NCBI GenBank assembly: GCA_021813505.1
Contig: JAKAKI010000057.1
Location: 62,001-126,000 of the forward strand
DNA from: a bacterium
GTDB lineage: Bacteria; Zixibacteria; MSB-5A5; WJJR01
DNA length: 64,000 nt
Direction: 5' to 3'
Positions 1 to 64,000 of the stretch are shown here, piece by piece (within the stretch, counting starts at the first letter, position 1; each line of letters begins with the position of its first letter). The position numbers were made by a program, and so were the translations under genes. The notes under the pieces are model-generated. The model did not search any database. It had not been told where the DNA came from and was given only the letters and a program-made list of their open reading frames with translations.

Positions 1-1221
1 ACCCCGCCCAAGACCCGACCTGGTGCCACCCGGAGCCTCAGCCGGCGTGCCATCGGGGTACCGCCCTCCCCGATTCGCAAGCTCGTCGATGACGCGACAG
101 CGGCCAAGAAGCGTGGCACCAAGGTTTACCACTTGAATATCGGCCAGCCCGATGTGCCGACGCCGCCGCAGTTTTTCGAGGCTTTGCGCAATTTCAAGGA
201 GCCGGTCCTGGCCTATGGCCACTCCAAAGGCCACACGGATCTTTTGGAAGCCTGGTCGGGGTACTACGCGCGCAAGGGGCTCGATGTTCTGCCCAGTCAG
301 ATTCAGATTACGGTGGGGGGATCGGAAGCATTGTGGTTTGCGCTGATTCTCATCTGCGATCCCGGCGACAATGTGGTCGTCTCCGAGCCGTTCTATACGA
401 ATTACTTCTCGCTAGCCATGGCCGTCGGCGTGCAACTGCACCCGGTCGCCGCCGACCCCACGCTGGGGTACCCTCTCCCCTCGCGGCGTCATCTGGAAGC
501 CGCCATCGACGAGCGGACCAAAGGCATCATGATCTGTTCGCCGAACAATCCCACGGGAACAGTTCTGACCAAAGACGAGATGGCGACCGTCGTGCAACTC
601 GCCGAAGAGCACGACCTGTTTATTCTCTCCGATGAAGTGTACCGCGAGTTCTGCTACGAGGACACGCACATTTCGATCTGGCAGTATCCGCAAGCGGGCG
701 ACCGTGCCATTCTGCTCGATTCGGTCTCCAAGCGGTTCTCGGCGTGCGGGGCGCGCATCGGGGCGCTCATTTCGCGCAACACATCCATCATGGACGGCGC
801 CCTGCGTCTGGGACAAGCGCGGCTCTGCACAGCCACGGTTGAGCAAATCGCGTCAGCCAAATTGATGGACCTGGGCGAAGATTACTATGCGGCGCTCGCC
901 CTCGAGTACAAAGGCCGGCGGGATTTGATGTGCCGCCGTCTGGCGGAGATTCCCGGTGTTCGTTTCGAGAAGCCGGCCGGAGCGTTCTATTTGATGGCAA
1001 CTCTGCCGATCGACGACTCCGACCGATTCTGCCGTTGGATGCTGACCGACTTCGCCCACGAGGGCCAGACGGTGATGATGGCTCCGGGATCCGGCTTCTA
1101 TGGGACGCCGGGACGGGGGACATCCGAGGTGCGTATCGCCTATGTGCTCGAACAGCCCGAGCTGGATAGGGCGATGACGGTCCTTGGCGCCGGACTGGCA
1201 GCCTATCCGGGGCGCCGGTAA
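1..1221 (+). CDS. PLP-dependent class I/II aminotransferase, 5' end outside the window
   Basis: Cytoplasmic fold-type I aminotransferase, which would move an amino group between an amino acid and a 2-oxo acid. The frame is open from base 1 and no convincing start is visible, so the gene is cut by the window edge. Family marks appear in order: NIGQPDV, SPNNPTGT, SDEVY, and SVSKRFSACGARIG with the PLP-binding lysine at codon 730-732. The nearest families are AspB/AspC-like enzymes. The substrate cannot be read from sequence. The stop TAA is at 1219-1221, and the kinase gene follows after 115 bases, so co-transcription is possible but not shown. Confidence 0.9.
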   Translation, partial: TPPKTRPGATRSLSRRAIGVPPSPIRKLVDDATAAKKRGTKVYHLNIGQPDVPTPPQFFEALRNFKEPVLAYGHSKGHTDLLEAWSGYYARKGLDVLPSQIQITVGGSEALWFALILICDPGDNVVVSEPFYTNYFSLAMAVGVQLHPVAADPTLGYPLPSRRHLEAAIDERTKGIMICSPNNPTGTVLTKDEMATVVQLAEEHDLFILSDEVYREFCYEDTHISIWQYPQAGDRAILLDSVSKRFSACGARIGALISRNTSIMDGALRLGQARLCTATVEQIASAKLMDLGEDYYAALALEYKGRRDLMCRRLAEIPGVRFEKPAGAFYLMATLPIDDSDRFCRWMLTDFAHEGQTVMMAPGSGFYGTPGRGTSEVRIAYVLEQPELDRAMTVLGAGLAAYPGRR

Positions 1222-1336
1222 TCCTCGCTGGGGCAGCCACTTTAATGGTGGCCAAAGAACCCGCAATATCGTAAACAAAGGTCTGGGATGATCGTTTGCG
1301 GGGCAGGACACAGGTACTGCCCTGAGCATCAGAACA

Positions 1337-4243
1337 ATGATTGGCGAGAAGATCAAACAGTATGAAATCACCGCCCGCCTCGGCGCCGGGGGCATGGGGG
1401 AAGTTTACCTCGCCACCGATACCAGGCTGGGCCGCCAGGTGGCCTTAAAGTTCCTGCCCCGGGAATTCGCCACCGACCCTGACCGCCGTAAACGATTGGA
1501 ACTGGAAGCACGGTCGGCCTCCTCGCTCGACCATCCGAACATCCTCACGATCTACGATATCGATGAGTCCGATGGGCGTCCGTTCATCGCCATGGCGTAT
1601 GTGGAGGGATCGACCCTTAAGGAAAAGACCGCCACGGGCCGTCTGCCGCAGGATGAAGCGATCCGGTATGGCATCCAGATCGCATCCGGATTGGCGGCCG
1701 CCCATGCGCGCGGAATCGTCCATCGCGATGTGAAACCCGACAATGTCATGATTGGAACTGACGACCGTGCGCGGCTGGCCGATTTCGGGCTGGCAAGACT
1801 CAAGGAATCATCGGGGTTGACAGAGCGCGGGAGTACGGTGGGTACAGTCGGATACATGTCCCCCGAACAGGTCCAGGGGATGCCGGTGGATGCCCGGTCT
1901 GACGTCTTCTCCCTCGGGATCGTTCTCTATGAGCTCCTGACCGGTCGCAAGCCGTTCGCGGCCGAGCATGCGGCGGCGGCACTTTACTCGATCGTGCACG
2001 AAACGCCGCCGGCACCACGGGAAGTCAATCCGCAGATTCCCCCTGAGGTATCCGCAGTCATTGAAAAAGCAATGGCCAAGGAACCGGACGACCGTTACCC
2101 GAATGCCGGGGCGCTCGAAACAGACCTGCGTGCCGTGGCCAGGTCGCTGGAAATATCGCGCATTTCCTCTGGTGGCATGCCGGTGTTACGCCCGCAACGC
2201 CGTTTCAGCATTGCCTGGGGAATTCTCGGCGGCGCTGTCATGCTGTTGGGCATGGCATTTCTCTTTGCCTCCCATCTATTCACCGGCGGTGGTCAGCCGG
2301 CCAAGGCTGGCGAGAACACGCTCGCGGTGATGTATTTCGAAAATCTCAGCGATCCGGACGACAAGGAGAGGCTGGGCGATATCATCACGGAATTGCTCAC
2401 GACCGATCTGTCGGCGTCTCAGTTCATCAAAGTCGTTTCCAGCCAGCGCATCTACGATCTGCTGAAACACCAGGGCGCCACATCGGCACGTCGCGTCGAT
2501 CGCGGGGTTGCCACCGAAGTGGCCCGCAAGGCGGGGGCGTCGCGGATGCTCTCGGGCACGCTCTCCAGGCTGAGCGGCCGGACGATCATCACCGCCCAGT
2601 TGGTGGACGTCGCCAGCGGTGACGTCGTGGGATCGGAGCGCGTCGACGGTTCCGATGTCTACGCGATGGTCGACGATCTCTCGATTCGGATCAAGCAGAA
2701 GCTGGGACTCAGCGAGCAGGAAGCGTTGGCGGGCGAAGTGAAGGTCGCCAATGTGACAACGTCCTCCCCCGAGGCACTGCGCGAGTATTTGCAGGGAATG
2801 GATTACTACTACACGCTCGATTGGCCTGATGCCTACAAGCATTTCGACCGCGCACTGGCGCTGGATTCGACCTTCGCGCTCGCGTATTTGCGCAAGGGAA
2901 TCGCCTACATGTCGGATGGGCAGCGCGACAAGGGATTCGCCATGCTGGCCACGGCCGGCCGGTACTCGGATCACCTGGCGGGGTGTGATAAACTCCTTGT
3001 TCAAGCATTCGCCCAGGATCTGGCACAGGGATATAATAAGCTCGGCGCCCTGCGTACTCTGAAGCGTGCAACCATTGAATGCCCGACGGAGAAGGAACCG
3101 TTCTTCTGGATCGCGAACCTCTATCTCGAGGAACGGGGACAAACCGATTCGGCCCTCTACTACTGTCGCCGCGCTCTGGATCTCGACCCGGACTACCCGT
3201 TCGCGCTGTTGATCAAAGCGAATGCGCTGATGGAGCAAAGAGACTATGACGGGGCGAAACCGGTGGTGATGCACTATATGTCAGCCCGGGCTAAAGACTG
3301 GGTCCCGTATTCCCTGATGAGCGACATCTATATCCGAGAGCACAAACGCGATTCGGCCTGGTACTACGCCCGTCGCGCGATGCAGGTGGCTCCTGATCAG
3401 CGCTTCGGATATGTCCAGATTGCGGGACTATTCGTTCAGGAGGGACAGCCGGACTCGGCCATCCATTGGTTCGAGAAAATGATGTCCAACGACCCGACTC
3501 CGGTCACGCGGATCCTTGGGCTCAGACAGATCGCAGCGGTCCACAAGTCCTGGGGGAGGTTCGGTAGGAGCCTGGACGATTACCGTTTGGCAGAGAAGAT
3601 CGCTGATTCGGCCGGCTTGCGGCCTCTGAAGAGCGGCATTCAGCAGTCGCTGGGAGCGCTCTATAACGATACGGAGCGATTCCAGGAGGCGATTTCGCAT
3701 TACCACGAAGCTGCGGTGCTCGACTCGCTCAATCCGGATGCGTCCCTGGCGGAGGCGAAGATCCAATCGAGGCTGGGTAACAAAGATGCCTCGCAGGCGA
3801 TCACGAAGGTTCTCGCGGAGCGGTGGAAGGGACGGGTTGACTCGACCGTGATGATCAGCAGCGGATTCGAGCTCAAAGGGTTTCTTGCGCTGGCTGCCAA
3901 GGACTACCAGGGCGCCATCGAGAATATCACGGCGGCGAGACGCGTGTCGCGCGACACGACAAGATGCCGGATCCAGATCGCGGAAGCATACATCGGCGCC
4001 GGAAATTATAACGAGGCCATCGCCGAGTTGAATTCACTCCGTGAGGACGCCGAATCCCAGTGGCCATCCGGGCAGTACCTGCGTTGCCTGTACCTGCTCG
4101 CCGATGCCCAAGTCAAGGCGGGCCGTCCGCGTGAAGCCATCGAGCCTCTCCAACGATTCCTGGTCTTCTGGGGCAATGCCGAGTGGGATATCCCAATGGT
4201 CAGAGACGCCAAGCAGTTGTTCGGCAGTTTGTCCGCACAGTAA
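1337..4243 (+). CDS. Membrane Ser/Thr protein kinase with FlgO/TolB-N-like domain and TPR repeats
   Basis: Hanks-type kinase of 968 aa. Residues about 1-275 are the kinase: glycine loop GAGGMGEVY, ATP lysine K38 in VALKF, catalytic HRD at 129-131 (HRDVKPDN), DFG at 149-151, and SPEQ/DVFSLG further on, so it should be active. A hydrophobic segment at about 289-313 is a single membrane helix. Next comes a region of about 150 residues (LAVMYFENLSDPDDKERLGD...) resembling the FlgO/TolB N-terminal domain found in other bacterial kinase-TPR proteins. From about 475 to the end there are TPR-like helical repeats (PDAYKHFDRALALD, AISHYHEAAVLD). The expected topology is kinase inside and TPR outside the membrane. 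Signal and targets are unknown. No clear ribosome site precedes ATG 1337. Confidence 0.9.
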   Translation: MIGEKIKQYEITARLGAGGMGEVYLATDTRLGRQVALKFLPREFATDPDRRKRLELEARSASSLDHPNILTIYDIDESDGRPFIAMAYVEGSTLKEKTATGRLPQDEAIRYGIQIASGLAAAHARGIVHRDVKPDNVMIGTDDRARLADFGLARLKESSGLTERGSTVGTVGYMSPEQVQGMPVDARSDVFSLGIVLYELLTGRKPFAAEHAAAALYSIVHETPPAPREVNPQIPPEVSAVIEKAMAKEPDDRYPNAGALETDLRAVARSLEISRISSGGMPVLRPQRRFSIAWGILGGAVMLLGMAFLFASHLFTGGGQPAKAGENTLAVMYFENLSDPDDKERLGDIITELLTTDLSASQFIKVVSSQRIYDLLKHQGATSARRVDRGVATEVARKAGASRMLSGTLSRLSGRTIITAQLVDVASGDVVGSERVDGSDVYAMVDDLSIRIKQKLGLSEQEALAGEVKVANVTTSSPEALREYLQGMDYYYTLDWPDAYKHFDRALALDSTFALAYLRKGIAYMSDGQRDKGFAMLATAGRYSDHLAGCDKLLVQAFAQDLAQGYNKLGALRTLKRATIECPTEKEPFFWIANLYLEERGQTDSALYYCRRALDLDPDYPFALLIKANALMEQRDYDGAKPVVMHYMSARAKDWVPYSLMSDIYIREHKRDSAWYYARRAMQVAPDQRFGYVQIAGLFVQEGQPDSAIHWFEKMMSNDPTPVTRILGLRQIAAVHKSWGRFGRSLDDYRLAEKIADSAGLRPLKSGIQQSLGALYNDTERFQEAISHYHEAAVLDSLNPDASLAEAKIQSRLGNKDASQAITKVLAERWKGRVDSTVMISSGFELKGFLALAAKDYQGAIENITAARRVSRDTTRCRIQIAEAYIGAGNYNEAIAELNSLREDAESQWPSGQYLRCLYLLADAQVKAGRPREAIEPLQRFLVFWGNAEWDIPMVRDAKQLFGSLSAQ

Positions 4244-4819
4244 TTCTCTTTCAATCGAGTTTGCCCCGCAGGGGCGTCCAAGAGAGTAGCTCACGGCGCC
4301 AGCCATGATTTCACGAACGTGAAATAGCATCCAGCCCCATAGGGGCGGGAGATAGTAGCCCGCGGCGTCAGCCGGGGGTTTTGGGCATTTCGCTTCAGAG
4401 CCCCGAAGGGGCGCCCTAATTCAGCCCAGGCCGCCAGGCTTGGGTGGCGAGACCGGAAGAGAAGTTTAGCCCTGAAAGGGTGTTCTATGAGTCCAACGAG
4501 TATTACGTGAGCGATTTCCTCAAAGACTAGATCGCCCTTTCAGGGCTAGTAATTTCATTGACACGTCTCGACCCAGGCCTGGTGGGCGTGTTGAAAAACC
4601 GGGCAGACAAGAGTGTCTGCCCCGCTCCTGGTCATGGAAGTTCTTGTCTCTCAGTGGCGCGGGCACTCTTGTCCGCGCTCTCGTCACCAGATGCTGGGGT
4701 TTTTCAACAGGCCTTGGCAGCCTGGGCTGAATTAGGGCGCCCCTTCGGGGCTCGAACTCTCGCTGAGGACTCGCGCCCGCCGATGACTGGCACGCACCGT
4801 TACCCCGCGTTCACCCCCG
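4244..4819. repeat. Gene-free patch of palindromic repeats
   Basis: No gene is supported here. Three diverged copies of a GCCCCnnnGGGGC palindrome occur at 4263-4275, 4334-4346 and 4400-4412, and the first two are followed by a similar GTAGC-rich stretch ending CAGCC. A fourth, inverted copy lies at 4739-4751. The nested element at 4398-4753 is listed separately. Such short palindromes scattered between genes resemble REP-like or MITE-like families of other genomes. Confidence 0.75.
4398..4753. mobile_element. Nested inverted-repeat, MITE-like element
   Basis: The outer arms 4398-4430 and 4721-4753 are exact reverse complements over 33 bases. Inside are a 14-base exact inverted pair (4467-4480 with 4535-4548) and a 12-base pair (4589-4600 with 4698-4709; TGTTGAAAAACC ends). 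There is also a hairpin with a 9-bp stem and 4-base loop at 4601-4622. No transposase is encoded. The 12-base ends enclosing hairpins inside a larger palindrome look like one small element inserted into another. Mobility is inferred only. Confidence 0.6.
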
Positions 4820-5383
4820 TCACACGGCCAGATGATTGATCACGATTTTGATGCCGATTCCGATCAGAATGATTCCCCCGATCAGAGTCATCCGTTTCCC
4901 GAAGGTCGCACCCAATGTCCGGCCGAATAACATCCCGACGACTGTCATGGCCACCGTGACGGCACCGATGACGACGCTCGGCATCCAAATGCGTATGCCG
5001 AGGAAGGCCATACTCAAGCCCACGGCGAACGCGTCGATGCTCGTTGCGATGGATAGGATGATCAAAGTCCAGCCACGCGTCGGGTCAGGGGCCATCCGCC
5101 GGTCCGGGTGAGTTGAGATCGATTCCCGGATCATCCGAACGCCAACGTACGCCAACAATCCGAATGCCAGCCAGTGGTCATAGGTGTGGATGTATTGGCT
5201 GATTCCGCTTCCCAGATACCATCCCACAATTGTCAGAAGCAGTTGAAAAAGCCCGAAGTGCCACGAGAGCCGGAAGAGCCGGCGGTGCGAGAGTTTCGGC
5301 TGAGTGGATCCGACGGCAATCGCCACGGCAAAGCAGTCCATGCCGAGGCCGATGGCGATCCCCAGAATGGTCAACCAAGCCAC
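4820..5383 (-). CDS. mntP: Putative manganese efflux pump MntP
   Basis: A 187-aa, almost wholly hydrophobic protein of the MntP (DUF204) family, which exports Mn(II) across the inner membrane. It is the usual length and shows the two internally repeated family motifs, GMDCFAVAIAVG near the N-terminus and SIDAFAVGLSMAFLG near residue 110, with acidic residues inside membrane helices. About six helices are expected. The start is GTG at 5383. tRNA-Glu lies 46 bases upstream on the same strand, so there is no room for the yybP-ykoY manganese riboswitch that controls mntP elsewhere. Read-through from the tRNA promoter is plausible. Confidence 0.9.
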   Translation of the reverse strand: MAWLTILGIAIGLGMDCFAVAIAVGSTQPKLSHRRLFRLSWHFGLFQLLLTIVGWYLGSGISQYIHTYDHWLAFGLLAYVGVRMIRESISTHPDRRMAPDPTRGWTLIILSIATSIDAFAVGLSMAFLGIRIWMPSVVIGAVTVAMTVVGMLFGRTLGATFGKRMTLIGGIILIGIGIKIVINHLAV

Positions 5384-5429
5384 GTTAGCACCAATTCTGC
5401 CGTTTTCGAATTAGGTCTTTGCTGGGAAT

Positions 5430-5507
<78 letters not shown>

Positions 5508-5580
5508 GTCACAAATCGCATTGGCAAATGGGACACCCGGAACCCATCGACCCTCTCCCCGATTCCGGGGGAGACTCGCT

Positions 5581-5609
5581 TTTTTAATGACTTGCGGCTT
5601 CGAAGTCAA
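5581..5609 (-). promoter_or_regulatory. Possible promoter of tRNA-Glu
   Basis: TTGACT (5604-5609) and TAAAAA (5581-5586) are 17 bases apart on the minus strand and lie about 75 bases before tRNA-Glu. A hairpin with stem TCTCCCC/GGGGAGA lies between this site and the tRNA. The -10 match is only four of six. Confidence 0.35.
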
Positions 5610-5636
5610 GGCGAAAGGATGGCCACGGGCGCGGAG

Positions 5637-5657
5637 GCATGGGCAGGATGCCCATGC
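5637..5657. repeat. Short perfect palindrome
   Basis: GCATGGGCA and TGCCCATGC form a 9-bp stem with a 3-base loop, just past the end of the flavoprotein gene. It looks like a dispersed REP-type palindrome. It has no T-tract, so it is not an obvious terminator. Confidence 0.6.
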
Positions 5658-5680
5658 TACCAAGACCCCTTCCACGCACT

Positions 5681-6679
5681 TCAGTCAATCGGCGGGATGC
5701 TTTGGAGGGCCTTCATGTACTGGACACGTTCGAACGCCGCCGGGTTTTCGCAGTGGGCGTGGCTCATGCTGCCCTGCATCTGGCGGACAGACTCGTATTC
5801 GTGCGCTTCCATCCAAGCCCGCATGTCGGCCTGGACTGTCCGCAGATGGTCGATCCCATTGCGCAACAGGGCGGCACACATCATGGTCACGTTGGCGCCG
5901 GCCATCAGCATCTTGATAACATCGGCCGCCTCATGAATGCCGCTGGTCGCGGCGAGACTGGCGCGAATACGCCCGTGGAGGATCGCCACCCAGCGCAACG
6001 GAAGGCGCAGGGCTTGGGGACGGCTCAAGAGCACATTCGGCACAACCTCGAGTTCATCCAGATCAATGTCGGGCTGATAGAAACGATTGAACAGGACCAG
6101 GCCATCGGCACCCGCCTGATCCAGTTGGTACGCCATATTCGCCATCGAACTGTAGAATGCCGAAAGCTTGATGGCCACCGGGATCGTGACGCTCGATTTC
6201 ACCGCTCTCAGTATGTCGATGCAATTCTGCTCCACAACATGGCCTGGCGTCTGGAGGTCAGCCGGAAGGTAATAGACATTCAGCTCAATGGCGTCGGCGC
6301 CGGCCTGCTGCATCCGTTTGGCGAAATCGGTCCAGCCGCCGATCGTCCCACCGTTGAGCGATGCGATAATCGGGATCTTCACCGCTTCTTTGGCGCGACG
6401 GATGTGTTCGAGGTATCCCTCCGGCCCCAGGTGAAATTCGGGCGGCTCGGGGAAATACGTCAGTGACTCGGCGTAACTTTCGGAGCCATGGGTCAAGTGG
6501 TGGTACAGCTCCAGCCGGTCCTTGGTGAGCTGTTCTTCGAAGAGTGAATACAACACGACGGCGGATGCGCCGGCATCCTCCATGCGCCTGATGTTATCGA
6601 TTTCCTCGGACAATGGTGAGGCGGATGGTATCAGCGGGTTGGTAAGTTTGAGGCCCATGTATGTCGTGCTCAAATCCAT
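5681..6679 (-). CDS. Dihydroorotate dehydrogenase-like FMN protein
   Basis: A 332-aa TIM-barrel flavoprotein of the dihydroorotate dehydrogenase superfamily. It begins MDLSTTYMGLKLTNPLIPSA and contains GASAVVLYSLFEEQL, IIASLNGGT, ADAIELNVYY and VAIKLSAFYS. It belongs to the subgroup often annotated as DHOD-like beside pyruvate:ferredoxin oxidoreductase genes, rather than to a clear PyrD of pyrimidine synthesis. Here too nifJ lies directly upstream (62-base gap, same strand). The subgroup's reaction is not established, and a redox role linked to the oxidoreductase is inference. Start ATG at 6679. Confidence 0.85.
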   Translation of the reverse strand: MDLSTTYMGLKLTNPLIPSASPLSEEIDNIRRMEDAGASAVVLYSLFEEQLTKDRLELYHHLTHGSESYAESLTYFPEPPEFHLGPEGYLEHIRRAKEAVKIPIIASLNGGTIGGWTDFAKRMQQAGADAIELNVYYLPADLQTPGHVVEQNCIDILRAVKSSVTIPVAIKLSAFYSSMANMAYQLDQAGADGLVLFNRFYQPDIDLDELEVVPNVLLSRPQALRLPLRWVAILHGRIRASLAATSGIHEAADVIKMLMAGANVTMMCAALLRNGIDHLRTVQADMRAWMEAHEYESVRQMQGSMSHAHCENPAAFERVQYMKALQSIPPID

Positions 6680-6741
6680 GGAGATTCCTTATGCCGAATT
6701 GTGAAAGGGCGGGTCATCAACCCGCCCCTGAAGTTATTGTT

Positions 6742-10347
<3,606 letters not shown>

Positions 10348-10910
10348 TTCCATCTCTCCTTGGACGAAAAGGACCATCCGGTCCCAATCGGCCTGTTACG
10401 ACGGCCATTCGGGTGGACAACCAGTCCCGATGCCGACTGTACGAGAATGTACGACACTGAGGCCAAAGCGCATGTCAAAAAGGGACTTAAGTGACATATC
10501 GTCTTGTCCGGGCGTAAGTGATAGTGCGCCTTTGGCCACCCTAAAGCCGGGCACACCGGTGCCAGAACCGACCTCGCGGTTTGTATTGTCAAGCGGCTCG
10601 AGTCCGACCAATTCAGGCGCCATTTTCCTTAGGTCGGCAGAATTGCGGGAGTCGTGCATGAGGGCGTGCGCCAATCGGGGGCTCTCAGGGAGTGTTCGGC
10701 CGCCAAAGATCGAGTCATCCCACGCCCGAGTCGGACAGCAGACCCTTCGTCGCTTCGCCCCTCAGGGTGACAGCGTCGGGGTTGCAAATCCCGGTGCATT
10801 CCGCCATTTCCAAACCTTTTTTGTCGTATTATCTTTGCCGTGATTATGCCGCCGGCAAATTGTAAATTGTGTGGTTTGGCGGAGTGCGATTTGTGGCCGC
10901 CGGGAGACCT
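10348..10910. other. Intergenic region between divergent nifJ and def
   Basis: No coding sequence is supported. The region must hold the promoters of both genes. A TTGACA lies at 10473-10478 on the minus strand without a convincing -10. A degenerate relative of the 130-bp repeats at 17790-18094 lies at about 10713-10771, matching CAGCAGA-CCTTCGTCGC and CCTCAGGGTGAC. Confidence 0.6.
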
Positions 10911-11462
10911 ATGGCGATTCTGAAAGTGGCACGGCTGGGCCATCCAGTCTTAAGGCGAATTGCGGATCCGATCGAGCCCGGCCGGATCAAGTCGCCGGAT
11001 ATTCAACGGTTGATCGACGACATGTTTGACACGATGGCCGAATACGGCGGCGTCGGTCTGGCGGCCCCACAAGTGCACAGTTCTCTCCAACTTCTGGTCA
11101 CCGAGGAGATCCCCGATCCGGACAGCGACGGCGGGTATCTGGCGCAGCGTAGCGTCGTCATCAATCCCAAGATTACGTTCCTGACTGCAGAAGAGGTCGC
11201 CTACTTCGAGGGGTGCCTCTCGCTTCCTGATTTTCGCGGCAGAGTTCCACGCATCCGGCGAATCCGCCTGCAGGGGTTTGACCGGGATGGGAACAGCATC
11301 GACCGTGAGGTGGAGGGATTTCCGGCGGTCGTCTACCAGCATGAAGTCGACCACCTGAATGGAATCGTCTTCCTCGACCGGATGAGGGACTTCTCCACTC
11401 TGGCCTACCAGCTCGAGTTTGACCGGTATTGGGCGGCCCATGCAGGAGAAGTGGCCGACTAA
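10911..11462 (+). CDS. def: Peptide deformylase
   Basis: Removes the N-formyl group from nascent proteins; a cytoplasmic metalloenzyme of 183 aa. All three family motifs are present: GVGLAAPQ (residues 47-54), EGCLS with metal ligand C102, and HEVDH with H144, E145 and H148. ATG 10911 (MAILKVARLGHPVLR) follows GGGAG by a few bases and matches the family N-terminus, so an in-frame ATG at 10869 is rejected. It precedes tRNA-modification genes on the same strand. Confidence 0.95.
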   Translation: MAILKVARLGHPVLRRIADPIEPGRIKSPDIQRLIDDMFDTMAEYGGVGLAAPQVHSSLQLLVTEEIPDPDSDGGYLAQRSVVINPKITFLTAEEVAYFEGCLSLPDFRGRVPRIRRIRLQGFDRDGNSIDREVEGFPAVVYQHEVDHLNGIVFLDRMRDFSTLAYQLEFDRYWAAHAGEVAD

Positions 11463-11545
11463 GGCTTATCTCAGTGGTGCGGTTTCCTGCGAGCCTCTGT
11501 CGTTGAGGACTGAAAGCGTGTGGGCACGGCCAGCGTGAGCATCTG

Positions 11546-14371
11546 ATGCCGAAGAGCGTGACAACAAATCACCGGTCCGTTGAAACGACGTGCATTGATG
11601 AGCGGACACTGTCACGTCTGCTGGACAGAGTGCAGAAGCCGGCGCGCTATATCGGCGGCGAGCTGCACCGGGTCAGCAAGGATCCATCCACGGTCGCGAT
11701 TCGTGTGTGCCTGGCCTTTCCTGACTCGTACGAAATCGGGATGTCCCACCTGGGACTGCGAATACTCTACGCCCATCTCAACAAGGAACCGGAGATCTAC
11801 GCCGAGCGCGCCTATTGCCCATTCCCGGACATGGAAGAACGGTTGCGTGCGGCAGGATTGCCGCTCTTCTCGACTGAAACTCGGACACCGCTGCGTGTCT
11901 TCGACGTGGTCGGCTTCTCGCTGCAATCGGAGATGAGCCATTCGAATATCCTGACCATGCTCGATTTGAGCGGGATTCCGCTTCACCGTTGGGAGAGAGG
12001 GGAAGACGATCCGATCATCATGGCCGGCGGGCCGGTCGTGTTCAATCCTGAGCCGACATCGGACTTTATCGATGCCTACCTGATCGGGGATGGTGAAGAG
12101 GCATTTCCCAAGCTGCTGCATTTGAATCAGAAACTCAAACAAGCGGGATTGCCGAGAGGCGAGCGCCTGGCCCGAATCGCCTCCGAGATCGATGGGATCT
12201 ATGTCCCCGCGCTCTATCCGACACGGATCGACGGCCAGACCGGTTTCGTCCTCGTCATGCGCGCGGAGAATGCTCCCTTCCCGGTCAGGAAGGCGCTCCT
12301 GGACGACATCAACAACTACCCCTTCCCTTCTGACATTCTGGTCCCGCAAACCGACATCGTCCACGACCGTGTGGCGGTCGAGATCGCGCGCGGGTGCACC
12401 GAAGGTTGCCGGTTCTGCCAGGCGGGAATCATCTACCGTCCGGTCCGTGAGCGCTCACCGGAGTCGATTGTCAATTCCATCGTGGAGGGCATCGATAAGA
12501 CGGGATTCGATGAGGCGTCATTGACCGCCCTCTCCACGGCGGACTATTCCTGTGTGACGCCACTGGCCAAAGCGGTCATGGCGGAGTTGCAAATGCGCCG
12601 TACCGCAATGTCGGTATCCTCGCTGCGTGTGTACGGCGTGACCGAGGAGCTGGCACGGGAAATCGCCAAAGTCCGGAAGACGGGATTCACGATTGCACCG
12701 GAGGCCGGCACTCAGCGGATGCGCGATGTGGTCAACAAAGGCGTGACCGATGAAAACATCGATACCGCCGCCCAAATCGCATTTTCCAACGGCTGGACCC
12801 GGCTGAAATTGTACTTCATGATCGGTCTTCCCACCGAGACCGATGACGATGTTCTCGGCATCGCGGAGACGGCGATCCGCGTGTTGAAGATCGGCAAACA
12901 ACTGGGACCGCGCGGTATCAAGGTCGTAGTATCGGTCTCGTCGTTCATCCCCAAGGCACATTCGACGTTCCAGTGGGTGCCATTTGACTCGCCCGAAAAT
13001 CTGGTGCGCAAACAGCGCATCTTGCACGACCGTTTGCGGACATTCCGTGGGATCGAGTTGAAGTGCCACGAGGTGCGCCTGTCGCGTTTGGAGGCGGCCT
13101 TCTCGCGCGGCGACCGGCGGCTGGGGAAGGTCATCGAGACCGCCTGGCGGGCTGGGGCGCGATTCGATGAGTGGAGCGACTGGTTCAAGGAAGAATATTG
13201 GAATGACGCTTTCGCCTCTTGCGGTATTGAGCCGGAACAGTTCATGCCGGCGTTGCCGACCGAGGCGGAGTTGATCTGGGATCATATCGACTCCCGTGTG
13301 GCCAAGGACTTCCTTTTGATGGACCTGAAGTGGGGATTGAAGGCGCGGTTTGCCCACCCGTGCGAGAAGCCCTACCTGCCCAAGAGACACAATCCGCCGC
13401 GTACACCCGATGGCGTGGTGAAGCTGGTCTGTTATGATTGCGGTGTTGACTGTGATCTCAAGGCGATTGCCATGGAGCGTGAGCGCGAGGGATTATCTGC
13501 AACTGCGATCATGACGGATCGCCTCGCCAAGCTCGACGCCTTCGGCAAGGAGAATCTGCCGTTGCCGGTTGTCCGCGAGACTGGCGAGTTTCAGGAACAT
13601 GAATCGAAGATGTCGGATCGGGGCCAGGAGTTCGCCGCGTCGCAGCCATTCCAGCCCACACAGGGCCCCTTGTACCGATTCCGAGTGCGCTATTCGAGGT
13701 CAGGTCTATCGCGGTATCTGTCGCATCTGGAGACCATTCGCCTGATCGATCGTGCCGGTCGCCGGGCAAAGCTCCCGATCGCCTACTCAGGCGGATTTCA
13801 TCCGCACGCCAGGATTTCGTTCGGGCCGGCTTTGCCGGTCGGCGTCGCCGGTGAAAGCGAATACCTGGACTTGGAGCTCACGGAGCCATGGGAGTCCGGC
13901 ACACTCGCCGACCGGCTTAACCAGAACTTACACGAGGGTTTTCACGTCACCGATGTCCGGCGCGTGGAGACTTCGATGCCGGCTATTGAAGCGATCATTG
14001 ACCATCAGGAATACCTGATCTCATTCGATACCCATGTCATCTCATCGCTCGCCGCCGGTGGCAGCAGTTTGCAGCAACTCTTTGATCACCGCATGTCCAA
14101 CGGTGGTTGGATCATCAAGCGGGTGACCAAGGAAAAGACCCGGCACATCAATGCCGCCGCGTGCATCGCCCACTCGACGATTAAGGCCAATAACGGGAAT
14201 ACGGAATGGCGCCTGACCTTGACCGCCGCGGAGGGACGCACCGTGCGTCCCCGAGAATTGGTCGAATCGCTGTTTGGTGACTGGCCGGACGGGACATTGA
14301 TCACCCGGATGCGCATGGGACGGATTGTCGACGGCCACTGGGTGACTCCCATGGAGGCCACAACTCCATGA
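11546..14371 (+). CDS. B12-binding-type radical SAM protein fused to DUF2344 (TIGR03960/TIGR03936)
   Basis: A 941-aa two-part protein. The N-terminal B12-like and radical SAM part carries the cluster motif CTEGCRFC near residue 282, with typical SFIPKAHSTFQW further on. The C-terminal part from about residue 709 (YRFRVRYSRSGLSRYLSHLE, GGFHPHARISFGPALPVG) is the DUF2344 domain. The two parts are separate genes in some genomes and fused in others. The biochemical role is not established. The family is often found beside ribonuclease G or ribosomal genes. Here its stop overlaps the mtaB start (ATGA), pointing to coupled translation and perhaps a link to RNA modification. Start ATG at 11546. Confidence 0.88.
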   Translation: MPKSVTTNHRSVETTCIDERTLSRLLDRVQKPARYIGGELHRVSKDPSTVAIRVCLAFPDSYEIGMSHLGLRILYAHLNKEPEIYAERAYCPFPDMEERLRAAGLPLFSTETRTPLRVFDVVGFSLQSEMSHSNILTMLDLSGIPLHRWERGEDDPIIMAGGPVVFNPEPTSDFIDAYLIGDGEEAFPKLLHLNQKLKQAGLPRGERLARIASEIDGIYVPALYPTRIDGQTGFVLVMRAENAPFPVRKALLDDINNYPFPSDILVPQTDIVHDRVAVEIARGCTEGCRFCQAGIIYRPVRERSPESIVNSIVEGIDKTGFDEASLTALSTADYSCVTPLAKAVMAELQMRRTAMSVSSLRVYGVTEELAREIAKVRKTGFTIAPEAGTQRMRDVVNKGVTDENIDTAAQIAFSNGWTRLKLYFMIGLPTETDDDVLGIAETAIRVLKIGKQLGPRGIKVVVSVSSFIPKAHSTFQWVPFDSPENLVRKQRILHDRLRTFRGIELKCHEVRLSRLEAAFSRGDRRLGKVIETAWRAGARFDEWSDWFKEEYWNDAFASCGIEPEQFMPALPTEAELIWDHIDSRVAKDFLLMDLKWGLKARFAHPCEKPYLPKRHNPPRTPDGVVKLVCYDCGVDCDLKAIAMEREREGLSATAIMTDRLAKLDAFGKENLPLPVVRETGEFQEHESKMSDRGQEFAASQPFQPTQGPLYRFRVRYSRSGLSRYLSHLETIRLIDRAGRRAKLPIAYSGGFHPHARISFGPALPVGVAGESEYLDLELTEPWESGTLADRLNQNLHEGFHVTDVRRVETSMPAIEAIIDHQEYLISFDTHVISSLAAGGSSLQQLFDHRMSNGGWIIKRVTKEKTRHINAAACIAHSTIKANNGNTEWRLTLTAAEGRTVRPRELVESLFGDWPDGTLITRMRMGRIVDGHWVTPMEATTP

Positions 14372-15747
14372 AGCCGCCACGCGCCTCCTTCTACACACTC
14401 GGCTGCCGCCTGAATCAGGCCGAGACCGCGCTGATCGCGGAGACGTTTCGCGAGCGCGGATACGAGATTGCCGAACACGGCTCGCCGGTGGATGTCGCCG
14501 TCATCAACACCTGCTCGGTGACCGAACATGCCGACCAGCGCTGCCGCCAGGAGATTCGCAAAGTGCGACGCCGTTCACCCTCCGCCGTGGTTTGCGCTGT
14601 AGGATGTTATGCCCAGGCGGACACAGCAACGGTCTCCGGGATTCTGGGCGTCGACTACGTTGTAGGCACGGATGGGAAGTATGCGCTGGCCCAGATCATT
14701 TCGGAGAGTCCTCGGCCCTCCGACGCAAGCGGCTTAAAGCCCCTTGTCCGCAACCAAGGGTTGCGCCGCCCTCAGCAGGAGAATACGGAAGCGGGTGAGC
14801 GCATGGCCCCAGCGGTGCTCGTTTCGCAACGGCCGGACACTGGGGAGTTCGACTACCCGATGGCGGGGTACTACCCGCACTCGACGCGGGCCAACATCAA
14901 GATTCAGGATGGCTGCGATTCTTGCTGCGCCTTCTGTTTGTTGCCGCGGGTGCGCGGGGCCGCTCGCTCGCGCAGTATGGAACAGATCGTCGCGGAAGGG
15001 CATGAGCTGGTTCGGCGCGGACACAAGGAACTCGTGATCACCGGTGTAAACATCGGGACCTACAATTGCGACGGCAAATCGGTCGCCGATGTGCTGCAGA
15101 GTATTTCTGAAATCCCCGGAGTGCAACGCGTCCGGATTTCCTCGATTGAACCATCGACCATCGGCGATGAGCTGCTGGACTGGCTGGCGAGTTCGCCCAA
15201 AGCCTGCCGGCATCTGCACCTGCCGCTGCAATCAGGCGATGACGCCGTACTCTCCCGCATGAAACGTGTCTACACAGCGAGTGAGTATGCACGATTCATC
15301 GAGAGGGCGAAGACCATGATGCCGGACCTCGGACTGGGAACCGATATCATCGTGGGCTTCCCTGGCGAAACCGATCGTGAATTTGACCAGACCCTGCGTT
15401 TTGTCGAGCAACTGCCTCTCTCCTACCTCCATGTGTTTTCCTACTCAGAACGGCCGAAGACCGCCGCGGCATTCTATGATGACAAGAATGATCCGGCACG
15501 AATCAAGGAGAGGTCCGAGAGAATGCATGAAGTGGCCACCCGGAAGAAGCAGGCGTTTTTCGATGACCATATCGGACGCAAAGTCGAAGTGCTGTTCGAA
15601 ACCGTCGATGCGGACGGCTGGCGCAAAGGATTCACCGGTTCGTATCTTCGCGTCGGCATTGAACCGGAAACCGTGGGCGAAAACCGGCTGGCCAACGTGG
15701 AAGTATCCGGCACGACACCGGACTTTTGTGTAGGCGCGCTCCGATGA
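14368..15747 (+). CDS. mtaB: tRNA (N6-threonylcarbamoyladenosine-37) methylthiotransferase MtaB
   Basis: Radical SAM methylthiotransferase of 459 aa that converts t6A37 to ms2t6A37 in ANN-decoding tRNAs. The N-terminal cluster cysteines lie in LGCRLNQAE, NTCSVTEHAD and VGCYAQAD, the radical SAM cluster in CDSCCAFC, and a TRAM-like domain at the end. LGCRLNQAE rather than TFGCQMN, and the family length, favour MtaB over MiaB. Between GTDGKYALAQII and RANIKIQDGC there is a longer, Pro/Arg/Glu-rich linker than I recall in relatives. Its DNA (about 14706-14820) contains a palindrome, so a repeat may have inserted in frame. ATG overlaps the previous stop by 4 bases. Confidence 0.9.
   Translation: MKPPRASFYTLGCRLNQAETALIAETFRERGYEIAEHGSPVDVAVINTCSVTEHADQRCRQEIRKVRRRSPSAVVCAVGCYAQADTATVSGILGVDYVVGTDGKYALAQIISESPRPSDASGLKPLVRNQGLRRPQQENTEAGERMAPAVLVSQRPDTGEFDYPMAGYYPHSTRANIKIQDGCDSCCAFCLLPRVRGAARSRSMEQIVAEGHELVRRGHKELVITGVNIGTYNCDGKSVADVLQSISEIPGVQRVRISSIEPSTIGDELLDWLASSPKACRHLHLPLQSGDDAVLSRMKRVYTASEYARFIERAKTMMPDLGLGTDIIVGFPGETDREFDQTLRFVEQLPLSYLHVFSYSERPKTAAAFYDDKNDPARIKERSERMHEVATRKKQAFFDDHIGRKVEVLFETVDADGWRKGFTGSYLRVGIEPETVGENRLANVEVSGTTPDFCVGALR
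14749..14765 (+). repeat. Palindrome inside mtaB
   Basis: CGCAACC-AAG-GGTTGCG forms a perfect 7-bp stem within the extra linker segment of mtaB. The preceding bases (GCGGCTTAAAGCC) are also partly self-complementary, as expected of an in-frame palindromic repeat. Confidence 0.5.
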
Positions 15748-15774
15748 GAACCTGGTACACTTTGAAGGCGGGAG

Positions 15775-15843
15775 GGAGGGCGAGGCTCCTGCCGAGCCAT
15801 GCATCCGGCACGCCAAAGAGGCTCGGCAGGAGCCTCGCCCTCC
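15775..15843. repeat. Perfect 24-bp inverted repeat
   Basis: Arms 15775-15798 and 15820-15843 are exact reverse complements over 24 bases (starting GGAGGGCGAGGCTCC), with a 21-base loop, in the mtaB-miaB gap. A second palindrome GGTGGGCTCCGCCCACC follows at 15899-15915. There is no T-tract. They look like dispersed intergenic repeats but could act on the mtaB transcript end. Confidence 0.75.
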
Positions 15844-15955
15844 ATGTGCCCCGTATCTCCGAATCCAAAGGAACGATGTCACCCACTAGGGACAGTAGGG
15901 TGGGCTCCGCCCACCGGTTCGTGAATGGTTTCATCGCCCATTACATTACAACGCC

Positions 15956-17305
15956 ATGACTGACCTCATCTCCAGCCCCAGACAACCTGCCACCGTTTCT
16001 ACCGGCCGCGTTAACATCCAGACGTTTGGCTGTCAAATGAACGAATACGACTCCGAGCTTGTCGGCTCGATTTTGGGTCAGAACGGTTACAGCTTGACTC
16101 CTGAGGAGACAGATGCGGACGTCATTCTCTTTAACACGTGCGCGATCCGCGAGACGGCGCACTTGCGCATTTACTCACGGCTGGGTGCGCTGGTCGCGGA
16201 GAAACAATCCCGCGATGATCTGATCGTCGGTGTCCTCGGCTGCATGGCCCAGAATTTGAAAGAAGATCTCCTGCTGAAATTCCCCTCAGTGGATTTCATT
16301 TGTGGCCCGGATGCCTACCGTCAGCTCCCGGAACTCATTGGCCGCGCGCGCGGGATGCGCCAGCGTGGCGCCGCTGTGGAGCTCTCGGAGTATGAAACAT
16401 ACGAGGACATCGCCCCCACCCGTGTCGACGGCGTCAACGCCTGGATCGCGGTCATGCGCGGCTGCGACAACTTCTGCACTTTCTGTGTTGTTCCCTACAC
16501 CCGCGGGCGTGAACGCTCACGGGATCCGAAGGGAATCGTCGAAGAGACGCGCCGTCTGGCCGCGCAGGGATATCGCCAGGTCACACTCCTCGGGCAGAAT
16601 GTCAACTCATACCAGTATGACGGCACCAGTTTCGCCGACTTGATGCTCGCCGTCGCCGAGGTTGATGGAATCGAGCGCGTGCGATTCACCTCGCCGCATC
16701 CGAAGGACTTCCCCCGTCCACTGCTGGAAGCGATTGCCGGCAGCGAGCGACTTTGCTCACACATTCATCTGCCATTGCAGGCCGGCGCGACCCGTGTGCT
16801 CAAGAAGATGAACCGCGATTACACGCGTGATGAATTCCTGCGGCTCGCCGAGTTGATTCGCGAAACCATCCCCGGTGTGTCGCTGACGTCCGACATCATC
16901 TGCGGCTTCCCGACCGAGACCGACGCGGAGTTCACCGAAACCGAGGACGTCATGCGCGCAGTGGAATTCGACTCGGCGTTTATCTTCAAGTACTCTGAAC
17001 GCCAGGGGACAATTGCCGAAAAACTCTGGGAAGACGATGTGCCCGACGCTGTCAAGTCAGAGCGCGTCACGCATCTTGTCGCAGTTCAAAAGGACATCTC
17101 GCTAAAGCACCATCAGGCGACGGTCGGCAAGACCGTCCGCGTACTGATCGAAGGCGAAAGCCGGAAGAACTCGGCCGAATGGCGGGCCCGCACTTACGGC
17201 AATGCCATTGTCGTGTTCGCCGATCCCTCACGCCGTGTCGGCGATTTCTGCGACGTGCAAATCAAGGAAGCCACACCGCACACGCTCCGCGGCATACCCT
17301 GCTAA
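15956..17305 (+). CDS. miaB: tRNA-2-methylthio-N6-dimethylallyladenosine synthase MiaB
   Basis: Radical SAM enzyme of 449 aa that methylthiolates i6A37 of tRNAs reading U-starting codons. QTFGCQMNEYDSE, NTCAIRETA and GCMAQNL supply the N-terminal cluster cysteines, CDNFCTFC followed by VVPYTRGRERSR the radical SAM cluster, and a TRAM domain closes the protein. The TFGCQMN signature separates it from MtaB just upstream. The start ATG 15956 has no strong ribosome site. The first ~16 residues before VNIQTFGCQ are non-conserved. Its stop overlaps the convergent ridA stop by 4 bases. Confidence 0.92.
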   Translation: MTDLISSPRQPATVSTGRVNIQTFGCQMNEYDSELVGSILGQNGYSLTPEETDADVILFNTCAIRETAHLRIYSRLGALVAEKQSRDDLIVGVLGCMAQNLKEDLLLKFPSVDFICGPDAYRQLPELIGRARGMRQRGAAVELSEYETYEDIAPTRVDGVNAWIAVMRGCDNFCTFCVVPYTRGRERSRDPKGIVEETRRLAAQGYRQVTLLGQNVNSYQYDGTSFADLMLAVAEVDGIERVRFTSPHPKDFPRPLLEAIAGSERLCSHIHLPLQAGATRVLKKMNRDYTRDEFLRLAELIRETIPGVSLTSDIICGFPTETDAEFTETEDVMRAVEFDSAFIFKYSERQGTIAEKLWEDDVPDAVKSERVTHLVAVQKDISLKHHQATVGKTVRVLIEGESRKNSAEWRARTYGNAIVVFADPSRRVGDFCDVQIKEATPHTLRGIPC

Positions 17306-17697
17306 GAAGCATCGCCCAGTACAGCATCCGCCTCGACTTCGACCACCATGCTCGGATCAACGAGCGCAGCGACGGCCAGCATCGTGCACGCCGGGCGAAT
17401 CTCACGGAAGAACTCGCCATGCGCCCGCGCCGCCTCCTCCCACTGGCTGATATCCGTAACGAAGACTCGCGTGCGCACCACATCCTTCAATGATCCGCCG
17501 GCCTTCTTCAGCGCCGATTCCACATTCCGAATTGCCTGTACAGTTTGTTCGTACAACCCGGGACCAACAATCCTGCCGTTCACAGTCCCTGTGGTGCCCG
17601 CCACGAAGACGTGGCTGCCGACCTTCACGGCACGGCTGTAACCGACAATCGGCTCCCACGGGGCATCAGAGGAGATATTGGTGCGCATGATCGCCAT
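17302..17697 (-). CDS. RidA/YjgF family enamine/imine deaminase-like protein
   Basis: Small cytoplasmic protein of about 131 aa of the RidA family, whose best-known members hydrolyse reactive enamine/imine intermediates. Family features are GSHVFVAGTTGT, the QTVQAIRNVESALKKAGGSLKDVVRTRVFVTD stretch read in parts, and a C-terminal MVVEVEADAVL, with the usual conserved Arg in TRVFV. ATG 17697 is preferred, 17688 is possible, and upstream in-frame codons to 17766 lack conservation. Subgroup and substrate are uncertain. Confidence 0.85.
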   Translation of the reverse strand: MAIMRTNISSDAPWEPIVGYSRAVKVGSHVFVAGTTGTVNGRIVGPGLYEQTVQAIRNVESALKKAGGSLKDVVRTRVFVTDISQWEEAARAHGEFFREIRPACTMLAVAALVDPSMVVEVEADAVLGDAS

Positions 17698-17789
17698 GGT
17701 CTCACTTTCGTGATGCGGTTCTGACCGCTGGTTGCCACTCGGCTTAACTCGCCCACGATACAACAATCCGTCACAGAAACGCTACCCAT

Positions 17790-17921
17790 GTCATTCTGAG
17801 GAGCGGGCCATATCAGGACGTTTCCCTGTCCTGAATCGTGGCGACGAAGGCTCTGCTCTGAAGCTTCCCCGCGCGCAGGTAACGACAGCAGATCCTTCGG
17901 CGCTCCGGGCCTCAGGATGAG
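17790..17921. repeat. ~130-bp palindromic repeat, copy 1
   Basis: Begins GTCATTCTGAGGAGCGGGC and ends CCTCAGGATGA, nearly an inverted pair. The middle holds GCGACGAAGG-TCTGCT and its counterpart CAGCAGATCCTTCGGCG. Copy 2 starts 176 bases downstream in the same orientation. Confidence 0.75.
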
Positions 17922-17965
17922 ACTGCGCGTACCGATAATTGCTCTGCGTACACCCTCGGCCACCT

Positions 17966-18094
17966 GTCATCCTGAGGAGCGGGCTCAATCGGACTCTCAC
18001 CCTGTCCTGAATCGTAGCGACGAAGGATCTGCTGGGGGCCCCTGCGCGCAAGGATGCACAGCAGATCCTTCGGCGGTATGCGCCTCAGGATGAC
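17966..18094. repeat. ~130-bp palindromic repeat, copy 2
   Basis: The ends GTCATCCTGAGG and CCTCAGGATGAC are a perfect 12-base inverted pair, and GAAGGATCTGCTG pairs exactly with CAGCAGATCCTTC inside. It could fold as a long cruciform. This sequence type resembles intergenic repeats I know from several bacterial phyla. No gene lies in 17698-18132. Confidence 0.75.
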
Positions 18095-18132
18095 ATTTGG
18101 AAGACACGCAACCAGAATGACGTCGGATGCTG

Positions 18133-18489
18133 TCACTTCCCAAAGAGCATCTTCGCTGCGACCAGCACGAGGAAGACGGCAAAGGCTCTCTTCAGGATAT
18201 CATCGGAGACATGATTGGCGATCAGCGCCCCTCCGTAGGCGCCAAACACGAACCCGAGCGCGACGAGTCCCGCCATCTTCCAATCGATATTTCCCGTGCG
18301 GTAGTACTCGATGACCGCGAGAATGCCAATGGGCAGAAGGAGAATGGCCAGCGACGTTCCCTGCGCCTGCTTTTGTGACAGGCCGCACAGGAACACCAAC
18401 GCCGGAACGATCAGCAAGCCGCCCCCAATACCCAGAATTCCCGAAAGAATGCCGGCGGCCAAACCGACGATGATCAGCAGAATCGCCAT
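18133..18489 (-). CDS. Half-length TauE/SafE (TSUP) family membrane protein
   Basis: A 118-aa hydrophobic protein with one copy of the TSUP repeat: a GILSGILGIGGGLLIVPAL motif (residues about 13-31), QAQGTSLAILLLP, then FGAYGGALIANHV. Full TSUP exporters have two such repeats in about 250 aa, so this one presumably works as a dimer, as other half-size members may. The family exports small anions such as sulfite or organosulfonates, but the substrate here is unknown. It ends KMLFGK with a normal stop. The gene lies 31 bases after prfB and is probably in the same transcript. Confidence 0.85.
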   Translation of the reverse strand: MAILLIIVGLAAGILSGILGIGGGLLIVPALVFLCGLSQKQAQGTSLAILLLPIGILAVIEYYRTGNIDWKMAGLVALGFVFGAYGGALIANHVSDDILKRAFAVFLVLVAAKMLFGK

Positions 18490-18520
18490 TTGAGGATCCC
18501 TCCAATCGTCACGCGATCGA

Positions 18521-19637
18521 TCACTTCTTTTCTCCGCCCGTTGTCACCGCAGTCTCAACGGTACCGTGGCTGAGATACCCTTCGATAAACGGATCGAGAT
18601 CACCGTCCATCACCGCCTGCACATTGGACGTCTCGATGTCGGTGCGATGGTCCTTGACCATTTGGTACGGCTGGAAAACGTAGGAACGGATCTGTGAACC
18701 CCACTCAATCTTCTTCTTGCTCTTCTCGATCTCAGCCAGCTTGGCTTGTTCCTTCTCCCGTTCGAGCTGATAGAGGCGTGCCCGCAGAACTTTGAATGCG
18801 GACTCACGATTCTTGTGCTGGGAGCGTTCCGTCTGGCATTGCACCACGATGCCGGTGGGCTCGTGTGTGATTCTCACCGCCGACGAAGTCTTGTTGACGT
18901 GCTGCCCGCCGGCGCCGGACGCGCGAAACGTATCCACACGCACGTCCTCGTCCTTAATCTCGATCGCAACATCCTCGCCAGCCTCGGGGATCACGAAGAT
19001 CGAGGCAAACGACGTGTGACGGCGTTTGTTGGCATCAAATGGCGATATCCGGACGAGACGATGCACCCCGATCTCCGCCTTCAGATACCCGTAGGCAAAC
19101 TCACCTTTGACTTCGAGCGTGGCTGACTTGATTCCCGCCGACTCGCCGGAGCTATAGTCGAGCGTATCGTACTGGAGGCCATGGCGCTCAATCCAGCGGG
19201 TGTACATGCGCAGCAGCATCTCCGCCCAATCGCACGATTCCGTGCCGCCGGCGCCCGAATGGATCGTCAGGATGGCGTCATTGTGATCATCCTCGCCGGA
19301 CAACAGGCTCTTGAATTCGAATGCGTCAACATCAGCCGCCAAGGCACGTGCCTCGGCCTCAGCATCCTCAATGGCCGCAGGATCCTTCTCCTCGCTGGCC
19401 ATTTCCCAAAGCGTGGCCGTGTCATCCTTGCGGCTGACCAGCGTGCGGAAGCCGTCCGCCCAGGACTTCGCAAGGGCGATTTCCTTTAGCGTCTTGCGGG
19501 CGGCTTCGTTGTTGTTCCAGAATCCATCGGCAGTGGTCTTCTCTTCCAAAGCGGCGATCTTTGCGGTCAGACCGTCGATGTCAAAGAAACCTCCGCAAGC
19601 GGGCCAATTTCTGATCGATTGTTTCGAGGAGTTCCAT
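18521..19637 (-). CDS. prfB: Peptide chain release factor 2, with programmed +1 frameshift
   Basis: Ends translation at UGA and UAA. The gene starts at ATG 19637 (MELLETIDQKLARLRRFL) and meets an in-frame TGA at 19581-19583. The context GCGGAGGTTTCTTTGAC has the AGGAGG-like element and the CTT-TGA-C slippery site of the classic autoregulatory frameshift. A +1 shift continues into DIDGLTAKIAALEEKT and then 340 conserved residues. The SPF anticodon-like tripeptide (VRISPFDANKRR) and catalytic GGQ (GAGGQHVNKTSSAVR) are present, which identifies RF2 and not RF1. It lies 11 bases after tyrS. Not a pseudogene. Confidence 0.95.
19581..19594 (-). promoter_or_regulatory. RF2 programmed frameshift site
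   Basis: The minus strand reads CGGAGGTTTCTTTGA. The Shine-Dalgarno-like GGAGG lies just upstream of the CTT codon and the UGA. Low RF2 lets the ribosome slip +1, so RF2 controls its own synthesis. Confidence 0.9.
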
Positions 19638-19648
19638 CGGAGTACTCG

Positions 19649-20866
19649 CTATCTTTTGAATTCGATTTTGCGGTAGAAGCGCTTCCCCACATTCAACAGA
19701 AACGGACGCGCGGTTTCCACCATTCCCTGGGGATCTGCGAATGGGGTGTCGTCGATGCGTGCTCCCCCTTGCTCGATTTTGCGCTTGGCCTCGCCGAGGG
19801 TGGCCGCGCCACCTGATTTGACGATTACCTCAGCCAGTCGCATCTGGCCATCCGAAGTGGCGATAACGCACGTCTCGATATCAGTCGGAACCTGGCGTTG
19901 CGAAAATTGCCGGACGAAGCCCTCGCGCGCGGCGCCGGCGGCATCGCTGCCGTGGTACATACGCACCAGAGATTCCCCCAGTTCCATCTTGAGGTCGCGG
20001 GGGTTGATCCCACCGTTCTGCATCAGGCGTTTGATTTCCTGCAAGCGCTCGAACGGCACGTCGGCGACCAGCTCAAAGTACGAAACGATCAGGTTGTCGG
20101 GGATCGACATGGTCTTGCCGAACATCTCTTCTGGAGATTCGTCGATTCCGATGTAGTTGCCGGTGGATTTGCTCATCCGCAGGACGCCGTCGGTTCCAGG
20201 CAGAATCGGCAGAGTCAGGACCCCCTGTGGCTCCTGGCCATAGTCGATTTGAATCTGCCGCCCCGTCAGCAGGTTAAACTTCTGATCGGTGCCTCCGATT
20301 TCGATGTCGGCTTTGATCGCCACGGAATCGTAGGCCTGCATGAGCGGGTAAAACATCTCGTGAATCGAAATCGGTTCGCCCGCACGGTAGCGCTTCTCGA
20401 AGTCATCGCGCTCAAGCATACGGGCCACTGTAATCCGGGATGCCAGCTTCATGATCTCGGCAAACGACATTTTCGAGAACCATTCGCCATTCCAGCGGAC
20501 TTCGGTCCTGGACCGGTCGAGAACCTTGAAGAACTGTTTCTGGTAAGTCTCGGCGTGGCGCCGGACCTCGTCCTCAGTCAACTGGGGCCGGGTGGCCGAA
20601 CGCCCCGACGGGTCCCCAACCATGCCGGTATAATCTCCGACGATGAGGACGATCTGGTGGCCCAAATCCTGGAATTGTTTTAACTTCCGCAGTCCGACGG
20701 TATGCCCCAAATGAATGTCAGGGGCCGTCGGGTCGAAGCCTTGTTTGACGCGGAGCGGACGATTCTTTTCGATACTGAGCTTGAGCTTCTTTTCGATCTC
20801 GCCATCAGGCAGAGTTTCCACCGTGCCCATCTTAATGATCGCGATTTGTTCATCGAACGGTTTCAT
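19649..20866 (-). CDS. tyrS: Tyrosyl-tRNA synthetase
   Basis: Class I synthetase of 405 aa that charges tRNA-Tyr. The HIGH motif is HLGH (residues 52-55) and the KMSKS motif is RMSKS (230-234, RMSKSTGNYIGI). GDYTGMVGDPSGRS and the C-terminal S4-like RNA-binding segment (LAEVIVKSGGAATLGEAKRKIEQGGARID) are typical. Start ATG 20866. A good sigma-70-like promoter lies 40 bases before it, and prfB and the TSUP gene probably share the transcript. Confidence 0.95.
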   Translation of the reverse strand: MKPFDEQIAIIKMGTVETLPDGEIEKKLKLSIEKNRPLRVKQGFDPTAPDIHLGHTVGLRKLKQFQDLGHQIVLIVGDYTGMVGDPSGRSATRPQLTEDEVRRHAETYQKQFFKVLDRSRTEVRWNGEWFSKMSFAEIMKLASRITVARMLERDDFEKRYRAGEPISIHEMFYPLMQAYDSVAIKADIEIGGTDQKFNLLTGRQIQIDYGQEPQGVLTLPILPGTDGVLRMSKSTGNYIGIDESPEEMFGKTMSIPDNLIVSYFELVADVPFERLQEIKRLMQNGGINPRDLKMELGESLVRMYHGSDAAGAAREGFVRQFSQRQVPTDIETCVIATSDGQMRLAEVIVKSGGAATLGEAKRKIEQGGARIDDTPFADPQGMVETARPFLLNVGKRFYRKIEFKR

Positions 20867-20905
20867 AGGTGTCGCCCAAGTCCAGTTGCCCGAACAGGTT
20901 CACCC

Positions 20906-20934
20906 ATGATAGACGACACTTCGGGCGTCGGCAA
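20906..20934 (-). promoter_or_regulatory. Putative tyrS-prfB promoter
   Basis: TTGCCG (20929-20934) and TATCAT (20906-20911) are separated by 17 bases on the minus strand, about 40 bases before the tyrS start. Confidence 0.5.
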
Positions 20935-21021
20935 GCGCTTTTTCCTTGACGCCGCTTCGGCACAGGGGAATGCTGCATACGAACCTGGGCCGGTTGTGAA
21001 CCGGTTGGTGTAGAAGGAACT

Positions 21022-23196
21022 ATGTCCGAGCCAGAACATCAGTGGGACTTCCAAGTCTATCCTGACAAGAAGGCTTCCGAGGAGAAGCGGCGGACGCGGC
21101 GCAAGATGCGCTGGCGGCGCATTCGCCTGCTGATCCTTTGGGCATTCATCGGCGCTCTTGGCGCGGTCATTGCCGCAGTGGGAATCACCGTGTGGGGGTA
21201 CCGCAAAGACCTCCCGTCCATCGAACGTGTCTACAACATCAAGCCGCGATTGTCCACACGGCTCTTCGACCGCAATGATCAGCCCTTTTACGATTTCTAC
21301 ACGGAACGGCGGGTGCTCACCCCGTTCGAGAAGATCTCCCCGTTCATGATCAAGTCGCTCCTCGCCTCGGAGGATCGCGATTTCTACCACCATTGGGGTG
21401 TCGAGTGGACGGCGATTGTGCGGGGCGTGGTCCTGCGGCCGCTGACCGGACGGCGTCCCCAAGGCGGCTCGACCATCACCCAGCAGTTGGCGAGGCTCCT
21501 ATTCCTGACCCAGGAACGCACGGTTGCCCGCAAGGTCAAAGAGTGGATGACCGCAATTCGCCTGGAGCGCCGTTACGCCAAAGACGAGATCCTGGAGATG
21601 TATCTCAACCAGGTGTACTACGGCGGTGGCGCCTACGGTATCGAAGCGGCCGCGCGTACGTACTTCGGCAAGGTAGCGGCAGATCTGGACTGGGATGAAA
21701 GCGCCACACTCGTCGGGTTACTGCCCGCCCCATCCCGTTTCTCCCCGTTGCGGGATATGGACAAGGCACTGGACCGACGCAATATGGTCCTGCGTTCGCT
21801 GCTGACCGTCGGTGACCTCGATCAGAAGACCTATGACTCCCTGGTCCAGGTGCCGATCACACTGGTCTCCGATGGCGGCATGCGGCAAACGGGCGACTAC
21901 TTCGCAGAGGAAATCCGGCGTTACCTCGAAGCCCACTACGGCGACCAGGATTTCTACTCCGAAGGATGGTCGGTGTACACGACCATCGACACCGCGATGC
22001 AACGCGACGCCGAGGAGGTTGTTCGCAAACGGCTGGATTCGTTGCGCGGAGCCGTGGAAGCAAGACATAAGCCAAATGATCCACGCTTCACGATTGTGGT
22101 GTACGACAGCGTCAGCGGTAAGATGATCCGCGTGCACAAGAAACTGCAATCGGCACTGGTCGCCATCAACAATAAAGACGGCGGTGTCCTGGCAATGGTC
22201 GGCGGCTACGATTTCCTGGAGAGCCAGTTCAACCGCGCCACGCAGGCGCTACGGCAGCCCGGTTCGGCCTTCAAACCGTTTGTGCTCACGGCGGCCGTGC
22301 AGGCCGGATACAAGCCGACCGACACGATCTTCGATACCCCGTTTACGATCTTCATTCCGGGATCTGGCGAATGGAGTCCTCAGAATTTCGACCACGAATA
22401 CAAAGGGCCGATCACGATCCGGCAGGGGTATCAGGAATCGCGCAATATCGTGGCGATCAAGCTGCTTCAGAAGGTCGATCCGGTCAACGCTGTGCGCTAC
22501 GCCAAGAAGATGGGGATCTCGACGCCACTTCGAGCGGTCCCATCGATTGCCATCGGGACGTCAGAGGTCACCGTCTACGATCTCACCAGTGCTTACTCGA
22601 CCTTCCCCGGAGGCGGGATTCATACCACGCCAACGCTGATCCGCAAGATCACCGATCGCTTTGGCAAGGTCATCGAGCAGCGTCGGGCGCCGGAACGGAC
22701 AGACGTGATCCCGGCCCAGACGGCCTACACGGTCTTGCATGTGTTGAAGTCGGTGATCGACCGGGGTACAGGCGCATCCGCCCGCCGGTTGGGGTTCACG
22801 CGTCCGGCCGCCGGCAAAACCGGGACATCGAACGAATACATGGATAACTGGTTTGTCGGATTCACGCCGCAGATCACTTGCGGAGTGTGGGTCGGATACG
22901 ATCTGAAGACGCCCATCGGCGGCGACAGAACCGGTACCGGGGCGGCAACCTCGCTGCCGATCTGGACCGAGTTCATGAAATTCGCCACGCGCGACCTCCC
23001 TCCCATCGATTTCCCGGTGCCGGACGGCATCTACTTCGACCGCGCCTGCGACCGCTCCGGGTTCCGCGCCACCGAATTCTGCCCGGACACGCACCAGGAA
23101 GTCTACACGAACCCGACGGACACGCTCAAAGTGTGCCCCATTCATCGCAATGCACGAGACGCGAGACGCGAGGAAGAAGCCAAACGCTCCCATTAG
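21022..23196 (+). CDS. Class A penicillin-binding protein (PBP1A type)
   Basis: Bifunctional peptidoglycan synthase of 724 aa, inner-membrane anchored with both catalytic domains outside. After a basic cytoplasmic tail comes one membrane helix (residues about 35-60). The glycosyltransferase GT51 domain follows, with catalytic Glu in ASEDRDFYHHWG (about 115-126), GGSTITQQLAR and the EMYLNQVYYGGGAYG motif. The transpeptidase domain has SAFK (S415, K418), SRN (473-475) and KTG (599-601). The C-terminal part (about 670 on) has two cysteine pairs. Start ATG 21022 after AGAAGGAAC. It is divergent from tyrS and convergent with deoC. Confidence 0.93.
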   Translation: MSEPEHQWDFQVYPDKKASEEKRRTRRKMRWRRIRLLILWAFIGALGAVIAAVGITVWGYRKDLPSIERVYNIKPRLSTRLFDRNDQPFYDFYTERRVLTPFEKISPFMIKSLLASEDRDFYHHWGVEWTAIVRGVVLRPLTGRRPQGGSTITQQLARLLFLTQERTVARKVKEWMTAIRLERRYAKDEILEMYLNQVYYGGGAYGIEAAARTYFGKVAADLDWDESATLVGLLPAPSRFSPLRDMDKALDRRNMVLRSLLTVGDLDQKTYDSLVQVPITLVSDGGMRQTGDYFAEEIRRYLEAHYGDQDFYSEGWSVYTTIDTAMQRDAEEVVRKRLDSLRGAVEARHKPNDPRFTIVVYDSVSGKMIRVHKKLQSALVAINNKDGGVLAMVGGYDFLESQFNRATQALRQPGSAFKPFVLTAAVQAGYKPTDTIFDTPFTIFIPGSGEWSPQNFDHEYKGPITIRQGYQESRNIVAIKLLQKVDPVNAVRYAKKMGISTPLRAVPSIAIGTSEVTVYDLTSAYSTFPGGGIHTTPTLIRKITDRFGKVIEQRRAPERTDVIPAQTAYTVLHVLKSVIDRGTGASARRLGFTRPAAGKTGTSNEYMDNWFVGFTPQITCGVWVGYDLKTPIGGDRTGTGAATSLPIWTEFMKFATRDLPPIDFPVPDGIYFDRACDRSGFRATEFCPDTHQEVYTNPTDTLKVCPIHRNARDARREEEAKRSH

Positions 23197-23231
23197 CGTC
23201 GCCCAGGCAGAATCGCCCGACACTGATCAAG

Positions 23232-23894
23232 TCACTTGACTGGAAGTTCGCTGAGAATCTGCAGCGACTTCGAAGTACCCAGCCGGCTCGCACCCGCCTC
23301 AATCAATGCGATGGCGAAATCGGCATTGCGGATGCCTCCCGCGGCCTTGATCCGGACATGGACGGGAAGCAGACTCTTGAGCAGGCGGACGTCTTCCAGG
23401 CGGACTGTTCCATAGACACCCGTCGATGTTTTGACATAGTTGACACCGGCTTCCACCGCCAGCCGTGCCGCCTCAATAATCGCGGAGGGTTCCAGGAGCG
23501 ACGCCTCAATGATGACCTTGAGGGTAGTGTTTGCTCCGATGATATTGCGGACCGATAGTATGTCATTTGCGTATTCTCTCGTCCTTCCATCGAGCAAGAG
23601 TCCGGCATTGGCGACCATGTCAACACAGTGTGCACCAGCCTCCACAGCCATCCGCGCCTCAAGGGCCTTGGCCTGAGTCGTATGAGCCCCCGTCGGGAAT
23701 CCGACGACAGAGCACACTTCGATGGATTTTCCGGAAAGCAGGGAGGCTGCCAGGGCCACACGAACCGGATTAACGCACACTGCTGCGAAGGCATTGTCCA
23801 CCGCTTCCGCACACAGCCGCTCTATATCCGGAGTCCGCGCCTCGGGTGCGAGGTTGGTATGCTCGATGTAAGACGCCAGCGCTCTGCGCAGCAC
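23232..23894 (-). CDS. deoC: Deoxyribose-phosphate aldolase
   Basis: Splits 2-deoxyribose-5-phosphate into acetaldehyde and glyceraldehyde-3-phosphate, the last step of deoxynucleoside salvage. A 220-aa TIM barrel with IEHTNLAPEA at the start, VCVNPVRVALA, VVGFPTGAHTTQAKALEA, and the Schiff-base lysine K155 in YVKTSTGVYG; KAAGGIRNADFA follows. GTG 23894 is preceded by a GGGGGAT ribosome site. It lies 18 bases after deoB, so the two pathway steps are clearly one operon. Confidence 0.93.
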   Translation of the reverse strand: MLRRALASYIEHTNLAPEARTPDIERLCAEAVDNAFAAVCVNPVRVALAASLLSGKSIEVCSVVGFPTGAHTTQAKALEARMAVEAGAHCVDMVANAGLLLDGRTREYANDILSVRNIIGANTTLKVIIEASLLEPSAIIEAARLAVEAGVNYVKTSTGVYGTVRLEDVRLLKSLLPVHVRIKAAGGIRNADFAIALIEAGASRLGTSKSLQILSELPVK

Positions 23895-23912
23895 CGATCC
23901 CCCGAATGGTGA

Positions 23913-25091
23913 TTAGCTGCTGGGTGAGATATTCTTAAGAAAGCTGTGGCCTTGCGTGACCCCGGACAGGCCGAAGATTTCGCCGATCGTGGCTGCCACG
24001 TCGGCGAAACAGCTTCTGGTACCGAGGTCGACACCCTGATTCAGGGCGGGTCCGTACGCGAGGACGGGCACCAGCTCACGCGAGTGGTCTGTCGAAGGAG
24101 TCGTCGGATCGCATCCGTGATCGGCGGAGATAAAGAGGGCGTCCGTGTCTGTCATCCGAGCCAGCATCGGGCCGAGCTGCTGGTCAAATCGTTCGAGCGC
24201 TCGGGCAAAGCCGGGAGCGTCATTACGATGCCCCCACAGCATGTCCGTTTCGACCAGATTGGTGAAGATCAACCCATCCTGATACTGGTCAAGCGCCGCG
24301 ATCGTCTGCCGCATGCCGTCATCATTGTCGACTGTGTGGAGCTTGACGGAAAGTCCTTTCCCGGCGAAGAGGTCGTCGATCTTGCCGATTCCGATTGTTT
24401 CGATTTCCCGGGCCATGAGCCGATCCAGAAGCGTGGGACGCGGCGGACGGATCGAGAAGTCCCGGCGGCGATGGGTGCGCACGAACTTGCCGGGCGCGCC
24501 GACGAAGGGACGTGCGATCACCCGCGCCACCGAGTCATCACCCGTCAGCAAGGCTCGTGCAATCTCACAGTACCGGTAGAGTTCTTCAACCGGGACGATA
24601 ACCTCATGGGCGGCGATCTGAAACACGGAGTCGGCAGACGTGTAGACGATCAGGTCTCCACTGGCACAGTGTCGTTCGCCGAGTTGTGCGATGATCTCAG
24701 TGCCCGATGCGGGGCAGTTTCCAAGAACCCCGCGTCCTGTGCACTCCACAAATGGCTCGATCAGGCGCGCCGGGAAACCTTGTGGGTAAAGCGGGAACGG
24801 CCGGTCAAGCACCAGCCCCATCAATTCCCAGTGTCCCGTGGTCGAATCCTTGCCGGGCGATACTTCGATCATCTTCCCGAAACTCCCCATTGGGGAAGCG
24901 ATCCGACGGATACCCTTGATATCATCCAGACATCCCAACCCCAGCCTCTCCAGGTTTGGGCAGGCCAGTCCTCCGACCGCGGCCGCGGTATGAACGATCG
25001 TGTTCGACCCGGAATCCCCGAACGCCGCGGCGTCAGGGGCCTCCCCTATTCCGCACGCATCGAGAACGATAACGATCACCCGCCTGATCAT
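23913..25091 (-). CDS. deoB: Phosphopentomutase
   Basis: Interconverts (deoxy)ribose-1-phosphate and -5-phosphate, feeding deoC. It has 392 aa of the alkaline-phosphatase superfamily, with metal-binding motifs VIVLDACGIGEAPDA at the N-terminus and SADHGCDPTTPSTDHSRE near the C-terminus, plus GKDSTTGHWE with the phosphorylated Thr and YTSADSVFQIAAHE in the cap domain. Start ATG 25091, one base after the stop of the upstream small membrane protein gene. Confidence 0.95.
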   Translation of the reverse strand: MIRRVIVIVLDACGIGEAPDAAAFGDSGSNTIVHTAAAVGGLACPNLERLGLGCLDDIKGIRRIASPMGSFGKMIEVSPGKDSTTGHWELMGLVLDRPFPLYPQGFPARLIEPFVECTGRGVLGNCPASGTEIIAQLGERHCASGDLIVYTSADSVFQIAAHEVIVPVEELYRYCEIARALLTGDDSVARVIARPFVGAPGKFVRTHRRRDFSIRPPRPTLLDRLMAREIETIGIGKIDDLFAGKGLSVKLHTVDNDDGMRQTIAALDQYQDGLIFTNLVETDMLWGHRNDAPGFARALERFDQQLGPMLARMTDTDALFISADHGCDPTTPSTDHSRELVPVLAYGPALNQGVDLGTRSCFADVAATIGEIFGLSGVTQGHSFLKNISPSS

Positions 25092-25092
25092 T

Positions 25093-25482
25093 CTAACGCT
25101 CGTCGCTACCCGTGGCGGGGCTCACAGCAAACCCCAGCCAGCTTCCTAGCTGACTAACCTCATGCGAGTTGATTCGGCCATCACGCGCCAGGCGGGCATA
25201 GAGCTGGTAGAATTCGCGGATCGAATCGACCGGGAGGCTGTTGCTGTGAACCGAAGCCCGATATCGGTCGATCGCACCCCGGTAGTCATCCGGCTCGCAG
25301 ACCGGCTCCAGCGTCGAATCGGAAACGGCGCGGAGGTCATCCAGGGCCCACTCAATGGCGGTGGTGTCGCCCCGGTTGATATTACGCATCCGGACAATCG
25401 CCATCGATGCCAGAGCGACTCCGCACGAGGCAACAAGCACGACGACTAGAACACGCCACTCTTTGATTGATCCGAATCGCAA
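25093..25482 (-). CDS. Small membrane-anchored protein, unknown function
   Basis: Not recognised. It encodes 129 aa: a short basic start, one hydrophobic helix (about residues 10-30, VLVVVLVASCGVALASMAIV), then a soluble region rich in charged residues (YRGAIDRYRASVHSN, IREFYQLYARLARDGRI). The cysteine in LVASCG resembles a lipobox, but the segment reads better as a membrane anchor. It stops one base before deoB, so it shares the deo transcript. The likely TTG start at 25482 follows GGGAGG. The orientation of the soluble part and its role are unknown. Confidence 0.55.
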   Translation of the reverse strand: MRFGSIKEWRVLVVVLVASCGVALASMAIVRMRNINRGDTTAIEWALDDLRAVSDSTLEPVCEPDDYRGAIDRYRASVHSNSLPVDSIREFYQLYARLARDGRINSHEVSQLGSWLGFAVSPATGSDER

Positions 25483-25509
25483 ATCGTCACCAGCCTCCCC
25501 GTCCTCGGA

Positions 25510-25540
25510 CTAATAGAGGGAAAGTGGGACGTTGCATCAA
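25510..25540 (-). promoter_or_regulatory. Weak promoter candidate for the deo genes
   Basis: TTGATG (25535-25540) and TATTAG (25510-25515) have a long 19-base spacer, directly after the rplQ terminator on the same strand. Confidence 0.3.
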
Positions 25541-25541
25541 C

Positions 25542-25574
25542 AAAAAAGGCAGCCCCGCGTCAGCGAGGGCTGCC
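25542..25574 (-). terminator. Intrinsic terminator of the ribosomal protein array
   Basis: The minus strand reads GGCAGCCC, an 11-base loop, GGGCTGCC, then TTTTTTG: a perfect 8-bp GC-rich stem and U-run 22 bases after the rplQ stop. It ends the long array. Confidence 0.92.
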
Positions 25575-25596
25575 CCAACTTGATTGGTATCGCCGA

Positions 25597-26064
25597 CTAA
25601 GCTCCGGCTTTGGCCTTCTTGGCCTTTTCCTTGGCAACCTTCTCTACCGCGGCCGCTTTGTCCGCCGCTTTCTTCTTGCTATGCTCCTCGGATGCGGTCG
25701 GCACTGCCTTGGGAACCAGCAACTCGACCTTGGCCAGCGTGGCGCCGTCGCCGCGCCGCCAGCCGAGCTTCACGACACGGGTGTATCCACCCTGGCGTGA
25801 CGCGAACTGCGGAGCGATCTCATCGAACAACTTCTTGAGGACCGTGCGGTCCTTCACCTGCCGCGAGGCGAGACGGCGGGCGTGCATATCTCCGCGCTTG
25901 CCCAGCGTGATCAGCTTCTCTGCCACCGACCGGATCACCCGCGCCTTGGGGGCGGTGGTGACAACCGCGTGCGCGCGAAACAGCGACGTGGCCATATTGC
26001 CCAGCATCGCCTTGCGGTGCGAGGCGGTGCGTCCCAGTTTCCTAACAGTTCTGCCATGCCGCAT
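25597..26064 (-). CDS. rplQ: 50S ribosomal protein L17
   Basis: Large-subunit protein near the exit tunnel. It begins MRHGRTVRKLGRTASHRKAM, as the family does, and has FDEIAPQFASRQGGYTRVVKLGWRRGDGA. It has 155 aa, longer than the usual ~120, because of an Ala/Lys-rich C-terminal tail from about residue 117. Last gene of the array, followed by a strong terminator. Confidence 0.97.
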   Translation of the reverse strand: MRHGRTVRKLGRTASHRKAMLGNMATSLFRAHAVVTTAPKARVIRSVAEKLITLGKRGDMHARRLASRQVKDRTVLKKLFDEIAPQFASRQGGYTRVVKLGWRRGDGATLAKVELLVPKAVPTASEEHSKKKAADKAAAVEKVAKEKAKKAKAGA

Positions 26065-26089
26065 TTGTCAGACTCCCGAATCTCCCCGC

Positions 26090-27097
26090 CTACGAAATCA
26101 CTTCCGCCGGCTGAGCCAATTCTTCCTTCATCTGGTACTTTTCGATGTCCATTCCGAAATGAAGACCGAGCTCGGAGAGGATACCGTTGAGTTCGTTCAG
26201 TGATTTGCGGCCGAAGTTCCGGTACTTGAGCATTTCGGATTCGGTCCGGCAGACAAGTTCATCGAGCGTGGTGATGTTCGCGGCCCGCAGGCAATTCGAG
26301 GAACGCACCGACAGTTCGAGTTCATCGACGCGCATCTGCAAAAGCTGACGGATGCGCATCGTCTCTTCGTCGACTTCGGTCGGCTGCTCGTCCACGAATT
26401 CCTCCTCGAACGTGATGAACAACTGCATGTGGTCCTTCAAGATCTTCGCCGCATAAGAAAGCGCGTCTTCCGGCGTGATCGTGGCATCGGTCCACACGTC
26501 GAAGATCAGCCGGTCGTAGTCTGTCCGCTGCCCGACGCGCGTATTTTCCACCGTGTAATTGACCTTGGTCACCGGGGAAAACAGGGAGTCGACAAGAATG
26601 GTGCCCGCGGGCTGCTCGGGGCGCTTGTTCTGCTCGGCAATCAGATAGCCGCGGCCCGACATCACGTCCAGTTCGATGCGTACGCGCGCCGCCTTGGTCA
26701 GCTCCAAGATGTGGAGATCCGGATTGTGGATCTTGACCTTGGGATTCTCTTCAATATGCCCCGCGGTGTATTTGCCGACTTCCTCGACGTCCAGCACCAG
26801 CGTGACCATCTCATCCACCAGCAATTGGGGGCGAATTCGCTTGATATTGAGGATAATATCCGTGACATCCTCAAACACGCCGGGAATGGTTGAGAACTCG
26901 TGCAAGACTCCTTCAATGCGCACAGCGACGACCGCGGACCCCTGAATCGAGGATATCAGCGTGCGCCGGAGCGCGTTGCCCATCGTATGGCCGAAACCGC
27001 GTTCCAGTGGCTCGATGTAGAAACGGGCGTAGTTCGCCGTTTTGGTCGGCTCATCCACCACAATTTCCTTGGGCATGGTCAACGATTTCCACTTCAT
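26090..27097 (-). CDS. rpoA: RNA polymerase subunit alpha
   Basis: A 335-aa alpha subunit that starts polymerase assembly. The N-terminal domain has [25 protein letters not shown] (read in parts) for dimerisation. The C-terminal domain (from about residue 265) has [16 protein letters not shown] and [21 protein letters not shown] for UP-element DNA and activators. The linker and both domains are complete. Start ATG 27097, with MPKEIVV also possible seven codons in. Lies between rpsD and rplQ as in other alpha operons. Confidence 0.97.
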
Positions 27098-27127
27098 CTT
27101 GATTGGCCTCCCGCCAAATCCAGCCGC

Positions 27128-27757
27128 TTACTTCGAATAGAGTTCAACAACCAACTGTTCCTGGACCGGGGTCGGGATGTCGATCCGTGCCGGCAGCGAC
27201 AGCAGTTCCCCTTCCAGATGGGCCTTGTCCAGACGGAACCACGGAAGATCTCCCGCGCGTCCCGCCTCTTTGAGCGCCATGTGGATCACATCCAGGCGTT
27301 TGGATTTCTCGCGAACCTTGATGACGTCGCCCGGCTGCACCGCATACGATGGAATATCCACAATCCGGTCATTGATCACGAAGTGACGGTGCCGGACAAG
27401 CTGCCGTGCCGCTTTGCGCGACGGGGCAAAGCCGAGGCGGTAAACCACGTTGTCGAACCGCTGCTCGAGCTGCAACAGCAGGTTTTCGCCGGTGATGCCG
27501 CGCATCCTGGTGGCCCGCTCGTAATAACCATGAAACTGATTCTCGAGCACGCCGTAAATGCGGCGGATCTTCTGCTTCTCGCGCAACTGCACCCCGTACT
27601 CGGAGACCTTGCGGCGCATGCTGGCACCGTGCTGTCCCGGCGGGTTGGCACCCCGTTCGATGGGGCACTTGTCCGACAGGCAGCGGGTCCCTTTGAGGAA
27701 AAGTTTCTCCTTCTCCCGGCGGCACAACTTGCAGTTCGCGTCACGATATCGAGCCAT
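27128..27757 (-). CDS. rpsD: 30S ribosomal protein S4, zinc-type
   Basis: A 16S rRNA assembly initiator of 209 aa. The N-terminus [19 protein letters not shown] and CLSDKC provide four cysteines for zinc (C+ form). The S4 domain follows ([26 protein letters not shown]). ATG 27757 gives the standard MARY start; the annotatable Met one codon earlier is redundant. S4 represses the alpha operon in E. coli. No matching structure was recognised here. Confidence 0.97.
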
Positions 27758-27821
27758 CAATCACTCCTGAGTACTTTGAATCGACCGGATGCACGCTGGC
27801 GATCCGGATCGCGTTTGGAAC

Positions 27822-28214
27822 TTAGACACGCCGTCTCTTGGGAGGACGGCACCCATTATGCGGCAGCGGCGTCACGTCCTTAATCGACGTGACCTCGAGC
27901 CCTGCGGCGGAAAGCGAACGAATCGCGGCTTCACGACCGGATCCCGGACCCTTCACGCTGACATCAACTTTGCGCACTCCAAGTTCCATCGCCTCGCGGG
28001 CCGCGGTGCTGGCCGCCTGTTGTGCGGCGAATGGTGTGCTCTTCTTGGATCCCTTGAAGCCCTGGCGGCCCGAGGACGACCACGACACCACGGCGCCTTT
28101 GCCATCGGTGATCGTGATGATCGTGTTATTGAACGTCGCTTGAACGAAGGCGCGGCCTACGGGTTCTACCCGCGTGCGTTTGCGACGAGTCTCTTTACGT
28201 TTCTGTTCCGCCAA
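27822..28214 (-). CDS. rpsK: 30S ribosomal protein S11
   Basis: Platform protein of 130 aa. [52 protein letters not shown] and the C-terminal [13 protein letters not shown]-like end (here [15 protein letters not shown]) are diagnostic. ATG start at 28214. Order rpsM-rpsK-rpsD-rpoA-rplQ is canonical. Confidence 0.97.
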
Positions 28215-28283
28215 TGTCGTCTCCTGCTGATATCAACGATTGCGATCCAATATCCTTACCGAAAACCAGGTTCTCCGATGGAA

Positions 28284-28658
28284 CTAGGCCGCCTTCTTGC
28301 GCTGGCCGATCGGCTTCTTCGGACCTTTGCGGGTGCGCGCGTTCGTCTTGGTCCGCTGGCCGCGGACGGGGAGATTGCGGCGATGCCGCTGGCCCCGGTA
28401 GCAGCCGATGTCGATGAGGCGCTTAATGCTCATCTGTACTTCACCGCGCAGCGCGCCCTCGACTTTATGGTTGGCCTCAATCTCGTTGCGCAGCCGGACG
28501 ACCTCATCATCGCTCAAGGCGTGAACCCGGGTGTCGGGATTGACACCGGTTGCCTTGATGATTTTCGCGGCCGTCGCCGGGCCAATGCCAAATATGTAGG
28601 TGAGGGCAACCTCGACCCGTTTCTCTTTCGGCAGATCAACACCAGCTATGCGTGCCAA
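28284..28658 (-). CDS. rpsM: 30S ribosomal protein S13
   Basis: Head protein contacting the P-site tRNA and the large subunit, about 124 aa. It carries [46 protein letters not shown] read in parts, and a Lys-rich tail. The family begins MARIAGV, which fits a TTG start at 28658 preceded by GGGAGG. An in-frame TTG at 28670 overlaps that ribosome site and is rejected. Confidence 0.95.
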
Positions 28659-28719
28659 AGATCCTCCCAATTACAGGCGCCGTTGCCGAACCCATTGGAA
28701 TCCGGCGCGCCCTCGAAAT

Positions 28720-28833
28720 CTACCCCTGCCGCTGCTTGTGGCGCGGATTCTCACAGATCACGCGCATCACGCCTTTGCGGCGGATCAGCTTGCACTTCTC
28801 GCAGCGTGGTTTAATGGACGAGCGTACTTTCAT
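28720..28833 (-). CDS. rpmJ: 50S ribosomal protein L36, zinc-type
   Basis: Only 37 aa: [20 protein letters not shown], then [17 protein letters not shown]. The CxxC, the later Cys and His bind zinc (C+ form). ATG 28833, TAG 28720-28722. Position between infA and rpsM is standard. Confidence 0.97.
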
Positions 28834-28890
28834 TTTTCACCAGCCATTCCCGAATCAGTCTTCCGACTGTCGATCTCATCGTCAACCGCT

Positions 28891-29109
28891 CTATTTGTAG
28901 CGGTAGATTATCCGTCCTCGTGACAGGTCGTATGGCGATAATTCAAGAGTCACGCGGTCACCGGGCAGGATCTTAATGAAGTGCATCCTCATTTTCCCGG
29001 ACACGTGGGCGAGCACCTTGTGCCCGTTGTCCAATTCCACCTGGAACATGGCATTGGGCAGTGGTTCCAGCACGCGTCCTTCGACAGTGATCGCCTGTTC
29101 TTTCGCCAA
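28891..29109 (-). CDS. infA: Translation initiation factor IF-1
   Basis: A 72-aa S1-like OB-fold protein that blocks the A site during initiation. [42 protein letters not shown] and [15 protein letters not shown] are typical. The family starts MAKE, which corresponds to a TTG at 29109, one base past the map stop, with the ribosome site inside the map 3' end (AAAGGG). Longer in-frame starts are not conserved. Confidence 0.95.
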
Positions 29110-29110
29110 C

Positions 29111-29869
29111 CTACCCTTTCCGGGTTGCCACTGTGAGGATGTCCGGCCCATCGGCCGTCACCGCCACCGTGTGTTCAAAATGGGCCGACAGCGAACCGTC
29201 AACGGTTCGAACGGTCCATTTATCGGCATCGAACTTGATGGCCGGGCCACCGACGTTGATCATCGGTTCGATGGCAATGACCATCCCGGGCTTCAGTTCC
29301 GCGCCGGTGTGCGGCGTGCCGAAATTCGGGACCTGGGGCTCCTCGTGCATCTTCTGCCCGATTCCATGCCCAACCAGGTCACGTACGACTGAATACCCTT
29401 TTCCCTCGGCAAATGTTTGCACCGCCGCGGAAATATCTCCGATGCGATTGCCGGGCTTTGCCTGCTGAATCCCATGCTGGAGCGCTTCCATCGTCGCGGC
29501 CAGAAGCTTCTGTGCGTCGGCGGAAATCGGTCCGATGGTCAGCGTCCGGGCCGCATCGGCAAACCAGCCCTCCAGCTTGACGCCAACATCGATCGAAGCG
29601 ATTTGACCCTCGCGCAAGACCCGTTTGCCCGGGATCCCATGCACGACCTCATCGTCAATCGATACACACAATGTCGCGGGGTATCCCAAATACCCTTTGA
29701 ACGCCGGCTCGGCGCCATTGGCGCGGATGAAATCCTCGGCGAGACGATCCAGCTCGGCGGTGGTCATACCCGGTTTCGCCGTCTTCTCCACCAAATCAAG
29801 CGTCCGCCCCACCAGATCACCGGCGCGGCGCATCAACTCGATTTGGGGTATCGTCTTCACCACGATCAT
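29111..29869 (-). CDS. map: Methionine aminopeptidase, type I
   Basis: Removes N-terminal methionine after deformylation; 252 aa. The pita-bread metalloenzyme ligands are visible in [36 protein letters not shown] (two Asp), [18 protein letters not shown] (His, Glu) and [10 protein letters not shown] (Glu). It overlaps the adk stop by 4 bases and abuts infA. It acts in the same pathway as def at 10911, which lies elsewhere in the window. Confidence 0.96.
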
Positions 29870-30429
29870 GACTCTGCCAGCTTCTTCAAATCGCCGTAGA
29901 CAACATCAATTGGCCGTTCCCCGACGACCTCGGACAAGCGGCCTTTGCCGCTGTAGTACGCAATGAGAGGCGCCGTCTGCTTGCGATAGACATCAAGCCG
30001 GCGATTGATCACCTCTTCGGTGTCATCCGCCCGCCCTTCCTGGCGCGCGCGTCCCGCCAACCGGGACTTAATCTCTTCATCGCCCACCTTGACCAGCACA
30101 ACGCGGTCAATGGAGCGCTTCATCGTATCCAGCATCTTGTCGAGCGCGACTGCCTGAGCTTCGGTGCGGGGAAATCCATCAAGGATGAACCCATCCCCGT
30201 TGCTCATCGACTCCAACCGGCTGGCAATCATCTTCAGGATCAACTCGTCCGGGACCAAGTCTCCCCGGTCCATATAGGCCCGGGCTGAACGGCCCAACTC
30301 GGTTCCCGAGGCTACTTCGGACCGAAGCATGTCACCGGTCGACAGATGATCGGCTCCGAAGGCAGCCGCCAGTTTCTTGGCCTGCGTTCCCTTGCCCGAA
30401 CCTGGCGGGCCCAGCATGATCCAGCGCAT
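29866..30429 (-). CDS. adk: Adenylate kinase
   Basis: Interconverts AMP, ADP and ATP; about 187 aa. The P-loop is GPPGSGKGTQAKKLA, followed by HLSTGDMLRSEV, GFPRTEAQA and the lid region RLAGRARQEGRADDTEEVINRRL. The lid lacks the four-cysteine zinc finger of long forms, so this is the short type. ATG 30429 (MRWIMLGPPG) is favoured, and an in-frame TTG at 30444 is possible. Neither has a strong ribosome site. Confidence 0.94.
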   Translation of the reverse strand: MRWIMLGPPGSGKGTQAKKLAAAFGADHLSTGDMLRSEVASGTELGRSARAYMDRGDLVPDELILKMIASRLESMSNGDGFILDGFPRTEAQAVALDKMLDTMKRSIDRVVLVKVGDEEIKSRLAGRARQEGRADDTEEVINRRLDVYRKQTAPLIAYYSGKGRLSEVVGERPIDVVYGDLKKLAES

Positions 30430-30452
30430 ACGACTTTGACGCAAAGACCGTT

Positions 30453-31766
30453 CTACATGGAACGGCCGCGGATCCGCCCCCTTTTCATAAAGCCATCGTA
30501 GTGCCGCATCAGCAGGTGCGACTCCACCTGTTGCAGCGTGTCCAGAGCAACACCAACCACGATCAGCAGGCCGGTGCCGCCAAAGTAATATTGGACGTTG
30601 GCCCGCTGGATCAGGATGTACGGTAGAATGGCGATCACGGCGAAGAAGATTGCACCGGGCAGAGTGATTCGCGTCAGCACCTTGTCGATGTAATCCGCGG
30701 TGCGTTTGCCCGGCCGAATTCCCGGAATGTACCCGCCGTATTTCTTCATGTTGTCGGCCAGGTCAACCGGGTTGAATACAATCGCCGTGTAGAAGAACGC
30801 GAAGAAGACAATGATCAGCCCATAGACCACGGAGTAAACGACCGCACCCGGGGCGAAATACCGCCCGATTTCCTGCAGCCATTCCACGTTCGGGAAGAAG
30901 GACAGCAGCGTCTGGGGGGCGAACATGATCGACTGGGCGAAAATAATCGGAATAACGCCGGCGGTGTTGACCGACAGCGGTATATGCGTTGCCTGACCGC
31001 CGTAGACTTTGCGGCCAACGACCCGCTTGGGATACTGCACCGGAATCCGCCGCTGGGCACGCGTCACCAGGACAATGGCGGCAATGACAGCGAGCATCAA
31101 GGCCACGATAAACAGCTCGGTAAAGATCCCGCGCCGTCCGGCCATCACTTCCCGAATTTCGTCGAAGACTGATTGAGGGAAGCGCGCGACGATTCCGATG
31201 AAGATGATCAGCGAAATCCCGTTGCCGATCCCGCGCTCGGTGATCTGCTCACCGAGCCACATGATGAAGATCGTGCCGCAGGTAAAGGTGATGATAGTAA
31301 CAAGCTTGAAGCCCCATCCCGGCATCGGAACCACCGGCGCACCTTGTCCGGCATTGATCGATTCCAGGAATACGGCTGTGCCGAATGCCTGCAGGGCGCC
31401 GATCAGCACCGTTCCATAGCGGGTGTATTGCGTGATCTTGCGGCGGCCTTCTTCGCCTTCCTTCTGCAGTTTCTGGAAGTACGGAATGACCGAGCCGAGC
31501 AACTGGATGATGATCGATGCCGAAATGTAGGGCATGATCCCCAGCGCGAAGATCGTGGCTTTGTAGAAGGCCCCGCCCACGAACATATCGTACAGTCCAA
31601 AGAGCGTGCTGCCGGCGGTGGCGAAAAACGCCCCGAGGGCCTGCGCATCCACTCCCGGCGTGGGAATATGGCCGCCGATCCGGTAAACAATCAGGATCCC
31701 CAGCGTGAACAAAACACGCCGGCGGAGTTCCTCGACTTTGAAAATGTTCTGGAAGGCAGACAGCAT
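30453..31766 (-). CDS. secY: Protein translocase channel SecY
   Basis: Ten-helix channel of 437 aa. It has the plug region GIMPYISASIIIQLL, EGRRKITQYTRYGT, GIGNGISLIIFIGI, and a C-terminal cytoplasmic tail (MRHYDGFMKRGRIRGRSM) that contacts SecA and the ribosome. Works with SecE, encoded at 56051. Position rplO-secY-adk-map is the spc order of many bacteria. Confidence 0.97.
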   Translation of the reverse strand: MLSAFQNIFKVEELRRRVLFTLGILIVYRIGGHIPTPGVDAQALGAFFATAGSTLFGLYDMFVGGAFYKATIFALGIMPYISASIIIQLLGSVIPYFQKLQKEGEEGRRKITQYTRYGTVLIGALQAFGTAVFLESINAGQGAPVVPMPGWGFKLVTIITFTCGTIFIMWLGEQITERGIGNGISLIIFIGIVARFPQSVFDEIREVMAGRRGIFTELFIVALMLAVIAAIVLVTRAQRRIPVQYPKRVVGRKVYGGQATHIPLSVNTAGVIPIIFAQSIMFAPQTLLSFFPNVEWLQEIGRYFAPGAVVYSVVYGLIIVFFAFFYTAIVFNPVDLADNMKKYGGYIPGIRPGKRTADYIDKVLTRITLPGAIFFAVIAILPYILIQRANVQYYFGGTGLLIVVGVALDTLQQVESHLLMRHYDGFMKRGRIRGRSM

Positions 31767-31822
31767 ATCAGGGGGCGACTTTCTCTATGAAATTCACAGA
31801 CCGATAACTCGGGCCGATCCTG

Positions 31823-32305
31823 CTAATTCCCTCTGGCAGGAGTTTTCTGGCCTTTCGTCGGAATGAACGGGACACGTTCGCACTTCCCACCCGCGGCGGT
31901 GATCTTCTCTTCCGCCACCTTGGAAAAGGCATGGGCGGCGATCCGCAGTGGACGTTCAAGGGTTCCGTTGCCGAGAACCTTGACCGGCATGGATATCGAG
32001 CGAATCAGGCGAAGCTTGCGCATCAGAGGAATGTCAATGTGCTCCTGCCCTCCGGTTGCCAGTTCGCTCAGATTGACCACTTCATACTCAACGCGGAACG
32101 GATTGGAGAATCCGCGCTTCGGCAAACGGCGGTGCAACGGCATCTGGCCGCCTTCACGGGAGTAACGCCGCTTGGAACCCGACCGCGCATACTGGCCCTT
32201 GTGGCCCCGCGTTGACGTCTTGCCATGCCCCGAACCGATGCCACGGCCCACGCGTTTGTTCTTGTGGTGGGCGCCCTTCGGGGGCTTAAGTGTCGACAGA
32301 TCCAT
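31823..32305 (-). CDS. rplO: 50S ribosomal protein L15
   Basis: 160 aa. It begins MDLSTLKPPKGAHHKNKRVG with RGIGSGHGKTSTRGHKGQYAR, the glycine-rich family N-terminus, and LPKRGFSNPFRVEYEVVNLSEL. The C-terminus carries an extra basic tail (PTKGQKTPARGN). Typical position before secY; SecY starts 57 bases later. Confidence 0.97.
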   Translation of the reverse strand: MDLSTLKPPKGAHHKNKRVGRGIGSGHGKTSTRGHKGQYARSGSKRRYSREGGQMPLHRRLPKRGFSNPFRVEYEVVNLSELATGGQEHIDIPLMRKLRLIRSISMPVKVLGNGTLERPLRIAAHAFSKVAEEKITAAGGKCERVPFIPTKGQKTPARGN

Positions 32306-32351
32306 CGAATTGACTCTTCTCTCACCGGCCGTCGTGACGGCCGCACGCCAT

Positions 32352-32534
32352 TTAGATCTCTTCCACAGTCACCAGATGCTCAACCGTCCGGATCATCCCA
32401 CGCATGTTGGGCGTGTCATCGTGAATGACCGTCTGATAAAGCTTGCGCAATCCCAGCGCCCGGACAGCCCGCTTGTGCCTCTCGACCATGCGAATGGCGG
32501 AACGGGTATAGGTAATTTTCAACTTTCCTGCCAT
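32352..32534 (-). CDS. rpmD: 50S ribosomal protein L30
   Basis: 60 aa, single-domain bacterial form: [20 protein letters not shown] and [20 protein letters not shown]. Lies between rpsE and rplO, 6 bases after rpsE. Confidence 0.96.
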
Positions 32535-32540
32535 GATCGG

Positions 32541-33092
32541 TTACTCCCGGCCTTCGCGCGCAATGGTTCCAACCTCGGCCGACTTGCCATTGCCGGAGTT
32601 TGCCTCGGCGGCCAGCCGTGCCCGGTATTGCCCGAGCGATTCGGCTTGCTTCAACTGGCGCAGGGCATCAAGGGTCGCTTTCACAACATTGTGCGGGTTG
32701 GTCGATCCCAGCGATTTCGTCAGAATGTCCTGGACACCCGCGGATTCGAGCACCGCACGAACCGCGCCGCCGGCGATCACACCGGTACCAGGCGAGGCCG
32801 GGCGCAGCAGAACGCGCGCGGCACCGGAGGTTCCGATGACCTGATGCGAGATCGTGCCGTTTCGGACGACAACCTGCTCCATCGCCTTCTTCGCAGATTC
32901 GAGACCCTTGCGGATCGCCTCGGCGACTTCGCCGGCTTTCCCCAAACCGATCCCGACACGCCCCTTGCGATCACCGGTGGCAACGACCGCCGTAAACGAG
33001 AAACGGCGTCCGCCCTTGACCACCTTGGCCACACGGTTGACGTAGACAACCTTTTCCAGAAATTCGCCGCTATCAGGAGCACCGCGCCACAA
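32541..33092 (-). CDS. rpsE: 30S ribosomal protein S5
   Basis: 183 aa, important for decoding accuracy. [60 protein letters not shown] and [18 protein letters not shown] are diagnostic. The TTG start at 33092 is supported by GAGGT eight bases before it and an in-frame TAA three codons upstream. Confidence 0.96.
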
Positions 33093-33164
33093 AGTCAGTT
33101 ACCTCGCCCGATTGTGATGAAACCCAAACTCTCGTCTCTTTCGACAATTCCACGTTGCGCCCGG

Positions 33165-33524
33165 TCAGATCTCGAGCCCGGCGCCTCGCGCACCATCCGC
33201 CACGGCCTTGACGCGGCCATGGTAGATGTAATGATTCCGGTCAAACACGGCGCACTTGATCCCCCGCTCCAATGCGAGGGCGCCGAGTTTCTCTCCCAAT
33301 TTCTTGGCCGCCTGCGTCTTCGTCACGTTGCCCTCATTGACGACAACCGTGGAACAGAACGCCAATGTCACGCCCTTCTCGTCATCGATGAGCTGCGCGG
33401 TCGTATTGCGCAACGACTTGCAGACGGTGAGACGGGGGCGCTCGGCGGTCCCATTGACACGGCGCCGGACATGGCGCCGCCGCCGCAGTTCGCGCACGCG
33501 TTTTGATTTCAACTTGTCAGACAT
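33165..33524 (-). CDS. rplR: 50S ribosomal protein L18
   Basis: 119 aa, binds 5S rRNA. MSDKLKSKRVRELRRRRHVR, NGTAERPRLTVCKSLRNTTAQLIDD read in parts, and FDRNHYIYHGRVKAVADGAR at the end. ATG 33524 is chosen over an upstream in-frame codon because MSDKLKSK matches the family start. Confidence 0.95.
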   Translation of the reverse strand: MSDKLKSKRVRELRRRRHVRRRVNGTAERPRLTVCKSLRNTTAQLIDDEKGVTLAFCSTVVVNEGNVTKTQAAKKLGEKLGALALERGIKCAVFDRNHYIYHGRVKAVADGARGAGLEI

Positions 33525-33578
33525 GATTAAACCACTCACTCCAGGTCCGCGCCTCACGCGACGGACATTCCGTCATCA

Positions 33579-34115
33579 TTACGCGGCAGTCTTGCCGGCC
33601 TTGCGGCGGACATGCTCGCCTTCGTAGCGGATTCCCTTGCCCTTGTACGGTTCCGGCGGACGGTAGCGGCGCACACGCGCGGCGACTTCGCCAACCAACT
33701 GCTTGGAAATGCCTTCGACCGCGAAACGGGTGGGATTCTCCACCACGAAATTCACGCCATCGGGCGGCGTGATCAAAATCGGATGGGAATATCCCACCAC
33801 GAGATTCAGTCTCTTGCCATTCAATTCGGCCTTGTAGCCGACACCCACGATTTCCAGCACGCGGCGGAATCCATGCGACACACCGGTGATCATATTGGCG
33901 ATCAAAGCGCGCGTGAGTCCGTGCAGCGCCCGCATCGACCGGTGGTCATTGGACCGCTCGACCGTGATGATGCCGTCGCTGATCGAGACACTGATGCCCG
34001 GCTGGAACGACTGGTGCAACTCACCCTTGGGTCCCTTCACGCGAACAACGTCACCGTCCACGGTAACCTGGACACCGGCGGGGATGGGGATGGGCTTTTT
34101 TCCTATACGCGACAT
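33579..34115 (-). CDS. rplF: 50S ribosomal protein L6
   Basis: 178 aa near the factor-binding site. MSRIGKKPIPIPAGVQVTVD, RALIANMITGVSHGF and the C-terminal RRYRPPEPYKGKGIRYEGEH with Lys-rich end are typical. Two related half-domains, full length. Confidence 0.97.
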   Translation of the reverse strand: MSRIGKKPIPIPAGVQVTVDGDVVRVKGPKGELHQSFQPGISVSISDGIITVERSNDHRSMRALHGLTRALIANMITGVSHGFRRVLEIVGVGYKAELNGKRLNLVVGYSHPILITPPDGVNFVVENPTRFAVEGISKQLVGEVAARVRRYRPPEPYKGKGIRYEGEHVRRKAGKTAA

Positions 34116-34127
34116 AGAATTCCTGTT

Positions 34128-34526
34128 CTACCAGATGCGGCAGAGCAATTCGCCGCCAATACCCCTCTGGGCGGCTTCCTGGTCTGTCATGACACCATGC
34201 GATGTTGAAACGATCGTGACTCCCAATTGGCGCCCGACGGCTTTGATATCCGTGGCATTACCGTAGCGGCGCAGGCCCGGCCGCGAAACCCGCTTCAAGC
34301 CGGTGATCACCGATTCCTTCTGCGGAGTGTAGCGCAACCGGATGACAAGCTTGTTCTGCGTCGCATCGGGCACCTCGGTGAACCCGCGGATGTAGTGATT
34401 CTCATGCAGCACCCGCACGATTTCGCGCTTGAGATTCGACGCGGGCACTTCGACGCGTTTATGTCCTGCCCCGGCGGCATTGCGAATGCGCACCAGCAGG
34501 TCGGATATGGGATCAGTCATCGTCAC
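34128..34526 (-). CDS. rpsH: 30S ribosomal protein S8
   Basis: 132 aa 16S rRNA-binding protein. MTMTDPISDLLVRIRNAAGA, RYTPQKESVITGLKRVSRPGLR and STSHGVMTDQEAAQRGIGGELLCRIW. The GTG at 34526 has GGAG eight bases upstream and gives the MxMxDPI start seen in other S8 proteins; ATG 34520 is the alternative. In E. coli S8 represses the spc operon. Confidence 0.96.
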   Translation of the reverse strand: MTMTDPISDLLVRIRNAAGAGHKRVEVPASNLKREIVRVLHENHYIRGFTEVPDATQNKLVIRLRYTPQKESVITGLKRVSRPGLRRYGNATDIKAVGRQLGVTIVSTSHGVMTDQEAAQRGIGGELLCRIW

Positions 34527-34560
34527 GATTGCTACTCCACACGGAACAGAGCTGAGTACT

Positions 34561-34746
34561 CTACCAGCTCGCCTTGGTGACTCCCGGGATATCGCCGTTT
34601 AACGCCAGCTCCCGGAAGCAAATCCGGCACAGTCCAAACCGGCGCATGAATGCGCGCGGACGTCCGCAGCGCCGGCACCGGCTGTAAGCGCGCACTCCGA
34701 ACTTGGGTTTGCGCCGTTGTTTTTCGACCAGACACTTCTTCGCCAT
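34561..34746 (-). CDS. rpsN: 30S ribosomal protein S14, zinc type
   Basis: 61 aa short form with two CxxC pairs, CRRC and CRIC, that bind zinc (type Z). [20 protein letters not shown] and [16 protein letters not shown] are standard. Located between rplE and rpsH. Confidence 0.97.
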
Positions 34747-34779
34747 AGGATTCTTTCAGCAACTCCCCGAGTCCGCCGC

Positions 34780-35322
<543 letters not shown>

Positions 35323-35340
35323 GATTGCTCGCAATGCGCC

Positions 35341-35565
35341 TTAGACCTCGCGCTTCACATTGGAAATATGAATCGGCGCTTCCTTCTCGACGATTCCACC
35401 CTTGGGATTGCGCTGCGAGGGGCGCGTATGGCGCTTGATCATATTGACCCCCTCCACCACGATCCTGTCCTTCTTGGGATACACCCGCAGGACGCGTCCG
35501 GACGTGCCCCGGTACTTACCGGCCAGCACCACCACCTGGTCACCTTTTTTGATTCTCGCCGCCAT
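35341..35565 (-). CDS. rplX: 50S ribosomal protein L24, short form
   Basis: 74 aa, assembly initiator of the large subunit. [40 protein letters not shown] and [19 protein letters not shown] are L24, but it stops where E. coli L24 (104 aa) continues for about 30 residues. Only 18 bases separate the stop from rplE, so nothing has been lost to a frameshift. I recall similar short L24 ending in SNVKK from Chlorobi. ATG 35565 is chosen over a start nine codons upstream. Confidence 0.94.
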
Positions 35566-35598
35566 AAATCCGCCAAGCCTGATCGATCGCACTCCGGC

Positions 35599-35967
35599 CT
35601 AGAGTACCTCCGGAGCCAGCGATACGATCTTCATGAAATTCTTTTCGCGCAGCTCACGCGCCACCGGACCAAAGATGCGGGTGCCGCGCGGTTCGCCCGC
35701 GTCATTGATGATGACGGCCGCGTTATCCGAAAACCGGATGTACGATCCGTCCTTGCGCCGTGTCGGACGAGTCGTCCGCACCACGACCGCTTTGCATTTC
35801 TCTTTGCGCTTCACCGTTCCGCCCGGCACGGCATCCTTGACCGAGCAAACGATGATATCGCCGACCCGCGCGTAGCGACGCCGCGTGCCGCCCAGAATGC
35901 GAAAACACATGACGATCTTGGCGCCGGAGTTATCGGCCACTGTGAGTCGGCTGTATTCTTGAATCAT
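35599..35967 (-). CDS. rplN: 50S ribosomal protein L14
   Basis: 122 aa, standard length. [52 protein letters not shown] and [29 protein letters not shown] read in parts. Follows rpsQ in the S10-spc join. Confidence 0.98.
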
Positions 35968-36044
35968 CGGTTAAACCTGATTGTCGTTTCCAATCTTGCT
36001 TTATGCCATTCCCCGTTTCCCGTCCCATTCAGGACAGGATGGAA

Positions 36045-36332
36045 TCACTTCGCCTTCTCGAGCACCTCGACGAGCCGCCAGCACTTCCGTTTGGACAGCG
36101 GCCGGGTTTCCATCACCACAACTTTGTCGCCGATGCCGGCCAGTCCGGCTTCGTCGTGCGCCAGAAGTTTCATGGACCGCTTGACAATGCGCCCGTATTC
36201 GGGATGCTTCATCACCCGGTCGATCTTGACCGTGATCGTCTTGTCCATCTTGTCGGATACGACGATGCCGATCCGGGTCTTTCGTTCCTGCCGCTCTTCG
36301 CCAGCCATTACACTCATCCGTTCATTGGCCAT
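36045..36332 (-). CDS. rpsQ: 30S ribosomal protein S17
   Basis: 95 aa OB-fold 16S rRNA-binding protein. [40 protein letters not shown] and [20 protein letters not shown]. The ATG at 36332 shares its A with the rpmC TGA (TGATG), indicating translational coupling. Internal ATGs six and nine codons in are alternatives. Confidence 0.96.
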
Positions 36333-36565
36333 CAGACAGCCGTCTTCTTGCTCGCACCCGGTGTGATTCCGAGTTCACCTTCGCGCAAAATGGTGCGGAC
36401 CCGCGCCAATTGCCGCCGCAGCAGCCGGAGGCGCACCGGATTATCCGGAGGTTGCAGCGCGCGCCGCACCCGGATGTTGAACAACTCATCCTCCAGCTCA
36501 CGAATCTGGTGAGCCAGCTCTTCGCGGTTCATTTCGCGCAAACGTTCGCTTTTCATCATTCCCAT
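36332..36565 (-). CDS. rpmC: 50S ribosomal protein L29
   Basis: 77 aa helical hairpin near the exit tunnel. [40 protein letters not shown] and [23 protein letters not shown] at 36556 is an equally plausible start. It has a C-terminal tail a few residues longer than usual. Stop overlaps rpsQ start. Confidence 0.95.
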
Positions 36566-36581
36566 ACGTTACCCGTCCCGA

Positions 36582-37001
36582 TTACCCTGCGATGGCCAGC
36601 GCTTTGACAAACTTGGTCTTGAGCGGCAGCTTGTTGGCGGCCAGCTTCAGCGCCACTTGCGCCAGATCCTCTGTGACGCCATCCAGCTCAAAGAGAATGC
36701 GTCCCGGCTTCACCACGGCCACCCAGAATTCCGGATTGCCTTTGCCTTTGCCCATGCGAGTCTCAGCGGGCTTCTGCGTGACCGGCTTGTCGGGGAATAT
36801 GCGAATCCAGACTTTGCCGCCGCGCTTGATATGGCGCGTCAGAGCAACACGGGCCGCTTCGATCTGCTTGTTGGAGATCCATGCGGGTTCCATGGCCTTG
36901 AGGCCATACTGGCCAAAGGAGATGGAGCCGCCCCGGTAGGCTTTTCCCCGGCGTGAGCCGCGCTGTTGCTTGCGATATTTGACTCGTTTAGGTGACAGCA
37001 T
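36582..37001 (-). CDS. rplP: 50S ribosomal protein L16
   Basis: 139 aa, near the A-site tRNA elbow. [60 protein letters not shown] and [17 protein letters not shown] are diagnostic. Complete. Confidence 0.98.
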
Positions 37002-37066
37002 CTTTTCTACTCAATCCTTGCAATCGCGCCCTGCGTCCCAGGGGAATCACGCGATTCGATTCGATT

Positions 37067-37852
37067 TCAGGCCTCGGCTCCACCCGCATCGGCAGAATCA
37101 TCCGACCCGCCTTCACTGGGCAGCTTGCGCCGCGACCGCGGGCTGTGACGCTTTTTCGGGCCGCCACGGCGGTCGCGCTCGCGTCCAAATGCTGGTGGCT
37201 CTTCTTCCTTCTCGGCACCCTCCATCTGACCAAGCACTTCGCCTTTGCAGATCCAGACTTTGACACCAATGCAGCCGTAGGCGGTGTGCGCGGTGTGCCG
37301 GGCAAAATCAATGTCGGCGCGCAACGTGTGCAGAGGAACACGGCCTTCCATGTACTTTTCGGTGCGGGCGATTTCATTGCCGCCCAAACGGCCGCCGCAC
37401 TGCACGCGAATTCCCTGGGCGCCCATCTTCATCGTCGCGGCCACGGCTTTCTTCATGGCACGGCGGAATGAAATACGGCCTTCGAGCTGGCGGGCGATCG
37501 ACTCGGCGACCAGCCGCGCCCGCATCTCGGGACGCTTGACTTCGATGATATTGATCGTGATGTCCTTCTTGGTCAGCAACTGCAGCTCTTCGCGCAGCTT
37601 GTCGACTTCCGCGCCCTTGCGCCCGATCACAATCCCGGGCCGCGAGGTGTGGATGTCGACCGTGACCTTCTTGGGGGCGCGCACGATCTCGATTTTGGCG
37701 ATGCCGGCGTTATCCAGCCGTTGGTTGATGTAACGCTTAACCGTCAAATCTTCCAACAGAAGATCCGCGAAATTCCGCTCAGCAAACCACTTCGAGGACC
37801 AGCCTCGAATCACGCCTACGCGAAAGCCCACTGGATTTGTCTTCTGTCCCAA
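37067..37852 (-). CDS. rpsC: 30S ribosomal protein S3, extended C-terminus
   Basis: 261 aa mRNA-entry protein with KH domain. [48 protein letters not shown]-type segment [20 protein letters not shown] and [16 protein letters not shown]. The last ~45 residues are a low-complexity charged tail (Arg/Lys then Asp/Ala/Glu), longer than the ~220-aa norm. Confidence 0.96.
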
Positions 37853-37905
37853 ATCAACCTCCGTACAACACCGCTTCCATCAACGGAAGGGTGCGAAACT
37901 TCGCC

Positions 37906-38337
37906 TCAGGCTGCCGACCCTGCCTTGGTCTCTGTGTCTTTCGCCACCACGGGCTTGGCCGCCGCCACACGCGGGCGCTTCCGTCCCGCCTGGGGCACCT
38001 GATCAGACACTACAACTCTCACATGACAATAGCGCTTACGAATCCGGTACGCCCGGCCCATGCCGACCGCGCGGAACCGGCGGGCAATCGGCCCGCCATC
38101 CACACGCACGTCGGCCACCACGAGATCCTGCTCTTTGTGGTGGGCGGTCCCCTCGGAAGCCAGCGCATTCGCGGCCGCCGATTTGATCACCTTGGCCAGC
38201 GGCGTTGCGGCGCCCTTGGGAACATGACGCAACATCTCGGTCGCCGCGGAAACCTTTAGGCCCCGGACCAATGCCGCCACCCGGCGCATCTTGCGCGCTG
38301 AACCCCGCAGGTACCGTGCTTTGGCTGTCGCTTCCAT
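37906..38337 (-). CDS. rplV: 50S ribosomal protein L22
   Basis: 143 aa, lines the exit tunnel. MEATAKARYLRGSARKMRRV and ANALASEGTAHHKEQDLVVADVRVDGGP read in parts, RAYRIRKRYCHVRVVVSD in the tunnel-loop region. ATG 38337 is the family start. An Ala/Lys/Val-rich tail of about 25 residues follows the domain. Confidence 0.95.
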   Translation of the reverse strand: MEATAKARYLRGSARKMRRVAALVRGLKVSAATEMLRHVPKGAATPLAKVIKSAAANALASEGTAHHKEQDLVVADVRVDGGPIARRFRAVGMGRAYRIRKRYCHVRVVVSDQVPQAGRKRPRVAAAKPVVAKDTETKAGSAA

Positions 38338-38373
38338 AAGAGAACTCACCATCCCAATTCGCTAAGCAGTTCG

Positions 38374-38667
38374 TTACTTGTGAGTGGGCCCTGTCGTCTT
38401 CTCGGTCTTCTTGCCGCTATGGCCGCGGAACGTCCGCGTCGGGGCAAATTCGCCGAGCTTGTGGCCCACCATATTCTCTGTCACATACACCGGGACGAAC
38501 TTGTTGCCGTTGTGAATGGCAATCGTGTGGCCGACAAAATCCGGTGGGATCGTCGACCGCCGCGCCCAAGTCTTGACCACTCGCTTCTCACCGTCTTCGT
38601 TAAGCCTGGCCACAACCCGGGCGAGGCTCTGATCGATAAATGGACCCTTCTTCAGCGAGCGAGACAC
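38374..38667 (-). CDS. rpsS: 30S ribosomal protein S19
   Basis: 97 aa. [40 protein letters not shown] and [23 protein letters not shown] start at 38667. Confidence 0.97.
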
Positions 38668-38724
38668 TTGAACTCTCCCAGTCTTAACTCAGATTCGTGC
38701 AACAACTCCGATAATTCACCAGCA

Positions 38725-39549
38725 CTACGCGCGACGCTTGACAATCCACTTAGTGGACGGCTTGCGTTTCTTGCGCGTCCGCAAACCCTTGCTCTTCTGC
38801 CCCCACGGGCTGCACGGATGCCGTCCGCCGGAGGACTTGCCTTCGCCACCACCCATCGGGTGGTCGACCGGGTTGCGCGCCACGCCGCGAACATGCGGAC
38901 GGCGGCCACGCCACCGGCTGGCACCGGCCTTGCCCAGTGAAACGTTTTCGTGATCGATATTGCCAACCTGCCCCAGCGTGGCGTAGCACATTTCCGGGAC
39001 AAGCCTGATTTCGCCCGACGGCAAGCGCAAGTGCGCCATCCCAGCCTCTTTGGCGGCCAGCACCACCTGCGAACCGGCGCTGCGGGCCATCTGCCCGCCT
39101 TTGCCGGGCTTCAATTCAACATTGTGCACCGAGACGCCCAGCGGCAGACTCGACAGCGGCATCGCGTTCCCGACCTTAATTTCCACGGTCGGACCGGCCA
39201 CCAGCTTTTCGCCGACCTTTAAACCCTCCGGCGCCAGGATATACCGCTTCTCGCCATCGATGTAATGGAGCAGGGCAATGCGCGCGCTCCGGTTGGGATC
39301 GTACTCGATCGAGGCCACCACGGCAGGAAGATCGCGCTTGTCGCGCTTGAAATCGATCAGCCGGTAGAAGCGCTTGTGGCCCCCGCCACGGTACCGCGAG
39401 GTCACGCGCCCTTTGTTGTTGCGGCCACCACTCTGCTTGATCGCGCGCAGCAACGACCGCTCCGGCTTCGAGGAAGTGATTTCGTCGAAAGTCGGAATCG
39501 TCCGATGGCGGATTCCCGCGCTGGTTGGCTTGAAAGCTCTTATTCCCAT
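38725..39549 (-). CDS. rplB: 50S ribosomal protein L2
   Basis: 274 aa, needed for subunit joining and near the peptidyl-transferase centre. [60 protein letters not shown] and the highly conserved [20 protein letters not shown]. Complete. Confidence 0.98.
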
Positions 39550-39590
39550 ATCACTCTTCGCCGGCCATTTCTGGCGGGGCGCTCAGGTTA

Positions 39591-39884
39591 CTAGGCCTTT
39601 TCGAACAACTCGATGTGATCTTCCTTGCGAATCGTCACGAGGGCTTTCTTCCATGATGGGCGGCGCCCGGCAAAGCGCCCCATGCGCTTTTCCTTGCCGC
39701 GCACCATCATCGTGCGAACATCCACGACTTTGACTTTGAAGATTTCCTCGATTGCCCGCTTGATCTGAAGCTTATCCGCCTGCGACGCCACTTTGAACGC
39801 GACGCAATTCTGATGCTCGCGCTGATTCAGGCTCTTCTCAGTGGTGAGCGCTTTCTCCACGATGATGCGCGCGTCGTATTTCAT
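39591..39884 (-). CDS. rplW: 50S ribosomal protein L23
   Basis: 97 aa tunnel-exit docking site for SRP and trigger factor. [40 protein letters not shown] and [23 protein letters not shown] overlaps the rplD TGA (ATGA), so translation is coupled. Confidence 0.97.
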
Positions 39885-40513
39885 GATGCCAAAGCCTCCG
39901 TCATCCGCGCCAAACCTTCGGGAGAAATCACCAGATCCTGAGCCTTCAGGATCTCGAAGGGATTAATCAACTCCGCGCGCACTCTGGTCAGCCACGGCAC
40001 GTTGCGGCAGGACTTGGTGAAATTGGGCAGCACGCCCTCGTCCAGCATCAAAACCTTGCGACCGGCGACACCCATCTGCGACAACGGCTGCACAACCGAC
40101 TTGGTCTTCGGCGCCGCGAGTTCGGCACGATCCCAAATGCGCACCGCGCCATTCTGGGCCTTCAACGACAGGGCCGAGAGAAGCGCCAATCGCCGCATCT
40201 TGCGCGGCATCGCCTCGCGATGCGTGCGTGGACGAGGCCCAAACGCACGGCCACCGCCAACCCACACGGGGGAGGTATTCGAGCCGGAACGGGCGCGACC
40301 GGTGCCCTTCTGGCGCCACGGCTTGACACCGCCGCCGGAAACCTCGGCGCGCGTCTTGGTCTTGACTGTTCCCTGCCGCTGGTTTGTGTTGTACATCTTC
40401 ACGTAAGCGTGCAACACCGCGGCATTCGGTGTCTGGCCGAACAGGGCCTCAGGCAGGGTCACCGACCCACCCTGGCTCCCATCGGCATTGAATTTTGCGG
40501 CTGTCAGCGACAT
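39881..40513 (-). CDS. rplD: 50S ribosomal protein L4
   Basis: 210 aa, tunnel constriction. LPEALFGQTPNAAVLHAYVK, RAEVSGGGVKPWRQKGTGRARSG read in parts, and GGRAFGPRPRTHREAMPRKM form the conserved tunnel loop. In E. coli L4 represses the S10 operon by attenuation; I did not recognise such a leader here. Confidence 0.97.
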   Translation of the reverse strand: MSLTAAKFNADGSQGGSVTLPEALFGQTPNAAVLHAYVKMYNTNQRQGTVKTKTRAEVSGGGVKPWRQKGTGRARSGSNTSPVWVGGGRAFGPRPRTHREAMPRKMRRLALLSALSLKAQNGAVRIWDRAELAAPKTKSVVQPLSQMGVAGRKVLMLDEGVLPNFTKSCRNVPWLTRVRAELINPFEILKAQDLVISPEGLARMTEALAS

Positions 40514-40560
40514 ATCGATAACGCACCCATGAAATTCAGGATTCCACCCACCAGCGGGCG

Positions 40561-41193
40561 CTACTTACGCACGCCCTTGACCGATTCGCGAATTAAGAGT
40601 ACACCATTCGGCTTGCCGGGCACCGCCCCACGAAGAAGCAACAGATTGTCTTCGGGGCGCACCGCCACGACATCGAGATTTTGAACCGTCACCCGCGCGT
40701 TCCCCATGCGGCCAGCCATCCTCTGCCCGCGAAACGTCCGCGACGGATACGAGCTGGCGCCCACCGAACCCGGCGCGCGAGTACGGTCCGACTGACCGTG
40801 ACTCACCGGCCCGCCGCCGAAGTTGTGGCGCCGAACCGCTCCCTGGAAACCCAGCCCCTTGGAAATGCCGGTCACATCGACATGATCGCCGACCTTGAAC
40901 GTGTCAACCGTCAGCGTCTCGCCCTTTTGTAGGGTCGACGGCGCATCCAGGCGAATTTCGCGAAGATAGCGCATCGGGGTCATGTCGCCGAAGTGCCCGA
41001 GCTGCGGTTTGTTGAAAAGCGACTTGCGCTTCTCACCAAGCCCCACCTGGATCGCCTCGTAACCATCCTTGGCTTTGGTTTTGACCTGAACCACCGGCGT
41101 GGGCTTCACCTCAACCACCGTCACGCCAATGGCTTCGCCGCTTTCGTCGAAGACCCGGGCCATCCCCAGCTTTATGCCGTACAACTGTCTCAT
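40561..41193 (-). CDS. rplC: 50S ribosomal protein L3
   Basis: 210 aa. MRQLYGIKLGMARVFDESGE, GISKGLGFQGAVRRHNFGGG, SHGQSDRTRAPGSVGASSYP and RTFRGQRMAGRMGNARVTVQ are diagnostic. Complete; follows rpsJ after 18 bases. Confidence 0.98.
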   Translation of the reverse strand: MRQLYGIKLGMARVFDESGEAIGVTVVEVKPTPVVQVKTKAKDGYEAIQVGLGEKRKSLFNKPQLGHFGDMTPMRYLREIRLDAPSTLQKGETLTVDTFKVGDHVDVTGISKGLGFQGAVRRHNFGGGPVSHGQSDRTRAPGSVGASSYPSRTFRGQRMAGRMGNARVTVQNLDVVAVRPEDNLLLLRGAVPGKPNGVLLIRESVKGVRK

Positions 41194-41211
41194 AGTCGCT
41201 CTAAGTTCCTA

Positions 41212-41523
41212 TCAAACCTTGATTTCAACATCCACGCCCGCTGGCAACTCCAGCTTCATCAGGGCATCAACTGTCTGAGGGCTCGATTCCAGGATGTCAA
41301 TCAAGCGCTTATGAATGCGAGTCTCGAATTGCTCACGCGACTTCTTGTCAACATGGGGCGACCGCAGGACCGTGTAGATCGTGCGCTTGGTCGGCAATGG
41401 AATGGGCCCAATGATCCGGGCACCCGTGCGCATCGCTGTCCGAGCGATTTCCTGGGTGGACTTATCCAAGGCACGATAATCGTAAGCCTTCAGGCGGATC
41501 CGAATTTTCTGGCCAATCTCCAA
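41212..41523 (-). CDS. rpsJ: 30S ribosomal protein S10 (NusE)
   Basis: 103 aa, ribosomal protein and NusG/NusB partner in antitermination. [40 protein letters not shown] and [23 protein letters not shown] start at 41523 has GGGAG six bases upstream. First gene of the S10 block. Confidence 0.97.
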
Positions 41524-41596
41524 CTTTCACTCCCATCCAACATCGCTTAAAAACTGATTTTCGCACTCGAGGGGGCGAAAACCCAAAAGAGTCCCC

Positions 41597-41624
41597 AATA
41601 TATTCCCAAATGCCTCGCCCACAA
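41597..41624 (-). promoter_or_regulatory. Possible S10-block promoter
   Basis: TTGTGG (41619-41624) and TATATT (41597-41602) with a 16-base spacer, about 74 bases before rpsJ, in the 195-base AT-richer gap after fusA. Confidence 0.4.
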
Positions 41625-41718
41625 GAGATTTTTTCATGTTTCGAAAGTTTTTCAAGACTATTCCACGACCTTCTGCCACCCCAGAAAACCACCCCTCCAC
41701 ATGCCCCCCAGCACAGGA

Positions 41719-43812
41719 TTAATGCCGCCGCGTCTTGACAGGGCTCCCCATGAGGATCCCCTCGGCGAGTTTTTCGGGGAGAGCGCTGTAGTGGGAAAAC
41801 TGCATGGTATAGGTCGCGCGCCCCTGCGACAACGACCGCAGGCGCGTGGCATAACCGAACATCTCCGACAATGGCACCGTGGCGGTCACCAGCCTCGCCG
41901 CGGAGCGTTGCCCGATTCCATGAATGCGTGCCCGGCGGGAATTCAAATCGCCAATGACATCGCCCATGTACTCTTCGGGGAGAACCACCTCCACGTTCAT
42001 TTGCGGCTCCAGCAGAACCGGGGCCGCCTTCTTGGCGGCTTCCTGCAACGCCATGGAACCGGCGATCTGGAACGCCATGTCGGACGAATCGACTTCGTGA
42101 TAAGAGCCGTCGACGAGCCGCATCTTGATGTCGACGAGCGGATACCCAGCCAGGACACCGTTCTCCATGGCGTTGCGGGCACCCTTTTCCACCGAGGGGA
42201 TGTATTCGCGCGGGATGTTTCCGCCTTTGACGTCATCCTCGAAGACGAATCCCTGTCCCGGCTCACCGGGTTCCAGCTCCACCTCCACATGTGCGAACTG
42301 GCCGCGGCCACCTGTCTGGCGAATGAAGCGAACCACGGTAGACGCCGGCTTGCTGATCGTCTCTTTGTAGGCAACCTGCGGACGGCCAACGTTTGCCGAC
42401 ACGCCGAATTCGCGCATCATGCGATCGATCAAGATTTCCAAATGCAGTTCGCCCATTCCGGAGATGATCGTCTGACCGGTCTCTTCGTCTGTGCGGATGT
42501 GGAATGTCGGATCTTCTTCGGCCAGTTTGGACAATGCGGATGTGAGCTTGTCCTGATCGACCTTGGATTTCGGCTCGATCGCAACCGAGATAACCGGCTG
42601 CGGGAAGACCATGACTTCCAGTTGGACTGGATGTTTGGGATCACAAATCGTGTGGCCGGTGCCGGTATCCCGCAGGCCCACTGCCGCAACAATTTCTCCG
42701 GCCGAGGCTGAGGACACTTCCTCACGCTTGTTGGCGTGCATCTCCAGAATACGCCCTAGGCGCTCCTTCTTACCCGTGGTCGTGTTGAGCACGGTCTGCC
42801 CGACGTCGATCTTCCCCGAGTAGACGCGGAAGTAGGTGAGGCGGCCGACGAACGCGTCCGTCATTACCTTGAACGCCAGTGCAGCGAACGGAGCGGACAC
42901 TTCCGCCTTGCGTTCAACCGGCTTCATCGTATCCGGGTCGTGAGCCTGAATCGGCGGCAGATCGGCCGGCGAGGGCAGGAAATCGACCACGGCATCCAGC
43001 AGCCCTTGCACGCCGCGGTTCTTGAACGACGAGCCGCAGAGGACCGGCATGACCTTGGTATCGATCGTGGCGCGTCTCAGAGCCTTCTTGATTTCCGCAG
43101 GCTCGATCGGTTGCTCGTGGATGAACTTATCCAAAAGGTGGTCATCGTAATCGGAGATTGCTTCCAGCATATGCTCACGATGAATCTTGGCTTCGGCCAG
43201 AAGGCTCTTGGGGATTTCCAAATCTTCAAATGTCGATCCCTGGGTCTCGTCGTGGTGAATCCGGAATGTCATCGTGATCAGATCAATGATCCCGGTGAAC
43301 ATCTCACCACCGCCCGAGGGCAGTTGAATCGGGATCGCGTTCGCGCCGAGCCGGTCTTTCATCATCTGGACGGCGCCGAGAAAATCCGCCCCGACGCGGT
43401 CCATCTTGTTGACATAGGCGATCCGGGGGACTTTGTACTTGTCCGCCTGGCGCCACACGGTTTCCGATTGTGGTTCGACCCCTCCGACAGAGCAAAACAA
43501 GGCGACGACGCCATCGAGCACCCGTAACGACCGCTCCACCTCCATGGTGAAGTCCACGTGTCCCGGCGTATCGATGATGTTAATGCGGTAATTCTGCCAG
43601 AAGGCGGTGGTGGCGGCAGACGTAATCGTGATGCCGCGCTCCTTCTCCTGTTCCATCCAATCCATGATGGCCGCACCGTCATGCACCTCACCCATCCGGT
43701 GTGTCTTGCCGGTGTAGAACAGGATCCGCTCGGTCGTCGTCGTCTTGCCGGCGTCAATATGCGCCGCAATGCCGATGTTGCGAATCTTCTTTAGGTCGGT
43801 CTCGTTTGCCAC
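41719..43812 (-). CDS. fusA: Elongation factor G
   Basis: 697-aa translocase GTPase. G motifs: [20 protein letters not shown], the [10 protein letters not shown] switch, DTPGHVDF and NKMDRVGAD; domains II-V follow with ERSLRVLDG and [19 protein letters not shown]. Start is GTG 43812. The only nearby purine-rich ribosome site, GGCGGGG, is part of a small hairpin in the structured leader. No tuf gene follows, unlike E. coli. Confidence 0.97.
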
Positions 43813-43891
43813 AATAAAAAATCCCCGCCGGGGTTGTTGCGCGCCCGCGCGGGGAACAAATCCCGCCCCCTCTCGGGCGGGACATGTTCCC
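43813..43891 (-). promoter_or_regulatory. Structured leader upstream of fusA, possible attenuator or ribosome-site control
   Basis: On the minus strand a two-part hairpin at 43852-43891 pairs GGGAACA with TGTTCCC (7 bp) and, across a 2x2 internal loop, TCCCGCCC with GGGCGGGA (8 bp). It is followed at 43823-43833 by CCCC-GGC-GGGG, then six T residues (43816-43821) and the GTG start. The second hairpin resembles an intrinsic terminator and also contains the likely ribosome site. Confidence 0.5.
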
Positions 43892-44084
43892 TGTACTAAG
43901 GCGCGCGATAGTGTCTAATCTGCATGCGTTCCGAGCTGAAAGGGCTGCGGTCACCCGCCGCCAGCATCAAAAGCATCCTGCAATCGCGAACGAAAGACGT
44001 GCCTCCAGAATCACCATTCCTGATCCGGGCCCGGTCCCGCGTAACTCTTTGAGCGGCCGAGACCCCGAACCAGCCAGATCCGCA

Positions 44085-44555
44085 TTACCACCGGAAGTGG
44101 GCAAAGGCCTTGTTGGCCTCGGCCATCCGGTGAGTGTCCTCCCGTTTCTTAATCGTCGAGCCTTCTTTTTTCGAGGCGGCAATCAACTCGGCCGCGAGCT
44201 TCTCAGACATCGAATGTTCTTTGCGGTCACGTGCGAAGCCGATGATCCACCGGATCGCCAGCGCCGTGCGCCGATCCGGGCGCACTTCGACCGGCACCTG
44301 GTAGGTCGCGCCGCCAACGCGCCGTGACTTGACCTCCAGAAGCGGCCGCACATTATCCATCGCCTTCTTGAAGACTTCCAGCCCCGGCTGATGGGTTTCC
44401 TTTTCGATCAGCTCAAACGTGTCATAGAGAATCGTCTCCGCCAGGGATTTCTTGCCGCGCTGCATCAGCCCATTGATAAACTGGGTGACGACCACTTCCC
44501 GGAACTTCGGATCGGGAAGAACCTGACGTTTGGCCGCTGACTTCCTTCGGGGCAT
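44085..44555 (-). CDS. rpsG: 30S ribosomal protein S7
   Basis: 156 aa head-assembly initiator. [60 protein letters not shown] and [14 protein letters not shown] 44555 with AGGAGAG upstream fixes the start; the frame is open further upstream but that overlaps rpsL. In E. coli S7 represses its own operon. Confidence 0.97.
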
Positions 44556-44585
44556 GCACTCTCCTCGTTTCGCGCTTTGCACGTT

Positions 44586-44602
44586 GGCGGCCTTAGGCCG
44601 CC
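44586..44602 (-). promoter_or_regulatory. Hairpin in the rpsL-rpsG gap
   Basis: GGCGGCC-TAA-GGCCGCC is a perfect 7-bp stem 30 bases before rpsG. In E. coli the S7 autoregulatory site lies in the same gap. Similarity of function is only inferred. Confidence 0.4.
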
Positions 44603-44614
44603 CGAAATTCACGG

Positions 44615-44989
44615 TTACTTCTTGGGACGCTTGGTCCCGTACTTGGAACGGCTTCTTTTGCGATCGTTCACACCGGCGGTGTCCAGAGTCCCGCGGATGA
44701 TGTGATAACGGACGCCCGGAAGGTCTTTCACACGGCCGCCACGGATCAGCACAATCGAGTGCTCCTGGAGGTTGTGGCCTTCGCCCGGGATGTACGCCGT
44801 CACGTCGATACGATTGGTCAGCCGGACACGGGCAACCTTGCGCAAGGCAGAGTTCGGCTTCTTCGGCGTGGACGTGTAGACGCGGGTGCAAACGCCGCGC
44901 TTCTGGGGCGATCCCTTAAGCGCCGGAGTACCGGACTTGGTCGTCAAACGACGGCGGCCCTTGCGTATCAGTTGGTTGATCGTCGGCAA
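44615..44989 (-). CDS. rpsL: 30S ribosomal protein S12
   Basis: 124 aa decoding-centre protein. [40 protein letters not shown] and [20 protein letters not shown]. The streptomycin-linked lysine in TPKKPNS and the PGEGHN region are wild type. TTG start at 44989 with GAGG five bases before it. Confidence 0.97.
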
Positions 44990-45042
44990 ATTATCCTCAC
45001 TTTACTCGTTCAACTCCTGCCCCCATTCGGGGCAAGACAATT

Positions 45043-45071
45043 AGTATAGTCATCTTATTCCGGAAAAGCAA
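45043..45071 (-). promoter_or_regulatory. Putative str-block promoter
   Basis: TTGCTT (45066-45071), 17-base spacer, TATACT (45043-45048), about 54 bases before rpsL. A TGCCCC/GGGGCA hairpin lies in the leader. It would give rpsL-rpsG-fusA expression independent of rpoBC. Confidence 0.6.
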
Positions 45072-45097
45072 GCGTCACCGCCCGCGGCCCGGATCGA

Positions 45098-48000
45098 TCA
45101 CAGATTCTCCTGGAAAATCCCGATCTCCGATTCTTCGCTGCCCATCTCTTCGGCAGGCATCTCCTCGGGCGGAATCTCAATGGCCCGATAGACTTCCAGA
45201 CCCGTACCCGCCGGAATCAGGTGCCCAATAATCACGTTTTCCTTCAGGCCACGCAGATAGTCCGTCTTTCCGGACACTGCCGCATCGGTCAGGACCTTGG
45301 TGGTTTCCTGGAATGAGGCCGCGGAAATAAACGACTCGGTCGACAGGGACGCCTTGGTGATACCCAAAAGAAGCGGCTGGAACGTCGCGGGGGCGCCGCC
45401 TTCCATCAGGACCGATTCGTTTTCGTCACGGAACATGTGCCGGTCAACGACCTCGCCCTCGAGGAAATTCGTATCGCCCACCGAATCGACCCGGACCTTC
45501 TGGAGCATCTGGCGCACGATCGTCTCAATGTGCTTATCGTTGATCTTCACACCCTGCAGACGGTAGACCTCCTGAATTTCGTTCACGAGGTATTCCTGCA
45601 CGGCATTCGCGCCCTTGATGCGCAGAATGTCATGCGGATCGACCGAACCTTCGCACAGCCGGTCGCCGGCTTTGACGCGGTCGCCGTTGTGCACCTGCAT
45701 GTGCTTCCCATGCGGGATCAGGTATTCTTTGACTTCTTCGTTTTCACCATGGGCCAGCACCTGCTGCTGGCCACGGACGATCTTGCCGAACTCGACCACG
45801 CCGTCGATTTCCGTGACCACCGCCGGGTCGCGCGGCTTGCGGGCCTCGAACAGCTCCGCCACACGCGGCAGACCGCCGGTGATGTCACGCGTCTTGGAGA
45901 TCTCGCGCGGGATCTTGACGATGGTTGTGCCACCGACCACGCTGTCCCCATCGTGTACAGCCAGGTGGGCGCCGGTCGGAATCGAGTATGTGGCGATCAT
46001 CTTGGAGCGGTTCTGTGCATCAAAAATCTGAATGTGAGGCAGCGGCGTCTTCTCGCGCTTCTCACGCGGCTCAACCACCACCCGCTGGCGCAAACCCGTC
46101 GTCTCGTCGAGTTCCTCACGCAACGTCAGGCCATCGATGATGTCCTCAAAGTGGACGACGCCCGCCTTTTCCGTGAGAATTGTCGACGTGTAAGGATCCC
46201 ATTCGAACAGCACGTTTTCCCGTCCAACCTGCTCGCCTTCCTTCACCAGAAGTTCGGCGGCATAAGGCACGTTGTAACGGGCGCGCACACGCTTCTGATC
46301 GTCGACGACCTGGATTTCACCGTCGCGGTTCATCACCACGGGCCGTCCGGCCGGGCCGGCGATCGAGCGCACACCCTTGAAGACTATCGTACCGGGCGTC
46401 TTGGCGACGACCTGCGATTGCTCGGCAATGCGCGCGGCAGTACCGCCGATATGGAAGGTTCGCAGAGTCAGCTGCGTGCCCGGCTCGCCGATCGATTGGG
46501 CCGCAATGACACCCACGGCCTCGCCCAGATCGACCACATTACCGGTGGCGAGATTTCGCCCGTAGCACTTCGCGCAAACACCCTGGCGGGATTCGCACGT
46601 CAGCACGGAACGGATACGAACCGTTTCGATTCCGGAATCCTCGATCGCCGCCGCCTGAGCTTCGACGATTTGCTCGCCGGCCGTCGCCAGCACCTGGCTG
46701 GTAATCGGGTCGATCACGTCTTCCAGCGACACACGGCCAAGGATACGGTCCTGCAGGGACTCGATAACTTCTTCACCCTCTTTGAGAGCGGTAATGTTTA
46801 AACCCAGAATCGTGCCGCAGTCGATTTCGTTGATGATGACATCTTGCGCCACGTCGACCAGGCGGCGGGTGAGATAACCGGCGTCGGCGGTCTTGAGTGC
46901 GGTGTCGGCGAGACCTTTGCGCGCGCCATGCGTCGAGATGAAGTACTCCATCACCGAGAGGCCTTCGCGGAAGTTCGACAGAATCGGTGATTCGATAATT
47001 TCACCGATCTGACCGGTGATCTTCTTTTGCGGTTTGGCCATCAAACCGCGCATTCCGGCCAACTGGCGAATCTGCTCTTTGGAACCGCGCGCGCCGGAAT
47101 CGGCCATCATGTAGATGGGATTGAATCCGTTGCGATCTTCTTTGAGCCGCTCGAACATCACTTCCGAGATTTCACTGGTCGTATGTGTCCAAAGGTCGAT
47201 CACCTTGTTGTAACGTTCGCCGTTGGTGATCACGCCGCGCTCATACTGCTTCTGAACGCGAGCGACTTCCTTGGTTGTGGCCTCGATCAATTCCGCCTTC
47301 TCCGGCGGGACGATCATGTCGTCGATACCCACGGTCACACCCGCCATCGTGGCGTAGTGGAATCCCAGGTCTTTCAGCTTGTCGAGGAATTCCGAAGTGC
47401 GATGCGGCCCGACTTTGCGGTAGGACTGGAGCACGAGCGCTTCGAGCTTCCCCTTCGATGCCGCTTCATTGAAGAACCCAAGTTCGGGCGGTACGATCGC
47501 GTTGAAGAGGATTCTGCCGCAGGTCGTTTCGATTCGCTCGTTGTTGATCCGCACCTTCACGAGAGCATGCAAATCAATATGCCCGAAGCTGTGCGCGAGC
47601 TGTATCTCTTCAATCGAGGAGAACGCCTTCCCCTCGCCCATAGCTGCCGGGCGATCCTTGGTCAGATAGTAACAGCCCAAAACGATATCCTGTGTGGGAG
47701 TCGCGATGGGCCGGCCGGACGAGGGCGAAAGAATATTATTGGTCGAAAACATCAACACGCGCGCTTCGAGCTGGGCTTCAAACGACAGCGGCACGTGCAC
47801 GGCCATCTGGTCACCGTCAAAGTCGGCGTTGAACGCAGCGCAAACCAGCGGGTGCAGACGGATCGCTTTGCCTTCCACCAGCACCGGGTAGAACGCCTGA
47901 ATGCCGAGACGATGCAGCGTCGGCGCGCGGTTGAGCATCACGGGATGCTCATCGATAATCTCTTCGAGGATATCCCAGACTTCCGGACGCTCCCGTTCAA

Positions 48001-49189
48001 CGAGCCGCTTGGCGGACTTGACCGTCTGCACATACCCTTTCTCTTCGAGCTTCATGATGATGAACGGCTTGAAGAGCTCCAGGGCCATGTTCTTGGGCAG
48101 GCCGCACTGGTGCAAGCGCAGCTCGGGACCAACGACGATCACGGAACGGCCGGAGTAGTCCACGCGTTTGCCCAGCAGGTTCTGGCGGAAACGTCCCTGT
48201 TTGCCCTTAAGCAAATCGGACAGTGATTTGAGCGGGCGCCGGGAATCGCCGCGCACCGATTGCGTGCGGCGGCCGTTGTCGAGCAATGCATCAACGGCTT
48301 CCTGAAGCATGCGCTTTTCGTTGCGCAAAATCACATCGGGCGCCTTGATGTCTATGAGCTTCTTAAGCCGGTTGTTGCGATTGATCACCCGGCGGTACAA
48401 GTCGTTCAAGTCGGACGTGGCGAATCGGCCGCCCTCGAGCGGGACCAGAGGCCGCAGATCAGGCGGAATGACCGGCAGCGTACGCAGGATCATCCACTCG
48501 GGCTTGTTCTGAGACTGGCGGAACGACTCAATCACCCGGAGCCGTTTCAGCGTGTCTTTCTTGCGCTGAACCGAAGTTTCGACTTTGACCTGGGCGCGCA
48601 GCGAGAGAGAGAGTTCCTCGATGTCGGTGCGTTTAAGCAGCTCGGCAACGGCCGGTGCGCCCATCCCCGCACGGAAATCCTTGCCCGAATTCTTCAGATC
48701 CAGCCATTCCTCTTCCTCGAGGAGTTCGCCTTCCTTGAACGAGGTCTCCCCCGGATCGATGATCACGTAGCGCTCGTAGTAGATCACGCGCTCGAGGTCA
48801 CGGATCGACATATCGAGGAGATACCCGATGCGTGAGGGCGAGGATTTCACAAACCAGATGTGGGTGACCGGCACAGCCAGATCGATGTGGCCCATGCGTT
48901 CACGCCGCACTTTGGATTGCGTGACTTCGACGCCGCAACGGTCGCACACGATCCCGCGGAAACGGATGCGTTTGTATTTGCCGCAGTTGCATTCCCAGTC
49001 CTTTACCGGACCGAAGATGCGCTCGCAGAACAAACCGTCCCGTTCCGGCTTGAACGACCGGTAGTTGATCGTCTCCGGCTTGGTGACTTCGCCGTAGGAC
49101 CACGACCGGATGGTTTCGGGCGACGCCAATTGGATGCGAATCGCCGTGAATTCAGCTGGCCGTTTCTGGCCGCGATTTGGAAATGCCAC
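45098..49189 (-). CDS. rpoC: RNA polymerase subunit beta'
   Basis: 1363 aa. The N-terminal zinc ribbon [20 protein letters not shown], the catalytic magnesium loop [15 protein letters not shown], the trigger-loop/bridge region ([20 protein letters not shown]) and the second zinc site ([13 protein letters not shown]) are complete. GTG 49189 follows GGAGGACACG. C-terminus is acidic and Met/Glu-rich. Lies after rpoB with an 86-base gap. Confidence 0.98.
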
Positions 49190-49275
49190 CGTGTCCTCCC
49201 TGCTCCAGGGACCACGTTCAAAAACGAATCAACAGTTCAAACTGGCGAGCCCGGACGAAAACCTGCCCACCCTGC

Positions 49276-53052
<3,777 letters not shown>

Positions 53053-53169
53053 GGGAGTCCTCCCTCAAAACAGTATGATGGACAACAGCCACACCGTCCT
53101 CGCCATCCCCGAGGGGAGATAGCAGGGCGGGCGGCCGAATCCGTGTGAATAACAGTCCGGCGACCGTAA

Positions 53170-53553
53170 CTATTTAATCTCAACGACCGCGCCAACCTCT
53201 TGCAACTTGGTCTTAATCGATTCGGCTTCTTCTTTGGAAACCTTCTCTTTGACCGGGTTTGGCGCTTTGTCTACCAGATCCTTGGCTTCCTTCAAGCCCA
53301 ATCCGGTGATCTCACGGATGACCTTGATAACCTGGATCTTCTTTTCCCCTGCGGAAGCAAGGACCGGGGTGAATTCGGTCTTTTCTTCAACGGCTGCGGC
53401 ACCACCACCGGCCGGCATCGCTGCCATGGCCATCGGGGCCGCCGCGGTCACCCCAAACTTCTCCTGAAGCGTCTTGGAAAGCTGAGACAGCTCCAGCACC
53501 GACATGTTCTCGATGAGCCCCACCACCTGGTCGATTGTGCTTACGTCACCCAC
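53170..53553 (-). CDS. rplL: 50S ribosomal protein L7/L12
   Basis: 127 aa stalk protein that recruits translation GTPases. N-terminal dimerisation helices ([20 protein letters not shown]), an Ala/Gly-rich hinge ([19 protein letters not shown]) and the C-terminal domain [23 protein letters not shown] start at 53553. Confidence 0.97.
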
Positions 53554-53623
53554 GAGGATCGTCCTTTCTCAGAGTTATGAAACCGATGTTTCCCAAATTG
53601 TTTCCACGGAATATGAAAAAACT

Positions 53624-54199
53624 CTACGCCTCGGCTGCCCCGGTCGATGCCGCGGCCTCGGGGGCACTGGCCTCCCCAGCCGCTTTGCCCTTCTTCTCCG
53701 CCAACGCGTCGATAGTACCGACACACTCGCGGATAATCGCATCCAACGTGGCCACCAATCCCGAAATCGGGCACTCGACGGCCGCAACAAGCTGCGACAG
53801 AACGACTTCGCGCGGAGGAAGCAAGGCCATCGCCTTGAGGTCCTCACCGCGATAAGCGCGGTGTTCGACAACAAATGTCCGGACTTTGGGGCGCTCCAAA
53901 CGCGCGTAGAAGTCCTGAATAATCTTGGCGCCGGCCACGGGATCACGTCCGCCAGTGGCGATCGCGGTCGGACCTTTGAAGAAACCGGCGAGCTCCGGCA
54001 ACTCGGCCTGCTCGGCGGCGCGGCGCAGCAGTGTATTCTTGGCCACCTTGAACGTCAATCCGGCACGGCGAAGCTGCGCGCGAAGGTCGGTGACGTCGGC
54101 AACGGTCAACCCGGCGTAGTCGGTCACGAACACCGATCCCGCGTCTCTCAGTTGCTTGGTCAGCTCTTCAACGACTTGGATTTTTTCTGCTTGAGGCAT
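53624..54199 (-). CDS. rplJ: 50S ribosomal protein L10
   Basis: 191 aa stalk base. VEELTKQLRDAGSVFVTDYA, FKVAKNTLLRRAAEQAELPE and a C-terminal helix that binds L12 dimers, then an Ala/Glu-rich tail. The gap from rplA is only about 50 bases, so the classical long L10 leader is absent. Confidence 0.96.
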   Translation of the reverse strand: MPQAEKIQVVEELTKQLRDAGSVFVTDYAGLTVADVTDLRAQLRRAGLTFKVAKNTLLRRAAEQAELPELAGFFKGPTAIATGGRDPVAGAKIIQDFYARLERPKVRTFVVEHRAYRGEDLKAMALLPPREVVLSQLVAAVECPISGLVATLDAIIRECVGTIDALAEKKGKAAGEASAPEAAASTGAAEA

Positions 54200-54250
54200 T
54201 ATCGACTCCCAGCGTCCTTAATCTCACAGTGATCCAGTGCTCTGCCCGTG

Positions 54251-54955
54251 CTACTGTTTCAAGTCCACCACAAGGCGCGAATAATCAATTCTGATCCCGG
54301 GGCCCATCGTCGTGGAAATGGACACGTTGCGCACATACTGCCCCTTGGAGGCCGCCGGCTTGGCGCGAATCACCGCATCGATGAATGCCCGCGCGTTCAC
54401 GGACAGCTTTTCCGGCCCGAAGGCGGCTTTGCCGACGGCAGAGTGGATATTGCCGGCGCGATCGACGCGGTACTCCACCTTACCGGCCTTCAAATCGCTG
54501 ACGGCCTTGCCAATGTCCATCGTGACACTGCCGGTCTTCGGCGATGGCATCAGACCGCGGGGACCGAGAACCTTTCCCAGCCGGCCGACCTGCCCCATTA
54601 CGTCGGGCGTCGCCACGATGGCATCGAAATCGAGCCATCCCTCCTGAATCTTCTGAACAAACTCGTCACAGCCGACATAGTCGGCGCCGGCCGCACGGGC
54701 CTCCGCTTCCTTTTCGCCTTTGGTCAGCGCGAGCACGCGTACGGTTTTGCCCGTGCCGTGCGGCAGGATCACGGTTCCACGCACCACCTGATCGGCATGC
54801 TTGGGATCGACGCCCAGACGCATGGCGACTTCGAGCGATTCGTCGAATTTCGCATGGCGCAATTCCAGCGCCAGCGCAACCGCGTCGGACAAAGGATAGC
54901 TCTTCTCTCTGCTGACTTTTGATTTCGCTTGAAGGTGTTTCTTACCGGTCTTCAT
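54251..54955 (-). CDS. rplA: 50S ribosomal protein L1
   Basis: 234 aa, L1 stalk moving E-site t[63 protein letters not shown] and [18 protein letters not shown] 54955. Confidence 0.97.
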
Positions 54956-55068
54956 CGATCCCCCTGGCTCCCACTCGGTGCATCGTGTGCGGTGAGTGGT
55001 CCAAACGCCTGGTCAGGCCTCTGTATGGTTCGGACGTATCGTCAGTGTTGCTCTATTCCTCAGTTTTG

Positions 55069-55494
55069 CTAAAGGACGTCGACTCCCATGCTCCGCGCCG
55101 TGCCCTCAATCATGCGCATGGCGGCTTCCAACGAGGCCGCGTTTAGATCGGGCAACTTCCACTGGGCGATTTCGCGCACCTGATCCTTGGTGATCCGGCC
55201 CACTTTGTTGCGATTGGGCTCGGCGGAGGCCTTCTCCAGCTTGGCCGCCTTCTTGATCAAAACCGCTGCGGGAGGAGTCTTGGTGATAAAGGTGAAGGAC
55301 TTGTCCTTGTAAACCGTAATCACGACCGGAATGATCAGACCGACTTCTTTTTGAGTGCGGGAATTGAATGCCTTGCAGAACTCCATGATGTTGACGCCAT
55401 GCTGGCCAAGCGCCGGGCCCACAGGCGGCGCCGGATTGGCGTTGCCGGCCGGAATCTGGAGTTTCACATACGCGGTGATCGGTTTGGTTGCCAC
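55069..55494 (-). CDS. rplK: 50S ribosomal protein L11
   Basis: 141 aa. [21 protein letters not shown] in parts, [20 protein letters not shown] and [14 protein letters not shown]-type core, SMGVDVL end. It binds the thiostrepton region of 23S rRNA. Confidence 0.97.
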
Positions 55495-55517
55495 TCGTTA
55501 CTCCCGTTGGACTGCCG

Positions 55518-56054
55518 TCAGCCGGCCTGGACCTGGAGGAAATCCAACTCGACCGGAGTCGGACGTCCAAAAATCGACACCATGACTTTAAGTTTTTTGC
55601 GTTCCATATTGACTTCGGAAATGAATCCGGAAAAATCGTTGAACGGCCCGTCGATCACCTTCACCTGATCGCCCACGCGATAGGGAACCTCGGTGACTTC
55701 CTTGACGCGGCTCGTGTCCATTTGACTCAGGACTCGATCGACTTCGTCGGGCGGCAGCGGAACCGGCTGGCCTCCGGAGCCGACGAAATTGGTGATCCCC
55801 GGTGTATTCGTCACCAGGTGCTGCGTTTGCTTCGTCAGAAGCATTTCGATCAGGATATACCCCGGCAGAAACTTCTTCATGGAAGACGAGCGCTTGCCCT
55901 GCCGCATTTCGACGACTTCCTGCGTTGGCACGACTACACGGCCCAACTGGTCCTCGATGCCGGCGTTGGCAAAAGCACTTTCCAAGTACTTATGCGCCTT
56001 CTTTTCGTGGCCCGAATAGGTGTGAGCCACATACCATTTGAGTTCCGGACTCAC
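55518..56054 (-). CDS. nusG: Transcription termination/antitermination protein NusG
   Basis: 178 aa. The NGN domain ([40 protein letters not shown]) binds polymerase. The KOW domain ([20 protein letters not shown]) binds S10 or Rho. It overlaps the secE stop by 4 bases. Physical linkage to rpsJ/NusE partners in the same array is notable but common. Confidence 0.97.
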
Positions 56055-56242
56055 CCGATCCCCAGGATTGCGCCGACGCCACGCGCCAGCATGAGATCAA
56101 CACCGAAAACGAAGAACCCCAGGATGAGGGACACAACGACCGTAACCACGGTCGATCCAACCAGTTCGTCCTTGGTCGGCCAGGTGACCTTATCGAGTTC
56201 GGCGACTGTTTCGTTCCAGTACGTCTTGACGGCTTCTATCAT
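56051..56242 (-). CDS. secE: Preprotein translocase subunit SecE
   Basis: 63 aa, one amphipathic helix and one membrane helix. [20 protein letters not shown] is the conserved cytoplasmic segment and [20 protein letters not shown] the helix. Clamps SecY (30453). Confidence 0.95.
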
Positions 56243-56268
56243 CTCGGTAAACCCGCCTCCGGTTAAAG

Positions 56269-56342
56269 CAGGCCTGGAGGGACTTGAACCCCCAGCCCCC
56301 GGTTTTGGAGACCGGTGCTCTGACCAATTGAGCTACAGGCCT
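56269..56342 (-). tRNA. tRNA-Trp (CCA)
   Basis: Acceptor AGGCCTG pairs with CAGGCCT, the anticodon loop CTCCAAA reads CCA, the T loop is GTTCAAGTC, and discriminator G is at 56269. 3' CCA is not encoded. Position just before secE is usual. Confidence 0.95.
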
Positions 56343-56381
56343 GTCTGGGGCCTAGTCCCGGACTCTCTACCACCGGTGGCC

Positions 56382-56534
56382 TCAACGCGTCTCTTTGTGT
56401 GCCGTGTGCTGGCGGCAGAACGGACAGTACTTGCGATACGTGACCCGGTCCGGATGCTTACGCCGGTTCTTCGTATCGGTGTAATTCCGATTCTTGCAGC
56501 CATCACACGCTAAAACGATGATCTCCCGTGCCAT
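56382..56534 (-). CDS. rpmG: 50S ribosomal protein L33, zinc-type
   Basis: 50 aa: MAREIIVLACDGCKNRNYTD, TKNRRKHPDRVTYRKYCPFC, then RQHTAHKETR. Two CxxC pairs (residues 10/13 and 37/40) bind zinc (C+ form). ATG 56534 and TGA 56382-56384. Lies between tuf and tRNA-Trp, as in many bacteria. Confidence 0.96.
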   Translation of the reverse strand: MAREIIVLACDGCKNRNYTDTKNRRKHPDRVTYRKYCPFCRQHTAHKETR

Positions 56535-56628
56535 GTCTCGGGTCTTCGCTTCCCGGTGCTTAGGCGAATGTCAGGCGGCCACAGCCTTCCGGCCGAGGCC
56601 GCACTCAATTCATCTGCACCCACAAACG

Positions 56629-57831
56629 TTACTCAATGATGTCGGCGACAACTCCCGAACCGACGGTGCGCCCGCCCTCGCGAATGGCAAAGCGCAAACC
56701 CTTTTCCATCGCGATAGGTGAGATTAACTCAGCCGAAATCGTGACCTTGTCCCCCGGCATGACCATTTCGATGCCTTCGGGGAGAGCAGCCACACCCGTC
56801 ACGTCCGTTGTCCGGAAGTAGAACTGCGGCCGGTAGCCCGTGAAGAACGGGGTATGACGCCCGCCTTCTTCCTTGGTCAGGATATAAACTTCGCCTTTGA
56901 ACTTCGTGTGGGGCGTGATCGAGCCGGGCTTAGCCAGCACCATACCGCGCTCCAGGTCCGTCTTTTCGATTCCGCGCAGGAGCAGACCAACGTTGTCGCC
57001 GGCTTCCGCTTCGTCCAGAATCTTGCGAAACATTTCGACGCCCGTCACAACGGTCTTGCGCGTCTCTTTGATGCCGATACGCTCGACTTCGTCGCCCACT
57101 TTGACATGGCCGCGCTCGACACGTCCAGTGCCCACCGTGCCACGGCCCGTGATCGAGAAGACGTCTTCCACCGGCATGAGGAACGGCTTGTCTTTGTCGC
57201 GCTTCGGAACCGGCACGTACTCATCAACGGCCTTGATCAACTCGAAGATGCAGTCGAAGGCCGGATCGGTCTTAACGTCGGTCGACGCCGCCTGCATGGC
57301 CTTGAGCGCCGAGCCGCGGATGATCGGAATGTCGTTGCCAGGGAATTCGTAGGTCGTCAGCAAGTCCCTGACTTCCAACTCAACCAGGTCGAGCAGTTCC
57401 GGATCGTCGACCATATCGACTTTGTTCATGAACACCACGATGCACGGCACGCCGACCTGGCGGGCCAGAAGGATGTGCTCGCGGGTTTGCGGCATCGGGC
57501 CGTCAGCGGCGGACACGACCAGAATGGCACCGTCCATTTGCGCGGCGCCCGTGATCATGTTCTTCACATAGTCCGCGTGCCCCGGGCAGTCGACGTGGGC
57601 GTAGTGCCGGTTATCGCTTTCGTACTCGACGTGCGCGGTGGCAATCGTAATTCCGCGCTCGCGCTCTTCGGGAGCGTTGTCAATCGAGTCGAACGTGCGG
57701 ACACTCGCCAGCCCCTTGCGGCTGAGCACCATGGTCATCGCGGCCGTCAGTGTGGTCTTCCCATGATCGACGTGACCGATTGTCCCGACGTTTACATGGG
57801 GCTTTTTCCGTTCAAACTTAGCCTTCGCCAT
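56629..57831 (-). CDS. tuf: Elongation factor Tu
   Basis: 400-aa GTPase delivering aminoacyl-t[50 protein letters not shown] and MNKVDMVDD are the G motifs; domains II and III follow intact. Only one tuf copy is in this window. ATG 57831. Confidence 0.98.
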
Positions 57832-57916
57832 AACCGAAGGTCTCCCTCCTAAAGATAGATGCCGTTGGAACCGTTTTTATCCCTGTCAATAACGTCCGTT
57901 AGTCCTCAATCTTCAC

Positions 57917-57989
57917 AGCCCACGACCGGATTTGAACCGGTGACCTCATCCTTACCAAGGATGTGCTCTACCGACTGAGCTACATGGGC
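57917..57989 (-). tRNA. tRNA-Thr (GGT)
   Basis: Acceptor GCCCATG pairs with CGTGGGC (one G-T pair), the anticodon loop TTGGTAA reads GGT, the T arm is ACCGG-TTCAAAT-CCGGT, and discriminator T is at 57917. 3' CCA is not encoded. First transcribed gene of the array. Confidence 0.93.
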
Positions 57990-58077
57990 AACCCAAAGCT
58001 CACGCTGTTTTTGTGCATTCCTGTCCAAAACCGCTGCTCTGGCTTTGGGCGTGAATGCCCAAAAACAGTAAACGGCC

Positions 58078-58105
58078 AAATTACGCGCTTTCGGCTTTGA
58101 GTCAA
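58078..58105 (-). promoter_or_regulatory. Putative promoter of the tRNA-Thr/tuf array
   Basis: TTGACT (58100-58105), 16-base spacer, TAATTT (58078-58083), about 89 bases before tRNA-Thr. A leader hairpin TTTGGGC/GCCCAAA lies at 58044-58063 with no T-run. Confidence 0.55.
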
Positions 58106-58121
58106 GCAAAAAACTTGCGGT

Positions 58122-58829
58122 TCAATAAACTTTCGGAGTAAACGCCGTCGAAATCTTGTCCCCGGCCAGTTTCATGGCGCCCGCGGCCCGCTGCTTTCGG
58201 ATCCGATCCCAAGCGTCCAACCGCCAGCGGGACTGCAGCCGCCCGCCAGTGTCGGGAATGGCCCCCACGATCCAGAGATCACTCAAGCCCCCGTCACCGG
58301 AAAGGCCGAGAATCAAGCCTGACCCCAAGATGAGATTGTGCACCGAGGGCCCACGACCGAGATCTATATAAGTAATAGAATGACAAGGCGTTGAGATTAC
58401 TTCCCGCTCGTGAAATCGAATGCGAAGATCGAGGAATCTGACACTGCCGATGACCCCGGTTGGCGGAGTTAAGTCATTAACGATCAAATGCTTGCTTCTA
58501 TCCCACTCCAACTCAAGGAAGACCGGGCGTCCATCGGAATCGGTATCTATCCGTACGCGCTCTCCCTGGATGTAGGAATCGTAAGCATTATGCGGAACAA
58601 CATGATAATTAATGACTTCCAGTTGGCTGTCCCAGAATGCCTGCCCCCTGGTTTGCGGCTCCACTTCGACGATTTTGGTGCGCAACCGCGCCCGAGTCCC
58701 CGTGGCGTCATAGCCGGAATCTGCCGTCAAGACCGATGGAGCAGTTGGGTAGGGGGTGATGACGGCTGGGGAGTTCGGATTCGCTGAGGTCACATTAATA
58801 CTATCGACGGTGCCGAGCCCGATCCTCAT
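58122..58829 (-). CDS. Unrecognised protein after cpoB in the tol-pal cluster
   Basis: About 235 aa, not assigned to a family. It has no signal peptide and no membrane helix. The middle is polar and beta-rich (GERVRIDTDSDGRPVFLELE, NLILGSGLILGLSGDGGLSD, LWIVGAIPDTGGRLQSRWRL) with a basic C-terminus. It begins about 6 bases after the cpoB stop (ATG 58829, or TTG 58832) and has no strong ribosome site. It could be translated with cpoB or be a decaying reading frame. The next feature, tRNA-Thr, has its own promoter. Confidence 0.5.
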   Translation of the reverse strand: MRIGLGTVDSINVTSANPNSPAVITPYPTAPSVLTADSGYDATGTRARLRTKIVEVEPQTRGQAFWDSQLEVINYHVVPHNAYDSYIQGERVRIDTDSDGRPVFLELEWDRSKHLIVNDLTPPTGVIGSVRFLDLRIRFHEREVISTPCHSITYIDLGRGPSVHNLILGSGLILGLSGDGGLSDLWIVGAIPDTGGRLQSRWRLDAWDRIRKQRAAGAMKLAGDKISTAFTPKVY

Positions 58830-58835
58830 CAAGAC

Positions 58836-59579
58836 TTATTCTATCTGGCTGAGACGGCTCTGAGCGGGTTTCGCTTCCAGGGATGCGGGATAATCCTTGA
58901 TCACCTGCTGGTAATACTTCTTGGCACGGTTGGGGAGGCCCTTTTCCTCGTAGCACCGCCCCAGCTTGTAAAGTGCGGTGGACAGGCGATCTGACTGAGG
59001 GTATGTCGCCACCAGCGATTCGAATTCCACCACGGCGGAATCGTACTGCTTGAGCGAATACCAGGATTCCCCGATCCAGTACCGCGCATTGGGGGCGTAC
59101 TCGGTTTGCCCGAAGTACTGGAGGAGGTCCCGGAATTGGGCGATCGCCAATTCATAGTTTCCGTTCCGGACGTCAAGAAACGCGTTTTCGTAGAGTTGCG
59201 ACGGATCAATGTCGGGCCGTGACGCATCACCGGCCGGCCTGGCAGCACTGCTATCGGTCGGAAAAACTTGAGGGGGCTGGTAGATGACCGCCGGGCGCCG
59301 CTCGTTTTGGCGGCGGATTTCATCGATCGCTTCGCGCATCGCCTGCGTCTCGGTTCTGATTTCATCCAGCGATGCGCCAATATCCGCCCTGGTCCGCCGA
59401 GAGGCCTCGGCGGAGATAGCCGCCAAGGAGTCAATCCGGATCAAGTCGTGCTCGACCCGCTTTTGGGAGGCCTCCAGATAGTCGAGTTGGTCCTGCATCC
59501 GCCGCATCGAGGCCCGGGATACACAACCGGAGGCCACAAGCGACAGCAGGATAACAAGCCAAAGTCGGGGTTTCTTCAT
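58836..59579 (-). CDS. cpoB: Tol-Pal system protein CpoB/YbgF, lipoprotein form
   Basis: 247 aa periplasmic protein that links Tol-Pal to cell-wall synthesis at division in E. coli. A signal sequence with lipobox LVASGC (Cys near residue 19) suggests a lipid anchor, unlike the soluble E. coli protein. A coiled coil follows (residues about 30-95). Tetratricopeptide repeats fill the C-terminal half (YENAFLDVRNGNYELAIAQF, YKLGRCYEEKGLPNRAKKYY). ATG 59579 follows GAAGGGGAAA. Confidence 0.9.
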   Translation of the reverse strand: MKKPRLWLVILLSLVASGCVSRASMRRMQDQLDYLEASQKRVEHDLIRIDSLAAISAEASRRTRADIGASLDEIRTETQAMREAIDEIRRQNERRPAVIYQPPQVFPTDSSAARPAGDASRPDIDPSQLYENAFLDVRNGNYELAIAQFRDLLQYFGQTEYAPNARYWIGESWYSLKQYDSAVVEFESLVATYPQSDRLSTALYKLGRCYEEKGLPNRAKKYYQQVIKDYPASLEAKPAQSRLSQIE

Positions 59580-59689
59580 AACGTTTCCCCTTCTCATCCT
59601 ATCCGGACGAAATCAATCCCCTCGTCAACAACCAAACATGGTACACGCCGGCACCTGATCCGTGCCGCCGCCCTCGTTAGATCACGATG

Positions 59690-60205
59690 TCACTTCGGGG
59701 CAAACTGGCTGCGCCGATTCTGCGACCAGGAATCTTCGTCGTGGCCCATCGCGACCGGACGTTCTTCGCCGTAGGAAATGATCGACAACTGGCCTGCATC
59801 GACACCCAGCCGAATCAGGTAATCGCGTGTCGCGGCGGCGCGCTTTTCACCGAGCGCCAGATTGTATTCGGTCGTACCGCGCTCGTCGCAGTGCCCCTCG
59901 ATTACGACCCGGCTCTTGGGATTGTCCATCAGAATCCTGGCGTCGGCTTCGAGCGTTGCCTTGGCATCATCGCGCAGGTTGTACTTGTCGAAATCAAAGT
60001 AGATTGTCTTCAACCCTGCCAACGCGCCGGTCAACACTGATCCCTGATCGGTTCCGCTGGTCGATGATTCGTCTCCGCCACCCGGCTTCGTGATGTCCGT
60101 CGTTACCGGTTTCTGTCCCAATTCCGTAGGCTTTGGCTTGGGGCAGCCATTCATGAAAGCCAGTGCGATTGCCGCCACCAGCAAGTACTTCATGTACTTT
60201 GTCAC
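59690..60205 (-). CDS. pal: Peptidoglycan-associated lipoprotein Pal
   Basis: 171 aa outer-membrane lipoprotein holding peptidoglycan. Signal and lipobox MNGC, a flexible Gly/Ser linker, then the OmpA-type domain: YFDFDKYNLRDDAKATLEAD, VVIEGHCDERGTTEYNLALG, RAAATRDYLIRLGV and QNRRSQFAPK. GTG 60205 has GGAGG five bases upstream, and an internal ATG at 60193 is less well placed. Confidence 0.95.
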   Translation of the reverse strand: MTKYMKYLLVAAIALAFMNGCPKPKPTELGQKPVTTDITKPGGGDESSTSGTDQGSVLTGALAGLKTIYFDFDKYNLRDDAKATLEADARILMDNPKSRVVIEGHCDERGTTEYNLALGEKRAAATRDYLIRLGVDAGQLSIISYGEERPVAMGHDEDSWSQNRRSQFAPK

Positions 60206-60541
60206 CGTCCCCTCCCTTTTAGCATCCCATTCCCATAAGTGTCGTTCAGCCAATGCGGATATACGCTGGCGTCCCCCACTCGTCAATAAGTTTCCGGCAT
60301 CCTTTGGACAAATTCAGAATTCGGCCCTGATATTGCGGAATCATCCCTGACTCCGTCATTTGAGCCCCGTCGGCTCTCCATCTTTACGTCTGCTCGTACC
60401 CTTTTCGGCTCCCACTTCGCTCGGGAACCGCTCATTCTAATTGGTCGGAAACAACCTATCACAGGCTTACTGATACCTGCCTTTCTGCTGCCAATTTGTG
60501 ATTCTTTGATTTGCAGTTAGGCTCTGGTCGTCATGCCCATC
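60206..60541. other. pal-tolB gap
   Basis: 336 bases without a gene. It holds the pal promoter (60258-60286) and a small GAGCC/GGCTC hairpin near 60362-60376. Nothing else recognised. Confidence 0.6.
60258..60286 (-). promoter_or_regulatory. Putative pal-cpoB promoter
   Basis: TTGACG (60281-60286), 17-base spacer, TATATC (60258-60263), 52 bases before the GTG of pal. It would let pal be made apart from tolQRAB. Confidence 0.6.
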
Positions 60542-61897
60542 TCAAGGAGACCAGCTTGGGTTGTTATTGCTCCCGCTGCTGGTTATGCGACGGACCCCTG
60601 AGCCATCATACCCCATCGTATAGATTTCGTAAACTCCCGTTCGGTTCGAAGAAAACACGATATGGAGACCGTCCGGGGACCAATGCGGATTCTCGTTGGA
60701 GCCGACCTCGGTCAGTTGCCGGAAACCGCTCCCATCTGGACGAATCGTACAGATCTGAAAGACGCCATCCATTCGTGCCACATAGGCGATCATGTCCAAT
60801 GTCGGCGACCAGTCGGGGGAATCGTTATATTTCCCCTCAAAACTGAGGCGCGCGACGTTCGTCCCGTCGTCATCCATTATGTAGACCTGCGGAGAACCGG
60901 ACCGGTCGGAGGTAAACACGATTCGCCGCCCATCGGGCGAAAACGATGGCGACGCGTCAATTCCATTGGAAAAGGTCAGACGACGCGGGGATCCGAGCCG
61001 GTCCGCTATATAGATCTCCGGACTTCCATCCACCGACAACGACAAAACATACCGTTTGCCGTCCCGTGTCCAGGAGCATCCGGTATTCAGCCCCGGTTGC
61101 GATGAGAGCTTCTGTGCCCGCCCCTTTGACAAGTCGAGAATCCAGACATCTGGGTTGCGCTCCTTGTAGGATGTATAGGAAATCGAGTTCATGCCGGCCC
61201 AGCGGGGGGTGACGATAATGGACCGCTCCGAAGCCACGATCTGGTCGTTGGCCCCGTCAAAATCACACACATGAACTTCATTGATCGGAGCCTTGTGCAA
61301 ATAGGCGAGCCGGGTTTGAAATATCCCCTCGGCTCCAGCCAATTCCCGATAGACTTCATCGGAGAGCGTGTGCGCGAGTAAACGGATGGTCTGCCGCCGT
61401 GATTTGAGACGGCGAGTGAAGACTTCGCGATCATTGACAAGGTCGGTGAGAGTGTAGGTGATGGCGACATTGTCGCCGTCTACTTCGATCTGCCCTTCGA
61501 TCAGGTAGGCCGCACCGAGGTAGTGCCAACCTTTCCGGTCGATGCGAGTCTGGTTCATGATGCGCAGATAAACGGTATCCGGACGGACGGCTTCAAAAAG
61601 GTAGGAGAAGTCGAGGTCGTTGAAAACGATCTGCCCGGCGAGCGCGGCCAGTTCTCTGACGTCGGATGACGCCGAGGCATCTTTCGGCGTGAATTCGTTG
61701 ATGCCAATCCGGGTGGGCTCGAACTCGGCGCCGGATTTGACGATGCGGCCATAGATCTCCGGCACGTTGCGTGCGAGCGCGTGCCCGTACGACACAAGCA
61801 CGATCGCCAAAAGCAGGAGTGCCCCGGCAGCGGTCATTGCGCCGCGCCGGCTACGGCCGGTATTCGAATTCGAGGTGGATAAGTTGCTCATCATCAT
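60542..61897 (-). CDS. tolB: Tol-Pal system beta-propeller protein TolB
   Basis: About 451 aa periplasmic protein that docks with Pal. An N-terminal hydrophobic signal (GALLLLAIVLVSYGHALA) precedes the TolB N domain (IVFNDLDFSYLFEAVRPDTV). WD40-like PD40 repeats follow (DASPSFSPDGRRIVFTSDRS, NENPHWSPDGLHIVFSSNRT). Three ATGs in a row (61891-61897) after TTGGA make the start; it overlaps the tolA-like gene by 47 bases. The longer upstream reading frame is spurious. Confidence 0.93.
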   Translation of the reverse strand: MMMSNLSTSNSNTGRSRRGAMTAAGALLLLAIVLVSYGHALARNVPEIYGRIVKSGAEFEPTRIGINEFTPKDASASSDVRELAALAGQIVFNDLDFSYLFEAVRPDTVYLRIMNQTRIDRKGWHYLGAAYLIEGQIEVDGDNVAITYTLTDLVNDREVFTRRLKSRRQTIRLLAHTLSDEVYRELAGAEGIFQTRLAYLHKAPINEVHVCDFDGANDQIVASERSIIVTPRWAGMNSISYTSYKERNPDVWILDLSKGRAQKLSSQPGLNTGCSWTRDGKRYVLSLSVDGSPEIYIADRLGSPRRLTFSNGIDASPSFSPDGRRIVFTSDRSGSPQVYIMDDDGTNVARLSFEGKYNDSPDWSPTLDMIAYVARMDGVFQICTIRPDGSGFRQLTEVGSNENPHWSPDGLHIVFSSNRTGVYEIYTMGYDGSGVRRITSSGSNNNPSWSP

Positions 61898-62552
61898 TCC
61901 AATAGCTTGGGAACTTGTCCCATGTCTTGGTCGCCTGAACGGCACGCAGGGCAGCGCGATCAAACAGCTCGGACCCGCTTGGTCTTTCCAATTCGATGTG
62001 TCCCAATTCGCCGTCGTTACTGACGGTGAATCGGATGATGCATTTGAGGGGTACCGGCCCCACGGCGGGGTTGCGCCAGTTGCCACGGATGGCCGCGAAT
62101 CCCCGGCGATGGTATGGGTTGACCTCCGGCCCGGTTTCGACTCCCCAAACGTCTGCCTCACCGGTGCCCTCCGTGATCGTGCCGGTGGGTGTTGAGACAG
62201 TGTCCTTCGCCGCGAGTTTCTTTGACTCTTTGGATTCAGTCGCATCCTTGTCGGTGGTCTTCTTTTCTTTTGAGGGCTCCACTTTCTTGGGAGCCTCGGG
62301 CTTTTTCTTCTCCGGCTCAGCCACCTTCTCGGCCGGTGCTTTGGTGGGTTCTTTGACCGGTTCGATCGCTTTCGGTGCAGGAGCGGATCCTGCTCTCGAA
62401 CGTGTCTTGTCGCCCAGGTCTACCAGCCCCACGTTGATCACCAGATTCGGGCGTTTATCCTTGGCCGACCAACTCCCCAACGGCGAGAGAATGACACTGG
62501 CCAAGGCCATGCCCAGGTGGAAGATCAACGAAATGATCAGGTAGCGCCGCAT
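61851..62552 (-). CDS. TolA/TonB-like energy-coupling protein
   Basis: 233 aa. The N-terminal membrane helix has an S-x3-H pattern (SLIFHLGMALASVILS) as in TolA/TonB. A Lys/Pro/Glu/Ala linker (about 55-120) spans the periplasm. A TonB-type C-terminal domain ends it (LKCIIRFTVSNDGELGHIEL, LRAVQATKTWDKFPSYW). Position between tolR and tolB suggests the TolA role, yet the length is nearer TonB. It transmits force from the TolQR motor. Confidence 0.85.
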   Translation of the reverse strand: MRRYLIISLIFHLGMALASVILSPLGSWSAKDKRPNLVINVGLVDLGDKTRSRAGSAPAPKAIEPVKEPTKAPAEKVAEPEKKKPEAPKKVEPSKEKKTTDKDATESKESKKLAAKDTVSTPTGTITEGTGEADVWGVETGPEVNPYHRRGFAAIRGNWRNPAVGPVPLKCIIRFTVSNDGELGHIELERPSGSELFDRAALRAVQATKTWDKFPSYWNDDEQLIHLEFEYRP

Positions 62553-62555
62553 GTC

Positions 62556-62996
62556 TCAACCCCAGCCCTTGACTTTCTCTTTCGCCTTCTCCTCCAACTC
62601 CGCCGGTCGGGTGACCAAACCGACTTCACTCAGCCCCAGCCGTTTCATCGTACCCAGTATTTCGACGATCTGGCCGTATGGAATCGATTCGTCGGCTCGC
62701 AGATAGGCCTTTTGTTTGGGCTTCTTGGCCATCACCCGCTTGAGCTCATCTTCCCATTGGTCTTTCGTACGATATACGTCATCGACAAACAGTCCGCCCT
62801 TTTCGGTAATGGTGACGACGATCCCTTCCGTTAATTCATCCGATGTGGCGGCCGTTCTGGGCAGGCGGACATCGATACCGCTCTGCAATAGCGGCGCCGT
62901 GATCATGAAGATGATCAGCAGCACCAGCACAACGTCGACCAAATTGGTGACATTGATCTCAGAGAGCGCGTGATACGTCCGCGGTTTCACGGGCAT
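62556..62996 (-). CDS. tolR: TolR/ExbD motor protein
   Basis: 146 aa. One N-terminal helix with proton-relay Asp21 (INVTNLVDVVLVLLIIFMI), then a periplasmic domain ending in SEVGLVTRP and a Lys-rich tail. It overlaps tolQ by 38 bases. With TolQ it forms the proton-driven motor that energises the TolA-like protein. Confidence 0.93.
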   Translation of the reverse strand: MPVKPRTYHALSEINVTNLVDVVLVLLIIFMITAPLLQSGIDVRLPRTAATSDELTEGIVVTITEKGGLFVDDVYRTKDQWEDELKRVMAKKPKQKAYLRADESIPYGQIVEILGTMKRLGLSEVGLVTRPAELEEKAKEKVKGWG

Positions 62997-63702
62997 TCTC
63001 CTTGGTCAGTTCAGTCAGGAATTCGAGCGACAGATTGGACAGGTCGTCGCCGATTTCCCGCAGCTTGCGCACGCACCAGTTGTATCCCACCACGGCGGGA
63101 ATGGCCGCGGCCAAGCCGGCAACTGTGGAAATCAACGCCTCCGCGATGCCGGGCGCCACGACCGCCAGTGAAGCCGAACCGCTGGCGCCTATTCCTACGA
63201 ACGCATCAATAATACCCCAGACGGTGCCCAAAAGTCCCAGGAATGGGGAAGCGTTCGCCGTCGTTGCCAGGAATATAGTCCACGTCTCCAGCTTGCCGAT
63301 TTCTTCCTGCGTGACACGGGTGAGTGTGTCGGCGACGGCCTGCTTTTGTCCGGCGGAAAGGTCGTATCCGCCCGACGTCCCACCGCCGGAGGCACGGTTG
63401 ATTTCCGTGATGGCCATCGCCTCACGAAGTCCGGTCTCGACCAGCCGGCCACAAGCGGTTTGCCGCAGCGCGCTGGCTCCCCCCAACCGTTCGGCCAAGG
63501 GCCGTCCCCGGCGAAATGCGGCTCTGAATCTCTGCCCTTCGGCGTGTGTCCGGCGGTAGAGCTTCCACTTCATGAAGATCACTGCCCAACTGACCACGGA
63601 CATAAAGGCAAGGACCAGCAGGATCAACTGGGCAAAGAAACCCGAATCGGCGATCATGCCCCAGACGCCACCCCCGAACAGTCCCAGCACACCTTCACTC
63701 AT
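62959..63702 (-). CDS. tolQ: TolQ/ExbB motor protein
   Basis: 247 aa, three helices. ILLVLAFMSVVSWAVIFMKW is the first; ANASPFLGLLGTVWGIIDAF and IAEALISTVAGLAAAIPAVV contain the conserved pore residues. ATG 63702 (MSEGVLGLFG) is preferred over a GTG at 63714 whose ribosome site would be only two bases away. Confidence 0.93.
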   Translation of the reverse strand: MSEGVLGLFGGGVWGMIADSGFFAQLILLVLAFMSVVSWAVIFMKWKLYRRTHAEGQRFRAAFRRGRPLAERLGGASALRQTACGRLVETGLREAMAITEINRASGGGTSGGYDLSAGQKQAVADTLTRVTQEEIGKLETWTIFLATTANASPFLGLLGTVWGIIDAFVGIGASGSASLAVVAPGIAEALISTVAGLAAAIPAVVGYNWCVRKLREIGDDLSNLSLEFLTELTKENARETADVSRAL

Positions 63703-63778
63703 TACGATACCCACCGCTCCTCCACGACCTGGTGTTCGTTGCCGGTTACGCCCCCCAATTCTTGGCGTTCCGATCCAG

Positions 63779-63809
63779 TCTATATCCCGATGCAGAACAA
63801 GGCAGTCAA
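63779..63809 (-). promoter_or_regulatory. Possible tol operon promoter
   Basis: TTGACT (63804-63809) and TATAGA (63779-63784) with a 19-base spacer, or GATATA with 17, about 77 bases before tolQ. Confidence 0.4.
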
Positions 63810-63932
63810 GGTATTTTCCCCATGACGCCCATTCTGGATTCTACACCTTTGACTCACCCTGGAGCCGTGGGAATCGCAAGGACCCATTGCTTTGGACGCC
63901 GGAGATGATTGCCCCCATCCAGCGAGGGTGCT

Positions 63933-64000
63933 ATGTCTCACATTGCCGTTGGCCGCGTTGTGCCGGCTTTGTATTCTGATGAAGGCCCACCAGGCTGGTT
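63933..64000 (+). CDS. Possible gene start, cut by window end
   Basis: ATG 63933 follows GAGGG by five bases and stays open for 22 codons (MSHIAVGRVVPALYSDEG...). It would be divergent from tolQ. Too short to recognise. Confidence 0.35.
   Translation, partial: MSHIAVGRVVPALYSDEGPPGW

Follow-up and report, generated by a model that had tools for sequence, protein, structure and literature searches.

A nested palindrome in Candidatus Zixiibacteriota resembles a transposase-less IS200/IS605-type element with a miniature element in one of its hairpin loops

In a Candidatus Zixiibacteriota genome (G000, 3.89 Mb), two convergent genes are separated by a noncoding composite of two nested repeats, at positions 4398-4753 of the window (the whole stretch of 64,000 nucleotides that was analysed, on contig 9), and the question it raises is what kinds of repeats these are and how one came to lie within the other. 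An earlier note on this DNA had described a 33-base perfect inverted pair enclosing a 14-base pair, a 12-base pair and a 9-bp hairpin, and had suggested either the insertion of one small non-autonomous element into another or a paired REP-like structure of the BIME/REPIN type. The long pair is real, with a perfect run of 34 nt inside an outer pair of 39 nt that is 97% complementary, and the shorter pairs and the hairpin were all located (Table 1), the 14-base pair being part of a 21-nt pair at 90%. The outer pair is far beyond chance, since 30 shuffles of the 64-kb window that preserve dinucleotides gave at most 15 nt for a perfect inverted pair with arms up to 400 nt apart, compared to the 34 observed. 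Taken alone, the 14- and 12-base pairs are near chance (shuffle maxima 12-15), and the shorter inverted pairs matter because they recur throughout the genome.

Table 1. Features of the composite and its surroundings, in window positions.
Feature	Position	Strand	Remarks
Kinase-TPR gene (left neighbour)	1337-4243	+	converges on composite
First REP-like unit of array	4262-4331	+	H1 (GCCCCGCAGGGGC), GTAG, degenerate second hairpin; direct repeat family D1; equivalents in G001 orthologue
Second unit, Acido-Lenti-1 match	4333-4378	-	42.5 bits (gathering score 37)
Left outer arm	4398-4436	+	39 nt, 97% complementary to 4715-4753; perfect run 4398-4431 / 4720-4753
Left arm as Acido-Lenti-1 match	4399-4444	-	48.4 bits; H1 4400-4412, linker CTAATTCAG, intact H2 4425-4444
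Inner hairpin arm, left	4467-4487	+	pair I3; contains TAGCCCTGAAAGGG (4467-4480); inner repeat also adjoins C67 tnpA
40-nt core	4488-4527		position occupied by tnpA at C67; without recognisable tnpA remnant
Inner hairpin arm, right	4528-4548	+	pair I3; contains CCCTTTCAGGGCTA (4535-4548)
Interrupted right-arm H2, left half	4572-4583	+	CCCAGGCCTGGT; ends in target duplication copy TGGT 4580-4583
131-bp MITE-like element	4584-4714	+	left end GGGCGTGTTGAAAAACC, right end GGTTTTTCAACAGGCCT
12-base inverted pair	4589-4600 / 4698-4709		TGTTGAAAAACC / GGTTTTTCAACA
9-bp hairpin within 131-bp element	4601-4622	+	GGGCAGACA .. TGTCTGCCC; arms 4601-4609 / 4614-4622
Right outer arm	4715-4753	+	TGGC 4715-4718, right H2 half (to 4726), linker CTGAATTAG, H1
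Right arm as Acido-Lenti-1 match	4721-4752	+	29.4 bits, below 37
MntP-like gene (right neighbour)	4820-5383	-	converges on composite
tRNA-Glu gene	5430-5507	-	just past MntP-like gene

The inner part of the composite is touched only by two short open frames (55 and 93 aa), and tblastn of the composite with four transposases of the relevant family gave a best E value of 0.11, in line with the earlier description of an element without transposase. A frame in the 40-nt core that ends in EYYVSDFLKD before its stop recalls the TnpA end DERYVWD; it was considered as a tnpA relic and dropped, because tblastn gave no significant match.

The inner of the two repeats is 131 bp long and fits a MITE, being short, bounded by terminal inverted repeats and present in many copies. 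Its 120-bp core (4590-4709) has 41 matches in its own genome, itself included (77 to 100% identity, some partial), 23 in a relative of the same genus (G001), 8 weaker ones in G006 and 0 in the other 35 relatives. The end sequence occurs 65 times with at most one mismatch, compared to 1 occurrence of the reversed control, and it also bounds other short elements of 64 to 530 bp end to end among the loci read. In the window's copy the last five bases of the right end differ from the usual CGCCC. Longer elements with the same ends, in L024 (G000:C74, about 54889-55297), L022 (G000:C88) and L118, contain an inner repeat GTCATTGCGAGGAGCG..GCGACGAAGCAA, which suggests further nesting.

No autonomous partner with these ends was seen in 0.84 Mb of loci (overlaps counted), the longest open frames between end pairs being judged by eye. 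Ten rows of end pairs lie 600-3600 bp apart, three of them representing one place and two another, and the start of the longest open frame revealed no transposase by eye in any of them. One candidate, a 3.05-kb transposon at C88:28640 to 31687, was rejected: it holds ordinary-looking genes by eye, and its right end instead pairs with a second end at L116:3969 as a 214-bp element. In G001, matches of the 131-bp family reach the contig ends at C109, C82 and C133, so these repeats limit the assemblies and could hide an autonomous copy.

Comparison of the two outer arms places the 131-bp element in the loop of the second hairpin (H2) of the right arm, between TGGT and TGGC, and when the hairpin is rebuilt without it 18 of its 20 bases are as in the intact sibling arm. 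This is the non-autonomous element within another that the earlier note had suspected, although the two target repeats of the window's copy agree at only three of four bases. Further arms of the same type are split by elements with these ends at C35, C74, C88, C82:109168-109468, C67 and C64, and the flanks of 131-bp copies are generally inverted repeats whose sequence differs from site to site. To quantify this pattern we used 63 sites, consisting of 50 copies in G000 and G001 that cover 100 nt or more, minus two with shared context, plus 15 other elements for which both ends were found (ends without a partner in the same 20 loci are not counted). The flanks are more palindromic than shuffled ones [mean 7.37 of 14 matches against 6.27, 0 of 5000 shuffles; the 131-bp family alone, with 48 sites, gives 0 of 5000 and the 15 others give 12 of 5000], with at least 9 of 14 matches at 22 sites against 4.9 expected and fewer than 9 at the remaining 41. 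Perfect 4-nt direct repeats occur at 12 of the 63 sites, compared to 0.67 expected and at most 5 in any of 5000 shuffles, and at 11 sites none of the four bases is duplicated; the boundaries used, GGGCGT / CGCCC, are the strongest in a boundary scan of the same 63 sites, so that this test is not blind. Examples are GGCTTCG[..]TTCGCCC (L050) and TGACTTAA[..]TTAAGTTA (L105). An unrestricted local alignment of the flanks gave a weak signal (own mean 6.69 against 5.80 for others, n = 39), and tests bound to register were used instead. From these comparisons the 131-bp element looks like a MITE favouring hairpin or cruciform loops. At L052 (G000:C64) and L103 (G001:C58), orthologous copies occupy one hairpin in opposite orientations, which may reflect either flipping between inverted ends or independent insertions.

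The 131-bp element might instead be a REPIN moved by a Y1 transposase and not a MITE of a cut-and-paste transposase. It contains hairpins, its genome has 11 Y1 matches, and the loci surveyed yielded no autonomous element with its ends, but we regard this as unlikely in view of the 4-nt target duplication, which is not expected for an IS200/IS605-type insertion, and of the flanks read for the 11 Y1 genes, where by eye the ends appear only at C67, in a copy interrupting a neighbouring arm.

A further, quite unlikely possibility is that the hairpins flanking the 131-bp family did not exist beforehand as targets, but belong to the element or arise through its insertion. The frequency of palindromic flanks (the 22 sites above) would agree with such an origin, as would the scarcity of orthologous empty sites: one clear empty hairpin, CCCACCGCCGGAGGCGGTGGG, is found in L110 and is occupied in L055 by an element whose ends are of the same kind, and in the comparison of L056 with L099 the G001 site has no discernible hairpin. 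However, the flank sequences vary by site, intact hairpins of like kind exist without an insertion (the arms at C79, C61 and C19, and L110), and the direct repeats are located at the loop. The earlier note had proposed a search for empty sites and target duplications, and this search succeeded in part: related empty sites and a short duplication were found, but the window's own insertions have no orthologous empty site, since the composite as a whole is different in the sister species.

The outer arms are double hairpins that carry the name Acido-Lenti-1 sRNA (RF01687) in Rfam. The left arm and the unit at 4333-4378 both pass the gathering score, and the right arm falls below it because its H2 is interrupted. 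At E 0.001 or better, the model finds 30 matches in the own genome, compared to 0 in 14 control genomes; 17 of the 30 are above the cut-off, and 18 form nine head-to-head pairs (-/+) within 500 bp. Across the phylum Zixiibacteriota, matches occur in 8 of 132 genomes (above the cut-off in 7), with 119 of the 123 matches listed falling in family f1. Both repeats of the composite are therefore multi-copy in their own genome, as a genome-wide search suggested by the earlier note was meant to reveal, and the arms are two inverted hairpins of REP type, multi-copy and intergenic (the flanking genes converge), as in a REPIN or BIME; the two options that the note had offered as alternatives are true together.

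Each unit consists of H2 (CCCAGGCC-TTCG-GGCCTGGG type, with variable loops), a linker (CTGAATTAG, CTACTATC and others) and H1 (CGCCCCTTCGGGGCT), and the class found in the composite has an extra inner hairpin, CGCCCTTTCAGGGCT, about 25 nt further inward from the arm. At the hairpin foot, where the reference pattern is GT[AG]G, the units at 4262-4378 and those of G001 have GTAG, the window's composite and C67 have TTCAG, and G002 and G006 have ATAG. For 23 of the 30 units, aligned after leaving out six shifted 45-nt units and L174 (the same as L167), 97.7% of the cells in the H1 and H2 stems are paired and double-sided changes number 25, where shuffles gave 5.3 and none of 500 reached 25, indicating that the fold itself is conserved. 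In L046 (G000:C35, about 3057-3501), an Acido-Lenti-1 pair occurs together with the 131-bp element, part of which is duplicated in tandem along with part of its arm.

A transposase gene with matching ends, which the earlier note had recommended looking for, is present at G000:C67, where the arms of the window's composite enclose the gene of a 150-aa IS200-type Y1 transposase (Pfam Y1_Tnp, 78.6 bits). This protein and three relatives exceed the cut-off of 55 bits of the NCBIfam IS200/IS605 TnpA model NF033573 (59.2, 71.2, 74.0 and 61.7), but the same four proteins do not pass the NCBIfam RAYT model REP_Tyr_transpos with its cut-off of 80 bits (25.0, no match, 25.9 and 21.7), so that despite its RAYT-like arrangement we do not class the C67 TnpA as a RAYT; no PDB chain matches it at E 0.001. 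RF01687 repeats flank the transposase gene on both sides at C67, G001:C88, G002:C226 and G006:C28. In the eight genomes carrying RF01687 matches, 5 of 50 Y1 matches lie within 500 bp of one, compared to 0.39 expected (Poisson P 6e-5, a rough value because RF01687 matches cluster). These five genes, the fifth being G001:C62 with one internal stop, are also the top five by E-value to the G001:C88 protein among 131 genomes (42 to 100% identity), and the loci of the next-ranked G002:C468 (40%) and G000:C11 (38%) contain no RF01687 match. G004 and G005 have 14 and 4 RF01687 matches, yet no match to the C88-type TnpA at E 0.001, and both RF01687 and a C88-type tnpA are absent from G003, which belongs to the same family. 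Other Y1_Tnp genes of G000 (L146, L147, L148 and L150) lie among different repeated hairpins, judged by eye, which gives the impression of a separate repeat family for every Y1 gene; L146, for example, is surrounded by GGTGCCCCACGGCTTGCCGTGGG and L148 by GCGATCAGAGATCGC. In L175 (G006:C28), Acido-Lenti-1 units enter the open frame upstream of tnpA, and repeated peptides (GRHTIAQGASPGVRSMIDWRTAPKG) precede its likely start.

The orthologous locus in G001 has conserved flanking genes (87 to 90% identity), and between them three units of the GTAG type and a single H1, followed by a core and then by inverted units, with the 131-bp element absent. The core encodes HHRRMTYVDGFVLFLKEHCAEYDERYMW, which matches the C88 TnpA at 71% identity over 28 residues (tblastn, with very little sequence searched), and a genome-wide search recovered this remnant independently (67% over 30 residues, E 1e-8). 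It corresponds to the 3' end of tnpA located between arrays, which indicates a gutted TnpA element at that place. Counting this 30-residue remnant, the tnpA subfamily is represented in RF01687 arrays by six genes or remnants in four genomes of the family. The earlier note had held that a sequence unique in the genome and conserved at this locus would speak against a mobile element; instead the repeats are multi-copy and the content of the locus differs in the sister species.

A similar nested layout appears in a second phylum. Among the first two plasmids listed of 826 records matching the C88 protein, a Persicobacter (Bacteroidota) plasmid has a tnpA (40% identity) with an RF01687 match of 35.7 bits, just below 37, about 75 bp before it, an inverted partner of this arm after the gene (43 nt, 81%) and an inner inverted pair AACCCTGAAGGGGTTGAAC / GTTGAACCCTTTCAGGGTT (19 nt, 89%), like C67. 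In the other plasmid (Bernardetia, 37%), the inverted hairpins are different ones, without an RF01687 match.

Acido-Lenti-1 could also be a true sRNA, as Rfam files it, or a hairpin of the terminator or 3'-end kind belonging to neighbouring genes, in which case its proximity to Y1 genes would be incidental or secondary. It lies here between convergent genes, its stem covariation fits RNA as well as folded DNA, and a 2026 paper, in its available text, suggests a role for it in protease regulation and finds transposases and integrases absent near Tannerella protease genes with Acido-Lenti-1 downstream, an absence that counts against a transposon end. We nevertheless consider this improbable, given the multi-copy head-to-head pairs and long arrays, the tnpA flanked on both sides at the four loci named above, and the changed content of the orthologous locus with a tnpA remnant inside. 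Since REPs are transcribed in places, a secondary RNA effect of Acido-Lenti-1 is possible. That the nested symmetry is due to chance or to misassembly is hardly credible: contigs of these assemblies do break within element copies, but the 34 perfect bases exceed anything in the shuffles and the recurrence of the parts in many contigs of two genomes refutes an artefact.

The outer structure is thus very probably, as far as sequence comparison can tell, a gene-less copy of an IS200/IS605-type Y1 element with Acido-Lenti-1 ends as inverted arms, into whose right H2 loop a MITE was later inserted. Its apparent arrangement is that of a REPtron, TIRtron or REPIN, and the loop insertion, the duplication and the multi-copy arms together point to a transposase-less REPIN/TIRtron-like copy hit by a MITE preferring hairpin loops. 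A TnpA (HUH/tyrosine transposase) encoded elsewhere, as at C67, would recognise the hairpins as folded single-stranded DNA and would cut and rejoin beside them. Arms with or without the gene could then spread, the gene-less pairs in trans, building arrays. Later the 131-bp MITE, moved by a putative transposase, would have entered the TGGC loop of the right H2, duplicating 4 nt. Sequence comparison itself establishes the shared arms, their copies, the association with TnpA, the insertion in the loop and the target duplication. We infer the binding and movement of the arms by TnpA, its action on folded single strands and the MITE's own transposase, the single-strand step following what the available text of PMC8266576 describes for TnpA-REP.

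On balance we lean towards a wider reading, in which Acido-Lenti-1 across phyla would be, rather than an RNA gene, the folded DNA end of a widespread IS200-type Y1 subfamily that spreads mostly as gene-less inverted pairs, and in which miniature elements of this genus specialised in such hairpin loops, making nested palindromes. If true, this would supply a function for an Rfam family whose description dates from 2010 and which is still little known according to the available text of the 2026 paper, would correct the annotation wherever RF01687 is called, and would provide a natural example of dependence on DNA hairpins shared by two unrelated mobile elements.

Much of this has counterparts in known systems; Y1 genes in TIRtrons and REPtrons (PMC3733652, PMC6006769) and REP-targeting insertion sequences (PMC1525189) are already known, to go by the parts of these papers available. 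TIRtrons, with their TIRYT genes, have a Y1 gene bordered by inverted repeats that are in part self-complementary and may make up a dispersed family, and Acidobacteria are among the described hosts (PMC3733652). The elements described here share this layout, but their repeat is RF01687 and the window's copy is gene-less with a nested insertion; the available text of PMC3733652 mentions neither Rfam nor Acido-Lenti-1. REPtrons, with TnpA-REP (RAYT), REPs, BIMEs and REPINs (PMC6006769, PMC8266576, PMC3116915), resemble our case, as far as these sources go, in having hairpins in inverted pairs or clusters, dispersed intergenically around one transposase gene, and in the GTAG that precedes the hairpin in some of our units. 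Unlike them, the protein here passes the IS200/IS605 model and fails the RAYT model, the unit has two hairpins, and the window's class has TTCAG, not GTAG, before H2.

In the open-licence literature found, as far as its text was available, Acido-Lenti-1 was not tied to a transposase in print, and nothing relevant turned up on elements targeting hairpin loops or on REPs in Zixibacteria. Among the REP-targeting insertion sequences, IS1397, ISPpu9 and ISRm22 (PMC1525189) are similar to the 131-bp element in choosing palindromic repeats for landing, but in comparison with the available account of them the element here is transposase-less, is only 131 bp long, enters the loop of several unrelated hairpins and duplicates 4 nt. 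Finally, the available part of PMC2864571 lists Acido-Lenti-1 as a probable RNA that is not cis-regulatory. The window's arms match this family, the left one at 48.4 bits, but the family appears to behave here as the end of a mobile element, and the identification of RF01687 as a transposon end is likely the new point of this study.
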